From NCBI RefSeq assembly GCF_009618275.1, contig NZ_WIAD01000004.1:124001-188000 (forward strand): a DNA stretch of 64,000 nt, given 5' to 3'. The DNA is from Roseimaritima sediminicola (lineage in GTDB: Bacteria > Planctomycetota > Planctomycetia > Pirellulales > Pirellulaceae). Under the pieces are notes generated by a model. It did not search any database and had not been told where the DNA came from. It worked only from the letters and a program-made list of their open reading frames with translations. The position numbers were made by a program, and so were the translations under genes. This document shows, in pieces, positions 1-64,000 of this stretch (positions are counted from its first letter, which is position 1; each line of letters starts with the position of its first letter).

Positions 1-813
1 GGAGACGCCGCCCAGAACCAAACGGCTGCCGTCACGCATCTGAACCATCAGCTCGGGGAAGTTGTGTTCAGAGCGTTCGCTTTTCGATTCGACGGTTGCT
101 CGCAGAGCCGTCCCGGTGACGATCCACCGCACACGAGCCAAGGACGTCGACAGCGTCTGTCCGGGCCGCTGCAACGCCACTTCCCGATCCTGCTGTGCGG
201 CCTGCAGCAGTGAGACGTCCTCCAGTGCGTGCCAAGCCAACCCGCCCCGCCGCACCTGGCCGTCCAGCAAGACCAGGGCATCCTCGGTTTGCGCGGCATC
301 GTCCTGGTCGAGCGATTCCAGCAAACGCCCGCCGGCCGCGGTCGCCGCCGGCGAGAGTGGCCCGTTGATCTGCACCGCCACCACGCTATCGATCGGCAAT
401 AGCGCACGGGACCAGGGGTTTTCGATTTCGAGGCTCAAGTCCTTGATCGTAATCCGACTGGCGGCCAGGCGGCTGCCGTCGACCAGCCACACCGACGCCG
501 GTGCATCGATCGCCGCCGGCCCGGGCAGCTCCGGCCCAAAACGCAGCACCTCGCTCCACGGCACCGAGCGCTCGCTCGCGTCCCCTTCACCGCCATCGAT
601 GACCAAACGATCCGGATGGATCGCTATCAACCGGGCGGGTTGCCTTCTTCCATCGGAACCAACCAAAACGCCCGCCGGCGGGTCGACGGCGACCGCGGTA
701 TCGGCCAGTACGACTTTGATCAACACGACCGTCAACACCACGCACGCCAGCGTTCGCAGCCGGGACGACCTTTCGGCAGCACCGGGCAGGCAGCGAACAA
801 ACGGAACTTGCAT
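1..813 (-). CDS. Secreted protein of unknown function (partial, runs off window)
   Basis: Open frame of 271 codons from ATG at 813 to the window edge; the C-terminus is missing. The start follows a GACGAGG ribosome site by a few bases. The N-terminus has a hydrophobic segment (about residues 22-42, rich in L/V, ending near LADTAVA), so export is likely. The rest shows repeated short blocks ending in DGSRL (about residues 110 and 263) plus similar 'LLDGQV' elements, suggesting a repeated beta-rich module. It is the last visible gene of the operon whose first gene starts at 5907, 50 nt after the preceding stop. I do not recognise a family. Exported location is inferred only from the N-terminus. 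Confidence 0.72.
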   Translation of the reverse strand, partial: MQVPFVRCLPGAAERSSRLRTLACVVLTVVLIKVVLADTAVAVDPPAGVLVGSDGRRQPARLIAIHPDRLVIDGGEGDASERSVPWSEVLRFGPELPGPAAIDAPASVWLVDGSRLAASRITIKDLSLEIENPWSRALLPIDSVVAVQINGPLSPAATAAGGRLLESLDQDDAAQTEDALVLLDGQVRRGGLAWHALEDVSLLQAAQQDREVALQRPGQTLSTSLARVRWIVTGTALRATVESKSERSEHNFPELMVQMRDGSRLVLGGVS

Positions 814-863
814 CAAACACCTCGTCAAAACATCTTCGGCTACGGGCAGGCGCGCCTTCCTGT

Positions 864-1943
864 TTAGCGTTGAAAGATCGGCAACGCGGTCCGCGGGGCG
901 CTCAGGATCAAACAGACCATGGCTGTGGCGTAGGCGCGGCCGATGAAATCGTGCCAACCACCGTCGCTGGACTGCGTCGGCAACAGCACGTCGCGAAGGG
1001 CCGTGTACCAGCGGCGAAAGTCGTCGCCACCCTTTTGCCAGTACGCCTGAACCGAATAGTAATGGGCGTACAGAAAATAATTACTTTGCCGCGGCGACAG
1101 ATTGGCGGACTGTCGTCGCCGGAGGAAATCGTAGGCCTGTTCCAGTTCGTCACCCTCGTACCGCCCGGCGTTCTGCAGCGCGACGATCGCTCCGGCCGTC
1201 AACGGGAAACGGCTCTCGCCGCCCTGCATCTGATACATGAAACCGCCATCGGGGTTTTGCGAACGGCGGATGTAGTCGATCGCCTGAGTGATCGCTTCGG
1301 CAGGCACCTCGATGCCGGCATTGCGAGCGGCCCGCAAGGCCATGACCTGCGAGATCGTGACCGACAGATCGGCCTCGATCGGCTGGGGCGTGTAACGCCA
1401 GCCGCCGGAACGGTGCTGGGCGGCCAGAATGACTTCCACCGCCGCGCGGACCTTGGCGCCCAACCCCGCTTGCCGGCTGGTCCCCAGCGTTTCGGCCAAG
1501 AACAGGGTGGAAAAGCCGTGGCCGTACATCGCCCCGCGACTGACCGATTCGCGCCGCACGATGAACCCGCTGTCCTGGCTGGCGGCAGCGACGTAATCGA
1601 CGCATCGCTGCAGCACCGCCCCGAAGGGTCCGCGGCCGGGAAGACTGCCGGTCGCCAGGAAAGCCAACCCACACAGCGACACGACACCGACGTTGCTGCC
1701 CATCCGTTCGGGAAACGATCCATCGGCACGCTGCAGCGCGGCCAAATACCGCAAGCCTCGTTCGATGGCCGTGCGGACGTCGCTGGTAAACAGCCCGTCG
1801 GTCTCCGCCCATCCGGACAGTTCCTCTGCTCGCACCCAGGGGCCTCCGCCGACCGACGTCTGGGCAGCGAGCGCAGCGCCCCAGGCCAACAGCCCGCGGC
1901 GGTTGAGCGTTGGAGAACGGTTTGGTGAATTCCCGCGGTGCAC
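864..1943 (-). CDS. Squalene-cyclase/prenyltransferase-like alpha-toroid protein, exported
   Basis: 359 aa, GTG start two bases after the upstream stop. The N-terminus carries twin Arg followed by a hydrophobic stretch (NRRGLLAWGAALAAQ), resembling a Tat signal. The mature part contains repeated Q-x-x-D/S-G-G/S-W/F motifs (LQRADGSF near 92, HRSGGWRY near 200, NPDGGFMY near 250, SSDGGWHD near 335), the signature of alpha-alpha toroid repeats in squalene cyclases and prenyltransferases. No DXDD cyclase motif is visible, so terpene cyclisation should not be assumed; planctomycete proteins of this type are usually annotated only as prenyltransferase/squalene-oxidase repeat proteins. It sits in the operon with the coiled-coil membrane protein and the acidic secreted protein. 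Confidence 0.85.
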   Translation of the reverse strand: MHRGNSPNRSPTLNRRGLLAWGAALAAQTSVGGGPWVRAEELSGWAETDGLFTSDVRTAIERGLRYLAALQRADGSFPERMGSNVGVVSLCGLAFLATGSLPGRGPFGAVLQRCVDYVAAASQDSGFIVRRESVSRGAMYGHGFSTLFLAETLGTSRQAGLGAKVRAAVEVILAAQHRSGGWRYTPQPIEADLSVTISQVMALRAARNAGIEVPAEAITQAIDYIRRSQNPDGGFMYQMQGGESRFPLTAGAIVALQNAGRYEGDELEQAYDFLRRRQSANLSPRQSNYFLYAHYYSVQAYWQKGGDDFRRWYTALRDVLLPTQSSDGGWHDFIGRAYATAMVCLILSAPRTALPIFQR

Positions 1944-1945
1944 GT

Positions 1946-2752
1946 TTACTGGGCCAGTTGGCGAAAATAATCGATGATGGCGTCGCGGTACCGCGGATGG
2001 AACTCCTCCGGCCGCGCGGCTTGTAACTGCTGGCGAACGCGCTCGGGCAAGTGGCCCCAGACGCCCTCCTGCAGGGCTCGCTGGAGGACGGCTGGATCCA
2101 GATCTGCGGAACGATTACCCGCTTCGTTCGTCTGCCCACCGTCACCCGCGGCCGGATCCGCCCCACCCTCTTCGGAATCACCCGCCTCGGAATCGCCCCC
2201 TTCGGAATCGCCTGCATCGGAATCACCCGCTTCAGGCGAGGACGGCGAGTCCGCAGGCGAGGATTCTTCGGCCGCTTCCTCCGACGGCTGCTGCTCCGCC
2301 GCAGACGCTTGTTCGCCGGCTTCGCCGCCCTCGGGTTGGTTCGACGGCTGTTGCAATTGCTCCAGCAAGGCGTCGAGGGCGTCGATCGCTTGCTGCTGGG
2401 CATCGATGGCCGCGGGGACTTCTTCGCGACGCTGCAAACGCCGACCGGCTTGCTGCATGGCCTGGTAAGCGGCCCCCAAGGCGTCGGCTTCACCGCCGGG
2501 CCGCGGTCCTCCGTCCTGGGCGTCCCCGGGTTGCTGGCCAGCCGACCGGGCCTCCGGCGCGGGCTGCGGTTCGGTGGGCAATCCTTCCAGCAGATCGTCA
2601 AAGGGCGAGGACGATTCCGGTGGCGGCTCAGAGGATTGGAGCGACGGTTCCGGGGACGACGGTGCCTGGGCCGCGACCGAGACCAGCGACAACACGCCAC
2701 CGATCAACAATCCCGACAAGGCCCGTCGCATCGATCGATCACACCAACTCAT
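1946..2752 (-). CDS. Acidic secreted protein, unknown function
   Basis: 268 aa. The ATG overlaps the stop of the upstream gene (ATGA), which supports this start; a later ATG at 2731 is possible. A signal peptide ends around AAQA. The middle is low complexity: a Q/E-rich helix-prone stretch (about 90-150), then tandem GDSE-type acidic repeats (about 165-200). The C-terminal 45 residues are not low complexity (GVWGHLPERVRQQL through YFRQLAQ) and look like a folded or docking element. Translational coupling to the membrane coiled-coil gene suggests the two proteins act together. Function unknown. Confidence 0.8.
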   Translation of the reverse strand: MSWCDRSMRRALSGLLIGGVLSLVSVAAQAPSSPEPSLQSSEPPPESSSPFDDLLEGLPTEPQPAPEARSAGQQPGDAQDGGPRPGGEADALGAAYQAMQQAGRRLQRREEVPAAIDAQQQAIDALDALLEQLQQPSNQPEGGEAGEQASAAEQQPSEEAAEESSPADSPSSPEAGDSDAGDSEGGDSEAGDSEEGGADPAAGDGGQTNEAGNRSADLDPAVLQRALQEGVWGHLPERVRQQLQAARPEEFHPRYRDAIIDYFRQLAQ

Positions 2753-5700
2753 TGGCTGGACTCCTCGGACGCGGGGACCTCAGACACATCGGGACGAGCA
2801 CGCTGGAGGAAGTCTTGCAGACGCCCAGCCAGCTCCGACTGCTGTTCGATCAACTGCTGTTGCTGTTGACGAAGGGCAGCGTCCGGGGCGGTCTCGTCTG
2901 CGGCGGCAAGGCGGCGCTGGAGCGCCGCGGTCTGATCCTTCAGACGCCGCTGGACCGAACGTACCAGATACAGCGAAGCCATGGGCAGGGGCGGCTGGGG
3001 AGCAGCCTGCGGGTCGGATGCCGCGGGCGTCGCCGGTTCCGTTGGCGATTCGCTCGCACCGTCCGGTTCAGCGGCCGGCGTCGCAGACTGAGCCAACGCC
3101 GCGGCGATCTCGTCGAGCATTTCCGCGGCGGCCGCGGCGTCGTCGAAAGCTCGTGCGTCGGTGGGGCTGCGACGGAGCCGCGCGGTCGCCGACTGCATCC
3201 GCGATTTCGCGCGGTCGAGCATCTCGGGAAACAGCGGCATCGATTCCAGTTGCGGCTGCACTTCGTCCACGGCGGCGAGCGTATCGCTCTGCTGTGCCAC
3301 GGCCGATTCGCTGTCGACACCTTCACGGCGCAGCGTCTGAGCGATCTTGTCCGCGGTGGAACGTTGTTGCTGGGCCAATTGCTCGGCGGCATCGACCAAA
3401 CGTCCTGCCGCCGGCGATGACGATGCGGATTGCAGCCGCGCGATCTGCCGCAGCTCGCGGGCAAGCGACTGTTGCTGTTGGGCCGCGTCCGCGGCACGTT
3501 GCTGCTGCAGTTGATCGGCGGCACTGCGCATCCGGGAGGCGATTCGTTGGTCCAGCATCCGCTCGGCGGCGGCCTGCAGGGCGGCGGCAGCGACGTCCGG
3601 CGTCCCCTCCTGCTCACCCACTGCGGCTCGGTCCTGCAAACGCTGCAGCAATCGCTCGGCCTCTCGAGCCAACGCCCGCTGCCTGTCGGCCAAGGCTTGG
3701 CTGAACTGCGGATCGGCCGCCTCGCCGGCTCGTGCCGAAGCTTCGGCCAATCGGGCCTGACGCGCGGCCGCATCCCGAAGCGACTCGGCCATCAACTGAC
3801 TCTCCAGCTCTTCACCCAAGCGGCTGGCCAGCGCCTGCATTCGCTCCGCTGCATCGCTTTGTCGCTCGGCCAACTGCGTGGCGCGAGTTTCATCGAGGGC
3901 GTCCAGTTGGCCGAGCGACTGCAGTTCGGCGATCCCCGGATGCAGGGTCTCCTCGGCGATCCGAGCCAGTTGTTCGCTGGTTTCGGCGACCGCATCCAGC
4001 AGCGGCGCGTCGACGCGGTTGGTCTCGGCACGCTGGACGGTTTGCTGGGCCAGCTTCAGGGCCGACCGGTCGCCCTCGATCTCGCCCAGGGTTTGCCGCT
4101 GGGCCGCCTGGGCAATGGCCAGGGACTCTTGTTGCTCGCCCGCATCGCTGTTCACAGCGGCTTCGCGCGTGCGTTCGGCGGCGATCCGTTGGGTTTGCGC
4201 CGCCCGCTGCAAGCGTTGGAGGACCTGGCGGCTGGCCTCGGTTAATTCGGCCAGCAGTTGTTCGTCGGAAACGATTTCGATCCGCAGCGGTTCCGACGCG
4301 CCCACCTGCCCGGCGGTGTCCTGGGCGAGAGCCCACACGGTCCAGTGTGTGCCCGCGGCCGAACCGGCGGGCGGCGTGGGACGCGGCTGCCCCGTGTTAT
4401 TGTTCAAACCCGATTCGACCAACCGCTGCACCGGCAGGGACAAACGGCGCCGCAGGGTGGCGCTCGTTTCCAGCCGGTGGAACGACCACTGATCGACCGG
4501 CGTCGATCGATCCACCGCGGCCAGGGCGTCGGCTTGCCACAGCAAGCCGCTGGCCGACAGGCGGTAATCGTCGCGGGCGGCAAAGCCCAGCTCCAGCCCC
4601 GCCGCCGCGGTCACGCGATAGGTCGAGCTCGTTTCGACCCACCGCACCTTCGGAATTTGATCGGGCATGATGTCGATCTGCCACGGCGTTTCGATCGCGT
4701 CGCGCAGCCCCGCGGTGTCGGTCCACTGCAACCGGACTTCGACAGCACCGGGTTCGCTGGCCTGCCAGCGGCCCTCGAAGGTCTGCCCGGACGGTGCCTG
4801 CAGCACGTCGATCCGCCGGCCGCCGGGCTGGAAGACAAGCGCCGCGGTCCGGACAGGCCGCTCCAGACGTCCGCGGAAATTAATTCGGCTGCCCGCGGGA
4901 ACCGAGAACCGCCGCTCGCTGGCCTCAAACGACGGCAATCCCGTGGCCGTGGGCGGCGTGACGCGAAACACCGCCTGCGTCAGCTGAACCGGTGGGAGCA
5001 CCGTGACCGATCGCCACGGCAGGTTGCGGTGATCGCCGCCGCGAACCCGCAATTGAAAATCCTCGCCGGTCCAGTCACCGGCCACTTCGGCTCGGCCCGT
5101 TCGCCGGTCCACCTCGATCGACCGCACCGGTTGCGCCCCCTGACGAGGACGCCACAGCAGCTCCAGATCGCGGGGCAGCGGACGCGTGGGCGTCGCCAGA
5201 TTCTGAACCACAACCTCCACCGGCTGGCCGGCCAACGCCGGCGAAGGCGCAGTCCACTGCAGGTAATCGCTGCGCGGCCACGGCAGCGGCTGCCAGGGGG
5301 CGGCAAGTCGCGCGAGCCCGCGGCTGGCAACCTCGGGCCGTTTCCAAACCACCGCCGCCGCGACCACAGCGATGCCCGCAAACAAGCAAACCGCCCGAAC
5401 CAGGTGCCGCCGATCGAGCGCGTCGGCAAAGTCCAGCCGCTGCGACCGCTCGTACAGCTGGTCGGCGGCCAAGCGGATGAAACGGGCCTCACGCGGTTCG
5501 CCCTCTGCCTTCTCGCCGCTCCGCCCCTCGGCAAGGGCGACGAGGCTGCTCAGCCGGTCGCCCAGCAGAGGAAAACGCTCTTCGATGCGGCGGGCGACGG
5601 TCAAGCGGGGGAGTCGAGTGCGGAACAGCGCCGGAGCCCAGGCCCAAAGAGCCGCCAGCAAACCGGCAACGGCCGCGGCGCTGAGCATCCAGCGGCCCCA

Positions 5701-5907
5701 CGCCGGGGGAAAACGCCACCACCAATCCACCGCGACAACGATGCTCAGAACGGCGACAGCGGCGGCCAGCAACAATAACAGCGCGCGAGCGCGCAGCCAC
5801 CGCGTGGCCCGGCCCGCGACCGCGTCGACGCGGCCCAGCAAGCGCGTGGCGGCAGTGGCGTCGGTGGCGTCGGTGGCCGAACCAGAGAAAACGCGGGGCG
5901 ATGACAT
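2749..5907 (-). CDS. Large DUF4175-like membrane coiled-coil protein
   Basis: 1052 aa, ATG start. Two hydrophobic segments near residues 40-65 and 73-95 and a third near 168-187 place the N-terminus in the membrane. Between the second and third segments is a conserved-looking motif RRIEERFPLLGDRLSS. Residues about 190-530 form a beta-rich region, likely periplasmic. The remaining 500 residues are Gln/Ala/Arg/Glu rich with heptad-like spacing, hence long coiled coil. The architecture resembles DUF4175-type proteins often found near MoxR/Bat (VWA) clusters in planctomycetes, but no such genes are visible here. First gene of the operon running to the left window edge; divergent from the sulfotransferase gene. 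Confidence 0.8.
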   Translation of the reverse strand: MSSPRVFSGSATDATDATAATRLLGRVDAVAGRATRWLRARALLLLLAAAVAVLSIVVAVDWWWRFPPAWGRWMLSAAAVAGLLAALWAWAPALFRTRLPRLTVARRIEERFPLLGDRLSSLVALAEGRSGEKAEGEPREARFIRLAADQLYERSQRLDFADALDRRHLVRAVCLFAGIAVVAAAVVWKRPEVASRGLARLAAPWQPLPWPRSDYLQWTAPSPALAGQPVEVVVQNLATPTRPLPRDLELLWRPRQGAQPVRSIEVDRRTGRAEVAGDWTGEDFQLRVRGGDHRNLPWRSVTVLPPVQLTQAVFRVTPPTATGLPSFEASERRFSVPAGSRINFRGRLERPVRTAALVFQPGGRRIDVLQAPSGQTFEGRWQASEPGAVEVRLQWTDTAGLRDAIETPWQIDIMPDQIPKVRWVETSSTYRVTAAAGLELGFAARDDYRLSASGLLWQADALAAVDRSTPVDQWSFHRLETSATLRRRLSLPVQRLVESGLNNNTGQPRPTPPAGSAAGTHWTVWALAQDTAGQVGASEPLRIEIVSDEQLLAELTEASRQVLQRLQRAAQTQRIAAERTREAAVNSDAGEQQESLAIAQAAQRQTLGEIEGDRSALKLAQQTVQRAETNRVDAPLLDAVAETSEQLARIAEETLHPGIAELQSLGQLDALDETRATQLAERQSDAAERMQALASRLGEELESQLMAESLRDAAARQARLAEASARAGEAADPQFSQALADRQRALAREAERLLQRLQDRAAVGEQEGTPDVAAAALQAAAERMLDQRIASRMRSAADQLQQQRAADAAQQQQSLARELRQIARLQSASSSPAAGRLVDAAEQLAQQQRSTADKIAQTLRREGVDSESAVAQQSDTLAAVDEVQPQLESMPLFPEMLDRAKSRMQSATARLRRSPTDARAFDDAAAAAEMLDEIAAALAQSATPAAEPDGASESPTEPATPAASDPQAAPQPPLPMASLYLVRSVQRRLKDQTAALQRRLAAADETAPDAALRQQQQQLIEQQSELAGRLQDFLQRARPDVSEVPASEESSQ

Positions 5908-5942
5908 GTCGTCAGTATAGCAGTCCGGCTCGCAGCGCCCGC

Positions 5943-6006
5943 ATCGGAATCAGTCCGCGTCGCAATCGGCCCACATCGCAATCAGGCCGCGTCGCAATCG
6001 GGCTGC
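5943..6006. repeat. Four tandem 16-bp repeats in a divergent promoter region
   Basis: Four consecutive 16-bp units start at 5943, 5959, 5975 and 5991, consensus RTCGSAATCRGNCCGC. They lie between the divergent starts at 5907 (-) and 6097 (+), so a regulator-binding array is possible. Not coding in either neighbour. Confidence 0.7.
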
Positions 6007-6096
6007 GTAGCACTACCGGCGGTTTGCGATTAGGATTGCACGGACCCATTCGTTTCGCTGTCCCCTACCCGACGCTCACACTTGACCAGCTCCGCC

Positions 6097-7269
6097 ATGC
6101 AACCGCCCAGGCCCACGCATCCGACCGGGGCGTCTGCGGCCGAAAAGCCCCCCAAGCAGGCGGCCGAATACCATCCCTATCCGTTTTACAGCCCGCGTTT
6201 CTGGCACGGCATGCGCACCGGTACCTGGTGGCGGTTGCTCGCGGAGAACCGCTGGCGGGCGCATCCGTCGCGCTGGGCCATGGTGGGCACCGTCTCGATG
6301 GCCGCGCCGTTCAACGATTCGCTGTGGCTGTTGCAGCAGGCTCTCTACGGTCGCCGTCTGCGAAACGCGGAGCTGGTCGCACCGCCCCTGTTCATCCTGG
6401 GACACTGGCGCAGCGGCACGACGTTGCTGCATGAATTGGTCAACAAGGATCCGCGTCTGGGTTGCCCGTCGACCTACCAGTGTTTTGCCCCCCATCATTT
6501 CCTGGTGTCGGAATGGTTCTTCCGCACCTTCGCTTCGTGGCTGCTGCCCTCCAAGCGACCGATGGACAATATGGAGGCCGGTTGGGACCGTCCCCAGGAA
6601 GACGAGTTTGCGTTGATGAACCTGGGGGCTCCCTCGCCCTATCGCCGTATCGCCTTTCCCAATAACCCGCCGCCGGATCTGCAGTACTTGGACTGGACGG
6701 ATATCGACCCCCAACAGGAACAGCAGTGGGTGGATTATTTGCGGCGGTTCCTGTTGGCGGTCAGCTACCGCAGCGAGCGGCGTGTGGTGCTGAAGAGCCC
6801 CACGCACACCGGCCGCATCGGTGTTCTGTCGCGTGCATTTCCCGGAGCCAAATTCCTGCACATCACGCGAGACCCGCGGAGCCTGTTCCCGTCGACGTGC
6901 CGGTTGTGGCAGAGCCTGGATCAGGTGCAAGCGTTTCAGGTTCCCGACCCCGAGCCTTTGGAAGCGTACGTGATCGAGTGCTTCCGGCGGATGTACACGG
7001 GTTTCCACCGCGACGTCGATGCGTTGTCGTCCGACCAGATCGTCCACGTTCGCTATGAAGACCTGGTGGCCGATCCGGTGGCCACGCTGGAGCATATCTA
7101 CGACGCACTGCAGCTGGATGATTTTGCCGCGGTCCGCCCCGAACTGCAGGCTTGGGCCGACAACCAACACCGCGAGTACAAGACCAATCGTCACCATTTG
7201 CCGGCCGAGACCGAAGCCCGCATCAAAACCGAATGGGCGGATTATTTCGAGCGTTACGGTTATCTATAA
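6097..7269 (+). CDS. Sulfotransferase family protein
   Basis: 390 aa from ATG 6097; the frame also opens at TTG 6082. The 5'-phosphosulfate-binding loop is clear (LGHWRSGTTLLHEL, about residues 96-109), as is the 3'-phosphate-binding block (HITRDPRSLFPS, about 256-267). Both are hallmarks of PAPS-dependent sulfotransferases. Length fits the Sulfotransfer_3 family. The acceptor cannot be read from sequence; glycans or lipids are plausible in planctomycetes. No transmembrane segment is evident. Followed after about 40 bases by the DUF1080 lipoprotein gene on the same strand. Confidence 0.9.
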   Translation: MQPPRPTHPTGASAAEKPPKQAAEYHPYPFYSPRFWHGMRTGTWWRLLAENRWRAHPSRWAMVGTVSMAAPFNDSLWLLQQALYGRRLRNAELVAPPLFILGHWRSGTTLLHELVNKDPRLGCPSTYQCFAPHHFLVSEWFFRTFASWLLPSKRPMDNMEAGWDRPQEDEFALMNLGAPSPYRRIAFPNNPPPDLQYLDWTDIDPQQEQQWVDYLRRFLLAVSYRSERRVVLKSPTHTGRIGVLSRAFPGAKFLHITRDPRSLFPSTCRLWQSLDQVQAFQVPDPEPLEAYVIECFRRMYTGFHRDVDALSSDQIVHVRYEDLVADPVATLEHIYDALQLDDFAAVRPELQAWADNQHREYKTNRHHLPAETEARIKTEWADYFERYGYL

Positions 7270-7312
7270 TCGCGGCTGAACACGGTCATTTGTTTCGTCC
7301 CCTTTGTCCCGC

Positions 7313-8785
7313 ATGGTCGCTATGACTGCTTGCCCGATCCTGACGCTTCCCCTGGCAACCCGCTCCGCTTCCTCGACCGCGTCTCGCTGGAAACCGGCGA
7401 TGCTGTTGATCCTCTTGGCCGCGATGCCGCTGGCCCTCGGCGGTTGCTCGGAAAGGGGCAAGGAAACCCTGCCCACCGAGGACGCCGCGGTGGAAGTGAT
7501 CGACGCGGAACCGGCCGAGACCGATGCGGACCTTGCACCGGAGCCCAGCGAACCTGAGCCGGCAAGCGAACCTGAATCGACAAGTGCACCAGAACCAGCC
7601 GACACTGCCACGGCCGCGGGACCGCCGACGTTTGAACTTTCGGCCGAGAAACTGTTGGCCGCTCGCCTGCCCGACGACCAGACCCGCGAGGGCTGGGTCC
7701 GCTTGTTCGACGGCCAGTCCCTGTTCGGTTGGCAAATGGTGTCCGAGGCGAATTGGCGAGTCGAAGACGGGGCGATCGTCGTCGATGAAGGCCAGAAAAG
7801 CTTTCTGGCCACCACCTCGGTGTGGGACAATTACGAACTGGAACTGCAGTACCAGGCCGACGCGGAGACCAACAGCGGTATCTTTCTGCGAACCGCCCTG
7901 CAACCCGAGTCGGTCGCGAACTCCTGCTACGAGCTGAACATCGCCCCGCCGGACAACCCCTTCCCGACCGGTTCGTTGGTCGAGCGAGAGCGGATCGAAC
8001 CCGAGCAGGTGGGCGAGTTGGATCCGGACAACTGGCACACCTACCGCATCCGCGTCGAAGACCGCAACGTCACGGTCCATCTGAACGGCCAGCAGGTCTG
8101 CCAGTACGAAGACCGCTCGCGACTGCCCGCAGGCCACATCTCGCTGCAGCACAACCAGGGCCGCATCGCCTTTCGCGACATCCGCATTCGCCCGCTGGGC
8201 CTCGAAGCCCTGCTCGGCGGCGAAGACCTCTCGCAGTGGAAAAAGTATCCGGAGTACGAAGGCGAGTTCACGATCGACGACGAAGGCAACCTGAGTGTTC
8301 GCGGCGGCAGCGGACAACTGGAAAGCCGCGAGTCCTACGGCGACTTTGCCCTCCTGGCTCGCTGCCGGACCAACGCCCCGGACCTGAACTCCGGGATCTT
8401 CTTTCGTTGCATTCCCGGCGAAAAAATGAACGGCTACGAATGCCAGATCAGCAACGCCACCGAGAACGGCAACCCGCTGCGACCGGCCGACACCGGCACC
8501 GGCGGCATCTTCCGTCGCCAAGAGGCCCGCATCGTCGCCGCCGAGGACCAACAGTGGTTCACGATCCTGCTGGTGGCCAACGGCCCGACGATGATGGCCT
8601 GGGTGAACGGCGTGCAGGTCAGCAACTGGACCGATACCCGCGACCCCGATCCGAATCCTCGTCGAGGCCTGCGGTTGGAACCGGGCACGATCATGCTGCA
8701 AGCGCACGATCCCACCACCGACCTGTCCTTCAGCGACATCTCGGTGGTTTCACTGAACCCATCCCCATCAGCCGAAGGACGCTAG
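7313..8785 (+). CDS. Two-domain DUF1080 (3-keto-disaccharide hydrolase family) lipoprotein
   Basis: About 490 aa. The start is ambiguous: TTG 7304, ATG 7313 and ATG 7322 are in frame; I chose the first ATG. A lipobox (LALGGC, Cys near residue 46) follows a hydrophobic segment, so a lipoprotein is expected. A Pro/Glu/Ser linker of about 65 residues precedes two tandem DUF1080 domains. Domain 1 begins near WVRLFDGQSLFGW and includes NSGIFLRT. Domain 2 begins near LLGGEDLSQWKKY and includes NSGIFFRC. Such concanavalin-like folds are annotated as 3-keto-disaccharide hydrolases. Role in sugar turnover at the cell surface is inferred from the family. Confidence 0.87.
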   Translation: MVAMTACPILTLPLATRSASSTASRWKPAMLLILLAAMPLALGGCSERGKETLPTEDAAVEVIDAEPAETDADLAPEPSEPEPASEPESTSAPEPADTATAAGPPTFELSAEKLLAARLPDDQTREGWVRLFDGQSLFGWQMVSEANWRVEDGAIVVDEGQKSFLATTSVWDNYELELQYQADAETNSGIFLRTALQPESVANSCYELNIAPPDNPFPTGSLVERERIEPEQVGELDPDNWHTYRIRVEDRNVTVHLNGQQVCQYEDRSRLPAGHISLQHNQGRIAFRDIRIRPLGLEALLGGEDLSQWKKYPEYEGEFTIDDEGNLSVRGGSGQLESRESYGDFALLARCRTNAPDLNSGIFFRCIPGEKMNGYECQISNATENGNPLRPADTGTGGIFRRQEARIVAAEDQQWFTILLVANGPTMMAWVNGVQVSNWTDTRDPDPNPRRGLRLEPGTIMLQAHDPTTDLSFSDISVVSLNPSPSAEGR

Positions 8786-8848
8786 CCCACGGTTCCTACG
8801 CGCAACGCCCCCCCGGTGGACCAACCCGGTAAGAACCGTACGCTAGCG
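8780..8848. terminator. Inverted repeat between convergent genes
   Basis: Arms 8780-8795 and 8833-8848 match at 14 of 16 positions (CGCTAGCCCACGGTTC against CGCTAGCGTACGGTTC). It overlaps the end of the DUF1080 gene and lies between convergent genes, so a bidirectional terminator or an intergenic repeat element is possible. There is no U-tract. Confidence 0.4.
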
Positions 8849-8884
8849 CGTCAGCGGCTGATAAACGCACCCATTGGCAGGGCG

Positions 8885-11197
8885 CTATCGCCTCAGCCGC
8901 GCCAACCGGTTCAGTTCGTTGTTCAACAAACTGGCGTCGTAGGGCGTGAACTCGTAATCGCCGCTGACGTCGATGTAGCGGTCGTCCAGCGGGTCCACGG
9001 CCGGATCCAGCTGGCGAACACCGTTGCGGTTCAGGGCGTTGATCAACAGCAACAGGTCGTAGGGTTCGACGCGGCCGTCGTTGTTCACATCGAACGCATT
9101 GCTGGAATTCTGAAAAACGGGCGGATCGTCGTCGACCACCTCGATCGACGCCGTGGCACTGATATAACCCGCGGCGGTGAAGGTGTAGGCCAGCGTTTCC
9201 GGCCGTTCGGACTGTCGGTCATCGACCACCATCACGGGAACCGTCACCGACGCTCGGCCCGCCGGAATGACCAGCGGATCGGGCAGCACCAATTGGTCGG
9301 CGTCGCCCCCGGTAACCTCGACCGCCAACGCCTGCGCTCGATCGGTGTTGCTGCGGGTGATCGTCAACAACAAACTGCTGGCGGCCGCATCCTCGTCGAC
9401 GCTGGTCTGGTTCCAGCCGGCGGTCAGCGATTCCGCATCGCGAACGATCAGATCGACCGCCGCCGGGTCCATCCCTCCGCCTTCGGCCGACAGCGTGACG
9501 CGTTGGTCGCCGTCCAGCAGGGCGTCGTCGATGGCGCTGACCGGCACGGCGACCGAGTCCTCGCCGGCGGCGATCACGACGCTGGCCGGCAAGGTCGCTT
9601 CGCCGCGATCGCTGGACGACAAACGAATGGTCTCGGCCGTGGTCAGGACCGGCCCGGAACGAGTGACGGTCAACACCGTGGCCGCCGCGCCGGCGTCTTC
9701 GCGAATCGTCGCCGAATCCAGCCGCAGCCTCAGGCTGGGCGGCGCGGACACGGTCACCGGCAGTCGCCCGCTGGTTCGACCCCCGTCGTCGTCTCGCACC
9801 GTCACCGACACCGAATAGGTGCCTGCGGTCTGAAAGGTATGAGCCGCGTCCAGCGATGCCAGCGTCGGCCGCGTGGCGCTGCCCTGGCGGTCGATGGTCG
9901 CCGCAAACGTCTCGACCGGCGTCCCATCGCCCCAGTCGACTTCCACTTCGAAGGTTTCCGCCGTCGGCGGCGTCGCGGTGTTGACGCGGTAACCGGGATC
10001 GGAAATCGATACCAGATCGGTGATCGACAATGGCTGTCCGGCCACGGCATTCTGAGGCTCGGCCAGCGACAGGGTGGGAGCGACGTTGGTGATGGTGGCC
10101 GCCAAGTCATACGCGATCTGGCCACCACGGCTGCCGCTGAGCACCACCTGGACCGGATACGAGCCGTCGTCGCCGTAACGATGCTGGGCCTCGACGTCGA
10201 CTCGCGTGTCCTGGACCGACCAACCGATGTCGTCCATCGCTGCCAGGTCCAGCGGCGTCAGCAATTTTCGCTCTCCCGTCGACAGCGTCGGGTCCATCGC
10301 TGTTTCGCGGCCGCCGCTTTGCAGCTCCGCCTGCCAGTGTGAATTCGAAGCCAAGGGCACGTTCTGGCCATAGCTGGCGCGAGCTTTCGCACCGGTGAAC
10401 ACGCCGCCCGATACCAGGACTTCCCAACTGGACTGGGTCGCGCCCGGATACACGATGCCGAAGCCCAAGACGTGCGCGATCTCGTGAACGGCGACCGAGA
10501 AGAAATCGTGCTGGTTCGCGCCGATCCCATCGGCGTCCAGCCCGAAGTACCAATCACGAGGCTCGTCGAACGCCAGCGAACCGCCCCAGGGTCCCAGGTC
10601 GGTTGGCGAACTGGACAGCGCTCCTCGTTCACCCCGGGCGCGGACCGTATCCAGCCAGGCCTGCGAACCGCGAGCGCTGGTAAAGTAGCCGGTCGCGCCC
10701 TCACCGAGCTGACGTCCCGGCAGGTCCCGGGCACCGACGTACAGCCGGATTTGGTTGGCGGGAATCGACAGCGACGAGGGCAGCGAATAGGCCGCCTGGG
10801 TGCGGGGATGCAGCACCGCCGGCGACCAGACATTGCTTCCGCTCGGCGAGATCGCCGCCAGGTCGTCGGTAAAACGGCTGACCAGAGAATCGGCCGCGGC
10901 CTGGAGCACTTGCCGGCGAGCCGAAGAGGCAAAGAAACCGCTGGAGTCCAACGAGTAATCGAAGACCACCCGCAGCGGCCCCCCGCTGCTGGCACCGCGG
11001 ACCTGAGCGGCCGAGGAGGTTCCATCGCCCCAGGACACCTGAGCCGAAACGTCGCCTACCAAGCCGGCCGTATCGAGCGAACGGTCCAGTTCGAACAGGT
11101 CGCCCTCGGCGGCGAGCAGGCGCCTCGACTCCAGCGACTCCACCAAACACCTTCGTCGCCGTCCCAGCCCAGTACGTCGCAACCCAGCTCGCCGCAT
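8885..11197 (-). CDS. Secreted M8 (leishmanolysin)-like metalloprotease with Calx-beta and dockerin domains
   Basis: 770 aa from ATG 11197 (frame opens at TTG 11230). The N-terminus contains VESLESRRLLA, the leader typical of giant secreted planctomycete proteins. A zinc site HEIAHVLGFG lies near residue 237. The third ligand of HExxHxxGxxH metzincins is absent at its usual spacing, but NSHWQAE about 50 residues later, followed by LTPLDLAAMDDIGW, matches the distant third His and trailing block of leishmanolysin-like proteases. Next come a PKD-like region (AHTFQTAGTYSVSVTV), two Calx-beta-like repeats (starting ATIREDAG and TSVDEDAA) and a C-terminal dockerin-like pair (DVNNDGRVEPYD and DVSGDYEFTPYD). 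Extracellular proteolysis is inferred. Confidence 0.85.
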   Translation of the reverse strand: MRRAGLRRTGLGRRRRCLVESLESRRLLAAEGDLFELDRSLDTAGLVGDVSAQVSWGDGTSSAAQVRGASSGGPLRVVFDYSLDSSGFFASSARRQVLQAAADSLVSRFTDDLAAISPSGSNVWSPAVLHPRTQAAYSLPSSLSIPANQIRLYVGARDLPGRQLGEGATGYFTSARGSQAWLDTVRARGERGALSSSPTDLGPWGGSLAFDEPRDWYFGLDADGIGANQHDFFSVAVHEIAHVLGFGIVYPGATQSSWEVLVSGGVFTGAKARASYGQNVPLASNSHWQAELQSGGRETAMDPTLSTGERKLLTPLDLAAMDDIGWSVQDTRVDVEAQHRYGDDGSYPVQVVLSGSRGGQIAYDLAATITNVAPTLSLAEPQNAVAGQPLSITDLVSISDPGYRVNTATPPTAETFEVEVDWGDGTPVETFAATIDRQGSATRPTLASLDAAHTFQTAGTYSVSVTVRDDDGGRTSGRLPVTVSAPPSLRLRLDSATIREDAGAAATVLTVTRSGPVLTTAETIRLSSSDRGEATLPASVVIAAGEDSVAVPVSAIDDALLDGDQRVTLSAEGGGMDPAAVDLIVRDAESLTAGWNQTSVDEDAAASSLLLTITRSNTDRAQALAVEVTGGDADQLVLPDPLVIPAGRASVTVPVMVVDDRQSERPETLAYTFTAAGYISATASIEVVDDDPPVFQNSSNAFDVNNDGRVEPYDLLLLINALNRNGVRQLDPAVDPLDDRYIDVSGDYEFTPYDASLLNNELNRLARLRR

Positions 11198-11819
11198 CGC
11201 GTGTATCCATCCTCGGAAAGAAAGCCCCAACGCTTTTCAATGTACGGATGAACCGCAAACAGGCAACCGATTGGCAGTGTAATACCGCGGTCGTAGACGT
11301 CGTTCTCGGCTGAGGACAGCCGAGCGACTCTGTGGCATAGGCTTCCAGCCTGTGGACGGAGCGAGCCGAAATCGCGAAGCGATGGCAGTTGATAGCCTCG
11401 GATGCCAATCCGAGGTGCGACTATCAATGGGGTAGTAGGGTGCCGGCGACCTGGGATTGGCATCCCAGGCTATCGACGGTCGTTGCTTCGCAACTGGCGA
11501 TTCTCCGCGAAAGTAGCCAGTGTCGCCTTTCGCTCCGCGAAAGTAGCCCAGTGTCGCCTTTCGCTCTGCGAAAGTAGCCCAGTGTCGCCTTTCGCTCCGC
11601 GAAAGTAGCCCAGGAAGTCCAGCTACTTTCGACGGAGCGAAAGGCAACTCTCCGCGAAAGTAGCCCAGGAAGTCTAGCTACTTTCGGCGGAGCGAAAGGC
11701 AACTCTCTGCGAAAGTAGTCCAGGAAGTCCAGCTACTTTCGACGGAGCGAAAGGCAACTCTCCGCGAGAGTTGCCCAGGAAGTCTCGCTACTTTCGGCGG
11801 AGCGAAAGGCAACTCTCCG
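11198..11819. repeat. Intergenic repeat array (palindromic units)
   Basis: No gene. At 11333-11356 is a full copy of a dispersed repeat (core TGGCATAGGCTTCCAGCCTG). Around 11385-11495 are GGATGCCAATCCGAGG and GGCATCCCAGGCTATCGACG elements also related to repeats near 32.2-32.5 kb. From about 11500 to 11819 runs a dense array of CTTTCG-CTCCG-CGAAAG palindromes: first three to four units of about 34 bp, then units of about 66 bp in which each half is the inverse of the other (GCGAAAGTAGCCCAGG and CTACTTTCGGCGGAGCGAAA). Spacer lengths and sequences are repetitive, unlike CRISPR. Confidence 0.85.
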
Positions 11820-12722
11820 CTACGGGGTGAAATACCGAATAAAGTTGCGCACGTTCTGGCCCGGGACGTAGGCTTTGGGCTGGCCGATGATGCCCTGGCC
11901 GATCTGGACGTTCGTGGGATCCTGCCCCAGCGTGAACAGGGGCCGGCAACCGGCCGTGGGAACAACCGCTGTGGTGGCCACCGCGGGCATCGCCACCGGC
12001 GGGGCGACCACCGCGGGCGGAGCGATGTAGGGAGTGGTCGCGGGAACCGTCGCCGGCACGGTCGCGCTGCACGGCACCACGTACTCCGGACCGCACTGCC
12101 AGAGCCCGCCGGCGTTGTAGGATGAGGGCGCCGAGACACAGGCGCAGTTGTCGACCGTGGCCATCGAAGCTTCCAGGCCCGGCTGGGGCACCGGTGTCAG
12201 GTCGGCGGCCGGCGGCGAACGATCCCCACCGGGAAGGGCCCCACCGGGAAGGGCCCCACCGGGAAGGGCCGCCGGCGGCGAAGGCAGTTGCCGATTATCC
12301 AGCGGAACCGGCTGCAGATTCTCTCCGGCCAGGGGCGGCGCAACCGGGCGGGTGGACGGGGCGGCGGGCGAACCGCCGAGTGGCGTCGCGGCGCCCGGCG
12401 GGGGTGTCATCGTCGGCGGGGCGGCAGCTGGGCCCGCATCCGGCGGCGTGGCCGCTGCACCGGGTGGAAGGCCCATCGGGCCGCTCGCCTGCATCATGGC
12501 CGTCTGCCGGATGACGGGTTTGCTGGCGCTCTGTTCGGGCCGCTGGTAGCCGGCCGGCACCGCGGCCGACTGCCGCAGCGCGTCGACCAATCCCGGCGTG
12601 CCGAGCGGACGCAGTTTAGCGCGAGCGGCCGCTTGATCGGTGCGGGTTTGCGGGGATTCCGCAGCCGCTGCGCTCAGAAAGGTGCCCAGCGAAATCGAAA
12701 GAACAATCCGTTGCCATGTCAT
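11820..12722 (-). CDS. Pro/Ala-rich secreted protein, unknown function
   Basis: 300 aa. I chose ATG 12722, which begins a clear signal peptide (MTWQRIVLSISLGTFLSAAA); the frame extends upstream to 12767. The body is rich in Pro, Ala and Gly, with LPGGA repeats near residue 155-170 and Val/Pro/Ala runs near 220-255. Cys residues occur late (CACVS, GLWQCG, VPCSA, AGCRP). The C-terminal section (LGQDPTNVQIGQGIIGQPKAYVPGQ) looks more conserved. Likely a surface or periplasmic protein; no family recognised. The stop codon abuts the palindrome array, whose last unit ends at the gene. Confidence 0.75.
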   Translation of the reverse strand: MTWQRIVLSISLGTFLSAAAAESPQTRTDQAAARAKLRPLGTPGLVDALRQSAAVPAGYQRPEQSASKPVIRQTAMMQASGPMGLPPGAAATPPDAGPAAAPPTMTPPPGAATPLGGSPAAPSTRPVAPPLAGENLQPVPLDNRQLPSPPAALPGGALPGGALPGGDRSPPAADLTPVPQPGLEASMATVDNCACVSAPSSYNAGGLWQCGPEYVVPCSATVPATVPATTPYIAPPAVVAPPVAMPAVATTAVVPTAGCRPLFTLGQDPTNVQIGQGIIGQPKAYVPGQNVRNFIRYFTP

Positions 12723-12797
12723 GCCGTTTTCTCCGTAGATACGATACGGCGCGACCGTAAAGTACACGGCGGTGACAAAGCAAGAGCGGTTCCCGGC

Positions 12798-13259
12798 TTA
12801 GGATTTCACCGACACGAAGGTCATCCGCAGGGCGTGCAGGGCTTCGCCCAGCATCTTGGTTTCTTCCTCGTCCAGATTGCCGGCGGTTTTCTTCTCCAGC
12901 ATCTCCAGCGTGTCGATGTAGTGCTTGGCGATGGGCTTGTTCACCGAGGGTTTGCCGGTGGTGGGATCGGGAATCTGCCCCAGCATAGCCATGGCCTGGG
13001 TGAACAGCATCGAGACCAGCGTGACGAACGAGGCCGGCGGCGGCGCTTCCTCGCCGGCTCCGGCCGCGGCATCGGCTCCGGCCACCGCTTCGCCGCCCGC
13101 CTGCCCTGCCCCAGCCGTTTCGGCGCCGGCCTTTTCGGTCTCGCCCTTCTCGGCTTGGGCCGCTCGGATGGCTTCCTTTTCCTTCTGGACCTGTTCCTTC
13201 CAGTCCTCGTCGATGATCAGTTTGGGTTCTTTTTCCGCTTCGGATTCGGAATCGCTCAT
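12798..13259 (-). CDS. DUF1844 family protein
   Basis: 153 aa. The N-terminal 80 residues are charged and Ala/Gly rich. The C-terminal part ([60 protein letters not shown]) matches DUF1844, a small family of unknown function. The start ATG overlaps the pyrG stop (ATGA), so it is translationally coupled as third gene of the kdsB-pyrG operon. Cytoplasmic, no signal peptide. Confidence 0.9.
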
Positions 13260-14911
13260 TGGGTCAACTCACCTTTGGGCTGATTGGAATCGGATGAGAC
13301 GCGCGACTGTTGGCGGTCGATCGTCGCTTGAAGAAAATCGGCGAACAAGGGATGGGCCTGCAACGGTTTGCTTTTGAATTCGGGATGGAACTGCACGGCC
13401 ACAAACCAGGGATGGTCGGGGATCTCGACGATCTCCACCAGCTTGCCATCGGGGCTGGTTCCCGCGAACTGCATCCCGTGGGCCTCGAATTGCTGGCGGT
13501 ACTGGTTGTTGAATTCGTACCGGTGCCGATGCCGTTCGTCCACCGATTCGCTGCCGTAGGCCTCGGCCGAACGCGATCCGGGCGTCAGGCTGGTGGGCTG
13601 TTTGCCCAACCGCATCGTGCCGCCCAGATTGGTTACGTTGCGTTGTTCGTCCAGCAAACAGATGACCGGGTGCGGCGTATCCTTGTTGAACTCGGTCGAA
13701 TGCGCTTCGGGCAATTCGACCGAGTTGCGGCCGAACTCGATCACGGCGCACTGCATGCCCAGACAGATGCCGAAGAAAGGAATCTTGCGGGTGCGCGCGA
13801 ACCGAATGGCTTCCACCTTGCCCTCGACCCCGCGTTCGCCAAAGCCGCCGGGAACGAGGATCCCATCGAAACCGCTCAGCAGGCGTTCGGCCCCCTCGCG
13901 CTCGATGTCGCTGCTCTGAATGCGGGTCACGCGGATCTGGGTGTGATGATGGATCCCGGCGTGGTCGATCGCTTCGTAGATCGATTTGTAGGCGTCCCGG
14001 TGTTCGGCGTATTTCCCGACCACCGCGATGGACACTTCGTGGCGAGGATTGCGCAGGCGGTGCAGCAGGTCGTGCCAGGCCTGGATGTCCAACTGGTCGG
14101 CGCTCAGCCCCAACCGTTCGATCACCAGTTCATCGAGCGAATTATCGACCAACGACAGCGGGACTTCGTAGATCGAGAAATCCTTGTCCTTTTCTTCGAT
14201 CACCGCATCGATCGGGACGTTGCAGAACAGCGCGATCTTCTCGCGGTCTTCGCGGCTGATGCTGCGTTCACAGCGGCATACCAGGATGTCGGGCTGGATA
14301 CCGATCTCGCGCATCTGGCCGACCGAGTGCTGGGTCGGTTTGGTCTTCAGCTCGTCGGCCGCCTTCAGGTACGGGACCAGCGTCAGGTGCATGAACAGGC
14401 AATTTTCGCGGCCCACGTCCTGAGCGAATTGCCGGATCGCTTCCAGGAACGGGAGGCTTTCGATATCGCCCACCGTGCCGCCGATCTCGGTGATCACCAC
14501 GTCGACGTCATCGCCGCTCAACTTGCGGATCACGCTCTTGATTTCGTTGGTGATATGCGGAATCACCTGGACCGTCTTGCCCAGGAAGCGGCCCTGACGC
14601 TCCTTTTCGATCACCGACAGATAGATCTGGCCGGTGGTGTAATTGGAGTCGCGGGTCAGTTCGCCACTGGTAAAACGTTCGTAGTGGCCCAGGTCCAGGT
14701 CGGTCTCGCTGCCGTCATCGAGCACGTACACTTCGCCGTGCTGGTAGGGGCTCATCGTGCCCGGATCGACGTTGATGTACGGGTCCAGTTTCTGCATCAA
14801 CACCCGCAGGCCGCGTTGCTCGAGCAACATGCCCATCGAGGCGCTGGTCAATCCCTTGCCGAGTGAACTTACGACACCGCCGGTAACAAAAATGTGCTTG
14901 GTCATGGACAT
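13256..14911 (-). CDS. pyrG: CTP synthase
   Basis: 551 aa from ATG 14911 (MSMTKHIF); ATG 14905 is equally plausible. Catalyses ATP- and glutamine-dependent amination of UTP to CTP. The N-terminal amidoligase domain has [17 protein letters not shown] with the P-loop-like segment, [12 protein letters not shown] and GGTVGDIES. The C-terminal class I glutamine amidotransferase domain shows GGFGERG, the nucleophile context [15 protein letters not shown], and the FHPEFKSKP block. Full family length. It follows kdsB, which uses CTP to activate Kdo, and overlaps the DUF1844 gene by four bases; the order fits a shared operon feeding LPS precursor synthesis. Confidence 0.98.
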
Positions 14912-14992
14912 GGATCTTACCGCTAGCGGGCCCACTGGGAAGCCGCCTAGCGGGACGGGAGCGTTTTTTCCGAGGTCCGCCTCGCCGGGCAA

Positions 14993-15745
14993 TCACTGCG
15001 ATTCGAATCGCTGGCAGAATTGTTCGAAATCTTCCAGCGTATCAATTCCGGCGGCTACGGTATCGATGCGGCCCACGACGATTCTGCGGCCGGCGGCCAG
15101 AGCCCGCAGTTGCTCCAGCTTTTCCAGCCGTTCCAGCGCCGCCGGCGGCTCGGTGGCGAACCACAGCAGGAACTCGCGGCGGTAGGCATACAGGCCCACG
15201 TGCTGCCAAAACTGGGGGGGATCGGCAGCCAAGTCGGCAGCCGTCACGCCGTCGCGAACGTGCGGCAGGGGGGCCCGGCTGAAGTACAAGGCGTGGTTGT
15301 GCTGGTCGAGGACGACTTTCACGCAGTTCGGATCCTGCCAGCGATCCAGGTCCCGCAGCGGCGCGGCAACCGTGGCCATATCCGCTTCGGGATGCTCGAT
15401 CAACAACCGGCTGACCCGTTCGATCGCCGCCGGCTCGATCTCCGGCTCGTCGCCCTGGACGTTCACAAAGATATCCACGTCCGGCATCAGCGCCGCCACT
15501 TCGGCGATCCGATCGGTCCCACTGGGACAATCCACGGCGGTCATCAAGGCTTCACCGCCAAAATCGTCCACTTCCTGCGCAAGCCGCGGGTCGTCCACCG
15601 CGACGGTCACGCCCGCCACGCCCTCGGCTCGGCGGGCCGCTTCGTAGGTGTGCTGCAGGATCGACCGCTCGTCGACGCGCAGCAGCAGTTTTTCCGGCAA
15701 GCGACTGGAGGCCAAGCGAGCGGGAATGACGACCTGGATCTTCAT
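14993..15745 (-). CDS. kdsB: 3-deoxy-manno-octulosonate cytidylyltransferase
   Basis: 250 aa. Transfers CMP from CTP to Kdo, giving CMP-Kdo for LPS inner core. The N-terminal nucleotide-binding motif VVIPARLASSRLPEKLLL is textbook. NVQGDEPEI (about 95-103) carries the metal and sugar-binding residues, and FSRAPLPH, QHVGLYAYRREFL and the C-terminal GIDTLEDFEQF are also conserved. Cytoplasmic. First gene of the kdsB-pyrG-DUF1844 group, 81 bases ahead of pyrG. Its presence supports a Kdo-bearing outer-membrane lipopolysaccharide. Confidence 0.97.
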   Translation of the reverse strand: MKIQVVIPARLASSRLPEKLLLRVDERSILQHTYEAARRAEGVAGVTVAVDDPRLAQEVDDFGGEALMTAVDCPSGTDRIAEVAALMPDVDIFVNVQGDEPEIEPAAIERVSRLLIEHPEADMATVAAPLRDLDRWQDPNCVKVVLDQHNHALYFSRAPLPHVRDGVTAADLAADPPQFWQHVGLYAYRREFLLWFATEPPAALERLEKLEQLRALAAGRRIVVGRIDTVAAGIDTLEDFEQFCQRFESQ

Positions 15746-16113
15746 GAAGGCCTCGAACGCAAGGGCGAGTTCGACGGAGCAGACAACGATCCCGACAGAC
15801 TAACAACCCGCAAGCGAACTCGCCAGAGTTTCAAGCCCCCGTAGCTGAACTCGCCAGAGTTTGGAGAGAAGCGATTTGAGGTTTGAGATTTCCTGACTCC
15901 GGCGGAATCGATGTATGGCGTGCGAAGCTCGGGGCGCCGCAGCCACGGCAGTGGCGACATGCGGTAGCCCCAGGCGCGAGCCTACGCGAGCCAGGCTTCG
16001 GGGGAGAGTCGATGCGGGGGAACGAACATTTCCGAACGCGCGGGCCGATCCCATCGACTACACTTTTCCCAGGTGCTCGTCTCGCTTCTGCCCTGCTCGC
16101 CCCCACGATCGTC
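15746..16113. repeat. Divergent intergenic region with repeat fragments
   Basis: No gene seen. It contains two copies of a AACTCGCCAGAGTTT-type element (15814-15831 and 15841-15864, the second in the longer form GTAGCTGAACTCGCCAGAGT). Also present are a CGGCGGAATCGATGTA fragment near 15900 shared with 35.29 kb, and a GGCGCGAGCC...GCCAGGCTTCGGGGGAGAG fragment (15970-16010) related to the hairpin at 35145-35200. Promoters for kdsB (-) and the PH-domain pair (+) must lie here but I cannot assign them. Confidence 0.7.
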
Positions 16114-16680
16114 ATGGACCAACCGTTCGACGTCCGCCGCATCCAGCGGCCCGACAAGGCCTTGCTGTGGTACTACGTCCTGTGTGCCCTGGCCACAGGA
16201 CCGGCCTTTCCGATCGTGCTGGTGCCGCTGCTGTGCCGCTACTACACGCTCCGCTACCGCTTCGACGACCGCGGCATCTGCTTGTCCTGGGGCGTTTTGT
16301 TTCGCGCCGAGACCTACCTGACCTACAAACGCATCCAGGACATTCACCTGAACCGCAATCTGGTGCAGCGTTGGTTTGGCTTGGCGAATCTGACGGTGCA
16401 AACCGCCTCGGGAAGCGCCGCTCCGGAAATGAAAATCGAAGGCGTGCTGGAAGCCGAAGCGCTGCGAGACTACCTGTACGGGATGATGCGCGGAGCTCGC
16501 GAATCGGCGGTGCATGGATCGCCGGACGATCTGACGACGGATGCCGCGGCAGATCCCGCCGTGATGGCGGCCGCCGCCACACCGGGCGGCGACGACGAAG
16601 TCCTGCAGCTGCTGTGCAGCATCCGCGATTCCGTGCGCCGGCTGGCCGATTCCCGCGGTTCCTCGGCGGAGCAATCATGA
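16114..16680 (+). CDS. Bacterial PH-domain (bPH2, YdbS-like) membrane protein
   Basis: 188 aa from ATG 16114. The frame extends upstream to 15883, but that part is repeat DNA. A short N-terminus is followed by hydrophobic residues (WYYVLCALATGPAFPIVLVPLL) and then the bPH2 core: LRYRFDDRGICLSWGVLF, TYLTYKRIQDIHL, RWFGLANLTVQTASG. The tail is acidic and Ala rich with a terminal helix. The YdbS/YdbT-like family is membrane associated and its function is poorly defined. The stop overlaps the start of a second bPH2 gene, indicating a two-protein complex. Confidence 0.85.
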   Translation: MDQPFDVRRIQRPDKALLWYYVLCALATGPAFPIVLVPLLCRYYTLRYRFDDRGICLSWGVLFRAETYLTYKRIQDIHLNRNLVQRWFGLANLTVQTASGSAAPEMKIEGVLEAEALRDYLYGMMRGARESAVHGSPDDLTTDAAADPAVMAAAATPGGDDEVLQLLCSIRDSVRRLADSRGSSAEQS

Positions 16681-17468
16681 TCGATTCCAAGGGCGACGTG
16701 CCGGTCGTCAAAGCCGAAACCGGGGGCGTTTCCGATCCTTCGTCCAGCGAGGGTTACTCAAAACTTGTCTACGAGGGCATCTGGCGGGTGATGGCCGATT
16801 GGTTTCGGGTGCCCCGCGTCCCACCGGTGTTGCCCGCCCACAGCGGCGAAGAGATCATCGCCCGCAAACCGGCCGAGAGCTTCCTCGGCTACCTGCGTCT
16901 AACCCTGGCCGCCAAGGTAGCGGCCCTGGTCATCGGCGACCTGGTTCTGGGCATCATACTGACGATCAACCATCCGGTCGTCGGCGGCGTCTTAACACCG
17001 CTGACCCTGCTGGGCATCGTCGCCGTAGCACTCGTTGGCCTGGTCGCCGTGCGGCTGCGTTACGACACGACGTGGTACGTGTTCAGCGATCGCAGCATGC
17101 GCCTGCGGCGGGGCATTTGGTTGATCCGGGAAACCACGATCACCTTCGAAAACATCCAGAATGTGCAAACCCGCCAGGGACCGGTCCAAAGGTTTTTCGG
17201 GATCGCCGACGTGATCGTCGAAACGGCCGGCGGCGGCGCCGCGCACCAACAGGACACCTCGACCAACGGCCACCACGGCTTGATCGAAGGCATCGAAAAC
17301 GCGGCCGAGCTGCGCGATAAAATTCGCCGGCACATCGCCGCGCAAAACACCGGCGGCCTGGGCGATGAAGACGCCCCCGAGCCGGCCATGCCGGCCAGGC
17401 CCGGACTGCGTCCTCAACACGTCGCCGTACTCCGCGAGATCGATCAATTGCTCAAGGCAACGCGCTAG
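16677..17468 (+). CDS. Bacterial PH-domain (bPH2) membrane protein
   Basis: 263 aa from ATG 16677, overlapping the upstream stop by ATGA; the same frame is open far upstream without justification. Two membrane segments (about 75-97 and 103-125: KVAALVIGDLVLGIILTI and LTPLTLLGIVAVALVGLV) precede the bPH2 core: VRLRYDTTWYVFSDRSMRL, ETTITFENIQNVQTRQG, RFFGIADVIVETAGGG. A C-terminal helix (PQHVAVLREIDQLLK) resembles the tail of its partner (LQLLCSIRDSV). Paralogous to the preceding gene; together they resemble YdbS-YdbT type pairs. Confidence 0.87.
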   Translation: MIDSKGDVPVVKAETGGVSDPSSSEGYSKLVYEGIWRVMADWFRVPRVPPVLPAHSGEEIIARKPAESFLGYLRLTLAAKVAALVIGDLVLGIILTINHPVVGGVLTPLTLLGIVAVALVGLVAVRLRYDTTWYVFSDRSMRLRRGIWLIRETTITFENIQNVQTRQGPVQRFFGIADVIVETAGGGAAHQQDTSTNGHHGLIEGIENAAELRDKIRRHIAAQNTGGLGDEDAPEPAMPARPGLRPQHVAVLREIDQLLKATR

Positions 17469-17494
17469 AGACCGAAAGCGATCCCCACACCGGC

Positions 17495-17589
17495 AGTGGC
17501 ATAGGCTTCCAGCCTGTGGACTGCGCTGAATTTCGGCTGGGACAGCCGAGCTACTTTTGCTACTTTCGCGGAGCGAAAGGCGACACTGG
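17495..17589. repeat. 95-bp composite repeat, copy A
   Basis: Matches 22161-22255 over 95 bp in the same orientation with about two mismatches. It joins the TGGCATAGGCTTCCAGCCTG family to the CTTTCG/CGAAAG palindrome family. Ten bases beyond it lies the stop of the DUF3857 gene. Confidence 0.9.
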
Positions 17590-17598
17590 ACAGCTGAG

Positions 17599-20500
17599 TT
17601 ACTTCGTGCAGCTGTCGCCTTCCTTCAGTACCGCTTCGGCGTGTCGGCGGATGATGGTGACGGCCTGACCACGTGGCTCCTCTGTGCACACCGTTTGGAA
17701 ACTGGTTCGCGCAACCTCGGACAACCCCAGCTCCATGGCAACCAAGCCGTTGAGCAGTTCCATGGAAGGACCGAACAGTGCCAACGGTTGGTCCAGCCGG
17801 CGGCGGTAGATCTCGCTGGCCTCTATCCACTGGCCGACCAACGCCTGAGCGCAGGCCAATGTGTGTGCCGAAGCAAAGTTGCTGCGATCGATCTTCGCCT
17901 CGGCCACCCGCAACCTTTTCGCCACTTGGGCGGTGTCTTCGATCATCAACGAGTCCCACAGCAGCGTATTGGCCAATTCGTCGACGCCTACCGCCTGCTG
18001 CTGTTCCGCCAGATAAGCCTGCAAGGCATCGAGCGCCGCGATGGGCTGGCCCGTGACCACCGTATAGTGATACTGCAGATCACGCTTGATCGCACTGTCG
18101 GGCAGGTCGGCGATAAACTCGTCAACACGGTCCCGCCAGACGGAATCGTCACGCTCTTCTTCGGGATACAATCGTTGCAGTTCCGAAACACACGCCAAGA
18201 AGTACCGAACGGTATCGATCGCCATCTGCTCCTGCATCTGCTCCAGCAGGATTGGATAGAGGGACCGGTAATCATCGTTGATTCGGTATCCCAGCATCCG
18301 CAACCTTTGCACCCACAGTTCGATCTGCGGTGGCGCCGCCTGCTCCGCTGCATCGATTCGCTCGAGGTCTCCGGTCGTTTCGCAAGCCATCACCCGAACC
18401 GTCCATTCGGTACGCAGTGATTCCTGGTCACGCAAACGCATCCAGACGCGTGCGGCATAGCTGCCGCTGAACTGATCGAACCAAGGCAGTTCTTTGGCCA
18501 GCAGCGGCATCAGGGTTTCCAAAGCCAGTTGCACTTGTTCGTGCTGGCCGTCCGCCCACTGTTGCCACAACGGCTCGCCCAGCCATCTCGGCTGGGGCGC
18601 AAACCGCCACTTCCCGGCGGCGTCCTTGATCAACCAATATTCCACCGCCTGGTCGTCGCTGTATTTCAACGTCGCTTTCTGCAAACTTTCGCTGACCGGA
18701 TGGAGGTCGACCGTGGCGTTGGCGGCAACGGTTTGCGTCAACCATCGCGAGCGAAAGTTTTCTCCCAAGCTGACCCAGCGATGAACCTCGCTGTAGCCGC
18801 CGGCCGAAGCCTTCAGTAGGACGGCCGCGGACTGCGGGACACAGGCCAATTGCTGGATGACCGGCACGTTGGTCTCGAGGTCGGCGAGGATCAAATGCCG
18901 CGCGACCGATTCGGCGTCCTGTTCATCCAAGGGCGGCAACTCGGGCAAGCGGTCTTGCTGTAGGCGGATCGTCGGCCAGTCCACCTCGGCGACCAAGTTC
19001 TGTAGACGCCATGCCAAATCGACCCGGTTCGCCGCAAGCAACTGCTCCCAAAGCTGAATCACGACGCGCTGTCGCAAATCGGCGTCGAAGCGGCGCAGGA
19101 CTTCCGGTTCACGATCCTCGAGCACCGCGATCAGCAAGGGATAAAAAATCCCATCGCGCGTTCTCAGGAATGTTTTTAACGATGCGTCCTGATGCGTCGT
19201 CAACAACGCCAACACATAGGACAACTGCAGGGTCTCGCTCGCGTCACTGTTGAGCCCATGGGCGGCGGGATTCTCGACCAGCTTCCGCAGGGGTTCGACC
19301 GCCCGGGCAACCTGCTCTTGGTCCGTACTGATCAGTCCGTCGTCGGAGCGCATGATGGCGGCGGCCATGACCGCTTGGCTGGGACCGCCGAGCGGAGCGA
19401 CCGTTTGCTCGGCCAATTGCTTGATGCTGGGGATGTCCAACCGAATTCGTGTCGTGTCCGGACTGAGTTGCAACTGCCGAACCTGCAAAGCCAGACGTCC
19501 GACGAGCTGTTCGTCCACGCGCTTTACCGTGACGTCCGAGATAAGACGATGAGCCAGGACGCTCATCCCCAGGTTATCCAGCTTGGCCGCCAGAAACGCC
19601 CTCGGCACCTCTTGCCGCGCTTCTTGCGAGGCGATCTCCGCCAACTCCCGCAGATCATCGTTGTCGTTGGACGACGCCAAACGCTTGCCCAGATTCCAGT
19701 CCAAGGTGAGCTGATAGTGCAGAGGATTCTCCCCCTCATACCAAGCTCGCAGTTGCTCGTACGCCTCATTGACTTCCGCAGCCGACAAGGTCGCCGGGCG
19801 GATCACACAGCGGAAAGTCACTTGCAGCACTTGATCGTTGTCGGCCCGATCCACCGTGCGAACGGCGTCCGCGGACTGCCAGGTTTCCCAAGACCCCTGG
19901 CGAACCGCAGAGGGCTGGGCGGCGGAGGTTTGCCGAGGCTTTAAGTCGGCAACCTTCAACATCCGGCACTGCGAAGAAAAGGTCAGAAATCCGATGGTCT
20001 GCTGCCAATCGGCAGGCAGCGGCGGAAGCGTCACACCGGCGGGAAAGCGAACGCCGTACACCACTTCGTGCGTGCTGCCTTCCAGATTAACCAGAGCCGT
20101 CCGCCGCGTTTGCGAGTCCTCGCCGAACGCGCCGGAGCCCTGCAGACGTTGCCACAAGTCGGCAGGAACCAGCGGTGACACACCGTCGAGAACCAGAAAA
20201 TCTTCATCGGCTGCCAGGGTTCCGAATGCCGAATACCCTTGCGTCGTCAACAGCTGGGCCGGATGCCCGCTGCCGCGAACGGCAAACCGGTGCCGCCCCT
20301 GCGGATCGTTGGTCAGCGGCAGAACGCTCAAGCTCGCCAGCTCCGCCCCCGTTTCGGTCTGGGCATACTGTCGCCACTGCTCGATCATCGGCTGACGGTT
20401 GGTCGAATCGTACTCGGCGGCCAACTCCACCGCGATCCCGCCGCGGCGGCGCAATTCGATCGACATCGCACCGCCGCCATTGCGGTTCAGGTCCATCCAG

Positions 20501-22020
20501 TTGACCCTCGTTTCTACGTCCGTCGCCGTCTCGCTGCCGGGCGTCTGCACCAGCTTTCCTCCCGACGCATCACACACCAACGCCATCCGGTGCCGGCAGT
20601 CCGAAGCGAGAAAACCCACCGGGTAATCTCCGCTGCCGGGAATGGTGATCGTCGGATCGATAAACAGGTACCCGCCGGGGCGTGTCTCGTCTGGAATTGC
20701 CACGATGGCATGGTCGAAGAAATCCAAACAAGCCATTTCTTGCGGCACGTCCGGTCCCGCACCGGTGTTGAGCAGAGCGACGTGAGCCGGGATGTCCATC
20801 TGCCGCAACCACGCCACCAACAACGTCGACTGGTCTTTGCAATCGCCGAATCGCCGCTGCAACGAGCGGTCGGGCGAGACGGGAAAGATCGCGTTCTCTC
20901 CCAAGGACAATCCCGTATACCGCACCATCTGCTGCAGTTGCTGAACCGCCCAGGAAATCTTTGGGTCGCGAGCGTCCACATCGGCTTTGATGTCCGCCGG
21001 CTGCATCGCGGAGACGATCTGACGCGCGAGTTGATCGCCCTGGGAAATGGCTTGATCGATCCGTTTCCCGTACATCGCCCCGAGCTGTTCCCAATCGGAC
21101 GTCACGGCGGCAAACAGCAACGGGTAGGACGACGCCCGCGGACCACAGCCGGGCTCGAACCATTCGAATAGTCCGGGAGCATCGACCAGCCGGTACTCGG
21201 TTTCCTCCGCCGACTCCACAATGCCTTCAGCCGAGTCCGCAATGCCTTCAGCCGTCCAGGGCATCGCTGGTGGGACTTCCCCCAGCGTTTGCTCAGACCA
21301 GCGGACGCCCGGTTCGCCGGAGATAACCAGGCGTTGAATTCTCGTCGGCATCAACGAAGCGAGGACATGCTGAAAACCGATCGCCCGCTCCATCAATGGC
21401 TGGCTGACCAAGACCGTTTTGGTTTCCACGATCGCCCCGGGCTGGACGCCCGACAGTACGGCGGTCAACGCTTTGCGATCCATCAGGACCCCTGGCGTCG
21501 ATGCCTCGCCGGCGTGTTCGACCACCTGGGCGGCGTCCAAAACGATGATTTCCCCATCCGGGGTGATCACGCGAGCTTCCAGCTGGGGACGCTGTTCGTG
21601 CCACGGCGACCACTCGGCGTGCAACTGAGCGACGTTGGCCAGTTCGTCCTGCGACTGCGGCCGGGCGATCGCCCAAATCGTCGTTCGCAGCTCGCCGCTG
21701 GCCAAAAAACGATAGTGGGCACTGGAAAGAATTTGGTTCTTCCAGGAGCTGTCTTCTTCGGTCGCCAGCGGCACTGCTAGATCCATGCCTTCGTGGCGAT
21801 ACTCCGATCCCCGAGGCTTGGCGTCCAGCTCCTCGACCAGTTTTGTCAACTGCTCGGCGGTCGCCTGCAACGGTCCGGCGGCCAGCACCGGCTGCAGTGT
21901 TTGCAGCTCGACCGAGTCCTCGGCCGTCGCTGCGTTGGCGTCAGGAACGACGCTCCCCAGGCAAATGAATCCGACCAGAACCACGACCATCCGGCGGCAA
22001 ACGCTGCCCCATACTTTCAT
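17599..22020 (-). CDS. Very large exported DUF3857/transglutaminase-like protein
   Basis: 1473 aa from ATG 22020 (GTG 22032 is also in frame). A signal peptide with hydrophobic core VVVLVGFICLG ends near DANAA. The first 330 residues match DUF3857-type beta-rich domains (VITPDGEIIVLDAAQV, PGAIVETKTVL). A transglutaminase-like core follows with the triad visible: Cys in RRFGDCKDQST (about 392), His in FFDHAIVAIP (about 438), Asp in YLFIDPTI (about 455). The remaining 900 residues include another beta-rich domain, then a helical, repeat-like C-terminus. Substrate unknown; crosslinking or proteolysis at the envelope is possible. The gene is flanked by 95-bp direct repeats. Confidence 0.85.
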   Translation of the reverse strand: MKVWGSVCRRMVVVLVGFICLGSVVPDANAATAEDSVELQTLQPVLAAGPLQATAEQLTKLVEELDAKPRGSEYRHEGMDLAVPLATEEDSSWKNQILSSAHYRFLASGELRTTIWAIARPQSQDELANVAQLHAEWSPWHEQRPQLEARVITPDGEIIVLDAAQVVEHAGEASTPGVLMDRKALTAVLSGVQPGAIVETKTVLVSQPLMERAIGFQHVLASLMPTRIQRLVISGEPGVRWSEQTLGEVPPAMPWTAEGIADSAEGIVESAEETEYRLVDAPGLFEWFEPGCGPRASSYPLLFAAVTSDWEQLGAMYGKRIDQAISQGDQLARQIVSAMQPADIKADVDARDPKISWAVQQLQQMVRYTGLSLGENAIFPVSPDRSLQRRFGDCKDQSTLLVAWLRQMDIPAHVALLNTGAGPDVPQEMACLDFFDHAIVAIPDETRPGGYLFIDPTITIPGSGDYPVGFLASDCRHRMALVCDASGGKLVQTPGSETATDVETRVNWMDLNRNGGGAMSIELRRRGGIAVELAAEYDSTNRQPMIEQWRQYAQTETGAELASLSVLPLTNDPQGRHRFAVRGSGHPAQLLTTQGYSAFGTLAADEDFLVLDGVSPLVPADLWQRLQGSGAFGEDSQTRRTALVNLEGSTHEVVYGVRFPAGVTLPPLPADWQQTIGFLTFSSQCRMLKVADLKPRQTSAAQPSAVRQGSWETWQSADAVRTVDRADNDQVLQVTFRCVIRPATLSAAEVNEAYEQLRAWYEGENPLHYQLTLDWNLGKRLASSNDNDDLRELAEIASQEARQEVPRAFLAAKLDNLGMSVLAHRLISDVTVKRVDEQLVGRLALQVRQLQLSPDTTRIRLDIPSIKQLAEQTVAPLGGPSQAVMAAAIMRSDDGLISTDQEQVARAVEPLRKLVENPAAHGLNSDASETLQLSYVLALLTTHQDASLKTFLRTRDGIFYPLLIAVLEDREPEVLRRFDADLRQRVVIQLWEQLLAANRVDLAWRLQNLVAEVDWPTIRLQQDRLPELPPLDEQDAESVARHLILADLETNVPVIQQLACVPQSAAVLLKASAGGYSEVHRWVSLGENFRSRWLTQTVAANATVDLHPVSESLQKATLKYSDDQAVEYWLIKDAAGKWRFAPQPRWLGEPLWQQWADGQHEQVQLALETLMPLLAKELPWFDQFSGSYAARVWMRLRDQESLRTEWTVRVMACETTGDLERIDAAEQAAPPQIELWVQRLRMLGYRINDDYRSLYPILLEQMQEQMAIDTVRYFLACVSELQRLYPEEERDDSVWRDRVDEFIADLPDSAIKRDLQYHYTVVTGQPIAALDALQAYLAEQQQAVGVDELANTLLWDSLMIEDTAQVAKRLRVAEAKIDRSNFASAHTLACAQALVGQWIEASEIYRRRLDQPLALFGPSMELLNGLVAMELGLSEVARTSFQTVCTEEPRGQAVTIIRRHAEAVLKEGDSCTK

Positions 22021-22032
22021 CGCATCATCCAC

Positions 22033-22280
22033 TTTGCTTCACTACGCTGGAACATCATCAGAATTAGATGATGCAGCTTAACCCGGCCGCGCCCCCAGAA
22101 CCAGCATTTCGTCACCAGCCCGGAGGGGCGACACCAACAGTGGCATAGGCTTCCACCGACAGTGGCATAGGCTTCCAGCCTGTGGACTGCGCTGAATTTC
22201 GGCTGGGACAGCCGAGCTACTCTCGCTACTTTCGCGGAGCGAAAGGCGACACTGGGTCGAGCTGCGCTGCGGCGCTCGCG
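22033..22280. repeat. Repeat-filled intergenic region including 95-bp repeat copy B
   Basis: 22141-22155 is a broken copy of the TGGCATAGGCTTCC element; 22161-22255 is the second copy of the 95-bp composite repeat. The rest shows nothing recognisable. A promoter for the DUF3857 gene should lie here. Confidence 0.8.
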
Positions 22281-24002
22281 CTAATCGAGGCCGTAGTGCT
22301 CGATCTCGGGCCAGTAGATGTCTTCGAAGGCGTCGGGGTCGTGGAAGTCGGGGCTGTTATCCAGGTCGTGACACTCGATGCATTTCTCCCGCGCCTTCTC
22401 CATCGGCAACCGCATGCCTTCGCGCAGCTCGGCCAACCGCTCGGCGGTCGCGCCCGAACCTTCTCGTTCGGCTGCGGAGTGGGCCGCGCCGGGACCGTGA
22501 CAGTTCTCACAACCGTTGCCCGTCAAGTGCGCACTCTGCTCGAGCGAAAGATAACCGCTCTCATACGGATAGTAGCCCTGCGGGTTCCAGCCGGTCACGT
22601 GGCAACTGAGGCATTCGGGATCGAAGTGCCGCGGAATCGAACCCCGCGAATTCGGCGGGCTGACGATGTCGGCCGTGGCGTCCACGTGGGGCGTGCCCTG
22701 CCAGATGTCGTAGGCGATCGTGTGACACTCGCCGCACGTTGCCGACCCCACGAACTGGTCGCCCTTGGGATGCGGCACCGGCCGCAGGCCCAGCCCTTCC
22801 AGGCCGAGGGCCTCGAGCTGGTCCTGGTAGGTGGCCATCAATTGCATCATCTCGTCGGCGTCCGAGAAATCGTCGGTCAGGGCGACGCGGGAATACTGCA
22901 TGGGCCGGTCGTCGAACAAACCGACCAAGCCGGTGTACATGCCTTTGTTGCCGGTCACGATCGCCTGCGTCTTGCTGCCCTCGATGCTCTGGGGTTTGTA
23001 CGTGGGTTCGCCGTAACCGCCGGCGACGACCAACAGATCGAACACGTCCGGAGCGTGCTGGGCAATATGCTGCTTTGCCACGGCTTCTTCACCCACGTAC
23101 AGCAGCACGCGAAACGCCTCTTCCTCAGCGGTCAGTTCCGCCGGCAAGTTGGCCAGCGCCTCGGGCACCGGCGCGACCATGATCTCGTCGCTGGCAGCCG
23201 AATCCAACGTGTCGGGGTCCAGGATCGTGGTGACCAGCACCGTCTTGCCGCCCTGTTCGATGCGTTTCACCTTGGGCATCAACTCCGGATCCAAGAGGGT
23301 CACGTTCGCCGAAGCAAACATGGTGGGATTGTCTTCATCGCCGGCGGCTACCGACAGCAATTCTCCCACGCCCAGCCGGATGTCATCGGGACCAAACCCG
23401 ACGGCTTTGTAGTCCATCTGCTTCAGCCCGGCGACCGTGGTTTGGAATTTGATTTCCGCCTGCCGGCCAAACCGCCGCACCTGATTGCCGCCGTCCAGCG
23501 GCACCACGTCCCAGCCCTTGTCGCGGAGCTGTTCGATCAGGGTAAAGCGTCGCGCCAGACCGCCCTTTTGATTCTCCAGCCCGGTGCATCCGCACGGTTC
23601 GATGTAGCCGTGCTGTTGGCCGGAAACCACCAGCACCACGGCCGGATCCTGCCACTGCTGCCAGGGCTCGGGCTGGTCGCCGGCGACCACGGCTTGCGTC
23701 GGCGGATCGCCGGCGGCGGAAGGCGGCGAGGCCATGGCCGAGGGATCCGACGCCGCGGTTTTCGCCGGAGCTTGGACGTCCACCGCCGGCGGTGCAATCG
23801 GGTCGTCGGTCAGGTGTCCGGGATCGCTGCCCTCTCCGGGCAGGGTCACGGTCAAATCGGCATCGGGGTCGACATCGTCGGGCGACTCGCTCTGCTGGCA
23901 TCCGGCCAACGTGGCGGCGACGATCCAGCCGGCGACCATCGCCAGCGACCATCCGCCCATCCACCATCGCTTTTTCGTGTCAGTCCATTGCGCGACGCTC
24001 AT
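22281..24002 (-). CDS. Tetraheme cytochrome c lipoprotein with 5'-nucleotidase-like domain
   Basis: 573 aa. A lipobox (TLAGC, about residue 35) follows a membrane segment. A Pro/Ala/Asp linker is followed by a domain starting VVLVVSGQQHGYIEPCGCTG, NQKGGLARR and VPLDGGNQ. This resembles metallophosphatase (UshA-like) domains that bacteria fuse to multiheme cytochromes, although the usual metal-binding Asp is not obvious (SGQQHG). The C-terminal region carries four CxxCH heme sites: CGECH (about 421), CLSCH (about 461), CENCH (about 496) and CIECH (about 539), with extra His as possible distal ligands, as in cytochrome c554-type proteins. Periplasmic electron transfer is likely. Seven bases after the DUF1573 gene. 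Confidence 0.87.
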   Translation of the reverse strand: MSVAQWTDTKKRWWMGGWSLAMVAGWIVAATLAGCQQSESPDDVDPDADLTVTLPGEGSDPGHLTDDPIAPPAVDVQAPAKTAASDPSAMASPPSAAGDPPTQAVVAGDQPEPWQQWQDPAVVLVVSGQQHGYIEPCGCTGLENQKGGLARRFTLIEQLRDKGWDVVPLDGGNQVRRFGRQAEIKFQTTVAGLKQMDYKAVGFGPDDIRLGVGELLSVAAGDEDNPTMFASANVTLLDPELMPKVKRIEQGGKTVLVTTILDPDTLDSAASDEIMVAPVPEALANLPAELTAEEEAFRVLLYVGEEAVAKQHIAQHAPDVFDLLVVAGGYGEPTYKPQSIEGSKTQAIVTGNKGMYTGLVGLFDDRPMQYSRVALTDDFSDADEMMQLMATYQDQLEALGLEGLGLRPVPHPKGDQFVGSATCGECHTIAYDIWQGTPHVDATADIVSPPNSRGSIPRHFDPECLSCHVTGWNPQGYYPYESGYLSLEQSAHLTGNGCENCHGPGAAHSAAEREGSGATAERLAELREGMRLPMEKAREKCIECHDLDNSPDFHDPDAFEDIYWPEIEHYGLD

Positions 24003-24009
24003 ACCGATC

Positions 24010-25260
24010 CTAACGATTCTCTCGAACGTGGAATTTCACCCGCAGCACAAGCGGTTCGATTTGTTCATTATCGGCTTCGATGCGGACGATGCCATAGTCG
24101 TCTTTATCCCTGCCGTCTCTTTGCATCGGCGGGGCATCGCTGGGGATCTTTAATTTGACCGCCACCATCGTCAGATTTTCTTTGATTTTCGGCTCGCCCA
24201 ACTCCGCCACCAGCACTTCGGCAGGCTCACTCTGGGCGATCCGCAGCGTGGCCCCCTCGCGATGCGGCCCGCGCAACAGCAGCAGCAGGCTCTGCTCGAC
24301 CGCCTCGCCCTGGTCAACCGCCGGCATCGTGTACTCGTAGCGGCCCTGGTCGCGGCCGGTCAGCCGCGCCCCGCCGGTCAGCGTCAGATCCTCGACCACC
24401 CGGCCTTCCAGTCCCATGGCCATGGTCAGCCGCGCTCGCTCGTCCTCGACCTCCACGCCGGGATCGACCGGTTCGAATTCCAGGATGGCGGTGTAGTTGA
24501 ACAGGCCCGGCGGCATCCCCGCACCGACTCGCAGACGCACCTCGAAGGCTTGCCGCGTATCGGGGAACTCGTTGGCGGTTTCCGCGTCGACCGGCACCGG
24601 CTGGACGTCCACCTGGACGTCGACATCGCCCCGGATCTGGTCCAACCAGCGAGCTTCCTTGAAGCGCACATCGAATTCGAAGCGGTTGTAAATCGTATTG
24701 GTCAACTCCAGCGGAGTGTCGCCGCTGACCTCGCCGGCGATCCAGTTACGCGGACGGGCCGACAGGGCGTCCACGATGTCGCCGATGATCCGCAACTGCA
24801 ACTCGCCCTGGTACGGGTCGGTGGTCGAGACGGTGGCGGTTTGCTGGAAACGCTTGCCGTCGGTCTTGGCTTCCCAGGTCATGTGGACGGTGGTCGATTC
24901 GCCGGGTGCCAAACTGGAATCGGCCAGTTCCCCCAGCGTGCATTTGCAGGTGGTTTTCAGGACCGCCAGTTCCAGCGGAGCGTCCCCGACGTTCTTGATG
25001 ACGAATTTGTGTTCGCCTTTGGCATTGCGGAGCATCGAGCCGAAGTCGTACTCCTCGCCGCCGACCACCTCGACCTTGGCCATCCCATCCTGGCGAAGCG
25101 ACTGGACGTGCGCCATCAGATTTTCCGCCCTAAGATCGTCGCCCTTGCGAAAATACCCAAATTTTTCCGGGGTCCAGCTGTAGCGCCGGGCCGCTGTCAG
25201 GTAACCCGCCGTACTGCCAGCGACCACGACGACAACCAGGGAGAGCAGGAATGTTTTCAC
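24010..25260 (-). CDS. DUF1573 domain exported protein
   Basis: 416 aa, GTG start with GGAG about 10 bases upstream. An N-terminal membrane anchor (LLSLVVVVVAGSTAGYL) precedes a DUF1573 domain with YDFGSMLRNAKGEHKFVIKN, PLELAVLKTTCKCTLGE and LAPGESTTVHMTWEAK, an immunoglobulin-like fold with the conserved KxTCxCT motif. Later segments repeat similar beta-sandwich patterns. Function unknown. It is closely coupled to the tetraheme lipoprotein gene and follows the O-antigen-ligase-like gene by 82 bases. Confidence 0.87.
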   Translation of the reverse strand: MKTFLLSLVVVVVAGSTAGYLTAARRYSWTPEKFGYFRKGDDLRAENLMAHVQSLRQDGMAKVEVVGGEEYDFGSMLRNAKGEHKFVIKNVGDAPLELAVLKTTCKCTLGELADSSLAPGESTTVHMTWEAKTDGKRFQQTATVSTTDPYQGELQLRIIGDIVDALSARPRNWIAGEVSGDTPLELTNTIYNRFEFDVRFKEARWLDQIRGDVDVQVDVQPVPVDAETANEFPDTRQAFEVRLRVGAGMPPGLFNYTAILEFEPVDPGVEVEDERARLTMAMGLEGRVVEDLTLTGGARLTGRDQGRYEYTMPAVDQGEAVEQSLLLLLRGPHREGATLRIAQSEPAEVLVAELGEPKIKENLTMVAVKLKIPSDAPPMQRDGRDKDDYGIVRIEADNEQIEPLVLRVKFHVRENR

Positions 25261-25342
25261 GTGATGGGACTCCCGAAAGAATCGCTGTCAAAAGGGTGGA
25301 TGTTCGAGCCCGGGACGGAGATGCTCGATCAGAGGGGGACCC

Positions 25343-27850
25343 TCAACCGTTGGTTACGTCCGCCGAGGGCGTGGGGTTCGGCAAGACTTCCGCCGCCGGC
25401 GCCCGGACCGGCGCCTCGGCGGCGTCGGGGCCGAAAGCTTGGGCCGGCAGCACGTTGATCAGGTCGAAGGACCGTTCGAGGTGTCCGCCCGCCCGCGCCA
25501 ACTCCCGAGCGGTTTGCTCCCAATGAGCCGCTTGCCGGTCCCCTTGTCGGGTATAAATCACGGCCAGCTGAGCCGCGTAGCGTTCATTGACCGGGGCTCC
25601 CTCGGCCGCGCGGCGGTACCACTCGGCGGCCGCCTGCAGGTCTGCCTCCCGCTGCCAACGCTGGTACAGATGCATCCGCACCTCGCCCAAAAAGGCCAGC
25701 AGAGCCGGATCGCCCGCCGCGGTTTCCGCCGCGGCGGCACTGGCTTGGTCCAGCCGCCGGCGGAGCGCCGGATCATCGGCAAATAACAACGCTCGACGGT
25801 ACAAGTCCGCCAGATCCGCTCGCGGCTGACTGGTCCAGGGATCGGCTTCGATCGACCGCAACAGCGCCTGCTCAGTTTGGCTCGGGTCGCGAGCAAAGGC
25901 GGCTTGCGTCCGCCATCGCCCGCTCTCGCTGGTCGGCCGCAGCTCGGTCCCGTAGAACGCGACCAGCAAACCGAGGCCAGCCAACGCGACCGCGACCGCG
26001 GAAACCGGCACCGCAAAACGACTCACCGCCGCAGCGCTTGGTCGTTTCGAACCCGGTTCACTCGACATCGCCCGGTCACTCAACACCGCCCGGTCACTCG
26101 ACATCGCCCGGTCACTCGACATCGCCCGGTCACTCGACATCGCCCCCGCCCAAAGCCACAAGCCCACCGCCACGCCGGGCACGGTCCAGCCACCGGAGAA
26201 ACTTAAATGGATCAACAGCCCCACCACCGCGCCGACGCCGACCCACCGCGGCGGTTCGGCCCCGGGCGGCCAACGCAGCAGCAGCACTGCCAAGATGCCG
26301 CCCACGGGAACGGCCCAAGCGTGCGCGCCCAGGTCCGGCCACTGACCGATCACCAGCCCCACCATCCAGACCAGCGCCCAGCCGACGAGAAAACCGATCG
26401 TCGCGGCCGACGCCAAGTTTCTTCCAGCGCCCGGCTCCACCACCTTTCCGCCCTGCCCTGAGCCGACGGCGTCGGTCGCGGCTGCCACACCCGTCTCAGG
26501 CGGTTCGCCGGTCTCGGGCACCGCCGCGGGGACACGACGCCACAGCTGCCACCCGGCGGCAGCGCCCAGCAGCATGAGCAGCGCCACCGCGGGCAGGCCT
26601 CCCGACGCCGCGGTCTCCATCACAAAGTTGTGCGGATCGGCCGGTTGCTCGCTGGTCTCGGCCGCTTGATACCGCTGGTACGTCGTCTGAAAATTTCCGG
26701 GACCACAGCCGAACCAGGGCGAGTCGGCGACGATCGACGCGGTGGCTTGCCAGTACTGCCAGCGGAAGGACAGCGACGTCCAGGCTCGCTCGGTGATCTC
26801 GCGATTGGTCGCCACGTACCCGGCGATGACCAACAGGCACACGCCAGCCACGGCGACCAGCAGACGCTGGGTCGTCTGGTTGGCTCGCGGCTCTGCGCCG
26901 TCGGGCGAGCTAGCGCGGGAACGGACGCGTGCCCAGGCCAACCACACCGCCCAGCCCAGCATCACGATCGCTACCGCCCCGATCGCCGCTCGGCTGTTGG
27001 TCCGCAGCAGCAGCGTCCCGGACACCAGTCCCGCGATGGCGAGACCACCGCGAGCCGCCACGGGCATGACGCGCCACCGTCCGCACAGCCATCCGACCGA
27101 TAACAACCAAGCCATCACCAACACACCGGCCAAGGAGTTGGTCAGCGCGAACGTGGCCGTGGGACCGCCGTCCCGCAGCCGGTTGGCAAACATCATTCGC
27201 CGCGCGGATCCCGGCGGTGCGTCGTCCAGCCCTGCTTCGGCCAACACCGCTTCGGGCTCGGCTTCGAAGCGAGCCACATCCGCCGGCAGACTGACCAATA
27301 ATTGATGCCAACCATGGACCGACAACACCACGGCGGCCAGGATCAACAGGATCGCCAGCGTGCGCTGCGTCGCCGCGGTGGCGAACAAGCGCCGGGCGGC
27401 CGTAAAGCAGGCCGCGCCGGCGATCCACAGCCAAGCCTCGTGAGCCGCTCGCCGCAGCTCCAACTGGTCGCGCAGCGCCCAGGCACTGATCACGATCCAC
27501 GCGGCCAGTGCCCACGCCGCAAAGTCCAGCAACCTGCCTGAGGGATCTGAGCCGTGCGCGTTAGCCTCAGGTTTCGCAGCTGAACCGTTGGCGCTAGCCT
27601 GAGCCAGATGAGCGAACGCCACCAACGCCGCCGGCAACAGCGCCAGCCCCACGTGATACACCGCCAGACCTTGCTCGACGCCCACGCTGTCGGCCGTCCA
27701 GTGCATCGAGACGACCCACAGGGCGGCCAGCAGCGCCGCGGCCAACCAGCGCAAAGCGTGCGGATCGCGCAGGCGCGAGCTCGGCGGCGATGGCTGACTC
27801 GCTCGCTGCGGCTTGGTTTGCGGCTTGGTTACGGAGCGTCTTTTCGCCAC
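25343..27850 (-). CDS. O-antigen ligase-like polytopic membrane protein
   Basis: 835 aa from GTG 27850, overlapping the upstream gene by 22 bases. The open frame runs to 28285 but that part is antisense-quality sequence inside the neighbour. About a dozen hydrophobic segments span residues 25-590. The segment SPWFGCGPGNFQTTY followed by DPHNFVMETAASGGL is the Wzy_C (WaaL/O-antigen ligase) signature loop with its conserved His. The C-terminal 180 residues resemble TPR repeats (AEWYRRAAEGAPVNERYA). A cytoplasmic loop carries tandem SSDRAM repeats. Likely joins polysaccharide to a lipid carrier or acceptor; context with a WecA-type transferase agrees. Confidence 0.83.
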   Translation of the reverse strand: MAKRRSVTKPQTKPQRASQPSPPSSRLRDPHALRWLAAALLAALWVVSMHWTADSVGVEQGLAVYHVGLALLPAALVAFAHLAQASANGSAAKPEANAHGSDPSGRLLDFAAWALAAWIVISAWALRDQLELRRAAHEAWLWIAGAACFTAARRLFATAATQRTLAILLILAAVVLSVHGWHQLLVSLPADVARFEAEPEAVLAEAGLDDAPPGSARRMMFANRLRDGGPTATFALTNSLAGVLVMAWLLSVGWLCGRWRVMPVAARGGLAIAGLVSGTLLLRTNSRAAIGAVAIVMLGWAVWLAWARVRSRASSPDGAEPRANQTTQRLLVAVAGVCLLVIAGYVATNREITERAWTSLSFRWQYWQATASIVADSPWFGCGPGNFQTTYQRYQAAETSEQPADPHNFVMETAASGGLPAVALLMLLGAAAGWQLWRRVPAAVPETGEPPETGVAAATDAVGSGQGGKVVEPGAGRNLASAATIGFLVGWALVWMVGLVIGQWPDLGAHAWAVPVGGILAVLLLRWPPGAEPPRWVGVGAVVGLLIHLSFSGGWTVPGVAVGLWLWAGAMSSDRAMSSDRAMSSDRAVLSDRAMSSEPGSKRPSAAAVSRFAVPVSAVAVALAGLGLLVAFYGTELRPTSESGRWRTQAAFARDPSQTEQALLRSIEADPWTSQPRADLADLYRRALLFADDPALRRRLDQASAAAAETAAGDPALLAFLGEVRMHLYQRWQREADLQAAAEWYRRAAEGAPVNERYAAQLAVIYTRQGDRQAAHWEQTARELARAGGHLERSFDLINVLPAQAFGPDAAEAPVRAPAAEVLPNPTPSADVTNG
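26059..26148. repeat. Five tandem 18-bp units inside the O-antigen ligase-like gene
   Basis: Units start at 26059, 26077, 26095, 26113 and 26131 (CACTCGACATCGCCCGGT on the plus strand). They encode SSDRAM-type hexapeptides on the minus strand. The period is a multiple of three, so copy-number change would keep the frame. Confidence 0.85.
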
Positions 27851-28965
27851 CCGGTCGATTCCAGTATCACGATCAAGGTCAGCATGCACAGCACGATCCC
27901 GCCGACCAAAATGGCGCCGGTAACCGTGACGAAGGACAACAACACGGCGGCCAATCCGCAGGTCGCGGTCATCAAGTAAATCGTCAGCACCGCCTGCGTT
28001 TTGCTCAGCCCCAGATCCACCAAGCGGTGCGACAGGTGGCTCTTGTCGCCTTCGAAGGGACTGCGTCCTTCGCGGATGCGAATCCACAACACGGTCGTCA
28101 TGTCGTACAGCGGCACGGCCATCACGCACAGCGGGGCAAACACGGCATGCGGCCGCGTTTGCTCCTGATACCCAGCGTAGGTGGCCAACAACGTCGCCAC
28201 GGCCACCAGGTAACCGACCAGGTAACTGCCCGCGTCGCCCATAAAGATTTTGGCCGGCGGCCGATTGTGCCACAGGAACCCGCACAGCGATCCGGCGACG
28301 ACCAACAGCAACCCGGCCACCAACAGCTGGGGATGCCCGGTATCGGGGTCGGGGGTCAGCAACATCACGATGGCCAACATCCAGGCGACGATGCCCGCCA
28401 CGCCACCGCTCAGGCCGTCCATATTGTCCAGCATATTAAATGAGTTGATCAGGGCGACGATCCACAGCACCGAAAGGGCTTTGGTCAACCAGGGCACCGG
28501 GATGAAGGCCGTGAAACTGTAGTCCAGCCCGAACACGACCAGGGCGGCCACCAGGATCTCGGTTCCCAAGCGAAACCACGCCGACAATCCGCGGCGATCA
28601 TCGATCAATCCCAACAGCGTCAGCAGCGTGCCGCCGGCCAGCACGCCCCACAGCTCGCCGGCTCGCTGCCAGATCTCATCCAGCGACCCGCCGATCGATT
28701 CCGGCAACATCGCGGCCCACGAGGGCTGGCTGCGACACAGCCCCACCGCCGCGGTCCCCAACGCGAACGTCGTCATGACGGCAAACCAGATCCCCAGCCC
28801 GCCCCCCAGCGGCACCGGCTGGGTATGGACTTTGCGCTGTCCCGGCCGGTCCAGCAGCCCCAATCGCCGAGCGCTGCGGCGGATTGGATACAGCACCAAC
28901 CAAGCGAGCAACGCGGCGGGCAACCACGAAGCCAGAATCAACAGGGCGACCAGGGACCATTGCAT
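27829..28965 (-). CDS. WecA/MraY family undecaprenyl-phosphate sugar-1-phosphate transferase
   Basis: 378 aa with about 10-11 membrane segments. Family motifs: RKVHTQPVPLGGGLGIW near residue 43, LGLIDDRRGLSAW near 122, SFNMLDNMDGLSGG near 172 and KIFMGDAGSYLVGY near 238, plus a cytoplasmic HLSHRLVDLGLSKTQA block near 312. These fit the polyprenyl-phosphate N-acetylhexosamine-1-phosphate transferases that start O-antigen, teichoic-acid-like or exopolysaccharide synthesis. MraY is less likely because of the context and the WecA-type HRL motif. Upstream partner of the O-antigen ligase-like gene. Confidence 0.9.
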   Translation of the reverse strand: MQWSLVALLILASWLPAALLAWLVLYPIRRSARRLGLLDRPGQRKVHTQPVPLGGGLGIWFAVMTTFALGTAAVGLCRSQPSWAAMLPESIGGSLDEIWQRAGELWGVLAGGTLLTLLGLIDDRRGLSAWFRLGTEILVAALVVFGLDYSFTAFIPVPWLTKALSVLWIVALINSFNMLDNMDGLSGGVAGIVAWMLAIVMLLTPDPDTGHPQLLVAGLLLVVAGSLCGFLWHNRPPAKIFMGDAGSYLVGYLVAVATLLATYAGYQEQTRPHAVFAPLCVMAVPLYDMTTVLWIRIREGRSPFEGDKSHLSHRLVDLGLSKTQAVLTIYLMTATCGLAAVLLSFVTVTGAILVGGIVLCMLTLIVILESTGWRKDAP

Positions 28966-29190
28966 CAGGGACGTCTCAAAACTTGCGCGTTCACTCCACG
29001 GTAATCCACCCCGCCGGCCAAAATCCTATCGGCTCGGCGTCCTTCCCACCACTCCGGCCAACGTGGCATAGGCTTCGACACCCTGGCGACTTCACGACAT
29101 TCTGCGATTCCCACCCGTGGCGCAGCGCAGCGTTTATGATGGAACGGATCTTCATCCCCCCCCTTCCTCCTCACAGGCGTCGTCTCCCCC

Positions 29191-30081
29191 ATGTCCGCCC
29201 GCTCCTCGATCCACCGTCCTTCCGCCAAACGCATTTACTTCAGCCTGGTGCCGCTGCTGCTCGCGGCCGGTTTTGCGGCCTGCTCGGCCGCGGCCGCCGA
29301 GCTCGAACCCGATCGCAAGGTTCGTTACGCGACGGCCGAAGACAGCGAGGGCAAGCCGGTGAAATTGCACCTGCACGTCTTCCTGCCGGAGGACTGGAAA
29401 GCCGCAGACCGCAGGCCGGCGGCGGTGTTCTTCTTCGGCGGCGGCTGGAACGGCGGCACACCCGAACAGTTTTACGCCCAGTGCCAGGCGCTAGCGGAGC
29501 ACGGGATGGTGGCCGCTGCGGCCGAGTACCGGGTGCGGAGCCGACACGGGACAGAGCCCCAGGACTGTGTCGCCGACGGACGCCGAGCCGTCGCGTTTTT
29601 GCGAGAGCACGCCGAAGCGTGGGGCATCGATCCAGCGCGGATCGCTGCCGGCGGCGGTTCCGCTGGAGGCCACGTGGCGGCTTGTACCGGCGTCCTACCG
29701 GCCGACGACGAAACCACGCGCCCGAACCTGTTGCTGCTGTACAACCCCGTCATCGACACCTCGCCCAAAGGCTATGGCGCGAACCGCCTGGGCGACGACT
29801 GGCGGCAGCTCTCGCCGCTGCACCACGTCCGTCCCGGCTTGCCGCCGACGCTGATCTGCCACGGCACCGCCGACACGACCACTCCGTTTGCGGGCGTCGA
29901 GGCGTTTCAGAAAGCGATGCAGGCCGCCGGCAACCGCTGCGAAGTGGACGCCTACGAAGGCCGCAAACACGGCTTCTTCAACAGCCCGGCATTCCGTAAA
30001 AAATCCGACGGCAAGGATTACCAGTCCACCCTGAAAGCCACCCTCAACTTCCTAGCCGAAGCCGGCTGGGTAAAACGTTGA
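29191..30081 (+). CDS. Exported alpha/beta hydrolase (esterase-like)
   Basis: 296 aa. A signal peptide (SLVPLLLAAGFAACSAAAAE) is followed by an alpha/beta hydrolase domain: oxyanion region FFFGGGWNGG, nucleophile elbow GGGSAGGH (about 158-165), Asp in CHGTADTTTPF, His in EGRKHGFF. Fits the BD-FAE/carboxylesterase-like group, often attacking acetyl or aryl esters on polysaccharides. Substrate is not known. Monocistronic; 225 bases upstream to the divergent WecA-type gene, with a degenerate TGGCATAGGCTTC repeat at about 29064. Confidence 0.88.
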   Translation: MSARSSIHRPSAKRIYFSLVPLLLAAGFAACSAAAAELEPDRKVRYATAEDSEGKPVKLHLHVFLPEDWKAADRRPAAVFFFGGGWNGGTPEQFYAQCQALAEHGMVAAAAEYRVRSRHGTEPQDCVADGRRAVAFLREHAEAWGIDPARIAAGGGSAGGHVAACTGVLPADDETTRPNLLLLYNPVIDTSPKGYGANRLGDDWRQLSPLHHVRPGLPPTLICHGTADTTTPFAGVEAFQKAMQAAGNRCEVDAYEGRKHGFFNSPAFRKKSDGKDYQSTLKATLNFLAEAGWVKR

Positions 30082-30249
30082 ATCGTAGCGGAAGTTTTCT
30101 ACGCCGGTGAACCGAACAAGCAATCAGCACAAATAAGCCCAAGGCCAAAACCGCCCAGCCCGTCTAAAACGCGCCCGCTAATCACCCCAATGAGCGCGAA
30201 TGCCTGCCTCTCTCTCATTCGCAAGCAATCCCGCCGTAAGTGTTCATCA

Positions 30250-30639
30250 CTATCGTTTCGCCGTGTTTGCTAGCCGCTCCCATTCCAGTTTTGGGTGGCT
30301 ACCGAAGTTGACCAGAACACCTAATTCAAACCCGGTTGCATTTAGGTAGTTGAGCACTTGCGCTCGGTGCTCGTCATTCAACTGGCTGACGGCCTTCAGC
30401 TCAACGATGATCTTTCCAAAGCAAATTAAGTCCGGGACAAACTTCTGCCGCAGCCTTTTTCCGCAATAATACAATTGCAGCGTCTGCTGGGGAACAAAGG
30501 CGAATCCCTGGTATCCTAACTCGATTTCCATACACTCCTGATAGACCGGTTCGTGAAAGCCGCACCCTTTGTCATTGTAGACCTCGAAACAGGCGCCAAT
30601 AATTCTGTAGCACTCGTCTTTATAGATTAAATCCGCCAT
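30250..30639 (-). CDS. GxxExxY protein (PD-(D/E)XK nuclease-like)
   Basis: 129 aa. The family name motif is present as GFHEPVY (about 28-34), followed by YQECMEIEL, PDLICFGKIIVELKAV and LNYLNATGFELGVLVNFG. The D-x(n)-ELK arrangement is the PD-(D/E)XK core seen in this family. Its biological role is unclear. The gene is clearly poorer in G+C than its neighbours and uses codons such as AAT, ATT and TTT freely, which suggests horizontal acquisition. Confidence 0.92.
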   Translation of the reverse strand: MADLIYKDECYRIIGACFEVYNDKGCGFHEPVYQECMEIELGYQGFAFVPQQTLQLYYCGKRLRQKFVPDLICFGKIIVELKAVSQLNDEHRAQVLNYLNATGFELGVLVNFGSHPKLEWERLANTAKR

Positions 30640-30954
30640 TGCATATCCGATGTATGAATCGTGGGTCGATCAAGTGACATATACCGAAGTTACCACTTTC
30701 TACGTTCCATAGTCGACGGATCATGGCAGAACGAGGATCGACGGGAGCTTCCAAAGCGAAGACGTTCTCGAGCTCGATCGCCTCAGCATCGTCTGACATC
30801 CAGGTGGATTCGGTAACGAAGCCCGATCGGAGGAACCAACTGCACGACGTTCTTACAGGCAGCTAAAATCGGTCTGAAATGCATTTCTGATTTCCTTTTG
30901 CCGCTGGTCTCAATAGGCTGTTGAGGCAGCAGAAGCACCCTTCGTGGAGTACCC
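30640..30954. other. Divergent intergenic region, nothing recognised
   Basis: 315 bases between the GxxExxY gene and the next hydrolase, moderately AT-richer than average. I see no convincing gene, RNA or repeat. Promoters for both flanking genes are expected here. Confidence 0.5.
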
Positions 30955-32133
30955 ATGTGCATCGCAAACAAGTTGGCTCGCTTTCAATCTAAACACAGGT
31001 GCTGGTTCGTCCACGCGCTGGGCATCATTGCACTGGTTCTGCAGGGCGTCGCGGGCCAACCTGTCGTCGGCCAAGCTCCCGCGGCGACGCCGGCTTCCGC
31101 CGCGGCGAACGTGGACGAGCCCCGCGACGAAGCTCATCCGCTGCTGCGTTCGGCGTCGACCGCCGAGCGGTGGGAAGCGAACCGTGCGGAACTGGTCAAA
31201 CGGATGCAGTCGATCATGGGCGAGTTGCCGCCGAAACCGGCCGCCGCAGCGCCGCGCTGGGAGGTCCTGTCGGAGACCGATTGCGGAATCTATGTCCGCA
31301 AACATATCCGTTATCTCTCCGAGCCCCGCTGCTGGACTCCGGCTTATCTATGCGTCCCCAAACAAGCTGCCGATTCGGTGGCACCGAATGAAGCTGACAC
31401 GCCGCTGCCGGCCGTCCTTTGTCTGCATCCGACCGATAACGTCAACGGCAACAAAGTGGTCGTGGGCCTCGGCGGACGTGCCAATCGTCAATACGCGGCC
31501 GAACTGGCCGAGCGAGGTTACGTGACGCTTGCGCCGGCGTATCCCCTGTTGGCCGATTACCAGCCGGACCTGGAACAACTGGGCTGGGAGAGCGGTACGC
31601 TGAAAGCGATTTGGGACAATATGCGGGGCGTCGACCTGTTGCAGTCCCTGCCCTACATCGATGATCAGGCAATCGGTGCGATCGGGCATTCGCTGGGCGG
31701 ACACAATGCCGTCTACACCGCCGTCTTCGACCCCCGCATTCGTGTGATCGTTTCCAGTTGCGGACTGGACTCCTACCGCGACTACTATGGCGGCGACCGC
31801 GCCAATTGGGAAGGCGGCCGAGGCTGGACGTCACAACGTTACATGCCGCGACTGGCCCAGTACCAGGATCGCTTGTCCGAAATCCCGTTCGATTTCCATG
31901 AGATGATTGCGGCGTTGGCACCGCGTGCGACGTTGATCGTCGCGCCGCTGCACGACAGCAACTTCCGTCCGGAAAGCGTCGACAAAATCGCTCGCGCGGC
32001 GCGGCCGATCTTCGAGCTCTACGGTGCCGGCGAGGCCCTGCGCATCGCCCATCCCGACTGCGACCACGATTTCCCTCCTGAGCAGCGACAGCGGGCGTAC
32101 GAGCTGTTCGACCAGGTGCTGGACCGGGGTTAA
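30955..32133 (+). CDS. Exported alpha/beta hydrolase
   Basis: 392 aa. A signal-like hydrophobic stretch (WFVHALGIIALVLQGVAG) ends near VVGQA. The domain includes PAVLCLHPTD (oxyanion strand), a nucleophile elbow AIGHSLGGHNA (Ser about 246), a candidate Asp within VAPLHDSNF and a His in HPDCDHDFP. Resembles planctomycete dienelactone-hydrolase-like or acetyl-xylan-esterase-like proteins; substrate unknown. It ends just before the duplicated repeat block at 32181. Confidence 0.87.
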   Translation: MCIANKLARFQSKHRCWFVHALGIIALVLQGVAGQPVVGQAPAATPASAAANVDEPRDEAHPLLRSASTAERWEANRAELVKRMQSIMGELPPKPAAAAPRWEVLSETDCGIYVRKHIRYLSEPRCWTPAYLCVPKQAADSVAPNEADTPLPAVLCLHPTDNVNGNKVVVGLGGRANRQYAAELAERGYVTLAPAYPLLADYQPDLEQLGWESGTLKAIWDNMRGVDLLQSLPYIDDQAIGAIGHSLGGHNAVYTAVFDPRIRVIVSSCGLDSYRDYYGGDRANWEGGRGWTSQRYMPRLAQYQDRLSEIPFDFHEMIAALAPRATLIVAPLHDSNFRPESVDKIARAARPIFELYGAGEALRIAHPDCDHDFPPEQRQRAYELFDQVLDRG

Positions 32134-32618
32134 TAGTTGTTGGCGGCCGGCCACCAGTTGCCCATCGCTCCGCAATTCTAAGCGGCGAAGCCGCCAGTTG
32201 CGAAGCAACGATAGTCGATAGCCTGGGGACGTAAGTCCCAGGTCGCCCTCCACCCAAGCCGTTGCGGAGTCGCGAAGCGACGGCAGATGGTCACGCCCGG
32301 TTTACCACCTGTCATCGCTTCGCGATTCCGGCAACGCGTTTTTTCGATGCCAACCTCGGATTGCATCCGAGGCTATCCACTGCCATCGCTTCGCGATTCG
32401 GAACCGGCGTTGCCCGCCGCACAGCGCCCCGCGATTCCCAGCGGCGAAGCCGCCAGTTGCGAAGCAACGATAGTCGATAGCCTGGGGACGTAAGTCCCAG
32501 GTCGCCCGCCCCACCCAAGCCGTTGCGGAGTCGCGAAGCGACGGCAGATGGTCACGCCCGGTTTACCACCTGTCATCGCTTCGCGATTCGGGGACGAGAC
32601 CGTCCACAGGCTGGAAGC
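32134..32618. repeat. Duplicated about 150-bp repeat block
   Basis: 32181-32328 and 32440-32589 are near-identical direct repeats (same elements in the same order, one small indel). They include AGCGGCGAAGCCGCCAGTTG, GATAGTCGATAGCCTGGGGA and CGTAAGTCCCAGGTCGCC, all short palindromic modules. Between them is CCAACCTCGGATTGCATCCG, related to the element near 11.4 kb. A reverse copy of the TGGCATAGGC element (32603-32628) closes the block. No gene. Confidence 0.9.
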
Positions 32619-32628
32619 CTATGCCACT
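32603..32628 (-). repeat. Dispersed TGGCATAGGC repeat overlapping a stop codon
   Basis: Reverse-strand copy of the dispersed element; the TAG of the peptidase-like gene is part of the repeat's GCATAGGC core. Confidence 0.85.
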
Positions 32629-33668
32629 ACTTGGACCATCTGGAATGCGGTGGCTTTGAGTCGTCGCTTTAACCAGGGCAGCGAGGCGAGGAAGGTCTGG
32701 GCGTAACCGACTTGATACGCTGGCGATTCGGCGGCGATGTGCAAACCGATCGGGATTCCGCCGGCGACCAACACGCCGCCGCTGGTGCCCGGCCCGAACG
32801 GTTTGTTGGGGGTGTTCGGCTTGTTCGCCTCTGCCGCCCTGCCTCGCCAGCGATATCGGATCACATGCTGCAGTTGGCCCAGCCCCTTCAGGTCCAGCAC
32901 CGGATAATACGCTTCCCATCGCCAGGATGCCGCTGCGGTGGCGAATAGGCGTCCCGTTGTGCCTTCCTGGGTCCAGCGCAGCAGATCGCCCGCGGCAGCG
33001 GGATCGAGAGCATCGACGTCGATGCGCGGCAGAAAACCGCTGAGCCATAAACGGTCCAGTCCGGTTTCGACCAACGCGACGTCGGGGCCGCCGGGCACCC
33101 GGCCAGCCGCCACGACGCGTCCGCCCAGGTCGCGCGGCCCCGAACCGCAGACGGCTTTGCGCGTCACCCGGGCTCGGCCGGACGTATCGGCGTGAGCGAA
33201 CAAGTGGGACACGGTCAGCACGCCCCACCGCCAATCGTCGGCGCCCAGAGCGGACGTTTTGGGAACGGGCGGAACCGGTCTGCGGCGGCTCCACCGCACC
33301 ACCACCGCCGCGGTGGCTCGGCGATCGGACGCAGTGATCACAACCCCGGTCGGCTCCGCGCCGCCGGCCTGCCGCACGCGGGTACCCAAGCGGATATCGT
33401 CGTAACCGCCGCGGTCGCGATCCAGCAACCGCAGGGTTTCTTCAGGGCGAATGCGTTTCGCCTCCGGGACCGCCTGGCGTTTCTTCCGCACGTCGAACTG
33501 GGCGACGACCGGAACGGCGAGGGCATCATCGCCGACGTGGTCTGCCGGCTGCCGAGCACTGGGCGCAAAGCCGACGGCGACGATGTTGCGAGGATCGCGA
33601 CCGGCCACGCGACGTAACAGCGTTCGCTGCATGCGGCGGAGGCGATCCAGCGACAGGTCGGCCGGCAC
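32619..33668 (-). CDS. Trypsin-like serine peptidase homologue (cytoplasmic or leaderless)
   Basis: 349 aa, GTG start one base after the upstream stop. No signal peptide. N-terminal NIVAVGFAPS with QFDVRKKRQAVP resembles the short domain preceding trypsin-like folds in bacterial NVVGVG-type proteins. A chymotrypsin-fold triad can be read: His155 in GVLTVSHLF, Asp196 in GGPDVALVE, Ser296 in FGPGTSGGVLVAGGIPIG. The stop codon and last two codons lie inside a reverse copy of the TGGCATAGGC dispersed repeat, so the C-terminus may have been reshaped. Pairing with the upstream lipoprotein gene suggests a shared function. The fold assignment is my inference. Confidence 0.65.
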   Translation of the reverse strand: MPADLSLDRLRRMQRTLLRRVAGRDPRNIVAVGFAPSARQPADHVGDDALAVPVVAQFDVRKKRQAVPEAKRIRPEETLRLLDRDRGGYDDIRLGTRVRQAGGAEPTGVVITASDRRATAAVVVRWSRRRPVPPVPKTSALGADDWRWGVLTVSHLFAHADTSGRARVTRKAVCGSGPRDLGGRVVAAGRVPGGPDVALVETGLDRLWLSGFLPRIDVDALDPAAAGDLLRWTQEGTTGRLFATAAASWRWEAYYPVLDLKGLGQLQHVIRYRWRGRAAEANKPNTPNKPFGPGTSGGVLVAGGIPIGLHIAAESPAYQVGYAQTFLASLPWLKRRLKATAFQMVQVVA

Positions 33669-33669
33669 G

Positions 33670-34704
33670 CTACGGTCCCACCCGAAGTCGCAACTGTGTG
33701 GGTGCGTCGACGCCGAAGCGTTGGTCCAACCACACGCTGGCCGCCATCTCGATCGCTTCGATGTCCGCTCCGGTCCCGACCCGCACCATCACCTCCACTA
33801 CGCCAGCTCGGCCGGCGACCTGCACCTCGTGGACCTCCGCAAATCGCTGCCGCAAGTGGCTTCGCAGCTCGACGGCCAGCAGCTCGGATTCACTGGCCGT
33901 CGGAGCGTCTGCGGGGCCGACGATCGCCGGCGGCTGCGGGGCGTCCGTCTGCTGGGGCATGTCGCTTTGCGGGTCCGTGGCCGCACCGATCGGCGTGGTC
34001 GCCATCACATCGAGCGGCTGAAACACCATGGTTTGGTTCTCGAACATTAATCCGTACAGGGGATGCAGGCCGTCGCCGCAACAGGCTTGTTGGTGCCCGC
34101 CCATGTCCACCGGGCAACCCGCATAGGGCAGGAAGCCGACGTACCGGAATCCATACAAGCGTTTGCATCCGCGGGCGTCGCGGCCGACCACCGATTCGTA
34201 GAACCCGATCGGTACGTTCCGCGCCGGCACGGTGAAGGAAACGTCTTGGGCGCCGTCGCCAGCCGCCGTAGGAACGACTCCACCGACGGCTTTGACCAAC
34301 GCACCGACCGCCTCGATGTTCTCGTCGGTTTGACTGTCCAGGTCCTGGCTGATCTCGGTCAGGTTCCAGCCGTCTTCCAATTTGATTCCGACGTTGGCCG
34401 TGCCACAGCCGGTACGCACGTCGATCGAATACTCCTCGCTGAAGTCCGGCATGTAGACCAACGAAATCCGCACCATGCCGGGAACCAACGTCGTCTGGTT
34501 CCGATCGACGGCGACCTCGGCCGGTTCAATCTTCAGGTACGGCTTGGGACGGTAGAACCGGATGCCGGTGTCGCTCTGATCCGGATTGGCCCGGACGACA
34601 ACTCGCGGCGTACACCCGGCGGCCAAGCAACACAGAGCGATCATCATCGCCGCGTGCAGGGCAAAACGGCTGGAAATCAAACTGCGGCGAACGCTTCCTT
34701 GCAT
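33670..34704 (-). CDS. Lipoprotein of unknown function
   Basis: 344 aa. A lipobox LAAGC (Cys31) follows a signal sequence. A beta-rich first half (FYRPKPYLKIEPAE, VRISLVYMPDFSEEYSIDV, GWNLTEISQDLDSQ) precedes a Cys-containing middle (RGCKRLYGFRYVGFLPYAGCPVDMGGHQQACCGDG). The C-terminus (VHEVQVAGRAGVVEVMVRVG) looks like a BON-like or related alpha/beta module. No family recognised with confidence. Immediately followed by the trypsin-like gene. Confidence 0.78.
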   Translation of the reverse strand: MQGSVRRSLISSRFALHAAMMIALCCLAAGCTPRVVVRANPDQSDTGIRFYRPKPYLKIEPAEVAVDRNQTTLVPGMVRISLVYMPDFSEEYSIDVRTGCGTANVGIKLEDGWNLTEISQDLDSQTDENIEAVGALVKAVGGVVPTAAGDGAQDVSFTVPARNVPIGFYESVVGRDARGCKRLYGFRYVGFLPYAGCPVDMGGHQQACCGDGLHPLYGLMFENQTMVFQPLDVMATTPIGAATDPQSDMPQQTDAPQPPAIVGPADAPTASESELLAVELRSHLRQRFAEVHEVQVAGRAGVVEVMVRVGTGADIEAIEMAASVWLDQRFGVDAPTQLRLRVGP

Positions 34705-34936
34705 CGCTGCCCCCCCTGTTTTGTGCGGTGTTTTTCTTAAGCACGTGGTATTGACCCAGCGTCGCCTTTCGCTCCGCGAAAGTTTAGCCGGGTCTCGGAT
34801 TCACAGGCTGGAAGCCTATGCCACTTGTGTCGACCGTCCGGGGGGCATAACCCTCCCATTCCGGACTCGATTCGGGTGGTACCGGTTGGAGAAACTTTGC
34901 CGGCCACAACGGGTTCTCGGTATCTTGACGTTTGCT

Positions 34937-34994
34937 CCCCTCTCCCCACCGGCCTTGGGCAAGTGGAGCTTGCCCAGGCCGGTGGGGAGAGGGG
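34937..34994. repeat. 58-nt near-perfect hairpin element
   Basis: Arms 34937-34954 and 34977-34994 (18 bp) enclose 34956-34963 and 34969-34976 (8 bp) with a five-base loop and one bulged T. It lacks a U-tract, so it looks like a repeat element rather than a classic terminator. Confidence 0.8.
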
Positions 34995-35144
34995 TTGGGG
35001 GTGAGGGGCCTCCGGCGCAACGACCCAACTCGTTGCACCGGATGCTATCGCCGCGTCCAGATAGAGTACGCGAAACGACGAAACCGTGTGGCTAGCGATT
35101 GTCTGATCGTTACGCAGGACGGTTCATGGGCCTGCTCTGCAATC

Positions 35145-35200
35145 CCCCTCTCCCCCGAAGCCTGACTCGCTTGGGCTCGCCAGGCTTCGGGGGAGAGGGG
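35145..35200. repeat. Perfect 20-bp-stem hairpin element
   Basis: 35145-35164 is exactly complementary to 35181-35200; the loop is 16 bases. Outer arms CCCCTCTCCCC are shared with the hairpin at 34937, suggesting one family. Confidence 0.8.
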
Positions 35201-35339
35201 AGAAAACGTTTCTATGTAGGGCGGCACCCCGGGCTCGCGCCCGGGGCTACCACACGCCATCGCTCCGCGATTCGGGAACGTCCGTTCCCGTACATCGATT
35301 CCGCCCGTGTCAGCAAACCTCAGATCGCAGATCTTAAAT

Positions 35340-35375
<36 letters not shown>

Positions 35376-35430
35376 AATCGCCACTCGCCGACTAACGACC
35401 AAACTCTGGCGAGTTCAGCTACGGGGTGCA

Positions 35431-36828
35431 TCACGCCATGATCTGCTCGATGACGTTGCCGTAGACATCGGTCAGGCGGAAGTCGCGGCCGGCGTACTGG
35501 TAGGTCAAGCGTTTGTGGTCCAGCCCCAACAGGTGCAGGATCGTGGCGTGCCAGTCGTGGATATGGCACTTGTCCTCGACCGCTTCGAAACCGTGCTCGT
35601 CGGTCGCCCCGTAGCTGAACCCGCCTTTGACGCCGCCGCCGGCCATCCACGTGGTGTAACCTTTGTTGTTGTGGTTGCGTCCGTCGCCGTTTTGCGCCGC
35701 CGGAGTTCGACCGAACTCGCCGCCCCAGATCACCAGCGTGTCCTTCAGCAGATCGCGCTGCTGTAGATCCGCCAAGAGGGCCGCGATCGGGCGGTCGCAG
35801 GCTTCGGCTCGCGCTTGATGATCGCGGGAAAGGTTGGCGTGCTGGTCCCAGTTGCCGTGGGTGACTTCCACGAACCGCACCCCGGCTTCGACAAACCGCC
35901 GAGCCAACAGACACTGTTTGCCAAAGTTTTCGGTCGCCCCTCCGTCGGCTCCATACATCGCCAACGTCTCGCGACTTTCCCCCGACATGTCCATCAACTC
36001 CGGCATTGCATCCTGCATTCGAAAAGCCAGTTCGTAGGATTCGATCACGCCTTCGATGCCCGGGTGCACCGATTCCCGCTGCAGTTTGTCCTGATTCAGT
36101 GACTGGATGAAATCCAGTTGGCGACGCTGCTGCGATTTGCTCAGCCGTGGATTCTGAATATCGGGAACGGGTGGCCCGGCGTCGGCGGCGAAGCGGGCCG
36201 CCCGACCACCACGGCCGACCTTGGTTCCGCCGTAGATGGCCGGCAGGAACGCGCTGCCGTAATTGCGCTGGCTGCCCGCCGGCGGACTAAGCGAAACGAA
36301 GCCGGGCAGCGAGTCGTTCTCGGTTCCCAAGCCGTACAGCGTCCAGGCTCCCAGCGACGGCCGGATGAACTGAGCCGTGCCGGTATGCATCTGCGTCATC
36401 GCCCCGGGGTGCACCGGTTGATCGCACTGCATGGACCGGATCAAACACAATTGATCGGCGTGCTTGGCGACTTCTGGAAACAGATCCGAAATCCACAAAC
36501 CGCTTTCACCACGTTGGCGAAATGCCCACGGCGACGCAAGCAGGGTGCCGCCATAGCGTGCACGTTTGCCGTGGTCCCGCGTCAGTTCCGGTTTGTAGTC
36601 GAAGGTGTCCACGTGCGAGGGACCGCCCTGCATGCACAGAAAAATAACGTGTTTAGCACGAGCCGGGAAATGCGGAGGACGAGTCGACAAGGGGTTGCGC
36701 GAACCGCTCGACGTCTCCGCCGCACCGGCTCGGCCAGCCGCCGCGGTGGTCAAACCGCTGAAGGCCAGAAACCCAAACCCCGCCGACACCGTCTGTAACG
36801 CCTGCCGGCGTGAAAGGTTTGCAAACAT
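35431..36828 (-). CDS. DUF1501 (alkaline-phosphatase-like, Tat-exported) protein
   Basis: 465 aa from ATG 36828, with GGAG eight bases upstream; the frame extends to 36897. The N-terminus has a Tat-type leader (SRRQALQTVSAGFGFLAFSGL). Family blocks include KHVIFLCMQGGPSHVDTFDYKP, LWISDLFPEVAKHADQLCLI, the repeated Gly/Asn-rich GGEFGRTPAAQNGDGRNHN and CHIHDWHATILHLLG. DUF1501 proteins belong to the alkaline phosphatase/sulfatase superfamily; enzymatic activity is unproven. It follows the cytochrome/DUF1549/DUF1553 gene by 11 bases, the standard planctomycete pairing. Confidence 0.95.
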   Translation of the reverse strand: MFANLSRRQALQTVSAGFGFLAFSGLTTAAAGRAGAAETSSGSRNPLSTRPPHFPARAKHVIFLCMQGGPSHVDTFDYKPELTRDHGKRARYGGTLLASPWAFRQRGESGLWISDLFPEVAKHADQLCLIRSMQCDQPVHPGAMTQMHTGTAQFIRPSLGAWTLYGLGTENDSLPGFVSLSPPAGSQRNYGSAFLPAIYGGTKVGRGGRAARFAADAGPPVPDIQNPRLSKSQQRRQLDFIQSLNQDKLQRESVHPGIEGVIESYELAFRMQDAMPELMDMSGESRETLAMYGADGGATENFGKQCLLARRFVEAGVRFVEVTHGNWDQHANLSRDHQARAEACDRPIAALLADLQQRDLLKDTLVIWGGEFGRTPAAQNGDGRNHNNKGYTTWMAGGGVKGGFSYGATDEHGFEAVEDKCHIHDWHATILHLLGLDHKRLTYQYAGRDFRLTDVYGNVIEQIMA

Positions 36829-36839
36829 GTTTTGATCTC

Positions 36840-39485
36840 CTAGTCCAAGTAACGGAATTCGGCGGCGGCAAACAGGGACTGACACAACACGGACCACGCT
36901 CGCGGGGATTCGGTGGAGGTGGAAAAATCGTTCACCAGACGCAGCGCTGCGGCCAATTCCCCGTCGCTGGGCGAACGAGCAAAGGCCAACTGAAACGCCA
37001 ACTCGACACGCTGCTCCGGATCCGAGGCTTCGGCCAACAAACGCGCTGCAAACCGTTCGCTCTGCTGGATCACGAATGGATTATTCATCATGTACAGCGC
37101 CTGATTCGACGTACTGGAACTTTCCCGCGTGCCCACGACCGCATTGGGATCGGCAAAATCGAACACGTCCAGCGAACGCGGCTGCTGGTCGCGGACGATC
37201 GGTAGGTAGACGCTGCGGTACTTGGCGTCGGTCATCTGCAGCGAGTCGCGTGTGCTCTGGGCCAGACGCTGTAGCCGCTGGGCGACCTCACGCTGTATCT
37301 CTTGCCGCAGCGATCGCATATCGGTTGACCCACGCGAGCGAAAACGTGCGGCGGGCGTCTGTCGTGCAAGGCGGCTGCGGGCTTCGGCCATCGCCTGGGC
37401 CCGAATCTGTTCGGCCTGCTCGCGGAGCTGTTCACGGGGGTCGCCCAAGACGCCGTCACGAACCCGTACATACCCCGCCTGGGCAACCACCGACGCGGCG
37501 GGCCGGCGGAGGTCCAGTTCGCCGCTGACCTGCAGCATCGCGTCGCGAATCGATTCCGCACCCAGACGCCGCGGATGAGCCCGCCACAGCAGTTCGTTGT
37601 CCGGGTCCTGCCGGTGGTTGTCCGGATCGAACTCGGTCGAAGCGCGATAGATTCGCGAGCTGGCGATATCGGCCACGATCTGCTTGACACTCCAGCCCGA
37701 CTGAACAAAGCGATCGGCCAGATAGTCGAGCAATTCCGGATGCGTCGGCTCCGCTCCGCTGGCTCCGAAATTGTCGGTCGTCGTCACCAGAGCTCGACCC
37801 ATCATCGACTGCCAGATGCGATTGACCATCACGCGAGCGGTCAACGGGTTGCGATCGCTGCCGATCCAACGAGCCAGCTCCAGCCGTCCGCTGGAGTCTT
37901 CGTCGATCTCCAGCGGCCGAGTGGCCAGGACCTGGGGAACACCGCGAGCGACGCGTTGTCCGGGCTGATCGATTTCGCCGCGGATCAGCACTCGAGCGTC
38001 CTCGACCTGGTCCGCTTCCTGCACTCCCATGCAGTAGCTCCGCGGTCGTCCCTGTTCGTCCACCACAGCCAGCTTTGCCGACAACTGAGCCAACTGGTTT
38101 TGCAGCCGAAGGAAGTTCCTGATCGATTGGTTATCGCCGGCCGCCCGATTGCGACGAGCTGCCGCCGCTTCTTCCTGCAGCTCTTCCATCTGCTGCCGCA
38201 TCGCGCGGATCTCGGCGGCCGTGTACCGTTGGCCTACCGGACGCTCGTCTTCGACCGGCAACAACAACAAACTGCTGTTACGTCGAGTCTGTGCGCCGCG
38301 AAAACTACCGTAGCTCGACGGCGGGTTGCCGAAGTACGTGTTCATGCTGCCGAAGATGCCCGCCATCGCGTAGTAATCGGCCTGGGGGATCGCATCAAAC
38401 TTGTGGTCGTGGCAACGGGCACACGCGACCGAGGTGCCCAGGAACACCCGCGTAGTCGTATCGATCTGTTCGTCGACCAGGTCTGCGGCGAACTGCACGC
38501 GGTTCTGTTCGTTGACGTTCTTGGGGCCCAGGGCCAGGAACGTTGTACCGATCAATTGTTCGGCCCACTGCGCGTCGTCGGCGGCGGGCAAGAGGTCTCC
38601 GGCGATCTGTTCCTGGACGAAGCGATCGAACGGTTTGTCGGCATTGAAAGAATCAATCACATAGTCGCGGTAGCGCCAGGCGTGCGGGTAGGTCATATTG
38701 ACTTCGCGGCCCGTCGATTCGGCATAGCGGACCACATCCAACCAGTGGCGACCCCAGCGCTCGCCGTACTGCGGCTGCCGCAGCAGATACGCGACGACGT
38801 CCTCGACCGCCTGCTGGGGATCGCTCCGGTACTGGCTCTCAAAGGCGGTGAGCTGCCGAGGTGTGGGAGGCAGCCCGACCAGATCGAAAAACAAGCGCCG
38901 CAGCAGCGGGGCCGCCGCCGCATCGGCGGACGGCTGCATCCCGGCCGATTCCAGCCGGGCGAGCACAAAGCGGTCGATCTCGGTGGTGGGCCAGGCGGGG
39001 CTGCGAACCTCGGGCAACTTCGGCGCCGCAGGCGGCTGGTAAGCCCAAAAGGTTTCGCGTGCGGTGCGGATATCTTCCGGACCGATCGTGGCTTTGATCT
39101 CAATGACTTCGGTTTCTCGAGGATCGACGGCTCCGGTTTCAATCCACCGCCGGAAGTCCGCGATCACCTCCGGTGCAAGCTTGCGTTTGGGAGGCATCAC
39201 AAAGTCTTGATGCGTGATCGCGGTGTACAGCAAGCTTTCTTCGGGCTGGCCCGGGACTACGGCCGGACCGCTGCTGCCGCCGATCCGCGTCAACTGGCGA
39301 GTGTCCAGCCGCAGTCCACCGCGAGCGTTGCCCGTCTCGTTGGAATGACAGCTATAACACTCGTTGACCAGGACCGGCCGGATTTTGGTCTCGAAGAAAG
39401 CGACCGCGTCCGGGTCGGGTGAGTCTGCCAGAACCGAACCGGCGACGAACAGTGCTGCCGTAGCAAGCGAGAGGCGCATCGTCAT
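36840..39485 (-). CDS. PSCyt1-DUF1549-DUF1553 (PSD1) exported cytochrome protein
   Basis: 881 aa from ATG 39485, where a signal peptide begins (MTMRLSLATAALFVAGSVLA). The N-terminal planctomycete cytochrome domain has one CxxCH (NECYSCHSN). DUF1549 follows with DRFVLARLESAGM, LLRRLFFDLVGLPPTP and YGERWGRHWLDVVRYAES, and includes a second CxxCH (VACARCHDHKFD). The C-terminal DUF1553 shows RLELARWIGSDRNPLTARVMVNR and YRASTEFDPDN-type blocks. Paired with DUF1501; these pairs are abundant in planctomycetes and thought to act in periplasmic glycan or sulfate metabolism, but without firm biochemical proof. Confidence 0.94.
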   Translation of the reverse strand: MTMRLSLATAALFVAGSVLADSPDPDAVAFFETKIRPVLVNECYSCHSNETGNARGGLRLDTRQLTRIGGSSGPAVVPGQPEESLLYTAITHQDFVMPPKRKLAPEVIADFRRWIETGAVDPRETEVIEIKATIGPEDIRTARETFWAYQPPAAPKLPEVRSPAWPTTEIDRFVLARLESAGMQPSADAAAAPLLRRLFFDLVGLPPTPRQLTAFESQYRSDPQQAVEDVVAYLLRQPQYGERWGRHWLDVVRYAESTGREVNMTYPHAWRYRDYVIDSFNADKPFDRFVQEQIAGDLLPAADDAQWAEQLIGTTFLALGPKNVNEQNRVQFAADLVDEQIDTTTRVFLGTSVACARCHDHKFDAIPQADYYAMAGIFGSMNTYFGNPPSSYGSFRGAQTRRNSSLLLLPVEDERPVGQRYTAAEIRAMRQQMEELQEEAAAARRNRAAGDNQSIRNFLRLQNQLAQLSAKLAVVDEQGRPRSYCMGVQEADQVEDARVLIRGEIDQPGQRVARGVPQVLATRPLEIDEDSSGRLELARWIGSDRNPLTARVMVNRIWQSMMGRALVTTTDNFGASGAEPTHPELLDYLADRFVQSGWSVKQIVADIASSRIYRASTEFDPDNHRQDPDNELLWRAHPRRLGAESIRDAMLQVSGELDLRRPAASVVAQAGYVRVRDGVLGDPREQLREQAEQIRAQAMAEARSRLARQTPAARFRSRGSTDMRSLRQEIQREVAQRLQRLAQSTRDSLQMTDAKYRSVYLPIVRDQQPRSLDVFDFADPNAVVGTRESSSTSNQALYMMNNPFVIQQSERFAARLLAEASDPEQRVELAFQLAFARSPSDGELAAALRLVNDFSTSTESPRAWSVLCQSLFAAAEFRYLD

Positions 39486-39858
39486 GGGAGAAGATCCCCG
39501 CAGGAAAAGGCTCGCCAGCCTGCAGCGGAATCGATGCGAGGGCGACGCGTTATACCCTTTCAACCTAGCCGATGGGCCAAGGTTTCGCGAAAAAGCAACC
39601 CCACTGCCGACTTCCGCGACGGGGAGGGCCCTATGGGCGGGGGAAACAGATCGGAGATTTCAAATTTGAGATTTCAGATTTGAGATTTCAGATCTCGCCG
39701 CGTTCTCCTTCTAAGTCTGGCAACTTCGGCTACGGGGAGGGGCGGCTACTTTCGGCGGAGCGAAAGGCGACTCTCTCCAAAGTCTGGCGACTTCCGCTAC
39801 GTCTCGATCGACCATCGACCAACAACCAACAACCAACAACCAACAACCAACAACCAAC
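39486..39858. repeat. Intergenic region with simple repeats and dispersed elements
   Basis: No gene. Contains GAGATTTCA/GATTTGAGATTTC tandem motifs (about 39655-39695), two copies of the AAGTCTGGC-ACTTC-GCTACG element (about 39712-39736 and 39778-39801), one GGCTACTTTCGGCGGAGCGA palindrome element (about 39746), and a CCAACAA heptamer array ending at the next gene's stop codon. Confidence 0.8.
39819..39858. repeat. CCAACAA heptanucleotide array
   Basis: Five full seven-base units plus a partial unit directly abut the stop codon (39859-39861) of the HhH-GPD-like gene. Being a multiple of seven in the 3' flank, variation here would not change the protein unless the stop were lost. Confidence 0.9.
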
Positions 39859-40914
39859 TCACCGTGGCTTGCGTTTGCTGAGCTTCTTGGTGGGCGTCTT
39901 GGCGGTTTTGGTCGAAGCCTTCTTGGGAGTGGCTTTCTTGCTGGACGCCGTGGCGGACTTTTTGGGGGCCGCCTTTTTCGCCGCAGCTTTCTTGGCGGCT
40001 TTCTTGGCCGCCTTCTTTAGTGGAGCTTCTTTACCGGAAGCCGCCTTCTTGGCCGGCGTCGCGGACTTCGCCGCACCTTTCGACGCAGCCGATTTGGACG
40101 ACTGCTTGCCGTCGGCTTTGCCGCTGCCGGCTTTGCTCTTCGCCGGTTTGCCGCTGTCGGCTTTCTCGCCCCCCGCCGGAGCGTCATCCGACTTGCTCTT
40201 GGCGGCTTTCCTGGCGGCGGGTTTGCCGCCGGCGGCGGTCACCGCAGCCAACAACTGCGGGGCGTTGCGATCGACGGCCGTGACGACCGCCACCACCGTC
40301 TTGTCGCTGGCGTTCTTTCGCAGCGCCGCACTGGCCTGCTGCAACAGCGAACCGAACTCCATCCCCTTGCTCTTGGGAATCGCTCGTTCCAGCCCCGGCA
40401 CCTTCTGCTGCATCAACTCCGCTTCGTTGATAATCCCGGCGGCGAACATGATCCGCAGACCGCCGTTGTCGACCGGGATGGAATGGCCGCCCAAGCCGTG
40501 CTGGGTCACATAGGCCAGGACAAAGGGCGTGATCCCGGGCAGATTCTCGAACTGCTCGACGGCCTGTCCCAGATTCTGTTTTTTCATCTCCTCCAGATCG
40601 AAGGAGTAGAACGCTTCGAAGGCCGACTGCAGAACGCGTTTCAAGCGGGTCGCCGCCGATACCGGACTGGGCAGGCTGGACAACACGTCGGTGATCTCGG
40701 CCGTGGTCGTGACCCGGACCTCGTTCCAATCAAAGTACTGCTGCTCGAGCTTGGCCAAGCCTTCGTCGGCCAATTCGCTGGGAGCCCCTTCCAGAAGACA
40801 CGCGTACAACAGGTGCTCCATGATCGGCCGACTGGGGCTGGGCACCGGCTTGTAGTGCTTCTTCAGAGCGGTCTGCAGCTTGGTGATCCGAGCGGCTCGA
40901 TTGCTGGCGGTCAT
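39859..40914 (-). CDS. HhH-GPD/endonuclease III-like protein with histone H1-like tail
   Basis: 351 aa. Residues 1-215 are helical and resemble the endonuclease III fold: LTTTAEITDVLSSLP-like hairpin region, then LPGITPFVLAYVTQHGLGGHSIPVDNGG, which aligns with the GVGxKTA...VDTH block. The catalytic Lys position is Phe, while the Asp (PVDN) is kept; no Fe-S cysteines follow. Residues from about 235 to the end are Lys/Ala/Ser/Pro rich (KKAAKKAAKKAA, KKATPKKASTKTAKTP), like histone H1 or bacterial Hc1-type tails, predicted to bind DNA non-specifically. Likely a nucleoid-associated or repair protein; glycosylase activity uncertain. Confidence 0.78.
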   Translation of the reverse strand: MTASNRAARITKLQTALKKHYKPVPSPSRPIMEHLLYACLLEGAPSELADEGLAKLEQQYFDWNEVRVTTTAEITDVLSSLPSPVSAATRLKRVLQSAFEAFYSFDLEEMKKQNLGQAVEQFENLPGITPFVLAYVTQHGLGGHSIPVDNGGLRIMFAAGIINEAELMQQKVPGLERAIPKSKGMEFGSLLQQASAALRKNASDKTVVAVVTAVDRNAPQLLAAVTAAGGKPAARKAAKSKSDDAPAGGEKADSGKPAKSKAGSGKADGKQSSKSAASKGAAKSATPAKKAASGKEAPLKKAAKKAAKKAAAKKAAPKKSATASSKKATPKKASTKTAKTPTKKLSKRKPR

Positions 40915-41035
40915 CGCGCGGTATCCGTATCGTCTATAGAGGTTGTGAGAATATTTTTTCGGTGAGCTTTAAGAGAGCGGGTCGAGCCGTAGGTTAATCG
41001 CCCGCCCGGGCTTTGCCAGGGAGCGGCCAGCGAGA

Positions 41036-41587
41036 TTACCGAAGATCGCGCCGGTCGTCGGCCGCTTCATCCTGCCCGGCGTCTGAATTACCCCGCCCGG
41101 CGGCCGCATCATCCTGCCCGGCGGCCGGTTCATCCTGCTCGGCGGCCGGTTCATCCTGCTCGTCGCCCGGAGCATCCTGCTCGTCGCCCGGATCGGTCAG
41201 CCCGGCTTGGCGAGCCGCGGCTTTGGCGGCTTGCTCGGCTTCGCGTTCGCGGCGCAAGCGATCGAGCAATTGCCCGACTTCCAGAGCGCTGCGGGTCCCC
41301 TTATCGATTTCGAAGCGCAGCTTGGGGATGTAGCGGCTGTCGATGCGTTCGGCGATCTTGGCCTGCAGGAAGCCAGCGGCGTTTTGCAAGCCCCGCAGGG
41401 TCAACCGTTCCTGCGCCTCGTCTCCCATCACGCTGATACCGACTTTGGCGTCGCGCATGTCCGCACTCAGCTTGACGCCCACGACGGTGACGTCCTGGAT
41501 GCGCGGATCTCGCAGGTCCGTCAGGATGGCGGTCGCCACCACTTCGCGGATCGCTTCGGCGGCTTTGAGGATTCGACGACTAGTCAC
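41036..41587 (-). CDS. rbfA: Ribosome-binding factor A
   Basis: 183 aa from GTG 41587; the frame runs upstream to 41905 inside infB antisense-type sequence and is rejected. Assists 30S maturation by binding helix 1 of 16S rRNA. The KH-like fold shows VATAILTDLRDPRIQDVTVVGVKLSADMRDAKV and LRGLQNAAGFLQAKIAERIDSRYIPKLRFEID. The typical protein is about 120 residues; here an extra 55-residue acidic tail contains repeated DEQDEPAAEQDE-type units. Third gene of nusA-infB-rbfA, 91 bases after infB. Confidence 0.93.
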   Translation of the reverse strand: MTSRRILKAAEAIREVVATAILTDLRDPRIQDVTVVGVKLSADMRDAKVGISVMGDEAQERLTLRGLQNAAGFLQAKIAERIDSRYIPKLRFEIDKGTRSALEVGQLLDRLRREREAEQAAKAAARQAGLTDPGDEQDAPGDEQDEPAAEQDEPAAGQDDAAAGRGNSDAGQDEAADDRRDLR

Positions 41588-41678
41588 GGATAAAAAGGAT
41601 CCAGGTGAAGCAGGACAGACAAACCAGGGCCGCGCCGAGGGCGACGCGGCGCGGAGAGAAAAAACAGCGGCCGGGCGA

Positions 41679-44669
41679 TCAATCCAGCGTCCGAGCGACT
41701 TCTTCGATCTTGTAGGCTTCCAGCACGTCATCCTGTTTGATGTCGTTAAAGCCGGACAGCTTGATGCCACACTCCATGCCGCGAGGCACTTCCTTGACAT
41801 CTTCCTTGATCCGCCGCAGGGCTTCCAAGGGATAATCGCCGATGGTCCGGCCATCGCGATTAACGCGGATACGGCAACCACGCTGGATCGAGCCCTGAGC
41901 GACATAGCACCCGGCGATCGTTCCCACGCGGCTGATCTGGAAGGTCTGTTTGACCAGAGCTCGGCCCAATTCGACGATGCGTTCCTCGGGTCGCAGTCGG
42001 CCTTCGATCATCGCCTTGATTTCGTCGGCCAGCTTGTAGATCACGTCGTAGCGACGGATCTCCACGCCGCGTTCGTCGGCCAGGGCTCGAGCCGCATCGT
42101 CGGGAATCACGTTGAAGGCCAGGATCACCGCGTCGGAGGCCGAGGCCAAGGTGACGTCGGCCAGGCTGACGCCGCCGACGCTCCGCTGCAGGACGCGGAC
42201 TTCGACCTCGGGGTTGTCCAGCTTGCTCAGTTCTTTGTCGATGGCTTCCAGCGACCCGCGAACATCCGAGCGGATGATCACGTTCAGTTTGGTCTTCTCC
42301 TGCTGTTCGCCCAGACGTCCCTCTTCGAGCAGTTGCTGGAAGTGTTCGAAGGACACCTTGGTGGTCACGCCCGAAAGGTTCTCGGTGCGGTGGCCGTGTT
42401 CACGCGACTGAGCGATCTCGCGGGCCTGCGTGATATCGTCCAGGACGTGGAAGCGATCGCCCGCGCCCGGCGGCTCGTCCAAGCCCATGATGTTGACCGG
42501 CGTACTGGGGCCGGCTTCCTCGAGCGGTTTGTTGGTCAACGTGTTGGTCATCGCTCGGACCCGGCCGTGGGCCGCACCACAGACGACCACATCGCCGACT
42601 CGCAGGGTACCGTTCTGGACGACCAACTTGGCGACCACACCGCGGTCGCCTTGCTGTTCGGCCTCGAGACACACACCGAGAGCCTGTCGGTCCGGGTTGG
42701 CCTGGTACTCGTGCAGTTCCGCGACCGTCAGCAGGGTTTCCAAAAGCTCGTCCATGCCCATGCCGGTAATCGCACTGGTCTTGACGACTTCGGTATCCCC
42801 ACCCCATTCGCTGGGCGTCAGTTGGTGTTCGGTCAACTGGGTCATCGCCCGCATCGGGTCGACGCCTTCCAGGTCCGACTTGTTCAGCGCGACGACGATC
42901 GGCACACCGGCCGCCTTGGCGTGGCTGATGGCTTCTTCGGTCTGCGGCATGATGCCGTCATCGGCGGCCACCACCAACACGGCGATGTCGGTGACGTTGG
43001 CACCGCGGGCTCGCATCTCGGTAAAGGCTTCGTGGCCCGGGGTGTCGACGAAGGTCACCGGCCGGCCATCCTTCTCGACCGTATAGGCCCGAATGTGCTG
43101 GGTGATCCCGCCGGCTTCGCCACTGACCACATCGATGCCGATCAAGCGATCGAGCAGGCTGGTCTTGCCGTGGTCGACGTGTCCCAGGAAGGTGACCACC
43201 GGAGCACGGGGCACCAGGTTCTCCTGATCGTCTTCCTGCTCTTCGATCGTCGTGATCAGTTCGTCTTCCAGCGTCTCGTGCTCTTTCAGCTGGATATTCA
43301 GATCCAAATCGGCGGCGATCAATTCGGCCGTCTCGTGATCGATCGTGGCATTGATGTTGGCCATCGTGCCCATGCCCATCAGGAACCGCAGCACGTTGGC
43401 CACCGGCACGCCGGCAGCGGTACAGAACTCGCGAATCGTACAGGGCAGCTCGACCGTCACGGCATCCTTACGCGGGGCGGCCGTATTGACGCCCTTGCGT
43501 CGCCGCGGACCGCTGTGGCGGCCGTAGCCGCGGCGGCGACCGAAATCGCCTCCGCCGTCGAGTGTGATATTTCGCCGGTTGCCCGAGCGTCGGCTTTTGT
43601 TGCGATCCGGACGAGCACCCGCCATACCGGCATTGCGGCGTTTCTCCGCTGCGTCGTCGGCGTCGCCGCCGCGTCCACCGCGTCCCTTGGCTTTCTCGGC
43701 AAACTCGCTCAGACCACCCGTGCCGATCTTGGTCTTCTTGGTCTTTTCATCGGAGACCGTCTTGTCGATCCCGGCGGCATCGCCCTGTTTGTGGCCGGCG
43801 ATCGCATCCTTGGTGAAACGCACCTCGGGCTGCTGGGCCGGCGGTTCGCTGGGGCCTTTCTTGGCGACCGGCTGCTTGGCTTCGGGCAGAGCGGCAAGGT
43901 TGATCTTGACCGATGGCTCGCGCCGCTTGGGCGGACGGTTGCCCTTGGATTCGGACTTGTCGCCGCGATCCGGGCGGGCCCCGCGACCGATTACGCGGAT
44001 CTTACCGCCGCCACCGCCCGGGCCCATCGGGTCCCGCCGCATCGGCGAAAGCGGACCGGGCGCGGCTTCGGGACGCCTGGGGGTGGGCGACGCTTTGTCG
44101 CCGGCCCCTTGATCGCCGGAGGGCTTGCCACCCGATGGCTTGCCGCCGGATCGGGAACGGTCCTCGGCCGCCGGCTTCTCGGCCGCCGGCTGAGATGGTT
44201 TGCCAGCGGTGGGCGCCGTCTTGGTCGGCTCGCTGGCCGCCGGAGCTTGCGCCGGAGTCTCGGCCTCTTGCGAAGCCTGGGGCGCCGCAGCGGTGCCGGG
44301 CGCCGCAGCGGTGTCGGGCGATTTGCCCTCGTCCTTGCCGGACGTCTCCGCGGGTGCCGACGTGCTCAGTGGCGGCTTGCTCGCAGAACGACGGCCGATA
44401 ACGCGATTGGCCGTGCCGCGGGCTTCCACCGGATCGGCTTCGCGGACCGGTTTGATCGGGGCCGCCGGAGTGGCTTGAGCGGACGGACGCGGCGCAGCTT
44501 TCTTGGTAGCGCTGCCGTCAAGATACTTTTTGACGCGTTGAACTTCGTCGTCGTCCAAACTGGCCAATGCCGAGCCTTTACCGCTGACTCCGGCTTTTTT
44601 GCAGATCTCGACCAGTTCTTTACTGTCTAACTTTAATTCTTTTGCGAGCGCGTAAATGCGTACGGGCAC
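41679..44669 (-). CDS. infB: Translation initiation factor IF-2
   Basis: 996 aa from GTG 44669 ([20 protein letters not shown]); the frame is open to 44741. GTPase that places fMet-tRNA on the 30S subunit. The N-terminal IF2_N module is followed by a long Pro/Ala/Lys/Gly-rich spacer (about 70-395) and a second IF2_N-like segment ([20 protein letters not shown]). The G domain has G1 [10 protein letters not shown]3 DTPGHEAF and G4 NKSD. Domains II-IV follow, ending in [23 protein letters not shown]. Located between nusA and rbfA as in many bacteria. Confidence 0.98.
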
Positions 44670-44850
44670 GGGGCAAGGATCCTGTGAATCTGTTTTCAGG
44701 CCAGTCGTTGCTCCCCGAATCGAGGCGAGCGTTGCTGGCAAATTATGTCGCTAAAATTACATCATTTCCTCCGTTCGCCGGGCCTCTCACAAGGCGCCAA
44801 GCGACCATCCTGACCCGAGGGGAAGATTCCGCCCGGGACGTGGTGAAGCA

Positions 44851-46425
44851 TCAACTACTTTGCTGACTGGTTCGAGCCGCTTCGCCCGAGTCATCGCCGC
44901 CGACGGTCGAACCGTCCTGGGCAGACTGCGGGTCGGATTGGGATGAGGCGTCCGGGGACGCCGGCTGTGCCGAGTCCGCCGCGGCGGCTTCATCACCCCC
45001 TGCGGGGCGTTCTTCACTGGCTGCTGCCTCTTGACCCGCCTGCGAGTCGCCGGCGGCTTGCTCTTCGCCGGCGGGCTGTGCTTCGCCGGCGGGCTGCCCT
45101 TCGCTGGCAGGTTGTTCTTCGCTGGCAGGTTGTTCTTCGCCGGCGGGTTGCTCTTCGCTGGCAGGTTGCTCTTCGCTGGCGGGCTGTGCTTCGCCGGCGG
45201 GTTGCTCACCGGCCGCCTCGGCTTCTCGCTGCTGTTTCTCGCGGTCGCGGCGTTGTCGTCGCTCTTCGGCCGCCGCCACCTCGGCCTCTTCGGCACGCTG
45301 TTCGGCTTGTTCGACGATGCGATCGACCTGCTCTTCGCTCAAGCCGCTCATCTCCACCAGAGCATCCGGCTCGATCACCGACAGGTCATCATAGGACAGA
45401 TACCCCTGCTCGACCAACGCTCCGGCCAATTCCTCGGTGACCCCTTCCAGCTCGCTGAATCCAGAAACAGCCCGGCTGATCTGCTCTTCCAGCTCGTTGC
45501 CGGTCATGATCTCGATGTCCCAGCCGCACAACTTGCTGGCCAGCCGGACATTTTGACCGCGTCGACCGATGGCCAACGACAACTGATCTTCTTGAACCAG
45601 CACAATCGCTCGGCCAATCATGTCGCACAGCAAGACCTGTTCGACCGTGGCGGGCTGGAGGGCATTGGGAACCAGCACCAAAGGATCTTCGCTGTAGCGA
45701 ATCACATCGATGTGCTCACCAGCCAATTCTTCGCGAACCGCCTTGATCCGGCTACCCCGAAACCCCACACAAACGGCGATCGGATCGACCTGGTTGTCCA
45801 TGCTGGCCACGGCAACCTTGCTGCGATAACCGGGCTCGCGGCTGACCGATTTAATTTCGATCGTACCGTCGCCCAGCTCGGGAATCTCCTGTTCAAACAG
45901 ACGCTGCACCAATTGGGGCCGGGTTCGGCTGAGCACCACGCGGATCCGGTTGCCGGTCGCCCGAACCTCGAACACGACCGCCCGCACCCGCTCGTTGGCG
46001 TGCAGGGATTCGCCCGGAATCTGCTCGCTCCGTGGCAGGATCGCTTCGACATTTCCGAGGTTGACCGTCGCCACGCCGCCATCGGCCCGGCCGATCACGC
46101 CGCTGACGATCTGACCGATCAGTTCGCGGTATTCCAACATCAAGGAATCCCGCTCGGCTTCCTTGACCTTTTGAATGATGACTTGCTTGGCGGTCTGGGC
46201 GCCAATGCGACCGATCTGATCTTCGCCCAACGGTTCGCCATCGAGCACGGCTTGCGCACGGCCACTTTGACGGTCCAATCGCACAACGATATCTGCGTCT
46301 TCTCCGTACTGCCGCTTGGCGGCAGTTTGCAGAGCAGACTCGATCGCAGAGAACACGATTTCCTTATCGATGTTCTTTTCGCGATGAAGCGAGTCGACGT
46401 AGCGAAGGATATCTTGGGGATTCAT
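44851..46425 (-). CDS. nusA: Transcription elongation/termination factor NusA
   Basis: 524 aa from ATG 46425; the upstream extension to 46614 passes through the terminator and is rejected. Binds RNA polymerase and modulates pausing, termination and antitermination. The N-terminal domain is MNPQDILRYVDSLHREKN onward; the S1 domain spans about 135-200; tandem KH domains include VGFRGSRIKAVREELAGE and LAIGRRGQNVRLASKL. An HhH-type acidic repeat (VTEELAGALVEQGYLS) follows. An unusual 110-residue C-terminal tail is Glu/Gln/Ala/Pro rich with EEQPAS/EEQPAG tandem repeats. First gene of nusA-infB-rbfA; no rimP precedes it. Confidence 0.97.
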   Translation of the reverse strand: MNPQDILRYVDSLHREKNIDKEIVFSAIESALQTAAKRQYGEDADIVVRLDRQSGRAQAVLDGEPLGEDQIGRIGAQTAKQVIIQKVKEAERDSLMLEYRELIGQIVSGVIGRADGGVATVNLGNVEAILPRSEQIPGESLHANERVRAVVFEVRATGNRIRVVLSRTRPQLVQRLFEQEIPELGDGTIEIKSVSREPGYRSKVAVASMDNQVDPIAVCVGFRGSRIKAVREELAGEHIDVIRYSEDPLVLVPNALQPATVEQVLLCDMIGRAIVLVQEDQLSLAIGRRGQNVRLASKLCGWDIEIMTGNELEEQISRAVSGFSELEGVTEELAGALVEQGYLSYDDLSVIEPDALVEMSGLSEEQVDRIVEQAEQRAEEAEVAAAEERRQRRDREKQQREAEAAGEQPAGEAQPASEEQPASEEQPAGEEQPASEEQPASEGQPAGEAQPAGEEQAAGDSQAGQEAAASEERPAGGDEAAAADSAQPASPDASSQSDPQSAQDGSTVGGDDSGEAARTSQQSS

Positions 46426-46451
46426 GCAGACTTGTACGGTTTTCCGTAGAT

Positions 46452-46486
46452 AAAAAAAACGGCCCGGGTTGAAAATCGACCCGGGC
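46452..46486 (-). terminator. Intrinsic terminator in the nusA leader (probable attenuator)
   Basis: Perfect 8-bp stem (46462-46469 with 46479-46486, GCCCGGGT/ACCCGGGC), nine-base loop, then CG and eight U residues on the minus strand (46459-46452). It lies only 26 bases before the nusA ATG and downstream of a consensus-like promoter, so it sits inside the nusA leader. It also follows the ketosynthase-like gene and could end its transcript. Confidence 0.85.
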
Positions 46487-46513
46487 GCGTCGCAGGATCT
46501 CGTTGAATGAATG

Positions 46514-46542
46514 AGATTAACGATCTGTCCAGAGGCTGTCAA
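46514..46542 (-). promoter_or_regulatory. Sigma-70-type promoter for nusA
   Basis: Minus strand TTGACA (46542-46537), 17-base spacer, TAATCT (46519-46514). Predicted start near 46507 gives an 82-nt leader containing the terminator at 46486-46452. Confidence 0.7.
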
Positions 46543-46615
46543 CCAATAACGGCTAGGCGAAAACCACCCCACCAACCGGAGGGCGAGCCCGGTCTCGGCG
46601 GTGGTTTGCCACACC

Positions 46616-47926
46616 CTAGGGAACGAACTTGGCGATCCGGATCGCGGCGGCCTGACCTTGTGGCGTGACGTTCATACTCAGAAAGCTGTCGCCGGCGGGG
46701 GCCTGGTCGTCGACGGTGACCGGCAGGTCACAGCGGGGATCCGGCGTGCGGTAGTTCAGCGTGGGGAACAGACGCCCCTGCTGCAGAGCCATCAGACTGG
46801 CGATCGCTTCGACCATCCCACCGCCGGCCCCCAGATTGCCGAAGTGGCTCTTGGCGGCCACCACCGGAGGGATGCTTTGGCCGAAGACGTCGCGAATCGC
46901 GGCGGCTTCCTGAATGTCGCCCTCGACCGTGCCCAAGCCATGGGCGTGGATGTGCCCCACGGCAGAGGCCTGGCCCAGTGCCGAACGCATCACGTTGGCC
47001 AAGGCGTTGCGTTGGAATTGATCGGTGACCCGAGCGGCCACGGCGCTGCTGCCATAGCCGACCACTTCGCCGAGAATGTTGGCTCCACGAGCCTCCGCAT
47101 GCGACAGGGTTTCCAGAATCATCGCCCCGGCGCCCTCGCCCAGGACACCGCCGTCGCGATCGGCATCAAACGGCCGGCTCATCTGGGTCGGATCCTCGCG
47201 GTCGCTGGCCAGATCCTCCTGCATGCAGGCGTGCATGGTGCGGAAGGGATGGATCCGCGAGCCGGTGGAACCGACCAGGATCACGTCGCTGTGGCCGCGC
47301 TGCAGCGTCAGATAGGCTTCGGCCATCGCCGCGGCCGCACTGGCTTCGCGCACGGTAACGGAATTATTGGGTCCCTGCAGGTCGTTGTAGATCGCGATGT
47401 GGCTGGCCGGCATATTGGGCAAGTACTTCAGCAGCCACAGCGGATTGACTTGCGGTTTGCCCTGTTCGCCCCACTTCTCGAACTGAAACTGGCCGTCCTC
47501 GTCCAAGCATTTCTGGACCCCGGCGGCGAACTCCTCGGGCAGCGTCATGATGTAATCGCAGCCGTAGATCACGCCCGTGCGATGCGGATCTCGCTTGTCG
47601 GCCGGCAACTGGGCGTCGACCAACGCCAACTGGGCCGCCGCGACGCCCATCTCGATCTCGCGGCACATCACCTTGCTGCCCTTGCGGATCGTTCGCTGCA
47701 GCGGCTTTTCCATCGGACCGTAGTCGCCGATCGCCCCGGTGAACTCTCTGGCTTCGGCACCGTGGCTCAGCGGCAGCGGAGCGGTCGGCACGCGGGTCAG
47801 CGGCCCGACCGCACTGCGACCGGCCTGCAGGGCGTCAAACAACGCCTGGGACTCATTTCCCAGCGGACTGATCACCCCCAGACCGGTGATCACGATGCGA
47901 GGCAAGGCGTTCGTTTGTGAAACCAT
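46616..47926 (-). CDS. Beta-ketoacyl-ACP synthase homologue lacking the active-site Cys
   Basis: 436 aa with a full thiolase fold of the FabF family: RIVITGLGVISPLGN, GPNNSVTVREASAAAAMAEA, DADRDGGVLGEGAGAMILE, HIHAHGLGTVEGDIQEAAAI, AAKSHFGNLGAGGG. In active enzymes the Cys of the ACAxG nucleophile elbow would sit where Glu occurs here (VREASA), and the second catalytic His (GH) aligns with Asn (FGNLG); the first His (AHG) is kept. Such changes are known from chain-length factors and decarboxylating ketosynthases (Cys to Gln), so this protein probably does not condense on its own. No fatty acid genes flank it. Confidence 0.88.
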   Translation of the reverse strand: MVSQTNALPRIVITGLGVISPLGNESQALFDALQAGRSAVGPLTRVPTAPLPLSHGAEAREFTGAIGDYGPMEKPLQRTIRKGSKVMCREIEMGVAAAQLALVDAQLPADKRDPHRTGVIYGCDYIMTLPEEFAAGVQKCLDEDGQFQFEKWGEQGKPQVNPLWLLKYLPNMPASHIAIYNDLQGPNNSVTVREASAAAAMAEAYLTLQRGHSDVILVGSTGSRIHPFRTMHACMQEDLASDREDPTQMSRPFDADRDGGVLGEGAGAMILETLSHAEARGANILGEVVGYGSSAVAARVTDQFQRNALANVMRSALGQASAVGHIHAHGLGTVEGDIQEAAAIRDVFGQSIPPVVAAKSHFGNLGAGGGMVEAIASLMALQQGRLFPTLNYRTPDPRCDLPVTVDDQAPAGDSFLSMNVTPQGQAAAIRIAKFVP

Positions 47927-48133
47927 TTCTGCTTTCTGATTCGTCTGATTTGCGGAGGAAGGGGGTCATTCTAATCCGGATCGCCCGTGGACGACGAGGC
48001 CGGCACAAACGGCACCGGGGCGCGTGCGCGGCGGGAAGCCTCTTTTCCGCGGAACCCTCAGGCTTTACGGAGGTTTACTAATCTGCCGGACCTACGTCCA
48101 CCCTGTCCCTTTTCTTTTTCGGAGTCGCGTGCG

Positions 48134-48775
48134 ATGTCGTTGAGAATCTTGAAGAGCCCTGTCACCAGTTTGGCCCTGTTGCTGGCCGTGACCGTGACGA
48201 GTGTGCAGGCGCAGCCCCCCGAACGCGATCGCCCTCGCGGAGACCGCCCGGCCCGCGGCCAACGCGACGCCGACCGAGCCGATCGCGAGCGACCCGAGCG
48301 GGGCGAAAGAGACCGGCGGCGGGGCGGCGGCCCGGAGATCAGGCCCGAAGCCATGGCCAAACAGCTGATCGAACGCTTCGACAAAGACGACGACCAGAAA
48401 CTGGACGCCCAGGAACTGGTCGCCGCCCTCCAGGCCATGCGGCAGATGCGTGGCGACCGTGGCCCCCGCGGCGACCGTGGTCCTCGCGGCGATCGCGGTC
48501 CCCGCGAAGGGATGGACGCCGCCGCCATGGTGAATCGCCTGTTCGAAAGCCGGGATGAAAACCGAGACGGCAAGCTGAGCGGTGACGAGCTGCCCGCGCG
48601 GATGCAGGAGAACATCGAACGGATCGACCGCAACGCCGACGGCGTGGTGGACAAGCAAGAAGCCGAAGCGGCCCTGTCGCGGCTGCGCGATCGGCCCCGC
48701 GATGGACGCGGCCCCCGCGATGGCGACCGCCCCCGCGCCGGGGGCGACACCCCGCGCCGTCCGCCCGCGGAATGA
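48134..48775 (+). CDS. Secreted EF-hand protein with collagen-like repeats
   Basis: 213 aa from ATG 48134; the frame opens at 47987. Signal peptide LALLLAVTVTSVQAQ. Low-complexity Arg/Asp/Pro/Gly segments surround three EF-hand-like calcium loops: DKDDDQKLDAQE (about 92), DENRDGKLSGDE (about 148) and DRNADGVVDKQE (about 170). Between loops one and two is GDRGPRGDRGPRGDRGPR, a collagen-like G-x-y tract. The C-terminus repeats GPRDGDRPR-type motifs. Calcium binding is likely; the role is unknown. Confidence 0.85.
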   Translation: MSLRILKSPVTSLALLLAVTVTSVQAQPPERDRPRGDRPARGQRDADRADRERPERGERDRRRGGGPEIRPEAMAKQLIERFDKDDDQKLDAQELVAALQAMRQMRGDRGPRGDRGPRGDRGPREGMDAAAMVNRLFESRDENRDGKLSGDELPARMQENIERIDRNADGVVDKQEAEAALSRLRDRPRDGRGPRDGDRPRAGGDTPRRPPAE

Positions 48776-49092
48776 CACGGTTCCCGTTCCCCATCAGCCG
48801 CAGGGCGCCAGCCCGATGCCACTTCCTTTGTAGCGGAACGGCGCGAGCCGTCCGGTTTTGCGGTGCGAACCTTCACACACCGGGCGGCTTGCGCCGCTCC
48901 GCTAACGCTTCAATCGCAAGCGATGGTGAAAGTAGATGGCATTGGGCGCCAGCTCACGGTTCCCGCGCCCCACCGGCCGCCGTATCTACTGACCTATGCC
49001 GCAACGAAAAACGGCTGGTCGCTCGTCAGCGAGCGACCAGCCGTCCGGCTTTTCTCAAATCGTGCCGTGCACGTTACGGCCGGACGCCGGAC
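48776..49092. repeat. Convergent intergenic region with hairpin element and terminator
   Basis: Contains an imperfect 26-bp inverted repeat (48831-48856 against 48879-48904, 23 of 26 pairs, core TAGCGG-ACGGCGC-AGCCG) and, further on, the strong terminator at 49007-49044. No gene recognised. Confidence 0.75.
49007..49044 (-). terminator. Intrinsic terminator of the beta-barrel gene
   Basis: Perfect 15-bp stem (49011-49025 with 49030-49044, ACGGCTGGTCGCTCG), four-base loop, followed on the minus strand by UUUU then CGUU. It lies 49 bases after the stop of the barrel gene. Confidence 0.88.
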
Positions 49093-50370
49093 CTAGAAGG
49101 TCAGGATCGCGTCGACGCCGAAGGTCGTCTGCGAAGCGCGATTGTTTTCGTTCACGCCATAAGCTCCCGCGTCGTCCCAGTCCCAACGCAATTCCGGACG
49201 AACGATCAGGTTCGAGTTCATGCGGTGGTTGACGCCGAAGGTCAGGTCGTTGACATCCACGTCACCGGTGGCCGTTGCCAACGATGGGTCACGCTGGAAG
49301 TACTCGTGACGCACACCCAGGCTGGTGCAGTCGTTGAGGGCGTAGAACAGGTAGTTGACGAACGCCCCGCCTTCGCGAAGCCGAGCCCCGTCGGTGGCTC
49401 GCTCGGTGTCCAACCAATCGAACTGCGAAACCCACTGCAGGTTGTTCGTCAGCGCGACGTCCAGGATCATGCTGTGCATGTAGCCCTGCTCGGTCACGCC
49501 CGTGTTGTTGAAGTTGGTGTTGAAGCGACCGATCGTCGTGCCGTAGGTGAACGTGACGTCCTCGGTCAATCCCAGCGAGAAACCGCCCAGGAAGGTGTCG
49601 CCGTTGTCTTCGAAGCCGCTGTCCCAACCCAGAGTGTAACCGCCGTAAACGGCGATGTCTTCGGTGGCTTGGTAGGTGGCCAGAATCCCGGTGTGGGTGA
49701 ACGGCTCGTTGTTGACCATCGTGTAGGTGTGGCTGTAGAAGAAGTTCTGCGGAGCCATCACGCTTTCGTACCCGATGATCGTGTAGAAGTGACCGGCTTT
49801 GACCGACAGGTCGCCGTAGGCCACTTCGGCATACAACTGAGGCAGTGCCCAGCCGTAGGAACCACCGTTGTCCCAGTCCTGGTCCCAGCTGTCATCGTTG
49901 GGTCCAAAGGCTTGAGTGTCCGGCCCATCGATACCGTACATCAGATCGATACGGCCGCCGATGTCCAACCCACAGCTGCCGTCGACCGCACGCTCGGCGT
50001 ACAGCCAAGCCTGCTGCAGACGCACGCCATCGGCGTCGTCGTTGAAGCGACGAGGCGAATCGCTGGAGTGGTACCCCAGTTGGCCCCAGCCCCCGACGTG
50101 CCAGCCGTAGTAGTCGCCGAACACCTCATAGGGATCCCCGATGCAGCAGTCGCCACAGCTGAGGTAATCGCCCAAGCCCAGGTCGCCCAGGCTGTAACCG
50201 CCATGGCTGTCACAGCCGCTGTCGCAGGCTCCGTCGTCGCAGCCATGGGACTCGAAGAAGCCCACCTGCGCGATCGAACGGTCGTTTGTATGGTTATCTG
50301 CTGCTGTCGCACCGCCGACGTGCATCATGCACGCTGCAGCCGCCAACAGAGCTAGTTTGCTAATCTTCAT
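49093..50370 (-). CDS. Outer-membrane beta-barrel (porin-like) protein
   Basis: 425 aa from ATG 50370, preceded by GGGGAGAATCCTAGG. Signal peptide MKISKLALLAAAACMMHVGG-ATA. An unusual Cys/Gly-rich segment (about 40-80: GCDDGACDSGCDSHGG, SCGDCC) precedes the barrel. Alternating hydrophobic strands with aromatic girdle residues run to the C-terminal TTFGVDAILTF, ending in Phe as barrel proteins do. Resembles the BBP2/DUF1597 outer membrane proteins common in planctomycetes. It has its own strong terminator, so it is probably well expressed. Transport substrate unknown. Confidence 0.87.
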   Translation of the reverse strand: MKISKLALLAAAACMMHVGGATAADNHTNDRSIAQVGFFESHGCDDGACDSGCDSHGGYSLGDLGLGDYLSCGDCCIGDPYEVFGDYYGWHVGGWGQLGYHSSDSPRRFNDDADGVRLQQAWLYAERAVDGSCGLDIGGRIDLMYGIDGPDTQAFGPNDDSWDQDWDNGGSYGWALPQLYAEVAYGDLSVKAGHFYTIIGYESVMAPQNFFYSHTYTMVNNEPFTHTGILATYQATEDIAVYGGYTLGWDSGFEDNGDTFLGGFSLGLTEDVTFTYGTTIGRFNTNFNNTGVTEQGYMHSMILDVALTNNLQWVSQFDWLDTERATDGARLREGGAFVNYLFYALNDCTSLGVRHEYFQRDPSLATATGDVDVNDLTFGVNHRMNSNLIVRPELRWDWDDAGAYGVNENNRASQTTFGVDAILTF

Positions 50371-50616
50371 CCTAGGATTCTCCCCAATCCAAAAGTTGGC
50401 GCACAAACGAAGTGTTCTTGTGCTCCGCCAGTACCCCCAGCTATCGACTTCTCGATGGCAACAGGCCGAGGTTTTGTAGGATGAAAACCCACGCGGCGGG
50501 TCGCTCGTTGGGGCGGTAGCGATTATCCGGATGAAGACCAGCACCAAGGGCGGAAGCCCCACCACTAAGCCCCCACGCCCAAGTTACAGGGCCGGAAACC
50601 ACCCCACCACAAGACG

Positions 50617-51603
50617 CTATTCCCGTCCCACCAAACGCCGGACAAAGCACGGGGAAAGGAAGACCAGATTGGCGACGATCATGATCGTGCCAAAGGTGAT
50701 CATGCCCAGAAACAGGGCGATGCCGCCGTGGACCATGACCGCCATCAACAAGATCAAGGGGCGAGTCAAACGAGGCCAAACCAACGCGCAGTAAAACGTC
50801 TCCCAGAACACGGTCACGTGCGAGAGCGCACTGCACAGAAACGGATAGCGAGCGACGAACCAGGTGACGTCCACCGACTGGTACTCGAGGTTCGCCGCCG
50901 AGAACCACAGGGCACTGCCGTCCCACCAGCTTTCGCCGCGAGCCTTCCAGAGCCCGCCGAAGAGGTAGATCGTACACAGGTGCAGCTGAATCAACCGGGT
51001 CGCAATCATGTTCGCGGTGGCCGGCTGGGCCGATGGCAACAGGCGCCGCCCCCAGTTCGTGGCCGCCCAGTCGGGACGGCGCCGGCGCAGCCAAGCATCG
51101 ACCGCAAACACCGAACCGCACCGCGACAGCATCAGATACATCAACAACATCGTGACGATCTGGTCCAACCCGAACAGGGCCCCGGTCAATCGGTGCATGT
51201 ACATCAACTGCAGCCCCCAGGCCAGGGGCGTGCTCAGCCGCGTGGCAAACCCAACCATGACCATCGCCGAAACCAGCATCGTCAAAGCGTGATGAGCCCA
51301 CAGCAACCCGGGGCTATCGATGTGCCACAGATAGGATCGTCCCCAGTCGGCGTTCTGCGGTACGATCCCGCCCCGATGCAGCTCGCCAATCGTCTCCGGG
51401 TCCATCCAAGCGTCGGGCCCGACAAAGGACATCAGGTCGGTCGCCAGGACGACGTGCGTGTACAGCAACATCGCGCCCACGGCGATCCGCATGATCGCCA
51501 GGGTATGCGGCAAGCGGGGCAGAAACCAAAACGCGTTCCACGCTCCGGTCCACTGCCGCAACCAGTTCACACTCGCTTCCACCACCACCTGTGAACGACT
51601 CAT
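50617..51603 (-). CDS. HTTM-domain membrane protein (vitamin K-dependent carboxylase-like)
   Basis: 328 aa with about seven hydrophobic segments. The start GTPLAWGLQLMYMHRLTGALFGLDQIVTMLL region and FWETFYCALVWPRLTRPLILLMAVMVHGGIA match the HTTM (horizontally transferred transmembrane) fold, related to vitamin K-dependent gamma-carboxylase membrane domains. No carboxylase activity should be assumed. It overlaps the preceding partner gene by ATGA, so the two are translationally coupled. Confidence 0.85.
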   Translation of the reverse strand: MSRSQVVVEASVNWLRQWTGAWNAFWFLPRLPHTLAIMRIAVGAMLLYTHVVLATDLMSFVGPDAWMDPETIGELHRGGIVPQNADWGRSYLWHIDSPGLLWAHHALTMLVSAMVMVGFATRLSTPLAWGLQLMYMHRLTGALFGLDQIVTMLLMYLMLSRCGSVFAVDAWLRRRRPDWAATNWGRRLLPSAQPATANMIATRLIQLHLCTIYLFGGLWKARGESWWDGSALWFSAANLEYQSVDVTWFVARYPFLCSALSHVTVFWETFYCALVWPRLTRPLILLMAVMVHGGIALFLGMITFGTIMIVANLVFLSPCFVRRLVGRE

Positions 51604-52481
51604 CGCGCGGGCTCCCGGTCGGCAGGTCGCCCCCCCAGGCCCGGCATGGGACCGGCCGGCACGACCTCGGGCGACGGTGGAGCACCGAATGCTGGGCCGG
51701 GACCGAATGCTGGGCCGGGACCGGGTGCTGGGCCGGGACCGGGCGCTGGGCTGGGCATCGGTCCCAGATCGTCGGGCAACTCACGATACAGGCGCGGATC
51801 ATGCAGCCGAACACGGTCCAGCAAGTACTCCGGAACGAACGGGGCGCGGTGTTCGATGCGGGCGATGGTCACCCGCTGGACATCGACGTTTCGGCGGGCC
51901 GCGATATGCCGCCGAAAGGAATCTCGGATGGCTTCGTACTGCCGCCGCGAGGCCCGCCAAGCGCGGGCTTCGGCGTCATCGACCTCGGCCAATTCGGCCG
52001 GCAGCGGCGCGGTGTGCACGTTGTGCAGAAACTCGGTCAGCATGAAATGGCGGTGGTACAACAGCCGTGGCCACTGCCGCTGGAGGTCGGGAAACGTTTC
52101 CAGCTGCGGCGGGGCGTCCCCCTCGCCTGCGATGCGAACTTCGATCAAATGACTGGGTCCGGGATCGGGCGCGAAGAAGGCATAGCCGTGATTGAGGTAA
52201 GTTAATTCGCTGTAAGGGCTGACCGGACGATTAAAGGCTTCGCCAAAGGGCGACCCCGACGTGCTCATCGGCACCCGCGTCATGAACTCCACCGGCTCCC
52301 CCAGCACGGCCCACAACTGCCACAGGATCAAGCCCGACAACAACCACCGCCAGCGAACCGCGGGCAAGGCCGGCTGGGGGTTCGGGTCCGAGTCGACCGC
52401 TGGACTGCCGCTCGGTGCTGCCGGCTGAGCTGCCGAACGGCGCCGCGGGGGCTGGGCTGGATGCGATGGTGGGGATGGCAT
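51600..52481 (-). CDS. Membrane-anchored partner of the HTTM protein
   Basis: 293 aa from ATG 52481; the frame is open to 52559. A Pro/Ser-rich cytoplasmic N-terminus is followed by one membrane segment (WLLSGLILWQLWAVLG), then a soluble domain with YSELTYLNHGYAFFAPDPGPSHLIEV, WPRLLYHRHFMLTEF and VTIARIEHRAPFVPEYL. The C-terminus has PGPGPAPGPGPAFGPGPAF repeats. Proteins like this routinely precede HTTM genes in planctomycetes; family name not recognised. Overlap with the HTTM gene implies joint function. Confidence 0.8.
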   Translation of the reverse strand: MPSPPSHPAQPPRRRSAAQPAAPSGSPAVDSDPNPQPALPAVRWRWLLSGLILWQLWAVLGEPVEFMTRVPMSTSGSPFGEAFNRPVSPYSELTYLNHGYAFFAPDPGPSHLIEVRIAGEGDAPPQLETFPDLQRQWPRLLYHRHFMLTEFLHNVHTAPLPAELAEVDDAEARAWRASRRQYEAIRDSFRRHIAARRNVDVQRVTIARIEHRAPFVPEYLLDRVRLHDPRLYRELPDDLGPMPSPAPGPGPAPGPGPAFGPGPAFGAPPSPEVVPAGPMPGLGGRPADREPAR

Positions 52482-52561
52482 AGCGGGGTGACCGCAGAGG
52501 AAAGATGTCGAAGCGGTAGGCAAGCATAGCACGCGGCCGCGGCGCTGCGAGAGGAGCAAAC

Positions 52562-52599
52562 AAAAACGCCGCCCCGACCTGAAAGGGCCGGGGCGGCGT
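52562..52599 (-). terminator. Intrinsic terminator after the TIGR03000 gene
   Basis: Stem of 11 bp (52566-52576 with 52589-52599, ACGCCGCCCCG), 12-base loop, followed on the minus strand by UUUUUGUUU. It lies 84 bases beyond the TIGR03000 stop. Confidence 0.85.
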
Positions 52600-52682
52600 C
52601 GTGTTCCGATCGGTGTTCCAGACGGCTATCCCGCGGGAGGGGGCCGCCCGAAAACTGAAAACCGAATAGCGGGCGGGAGAGC

Positions 52683-53936
52683 TTAGCGAGCGGCAAGCTT
52701 GGCCGAAGCGGCTTCGCCGGCGAAATCAAACGCCAGCTCCTGCTCGCTGCCAGCGACCAATCGCAAGGTCTTCTTCTTGGTGACTTCGCGTCCTTCACGG
52801 ACCACGGTCACCGCGATTTCATAACCGTCCCAGACTTCGCCTTCGCGCAGTTGACTGGTGCGGAAGACCCGGGTCTGGCCTTCGGCTGCGGTCGCGTTAC
52901 CAGCCAGAGTGACTTTGGCGTCATCGGGCACGTGCACGGTCAACGCCGTTTCCACCGACTCCGCTTGCGGAGCGGCGAAGACGAGGCGTTCCTTGTCGCC
53001 GGCGCGAACACGCAGCGTCTTGGTTTCGCGGCTGGTTTGACCGCCCGATTCGTCTTCGACGACGATTTCATAAGCGTACGTGTAACCGGCTTTCAGTCCA
53101 CGCGACATGAACTGACGAATCGGCCCTTCGCTGGTCGTCGGGTGTCCGTTGACGGTCACGCGAGCGGTCGCGGGAACGGCCACGGTGATCAACGCCGCGT
53201 CGGCTTGCAGTCGAGCTTCGGCCGGAGCGGCGGCTTCGGGAGCGGTGGCGTCGGCCGGAGCCGGAGCATCCTGGGGAGCGGGATCAGCCTGGGGAGCGAC
53301 TTGGCCGCCATCGAGGATCACGCCTTCGCTGTACGGCTGGTCGAGGATCGTGCCGCTGTCATAGCCACCGCTGACGACCGGGGCGACACTGTGCGACTGA
53401 TAGACCAACGGAGCGGCGTAGGAGTAGGTCGATCCGGAGGAATGCCCACCGCTGGATCCGCCGCTGGCGTAGCTGTAGTGACGATACGAACGGTAGCTGG
53501 CGTAACCGCTGCTGCCGTGGCTGCTGCTGCCGTAACCGGCGTACCCACGACTGCCGTAGCTGCTGCCGTAGGAGGAGTAGCCGCTGCTGCCGTGGCTGCG
53601 ATAGCTGACGTAGCCGCTGCTGCCGTGGCTGGCGTGGCGAGCCCGTTTGGCGGCGATGTGACGGTGAATCTTGGCGTGCAGCCGCGACAACAGGCCGCCG
53701 CCGCTGCTGCCATGACTTCCGTAACTGCCGTGACTGCGGTAGCTGCTGTAGCCGCCGCTACTGCCGTAGCTTCCGTAGCTGCCGCCACTGCTGCCGCCAC
53801 TGGCATAGCCGTAGGAGGCGTATCCACTGGAACCGCCCGAATGATACCCCCGTGAGCCCCAGCCGGCTTCGACCGGCGAACACGCAAACACGGCCAGCAA
53901 CGTCGCTGCTGGTGCCAAGAACCGTAGCTTTTTCAT
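52683..53936 (-). CDS. TIGR03000 domain protein with Gly/Ser/Tyr-rich region
   Basis: 417 aa with GAAGGAAG ahead of the ATG. Signal peptide ends near PVEAG. Residues about 25-165 are SSGY/GSYGSS-type low complexity, like surface or adhesive proteins. Two tandem TIGR03000 modules follow: ITVAVPATARVTVNGHPTTSEG and LTVHVPDDAKVTLAGNATAAEG, each ending with an aG-x-x-l-F motif (RAGDKERLVF, VAGSEQELAF). TIGR03000 is a planctomycete-restricted beta domain of unknown function. Own promoter region and terminator make it monocistronic. Confidence 0.9.
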   Translation of the reverse strand: MKKLRFLAPAATLLAVFACSPVEAGWGSRGYHSGGSSGYASYGYASGGSSGGSYGSYGSSGGYSSYRSHGSYGSHGSSGGGLLSRLHAKIHRHIAAKRARHASHGSSGYVSYRSHGSSGYSSYGSSYGSRGYAGYGSSSHGSSGYASYRSYRHYSYASGGSSGGHSSGSTYSYAAPLVYQSHSVAPVVSGGYDSGTILDQPYSEGVILDGGQVAPQADPAPQDAPAPADATAPEAAAPAEARLQADAALITVAVPATARVTVNGHPTTSEGPIRQFMSRGLKAGYTYAYEIVVEDESGGQTSRETKTLRVRAGDKERLVFAAPQAESVETALTVHVPDDAKVTLAGNATAAEGQTRVFRTSQLREGEVWDGYEIAVTVVREGREVTKKKTLRLVAGSEQELAFDFAGEAASAKLAAR

Positions 53937-54076
53937 GAGATGCTTCCTTCAGTAAGCCAACACACTGCACGCCCCCAGGGGCACCTTCCCCCTCGCTGGT
54001 AGATGCAGCCACTTTAAGGATAACTCGCCCGGGGTGCCGTTCAAGCAGATCAGGCAAATTTTAGCAGATAGGCGAT

Positions 54077-55396
54077 CTAGCGAACTTCCAGCCGAATGTC
54101 GTCGAAATCCGCCGTCCCGGTCGCGCCGAACAAGCCAATTCGCAAAATCGCTTCGCGGGTCTGCGGCGGAACGCGAATCATGCGACTCTCCTCACGCCAG
54201 GGGCGCGTGCCGCGGAACGGGCCCAGCCAATACGTCCCCAGCTCGCGGCGGAGGTCGTCGTAGAAGGTGATGGCCACCATGGGCAGGCGATCGGCGCGGC
54301 TGCTGCCGCCGACGTCCTCGGTGCGGACGCGGCCGGCCAGCCGGACCAGCGTGACCGCGCGGCCGTCGATGGCGACGCCCTGCAGCAGATGCGAATCCAG
54401 CCCCGGCGTTTCGTTCTCAAAACGCACAAAGGCCGGCCCCGAGGCATTGCTGCTGGCCTGGTTCTCGCTGGATTGGCCCGCCGAGGAATCCAACCCTGCG
54501 CTGACGCGGCGGACCTGACGGCCGTAGTACCAGCCCGGGATGAAGGCCGGCGAGGGGCCGGCTTGCTGGAAATCGCCGTTGATGATCTCGGGCCGCGACG
54601 GATCGGGCTGCCGCTGGCGGCCCTCTTCGGCGGTGCCGGTCATCGGTACGAACAGGGTCGGCCGCAGCGGCTGCCGCTCCAGCTTGCCGTCCTTCTTGAT
54701 CATGTGATACAGCGTCTGCTGGTAACGCTCGCCGACGGGAATGATCATCTGGCCGCCCTCACGCAACTGGTCGACCAGCGGCCGAGGGATCGATTCGGGC
54801 GAACAGGTGACGATGATCTTGTCGAACGGCGCCGCCTCGGGCCAGCCCAAGAAACCGTCGCCGACACGAACCGAGACGTTGTCATAGCCCAGTTCGGCCA
54901 GCGTCCGAGCGGCTTTCTCGCCCAAGGGTTTGACGATCTCGATCGTATAAACCTTCTCCACAAGAGGGCTCAGCACGGCCGCCTGATAACCGCTGCCGGT
55001 ACCGATCTCCAGCACCTTGTCGGTGGGCTGGGGATCGAGCGCCTCGGTCATCAGCGCGACGATAAACGGACTGCTGATCGTTTGCGCATCGCCGATCGGC
55101 AGCGCCATGTCGTAATACGCCTTGCTCCGCTGCGAGGGCGGCACAAACCGATGCCGCGGCGTCTCGGCGATGACCCGCAGGACGCGCGTGTTGGTCACGC
55201 CCGCGCTGCGAATCCGCGTCTCGACCAACTCCTCGCGGAGCGGGGCATACGGATCTTCAGCCACGGAACGACTCCCTACAGAAAAACCAAGACAGCAGAC
55301 GACAAAGAAAGCGAACGTGAGGGCCCGGCGGGGCACGCCCGAAAATCCGCGCGGCGAATCACCAGCGGCAAAACGCGTCCGGCAAAGTGGCAACAT
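54077..55396 (-). CDS. pcm: Exported protein-L-isoaspartate O-methyltransferase with C-terminal beta domain
   Basis: 439 aa from ATG 55396; the frame to 55681 is only repeat DNA. A membrane or signal segment (ALTFAFFVVCCLGFSVG) precedes a PCMT domain: TPRHRFVPPSQRSKAYYDMALPIGDAQTISSP, SAM-binding VLEIGTGSGYQAAVLSPL and KIIVTCSPESIPRPLVDQL. These match SAM-dependent repair of isoaspartyl residues. The extra 190 residues (about 245-439) form a beta-sandwich-like domain ending FGATGTADFDDIRLEV, similar to carbohydrate-binding modules. Export of a SAM enzyme is odd; the segment could be an anchor with a cytoplasmic domain instead. Confidence 0.87.
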   Translation of the reverse strand: MLPLCRTRFAAGDSPRGFSGVPRRALTFAFFVVCCLGFSVGSRSVAEDPYAPLREELVETRIRSAGVTNTRVLRVIAETPRHRFVPPSQRSKAYYDMALPIGDAQTISSPFIVALMTEALDPQPTDKVLEIGTGSGYQAAVLSPLVEKVYTIEIVKPLGEKAARTLAELGYDNVSVRVGDGFLGWPEAAPFDKIIVTCSPESIPRPLVDQLREGGQMIIPVGERYQQTLYHMIKKDGKLERQPLRPTLFVPMTGTAEEGRQRQPDPSRPEIINGDFQQAGPSPAFIPGWYYGRQVRRVSAGLDSSAGQSSENQASSNASGPAFVRFENETPGLDSHLLQGVAIDGRAVTLVRLAGRVRTEDVGGSSRADRLPMVAITFYDDLRRELGTYWLGPFRGTRPWREESRMIRVPPQTREAILRIGLFGATGTADFDDIRLEVR

Positions 55397-55793
55397 GAAA
55401 CGGTCTCGAACAGAGGACAGGATGACTGCAAAACCATACTGTCCAGAATAGCCTTTGGACGCGGGCCAGAGAAACTTCCGCGCCGTTTGCCGCCTGGGCC
55501 GAGCCGGCGTGTGAGAACGATCAAAACGCCTGTAACGAATCCAAGGCCAGTGGCATAGGCTTCCAGCCTGTGAATGCAAAACCGCAGTGGCATAGGCTTC
55601 CAGCCTGTGAATGCAAAACCGCAGTGGCATAGGCTTCCAGCCTGTGTGCAGGGAACGCCGCAAGGTGTGTTTCGGCATCACTCTCCCTCGGGGAGAGTCG
55701 GGCTCTCAGGCCCGGAGAGGGTCTTCCTGGGGGCCCTCCCCGGGCCTGAGAGCCCGACCCTCCCGCTCCGCGGGAGGGTGTTGTTACTCTCGC
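55397..55793. repeat. Repeat cluster: three TGGCATAGGC units and two hairpins
   Basis: Three copies of the TGGCATAGGCTTCCAGCCTG element start at 55549, 55586 and 55623 (37-bp period). A hairpin at 55699-55756 has a perfect 17-bp stem and 24-base loop, followed by a small 8-bp hairpin at 55757-55779 (ACCCTCCC/GGGAGGGT), the latter repeated near 60660. No gene. Confidence 0.88.
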
Positions 55794-57320
55794 TTAGCGC
55801 GCGTCGACGGTCACGCCCGGCCAATCGTCGCTGCGAAACGGCGTCAGGGGCAGGTCGTCCTGGTTGTACAGGTTCACCCGGGGGTTGTCGGCCCAGCCGT
55901 AGCGGACGGCCTGCGGATCCTGGACCTCGCCGCTGGAAACCTCGATCCGCCCATCCTTCAGGATCTTGGCGTCGGCCCAGTGGAACTTGCGGTCTTCGCC
56001 GGCGACGGCAAAGCCGACCGGGTGATTCACATCGAAGGGCCGCCAGCCGCTGCCGACGTGGTCAAACGACAGCACCAGCTTGTTGCCCTGCTTTTCCATC
56101 GAAGCAAAACGGGGGCTCCGGTAGTCCATCTCGACACCGTACTGCTGCGCCAGTGCCCAGCGGGCCAAGCGGCGACCGACGATCTGCTTGTTCCGCGGGT
56201 GGATGTCTTTGCCTTCGCCGCGGTCGATGATTACGGCCTCGCCGGTGTTGGGCAATTTGTCCATGGTCATCGTCTGGGCTTCGCGCAGCTCGGCCCAGCT
56301 GCTCTCGCCGGGCTGCTCGACTTCGGCGCGGAAATCGGCCAACTGGACCCAGTAGAAGGGGAAATCGCCCTGGCCCCAGTCGTCGCGCCACTGTTGGATC
56401 ATCAACGGAAACAGGTCGCGGTACTGGTAGGCTCGGCCGGCGTTGGATTCGCCCTGGTACCAGATCGCTCCGCGGATGCCGTATCCCAGGTGCGACTTCA
56501 ACACGCCGTTATAGATATTGCCGGGATTGTGGTTTCCGGTCACGGCTCGACGCAGCCCGGCCAGCTGTTTCTTTTCGTCCTGGCTGAGGTCTTCTTTGTC
56601 CTTCAGCTCCTGGTACTGCGATTCCATCTGCTCATAGCGGGCGAGCAAGGGCCCGTACATCTCTTGATCCTTGGCCAGGGTTTCTCGCGGCACCCAAGCT
56701 TCCGCGGCGGAACCGCCCCAGGCGTTATTGATCAAGCCGACCGGCACGTCGAGCGTCTGATGCAACTGGCGGCCGAAGAAGTAGCCGACCGCGCTGAAAT
56801 TGCCAACCGTCTCGGGCGAGCAAACCATCCAGGTGTGATCGTCGTGCGACCAGACCGGCTGCTGGGTTCCCACCCGAGGAAAATTAATCATGCGGATTTC
56901 GGGATAGTTCGCCGCGGCGACTTCCAGGTCCAAATCCTCCGATCGATTGACGGTCCAAGCCATGTTCGACTGGCCGCTGCAGATCCAGACCTCGCCGACC
57001 AGGATGTCGCTGACGGTCACCTTGTTGTTGCCCTCGACAGTCATCTGCCGCGGCTCGCCAACGCTCAGTGGTTTCAGCGTCACGCGCCAATTGCCCTCGG
57101 CGTCGGCCTGAGTGCTGTGTTCCTGATCGCCCAGGCGGACCGTGACTTTCTCGCCGGCATCGGCCCGGCCCCAAACCGGATTCTCCTGGTCTCGTTGGAG
57201 GACCATGTGGTCGGAGAAGACGTTGGGCAGCCGCACGTCGGCGCGGGCGGCGACGTCGAATGCCCCGCCGACGACCAACAGGCCGGCCAGCAAGACGGGA
57301 AAGGACATCGTGATCTTCAT
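55794..57320 (-). CDS. Sialate O-acetylesterase-like SGNH hydrolase, exported
   Basis: 508 aa from ATG 57320 (frame open to 57371). Signal peptide FPVLLAGLLVVGGAF. The N-terminal beta domain (LPNVFSDHMVLQRDQENPVWG) is typical of this family. The nucleophile lies in VWICSGQSNMAW (Ser near 114). Further blocks: GAIWYQGESNAGRAYQY, FPFYWVQLADFR and the catalytic DIHPRNKQIVGRRLARWA (Asp-x-His). Removes O-acetyl groups from sialic acid or other glycans; in planctomycetes probably plant or algal polysaccharides. Substrate inferred only. Confidence 0.92.
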   Translation of the reverse strand: MKITMSFPVLLAGLLVVGGAFDVAARADVRLPNVFSDHMVLQRDQENPVWGRADAGEKVTVRLGDQEHSTQADAEGNWRVTLKPLSVGEPRQMTVEGNNKVTVSDILVGEVWICSGQSNMAWTVNRSEDLDLEVAAANYPEIRMINFPRVGTQQPVWSHDDHTWMVCSPETVGNFSAVGYFFGRQLHQTLDVPVGLINNAWGGSAAEAWVPRETLAKDQEMYGPLLARYEQMESQYQELKDKEDLSQDEKKQLAGLRRAVTGNHNPGNIYNGVLKSHLGYGIRGAIWYQGESNAGRAYQYRDLFPLMIQQWRDDWGQGDFPFYWVQLADFRAEVEQPGESSWAELREAQTMTMDKLPNTGEAVIIDRGEGKDIHPRNKQIVGRRLARWALAQQYGVEMDYRSPRFASMEKQGNKLVLSFDHVGSGWRPFDVNHPVGFAVAGEDRKFHWADAKILKDGRIEVSSGEVQDPQAVRYGWADNPRVNLYNQDDLPLTPFRSDDWPGVTVDAR

Positions 57321-57476
57321 GGTGAGTACCTCAGTGCAAAACAGAAACCGCGTGAACGCTTGGTTGCACAAACAACCCGAGCGAGCGCGGCGTGGTAGGA
57401 GTGGGGTGCATACGGTGCAGGGGTGATCAGTCTAGCGACCGCGACCGGGGCCTGCCACAAAGCCCCTTTTTCGCTG

Positions 57477-57506
57477 TTGCAATTTTTACAAACCGCTTGC
57501 TAGACT
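57477..57506 (+). promoter_or_regulatory. Sigma-70-type promoter for the kinase-regulator operon
   Basis: TTGCAA (57477-57482), 18-base spacer, TAGACT (57501-57506). Located 46 bases before the GTG start at 57553, which has AAGGAGG upstream. Confidence 0.6.
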
Positions 57507-57552
57507 CGCCTTGCGAGCGTAGACGGAACTTACCCAGCAAGGAGGCTGGACG

Positions 57553-59196
57553 GTGTTAGCAAGATCGCCGATTCGAACCAAACTATTGTTGGCGTTGGCG
57601 ATCCTGACGGCCATGGTCACCACGCTGGCTTTCAGCGGATTCTGGGGCCTGTACCGGTACCGCCGGCTGGCCAATAGCGTCAGCCAACGGGCGGCCGAAA
57701 TTCCTCAAACCAACGCTCTGATCCGCAGCGTCGAAACCCTGCGCGACAGTTGCCACCGGATCGAAGACGTTCGCTTCCGGCGGTTGACGCTGGGATCCGA
57801 ACGCCTGCTGTCCAGCGCCATCCTGCACACCGAAAGCGATCGCTTCAACCATGCGTTGGAAGAGTTCACCTCGGTCCTCTCCCGCTACCGCGCATCCCTG
57901 GATGCATCCAGCAGCGAAGACATCCTATTTGCCGATCCCCGCCAGCAGCAGAGATTGTTGGACGCGATCGAACGGACGGTGCAAGACCTCCAACAATTGC
58001 ACCGGCGTCCGGTGAATGAATTGGAACCGATTCAGTTTGCGTCGCTGCAACTGAAGCTGGACGAGCTGTACGATCAAACCCAGCAATTGCCCGGCTTTCT
58101 GCAGATGCGCATGACCACCGTTCGCGATGAGGTCAAGGGCCAGTACCGCACCTGGATCGCCCTGGCCTGGCTGTGTACGGTGCTCGCGCTGATCATGCTG
58201 GGCGTACTGCTGTGGTTGTTCCGAACGTTGGTCGTCCAGCCGTTTCGCACGCTGCTGGACGGTTGCCGCCTGGTGGCCGGCGGCCAGTTCAACCACCACA
58301 TCGAACTGGGCACCGGCGACGAACTGGACGAACTGGGTCAGGCCATGAACGGAATGACCGAACGTTTCCAGCAGACCTGCACCGAACTGCACCTGATGTG
58401 CGAAGACCTGGATCGCCAAGTTCGCGAACGAACGCGCGAAGTGATCCAGCGCGAACAATTGGCCAGCGTCGGCTTCCTGGCCGCCGGCGTCGCGCACGAA
58501 ATCAACAACCCCCTGGCCTCGATCGCCTGGAGTGCCGAAGCCCTGGAATCGCGGCTGCACGACGTGCTGCATGGCGATGACGAAACCCGCAGCATCACCG
58601 GCGAGGAAGCCGCTACGATCCGCAAGAACCTCTCTCGCATCCAAGACGAAGCCTTCCGCTGCAAAGGCATCACCGAACGCTTGCTGGACTTCAGCCGCCT
58701 CGGCAATGTGACGGTCGAACCGACCGATCTGGGCAGCCTGGTCGAGGACGTCGTCTCGATGGTCAGCACCCTCGGACAGTATCGCTGTAAATCGATTCAG
58801 GTGATCTGCCCCGAAAAGGTCGTCGCGGCGGTCAACGCCCAAGAGATCCGCCAAGTCGTGCTGAACCTGTTGACCAACGCCCTGGAGAGCGTCGCCAGCG
58901 ACGGCTTGGTCGAAGTGAGCATTCGCAAACAGGACCAACAGGTTTGCATCTGCGTCAGCGACGATGGCTGTGGGATGACCGAAGAGGTCCGCGAACACCT
59001 GTTCGAACCCTTCTTTACCCGCCGCAACGACGGTCGCGGTACCGGATTGGGACTCAGCATCACCTATCGCATCGTCTGCAAACATCAAGGCCTGATCACC
59101 GCCTACAGCGATGGCGTCGGCCGCGGCTCGCGGCTGGAAGTCACCCTGCCCCTGGAACCTGTCGAGAGAGAATATGCCACGCGCCAAGTCGCCTGA
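57553..59196 (+). CDS. Membrane sensor histidine kinase
   Basis: 547 aa, GTG start after a strong AAGGAGG. Two membrane segments (about 10-33 and 198-221) enclose a helical sensor region of about 160 residues. A HAMP segment follows (PFRTLLDGCRLVAGGQFNHHI). The dimerisation/phosphoacceptor motif is FLAAGVAHEINNPLASI (His about 316). The ATPase domain has the N-box LNLLTNALESV, the DGCGM G1 box, FEPFFTRR and GTGLGLSI. It overlaps the NtrC-type regulator gene by 23 bases, so the two form a two-component system. Confidence 0.95.
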   Translation: MLARSPIRTKLLLALAILTAMVTTLAFSGFWGLYRYRRLANSVSQRAAEIPQTNALIRSVETLRDSCHRIEDVRFRRLTLGSERLLSSAILHTESDRFNHALEEFTSVLSRYRASLDASSSEDILFADPRQQQRLLDAIERTVQDLQQLHRRPVNELEPIQFASLQLKLDELYDQTQQLPGFLQMRMTTVRDEVKGQYRTWIALAWLCTVLALIMLGVLLWLFRTLVVQPFRTLLDGCRLVAGGQFNHHIELGTGDELDELGQAMNGMTERFQQTCTELHLMCEDLDRQVRERTREVIQREQLASVGFLAAGVAHEINNPLASIAWSAEALESRLHDVLHGDDETRSITGEEAATIRKNLSRIQDEAFRCKGITERLLDFSRLGNVTVEPTDLGSLVEDVVSMVSTLGQYRCKSIQVICPEKVVAAVNAQEIRQVVLNLLTNALESVASDGLVEVSIRKQDQQVCICVSDDGCGMTEEVREHLFEPFFTRRNDGRGTGLGLSITYRIVCKHQGLITAYSDGVGRGSRLEVTLPLEPVEREYATRQVA

Positions 59197-60562
59197 GAAT
59201 GAACCCCAGATGCGTATCCTGTTCGCCGACGACGAGGAGAACCTGCAGGAGTTGGTCCGCAGCGAAGTACCGCGGATGGGTTACGCCGTGACGGTCTGCC
59301 CCGATGGCTTAACCGCCGTGGCGGCTCTGGAAAAAGAAGACTTCGACTGCATGATCGTCGACCTGCAGATGCCCGGACTCAATGGGCTGCAGGTGATCGA
59401 GAAAGCCGCCCAGCTGCGTCCGGACATGGACACCGTGATCATGACCGGCAACCCCAGCCAGGAAACGGCCATCGCGGCGGTCCAGTACCAGGTCTTCGAC
59501 TACCTGACCAAACCCTGCCGGTTGGCCGACATCGCGGGACTGCTCGGTCGCGTCCGCGAACGCCGCCAGAGCCGCCGGCAAGTGGCGGCGTTGGAACATC
59601 GGGTGCGGCGGGCCGAAGGCGAAACCCGGCTGGTCGGCGAACACCCCTCGATGCACGAAACGATGCGCCTGATCGAACGCGTCGGAGCCTCCGAAAGCAC
59701 CGTCCTGGTTCGCGGCGAAACCGGCTGCGGCAAGGAACTGGTCGCCAGGGCCCTGCACGAGAACAGCGGTCGCGCCGACCAACCGTTCGTGGCGATCAAC
59801 TGCGGCGCCCTGCCGGAGAACCTGATCGAGAGCGAATTGTTTGGTCACTGCCGCGGTGCCTTTACCGGCGCCGACGCCGCTCGCACCGGCCTGTTCGAAA
59901 TGGCCGACGGCGGCACCTTGTTCCTGGACGAGATCGGCGAGCTGCCGCTGTCGATGCAGGCCAAGCTGCTGCGCGTGCTGGAAACCGGCGACATCCGCCG
60001 CGTCGGCGACAACGACACCAAACACATCGACGTCCGCGTCGTCTGTGCCACGCACCGCGACCTGGAACAGATGGTTCACGAAGGCCAATTCCGCGAAGAC
60101 TTGATGTTCCGCATCAACACCTTCGAAGTCCGCGTTCCGGCGCTTCGCCAGCGGGCCAGCGACATCCCCGTCCTGGCCGCCCACCTGCTGCGGCGTTTCC
60201 GTCCCGACGCCAAGGGCAGCGCCGAGGAAAGCTTCGCCCCGGAAACCCTGCGTGTGTTGGGCGAACACGTCTGGCCGGGCAACGTGCGGGAGCTGGCCAA
60301 TGTGATCGAACACGCGGCCATCCTGTGTGATCAATTACCGATCCTGCCGGAGCATCTGCCGCGGCACTTCAGCAACCGGCAGCTCCGCAAAGAGCTGCGG
60401 GCCAACGGCCCGATCAGCCTGCGGGACCTGGAGATGCACGCGATCGACGAGGCGCTCGAGCGCCATGACGGCAACAAACCGGCCGCCGCCGCCGAACTGG
60501 GGATCAGCCTCAAGACGCTGTACAACAAGCTCAACGCCGCGGTCGAAAACAAAGCCGGGTAA
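59174..60562 (+). CDS. NtrC-family sigma-54-dependent response regulator
   Basis: 462 aa from ATG 59174 (GAGAG upstream); ATG 59210 is an alternative. The receiver domain has acidic pair DDEEN, phospho-acceptor Asp in [10 protein letters not shown] and Lys in YLTKPC. The AAA+ domain shows Walker A GETGCGKE, the GAFTGA sigma-54 contact motif ([11 protein letters not shown]), Walker [13 protein letters not shown] and [18 protein letters not shown]-terminal Fis-type HTH is [16 protein letters not shown]. Activates sigma-54 promoters under control of the kinase; targets are unknown. Confidence 0.96.
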
Positions 60563-60760
60563 GGTTTCCCCACCCGGTAGCTGAAGTCGCCAGACTTTGG
60601 ACAGCCACGAAGTGGTGATAGGTCGTAGCCATGGGCGCGAGCCCAGGGACCCGCTCTTTACCCTCCTGCTGCGCGGGAGGGTGTTGTCGCGGGGTTTCAC
60701 CGAAAGATTCATGCCGACGGGCTTAGAATTTTGTCAGGAACGTGAGCCCATCGCCCCTCG
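60563..60760. repeat. Convergent intergenic region with repeat elements
   Basis: Contains GTAGCTGAAGTCGCCAGACT (60577-60600), a GGGCGCGAGCCCAGGG palindrome near 60632 and an inverted CCCTCCTGC/GCGGGAGGG element near 60661. No gene. Confidence 0.7.
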
Positions 60761-61363
60761 CTACAACTTCTGGCGGATCACGCCCACGGCGATGCCCATG
60801 ACTTGGGCGTCGCGAACGTAGATCGGTTCCATCTCGCGATTGGCCGGCTGCAGGCGGATGCGGTCCTCTTCGGGATACCAGTACTTCAACGTCGCTTCGC
60901 CGTCGGGCGTTTGCGCCACGACGATCTGGCCGGGCGAAGCCCACTGCCGGCGCTCGACCACCACGTAATCCCCATCGGCGATGTGGGCTTCGATCATCGA
61001 GTCGCCCGAGACCTGCAAGATAAACCGGTTCTCTCCGGCAAACATCTCGCTCAGATCCATCCGTTCGTTCTGCTCAAAAGCCAACGTCGTCGGACCGGCT
61101 GCGACCACGCCGGCGAACTGAATCGCCCCGGGCGAACGGTCGGCTTGATGCGTCAACTCGATGGCCCGCGACTTGTTGGGGCTGCGGCGGATCAGCCCCT
61201 TCCGCTCGATGGCCTTCAAGTGGCACATCACTCCGTTGGGGCTCTTGATCCCGAACTGCTCGCCGATCTCCCGAACCGTCGGGCCGTAGCCACGCTGCAC
61301 GATCAGATTGCGGATCAAGTCGTACACCTGTTGCTGCCGCGCCGTCAGTTTTGCGTTTTCCAT
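60761..61363 (-). CDS. lexA: LexA repressor
   Basis: 200 aa with GGGAG ten bases upstream. SOS repressor: N-terminal winged helix (LTARQQQVYDLIRNLI, YGPTVREIGEQFGIKSPNGVMCHL), cleavage site Ala-Gly in GVVAAGPT (about 87-88), catalytic Ser in VSGDSMIEAHI and catalytic Lys in GEATLKYWYP. Complete. Its own promoter region holds a TGTACA-N9-TGTACA palindrome overlapping the -10, consistent with autorepression. Confidence 0.97.
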   Translation of the reverse strand: MENAKLTARQQQVYDLIRNLIVQRGYGPTVREIGEQFGIKSPNGVMCHLKAIERKGLIRRSPNKSRAIELTHQADRSPGAIQFAGVVAAGPTTLAFEQNERMDLSEMFAGENRFILQVSGDSMIEAHIADGDYVVVERRQWASPGQIVVAQTPDGEATLKYWYPEEDRIRLQPANREMEPIYVRDAQVMGIAVGVIRQKL

Positions 61364-61419
61364 TTTTCGGATACTCCCTCAGTGGGTGATGCGCGGCCGC
61401 CGAGCTGACTAGGGCCGCC

Positions 61420-61440
61420 TGTACAGTATCAAATTGTACA
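61420..61440. promoter_or_regulatory. Candidate LexA operator
   Basis: TGTACA (61420-61425), nine bases, TGTACA (61435-61440), a 21-bp partly symmetric element 57 bases upstream of lexA, overlapping the predicted -10. It is not the Bacillus GAAC-N4-GTTC or E. coli CTG-N10-CAG box. Role inferred from position only. Confidence 0.55.
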
Positions 61441-61460
61441 CCCCAAACTGAGGATGTCTA
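61433..61460 (-). promoter_or_regulatory. lexA promoter
   Basis: Minus strand TAGACA (61460-61455), 16-base spacer, TACAAT (61438-61433). Each hexamer matches the sigma-70 consensus at five of six positions. The -10 lies in the right half of the candidate operator. Confidence 0.6.
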
Positions 61461-61765
61461 CCCCCCTACGGAACAGAAAAAACGAGGCGAAAATGTAGCT
61501 GGCAAAAACGAGCCGGACCCCGGACGGCCTGGCGGTTGACTGAGCCGTTCAAGCACGTCGCAACCTTTAATCCGGCTTCACTCTCCCTCTGGGAGAGTCG
61601 GGCTCTCAGGCACTAGCTTCGGTTTCGTCACTGCAAAACCGGGGCTATCGCCCAAACGGCTCACACCAAGCAGTGCGTTTTCGAAGGAACCGACAGGCCG
61701 TAGAGGATGCGGAGAGAGAGAGAGGATGCGAAGAGCGAAACGCCCAAACACACGGCGTAGGGGAC
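61441..61765. other. Upstream region of lexA with a repeat fragment
   Basis: A CTCTCCC-TCTGGGAGAG palindrome followed by TCGGGCTCTCAGGC (61581-61611) is a half-copy of the hairpin family seen at 55683-55756. Near 61705-61735 is a purine-rich GAGAGAGAGAGAGGATGCG stretch. No gene. Confidence 0.65.
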
Positions 61766-63247
61766 TTAACTTCCGCTCCCACTGGCCTGTTTTTTCAGCT
61801 GCACCAGCTGCTGCCGCTCGGGAAGCGTCTTGTAGGCCGGATCCAGCGGGTAACAGCCGCTGATCCAGCCGTTGCGCGGCGCGGTCGTGCAGTCGCTGAA
61901 CGTGCGGCAGATCAACTTCCGCTCCAGCGGCCGACCGGCCAGCACATCCCGCGGCAACTGGGGATAGGACAGCACCATCCGGCCCAGCCCAACCGCGTCG
62001 ACCATGCCCTGCTCCACGACCGCCTGTGCGACGTGCGGCAGAAACTGCTGCAGGTAGGTGTAGCCGCTGCCGACGACGAACATCTCCGGGACCGCTCGCT
62101 TGCACTGGGCCACCGCGTCGATCTGTCGGACCACGCCGCACAGCGGATCCTCCGGCGGCTGGTACCCGTCGCTGGGCGGAAAGATGGCCGGCCGCTGGAT
62201 GTGAGGGTTGTAGTAGGGACTGCCGCAGCTGAGGTTCAACAGCCGCACGCCGCGGCGGGCCAGCCGCCGCACCAAGCGCAGCGGTTCCTCCAGATCCTGC
62301 TGCAGCGGATCGTCGGCGCGGCACCCAAAACCGGCCTCATACCGCTGGCCGCCCGGCGCCGCCGCCGGCTGGCCGACCTCCGCCCCCGGTTCGTAGGGCA
62401 GCGTATCAAACAGACTCAGCCGCACCCCGATGGCCAGCCGCGGACAAGCCGCTCTGACCGCATCGATGATCGATAACAGCAATCGCGTACGGCCGTCGAA
62501 ATCGCCACCGTAACGTCCCGGGCGACTCCGAGCACTGAGCATCTCGTGCAGCAGGTATCCATGGCAGGCTTTGACGTCGACGAAGTGAAACCCGCAGCGT
62601 TCGGCCAGCCGGGCGGCGCGCACATAGTCGTCGACAAGATCGTCCAGTTGGGCGTCGGTCCACACCGCGGTGTCGTCGTCGGGGTCGATGCCGCAGCGGG
62701 CATCCAGGATGGGATGGTGGTAAGCGATCCGCGGCTCGAGCCGCTGTTTATCGTTGGGCCTGCAGAAACGACCGCTGTGGGTCAGCTGCAAGCCGATGAC
62801 CAGCCCTTCGGTGTCGCCCATCGCCTCCTGATGCGCCTCGACCAGCGCGGCGTGCAGGGTTCGCAGTCCGGCCTCGTTGCTTTCCAGCGCCAGCGTTTGA
62901 TGCGGATTGGCGCGTCCATCGGCGCGAACCGCCGCGGCCTCGCCGCCCCAAATTAATTTCGCTCCACTGGCCCCGAAACGCTGCCAGCGGCGGATCGTCC
63001 ACGACGACGGGCTGCCGTCCCGCTCCGCATCCCAGCCTTCCATCGGATGGATGCACCAACGGTTACCGATCCGCAATTGTCCCACGCTGCCTTCGCCCAC
63101 GCTGGCCTCGGCGGCCAAGGGCGAGCCCTGTTCGGCGGACAAGACCTGCTCGTCGACCGGCAGCGTCAACTGCAACTCGGTCAAACGTTCGCGAAAGGCG
63201 GCGGGGGAGCGCAGTTGAGCCAGTTTTCCGTAAGTCACAGAGGCCAT
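61766..63247 (-). CDS. Old yellow enzyme family NADH:flavin oxidoreductase
   Basis: 493 aa from ATG 63247. FMN-binding TIM barrel: IHPMEGWDAERDG, LIWGGEAAAVRADGR, LVIGLQLTHSGRF (flavin contacts) and VKACHGYLLHEMLSARSRPGRYGGDFDGR, with the substrate-binding His. VGSGYTYL and GLGRMVLSYPQLP are the C-terminal phosphate-binding region. Late cysteines (LICRTFSDCTTAPRNGWISGC) resemble the Fe-S region of dienoyl-CoA-reductase-type proteins but the spacing is unusual and the second (NAD/FAD) half is absent. Substrate unknown. Confidence 0.88.
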   Translation of the reverse strand: MASVTYGKLAQLRSPAAFRERLTELQLTLPVDEQVLSAEQGSPLAAEASVGEGSVGQLRIGNRWCIHPMEGWDAERDGSPSSWTIRRWQRFGASGAKLIWGGEAAAVRADGRANPHQTLALESNEAGLRTLHAALVEAHQEAMGDTEGLVIGLQLTHSGRFCRPNDKQRLEPRIAYHHPILDARCGIDPDDDTAVWTDAQLDDLVDDYVRAARLAERCGFHFVDVKACHGYLLHEMLSARSRPGRYGGDFDGRTRLLLSIIDAVRAACPRLAIGVRLSLFDTLPYEPGAEVGQPAAAPGGQRYEAGFGCRADDPLQQDLEEPLRLVRRLARRGVRLLNLSCGSPYYNPHIQRPAIFPPSDGYQPPEDPLCGVVRQIDAVAQCKRAVPEMFVVGSGYTYLQQFLPHVAQAVVEQGMVDAVGLGRMVLSYPQLPRDVLAGRPLERKLICRTFSDCTTAPRNGWISGCYPLDPAYKTLPERQQLVQLKKQASGSGS

Positions 63248-63375
63248 CGGCAGGGTTCTCAGATAAGTAGACGAAATCGATGCAGCGGCGGGGCAGACGT
63301 GACGGAGCAATGCCGCTCAGCCGTTTAGACGTTAGCCCCGCTTCGTTTGGAAGTTTGTCTCGGTACGTTTGGACG

Positions 63376-64000
63376 TTAGCTCGCCGGAGCCGCGAGATAG
63401 CCCGAGTAGCACAGCGCGATCACGGTCAGGCCGACCGGAAAGCACCACAGGGCGAACCAGTCCAGCCTGCCCAGTTGGCTCCAACGAATCAACCACCGCA
63501 GCGAGACCACCCCGACGACGAAGGCCACCACGGCGCCGGACAACAGCACGCTGAGGCCCTCGCCACTGGGCGGTTGCTCGACCAGATCCTTCACCGCCAA
63601 GACCGTGGCGCCCAGAATCGCGGGGATGGCCAGAAGGAACGAAAACGTGACCGCGTCCTCGTTCCGCAGCCCCAGCAACCGGCCGCCGACGATCGTCGAA
63701 CCGCTGCGGCTGACCCCGGGCAGGATCGCGAAGGCTTGAAAACATCCCACGGCCAAGGCGCCGGCCCAGCTGAACTGCTGGTAAGCTCGCTCGCCGCGCG
63801 GAATCCACCGCAGCGCCGCCAACATCGCGGCGGTGACCAACAGCATGCACCCGGCCAGCAAAGGATTCTTCAGCATCGCTTCGAACTGCGTCTTCAGCGT
63901 CAACCCGACCACGACGGCCGGCAACGTGCCGATGACCAGCAGCGGAATCACGCGGCGATCCGACCGAAGCAGCGCCAGGATCCGCTGCCAGTAGACCACC
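63376..64000 (-). CDS. uppP: Undecaprenyl-diphosphatase (partial, N-terminus beyond window)
   Basis: At least 208 residues; the N-terminal part lies outside the window. Dephosphorylates undecaprenyl pyrophosphate, recycling the lipid carrier for peptidoglycan and LPS. The diagnostic motif is FAILPGVSRSGSTIVGGRLLGL, and RGERAYQQFSWAGALAVGCFQA precedes it; at least six hydrophobic segments are visible. The conserved N-terminal EGxTEFLPVSSxGH motif should be upstream of the edge. Confidence 0.93.
   Translation of the reverse strand, partial: VVYWQRILALLRSDRRVIPLLVIGTLPAVVVGLTLKTQFEAMLKNPLLAGCMLLVTAAMLAALRWIPRGERAYQQFSWAGALAVGCFQAFAILPGVSRSGSTIVGGRLLGLRNEDAVTFSFLLAIPAILGATVLAVKDLVEQPPSGEGLSVLLSGAVVAFVVGVVSLRWLIRWSQLGRLDWFALWCFPVGLTVIALCYSGYLAAPAS

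Follow-up and report, generated by a model that had tools for sequence, protein, structure and literature searches.

Between its promoter and its start codon, the nusA gene of Roseimaritima sediminicola carries a hairpin followed by a run of U, and the locus raises the question of whether this hairpin ends the transcript of the gene upstream or acts as a brake on nusA itself. We analyzed it in a stretch of 64,000 nucleotides, referred to here as the window, and in the nusA leaders of other Planctomycetota.

The nusA locus and its leader

All genes and leader features described here lie on the minus strand. The first gene of the operon is nusA (44851..46425, 524 aa; TIGR01953, E 5.7e-99), and its ATG start is conserved, with the matches in most relatives beginning at residue 1 or 2. 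The second gene of the presumed operon is infB, encoding translation initiation factor IF-2 (41679..44741; TIGR00487, E 1.5e-207), and the third is rbfA (41036..41905), which matches TIGR00082 over residues 111-219 (E 2e-19); the true start of rbfA probably lies inside this longest open frame. The C-terminal end of nusA contains a low-complexity repeat of the EEQPAS/EEQPAG type (45067-45192). Upstream of nusA, and outside the element, lies a beta-ketoacyl-ACP synthase gene (46616..47926) whose best NCBIfam match is TIGR03150 at E 3e-77, below the cut-off of that model. Directly 3' of its stop, folding revealed a separate GC-rich hairpin with a weak U-tract (46561..46607), where a generic promoter and terminator scan also gave weak sites; this hairpin is a candidate end of the ketosynthase transcript.

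The promoter of the nusA operon was read directly as a -35 hexamer TTGACA (46537..46542) and, after a spacer of exactly 17 nt, a -10 hexamer TAATCT of the TANNNT form (46514..46519), the latter also identified by comparison within the clade. Placing the transcription start near 46507 from the position of the -10 hexamer gives a predicted leader of 82 nt (46426..46507). This leader contains the terminator hairpin GCCCGGGT-CGATTTTCA-ACCCGGGC (46462..46486), which was apparent from direct reading, from the fold and from the alignment, and which is covered by a covariance-model match (46450-46510). Its arms, GCCCGGGT (46486-46479) and ACCCGGGC (46469-46462), form an 8-bp stem with seven G-C pairs around a 9-nt loop. 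A U8 tract (46452..46459) follows 2 nt (CG) 3' of the stem and is separated from the nusA ATG (46425) by 26 nt. The layout given for this strand in the initial annotation, TTGACA-N17-TAATCT, 8-bp hairpin, U8 and nusA ATG, is exact. The predicted fold of the leader had an energy of -27.2 kcal/mol (z -2.59), and 2 of 200 shuffles folded as well.

The generic scan reported neither the nusA promoter, because TAATCT agrees with TATAAT at just three of six positions, nor the leader terminator, because the loop limit of the scan is 8 and the loop here is 9. No Rfam riboswitch scored above its cut-off anywhere in the window; matches to Spot 42 and anti-hemB at the leader were sub-threshold (E 2-4) and were taken as chance. 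Six matches to Acido-Lenti-1 RNA (RF01687) scored above the gathering score in the window, on both strands (11370-11415, 11450-11495, 32196-32242, 32354-32398, 32455-32501 and 35227-35272); a table in the paper describing the motif lists it for Acidobacteria and Lentisphaerae (PMC2864571).

Conservation and specificity of the element

We collected 149 Pirellulaceae nusA leaders, which yielded 134 distinct sequences: 54 from the window clade, in which nusA is at least 81% identical to that of the window, and 80 from other Pirellulaceae. Named members of the window clade include Rhodopirellula, Rubripirellula, Stieleria, Neorhodopirellula, Aporhodopirellula and Roseiconus. Of 149 Pirellulaceae genomes, 142 contained nusA; these 142 supplied leaders from 30 loci and 40 fetched regions, and a second match set supplied 79, with overlap between the sources. 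One leader with a truncated nusA (L070) was excluded, and five leaders outside the clade with no start codon at the match start (L083, L086, L087, L091 and L159) were used unchanged. Some leaders come from close relatives, so the leader counts are not independent.

The promoter form TTGACA-N17-TANNNT was present in all 54 window-clade leaders compared with 0 of 540 shuffled 400-nt leaders, and in 39 of the 80 other Pirellulaceae leaders compared with 1 of 800. Under a strict rule, requiring a hairpin and U-tract within 100 nt of the -10, a terminator was identified in 49 of 54 window-clade leaders (shuffles, 55/2700) and in 0 of the 39 leaders of other Pirellulaceae that have the promoter (shuffles, 8/1950). 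The promoter-terminator arrangement is therefore not universal in the family. We preferred the strict rule because a lenient fold-based scan was too permissive (window clade, 50/54 compared with 92/270 shuffles; other Pirellulaceae, 21/80 compared with 65/400); a third terminator rule gave 46/54 compared with 57/1080 in the window clade and 10/80 compared with 32/1600 in other Pirellulaceae.

The strict scan missed five window-clade leaders. L025 passes a milder rule, which the other four fail; inspection by eye revealed a hairpin with a shorter U-tract at the same place in L015, L039 and L121, and a longer, interrupted stem at the same place in L033. Among the 50 window-clade leaders accepted by the milder rule, the stem begins 18-34 nt past the -10, and the distance from the stem end to the nusA ATG ranges from 25 to 201 nt in the clade. 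The longest T run is 4-8 among the 49 distinct elements and just 4-5 in nine of them; these short runs may mean poor termination in some members. A comparison of the leader in relatives, suggested as a check in the initial annotation, thus found the order of promoter, hairpin, U-tract and nusA to be kept in the window clade across 11 genera.

Several further leader features were observed. In part of the window clade (L014, L028, L033, L042 and L047), an upstream open frame with a VDTQWPYR or similar ending reaches into the promoter and has its stop codon in the -10. In another Pirellulaceae lineage (L115, L117, L118, L127 and L132), the region up to about 100 nt upstream of nusA shares the blocks GGTAGTGAA, GGGGG, (TT)CACC(A/G)CC and CCCCC, which follow a promoter of the same type and whose order, judged by eye, would be compatible with an H-type pseudoknot. 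In a third leader type (L095, L101, L108, L110 and L150, and also L090 and L129), large hairpins that carry GCCGGCGG or GCCGTCGG at their ends lie together with a U-tract 87-137 nt upstream of nusA. This type points to more than one origin of premature terminators in front of nusA. Seven leaders (L075, L103, L105, L119, L126, L151 and L158) appeared by eye to have ACTAAG- and GGATTTTCGAGCG-like sequence in common a short way past the -10.

The specificity of the element was assessed with a covariance model built from the 49 distinct elements and searched against 241 family genomes at a threshold of E 0.01. This analysis revealed exactly one match in each of 70 genomes, with 67 of the matches in 11 window-clade genera; three marginal matches in other genera (G097, G117 and G142), located away from nusA, were left out of the count. 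The check for an adjoining nusA covered 54 of the 67 matches and was positive for 53 (29 by translation and 24 by coordinates), the remaining one (G107) being at a contig end. In the translation check, nusA lay beside the match in 29 of 30 loci, the other one being at a contig end. One genome (G113) scored below the threshold although the alignment includes its leader (L031). Searching the window's own genome for the pattern of stem and T-run gave one other place, an unrelated terminator.

The GCCCG/CGGGC part of the stem is nearly fixed across the window clade. Among the 49 elements, C-G is found at pairs 2 and 3 in all and at pair 4 in 48, and G-C at pair 5 in 47; G-U occupies pair 6 in 24 elements and pair 7 in 29, and the mean column identity of the element alignment is 46%. 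The motif GCCCGG...CCGGGC was present in 48 of 54 window-clade leaders, 0 of 80 other Pirellulaceae leaders and 1 of 40 leaders from other Planctomycetota families. We also scanned 30 window-clade genomes for terminators of other genes: rpsT terminators were found in 14 genomes, with no two alike (about five have an A(G)CCA(C/T)-like base in common, and chance may account for some of the terminators), and only four rplT terminators were found. The stem was rejected as a generic terminator consensus of the window's own genome, where 0 of the other 50 terminator-like matches (396 kb) have a GCCCGG/CCGGGC stem. The stem sequence thus seems to be conserved beyond the needs of pairing, and its near fixation suggests recognition of the hairpin by sequence as well. 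In a pairing test, 95.2% of cells pair (slid partners, at most 58%), a value reached by 2 of 500 shuffles. Changes on both sides were seen in 5 cells (9/500 shuffles) and in 3 of 9 pairs (91/500 shuffles), the covariation score was reached by 41 of 500 shuffles, and RNAalifold keeps 6 pairs of the element. Covariation is weak because the stem hardly varies, and we do not claim it as proof of structure.

Mechanism and alternative explanations

The initial annotation had raised, as an alternative, that the hairpin only ends the transcript of the ketosynthase gene, with nusA reached by read-through or expressed from another promoter. A ketosynthase gene does lie upstream on the same strand in the window, but a ketosynthase match occurs within 1.5 kb upstream in only 8 of 54 window-clade leaders (three of the 54 hold less than 1.3 kb of upstream sequence), and in one of these eight, L011, from the same genus as the window, the ketosynthase ends about 1.2 kb away. 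When 19 upstream frames were compared with Pfam, matches were obtained for six divergent frames (L017, L029, L054, L059, L062 and L069) and one on the nusA strand (L038), and no match for the other 12. Because the upstream genes differ, and in six leaders diverge, the hairpin is not simply the terminator of an upstream gene. The conserved promoter 5' of the hairpin at near-constant spacing and the separate hairpin at the ketosynthase stop also speak against this alternative, as does the lack of enrichment of promoter-like sites downstream of the hairpin (1 of 54 window-clade leaders compared with 54 of 1080 shuffles). We consider it extremely unlikely. The lack of an enriched second promoter also weighs against an independent small RNA gene, formed by the promoter and terminator, with nusA expressed from another promoter. 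A predicted RNA of about 50-55 nt with a conserved hairpin would suit such a gene, as would the stem-nusA gap of up to 201 nt in some members, but the U-tract lies just 26 nt from the ATG in the window and the element precedes nusA in every translated locus except the one at a contig end, making this explanation very improbable, although a released short RNA might still have a function. Similarly improbable is that the inverted repeat serves as a DNA operator for a repressor acting just downstream of the promoter: the 5' arm is itself a DNA palindrome in many members, but the frequent G-U at pairs 6 and 7 breaks DNA symmetry while keeping RNA pairing, and a run of at least four T follows the stem in all 49 elements.

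We next consider antitermination. Folds of the leader that included the 5' arm had a mean energy of -5.5 kcal/mol compared with -5.4 kcal/mol when the leader was shuffled and the arm kept, in a test that covered the 5' arm and the upstream leader. Over the 49 elements the mean z was -0.14, with a Stouffer value of -0.18 across 16 leader types. Pairings of CGAGCA or GAUCC with the 5' arm, picked out by eye, were rejected, as shuffled leaders do equally well. The element has the appearance of a bare terminator set between its promoter and nusA, which is what would be expected if a factor such as NusA acts directly. In Bacillus subtilis, attenuation of nusA as studied by Mondal and colleagues is said to need no antiterminator.

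Our preferred reading, to which we assign a probability of roughly two in three, is that the leader attenuates transcription of nusA-infB-rbfA and that NusA increases termination there. RNA polymerase would begin just ahead of the hairpin (by about 21 nt in the window, judging from the -10), make a short RNA of about 50-55 nt and be able to stop at the U-tract, and only read-through polymerases would express nusA, IF2 and RbfA. More NusA would mean more termination and less nusA, a negative feedback like that in B. subtilis. We infer that termination does occur in this leader, that it is partial and that it is under NusA control. NusA is the simplest controller because no antiterminator was found, and negative autoregulation by NusA would fit both the precedent reported for B. 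subtilis (PMC12288461) and the proposal made for Streptococcus agalactiae (PMC4448216). Terminators that require NusA in B. subtilis tend toward weak hairpins, according to the account in PMC8060035, and compared with these the window hairpin with its U8 looks strong, a point against our model.

The same leader could be an attenuator with an input other than NusA, such as NusG, another RNA-binding protein reading the GCCCGG stem, or a constitutive brake on nusA. The near-fixed stem, set against the more variable rpsT terminators of the clade, suggests a reader protein of some kind, the bare terminator would be compatible with such an input, and NusG is reported to aid some B. subtilis terminators as well, namely those with weak basal pairs (PMC8060035). 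Against this stand the single model match per genome, placed before nusA in the checked cases (53 of the 67), and the NusA autoregulation of the nusA operon documented in other bacteria (PMC12288461, PMC6511841). We regard a non-NusA input as unlikely.

RimP and comparison with known nusA leaders

The closest described element is the rimP-leader (RF01770) of Naville and Gautheret (2010, PMC2965389), a terminator preceding rimP-nusA-infB whose GGGc...gCCC stem is unusually conserved. As presented in that paper, it has no visible antiterminator and lies 4-130 nt from the gene, NusA is named as the best candidate for its reader with RimP kept as a possibility, and an inverse CCCg...cGGG forms a second, upstream terminator in several Gammaproteobacteria; its main text contains neither Planctomycet- nor Rhodopirellula. 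The element described here is likewise a short terminator in the 5' leader of a nusA-infB operon, with a hairpin and U-stretch, a conserved stem, no detectable antiterminator (mean z -0.14) and a variable distance to the gene. In contrast to the GGGc...gCCC stem before rimP, its invariant part is the inverse, GCCCG...CGGGC, directly before nusA. Although the window has an inner GGGU...ACCC, only 8 of the 49 elements have G-C at pair 7. RF01770 gave no match in the window and none above the gathering cut-off in 20 window-clade genomes; sub-threshold matches (E up to 1) occurred in four of the 20, none of them at nusA. The model is narrow, since its cut-off was passed in only 1 of 14 control genomes. 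Because neither stem polarity nor model score agreed, we do not assign the element to RF01770.

We also examined 40 nusA leaders from other Planctomycetota families, out of 66 other nusA-bearing genomes. These were taken mostly down the score list and are not a random sample; the nearest in-frame start codon was taken as the presumed start, the contig cut one region short, and two pairs share a genus (L274/L275 and L283/L284). A motif GUGGG...C(C/U)C(A/G)(C/U) followed by at least four T was present in 18 of the 40 compared with 1 of 2000 shuffles, as in GUGGGC-UGUC-GCCCAC-UUUUUU of L290, and on sequence grounds this GUGGG...CCCAC-U is the rimP-leader motif. A TTGAC-type promoter lay within 120 nt upstream in 9 of the 18 motif-bearing leaders (2/900 shuffles). 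The motif was found in 1 of 80 other Pirellulaceae leaders (shuffles, 1/4000) and in 0 of 54 window-clade leaders (shuffles, 5/2700); its absence from 22 of the 40 phylum leaders may be real or may reflect a misplaced start.

RimP (PF02576) was detected in 6 of the 40 other Planctomycetota genomes, always on a different contig from nusA, and went undetected in the remaining 34, while nusA was present in all 40. No RimP was found in 80 Pirellulaceae genomes or in the window's own genome. Sixteen of the 18 motif-bearing leaders are from genomes with no detected RimP, the exceptions being L290/G244 and L287/G242; in any single genome the absence may be due to incomplete assembly, many being drafts. 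Planctomycetes thus separate NusA from RimP, with the brake before nusA and RimP mostly undetected, which points to NusA. We raise, as a tentative and somewhat doubtful proposal, that the published rimP-leader is really a nusA-leader whose stem is read by NusA or NusA-bound polymerase. It would have been kept before nusA in the phylum, where most sampled genomes have no detectable RimP, and in the window clade GCCCGG...CCGGGC would have replaced GUGGGC...GCCCAC, swapping in a stem of inverted polarity. If true, the reversed orientation of the duplex would offer a natural experiment on how a termination factor recognizes the sequence of one terminator. Studies of NusA autoregulation exist for Escherichia coli and Bacillus, the literature we found leaves the reader of the conserved stem open, and the inverted stem offers a ready-made comparison for the mechanism of reading. 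In the open-licence full-text literature, of which a few papers were examined in depth, we found no description of a planctomycete nusA leader; new with respect to that literature are an element directly before nusA with no detected RimP and a clade that carries the inverted stem.

Antiterminator-type attenuators and riboswitches rely on an alternative structure that sequesters an arm, and none was found here for the 5' arm and upstream leader. In the metY-nusA-infB operon of E. coli, NusA is described as having a role in regulating its own operon and two terminators lie upstream of rimP (PMC6511841); unlike the planctomycete locus, that operon has a tRNA gene, RNase III sites, several promoters and rimP. 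The rimP-nusA operon of S. agalactiae produces short and long transcripts from one start, with an intrinsic terminator ending transcription 31 nt downstream of it, and feedback by NusA has been proposed (PMC4448216); that operon includes rimP and has RNA evidence, whereas the element here is known from sequence. The B. subtilis nusA leader shows NusA-stimulated intrinsic termination, which governs whether polymerase goes on into the gene (Mondal et al. 2016, as reported in PMC12288461). Although it belongs to a different phylum, and the NusA effect reported there is proposed here, it shares with the predicted planctomycete leader an intrinsic terminator placed between the promoter and the nusA operon.
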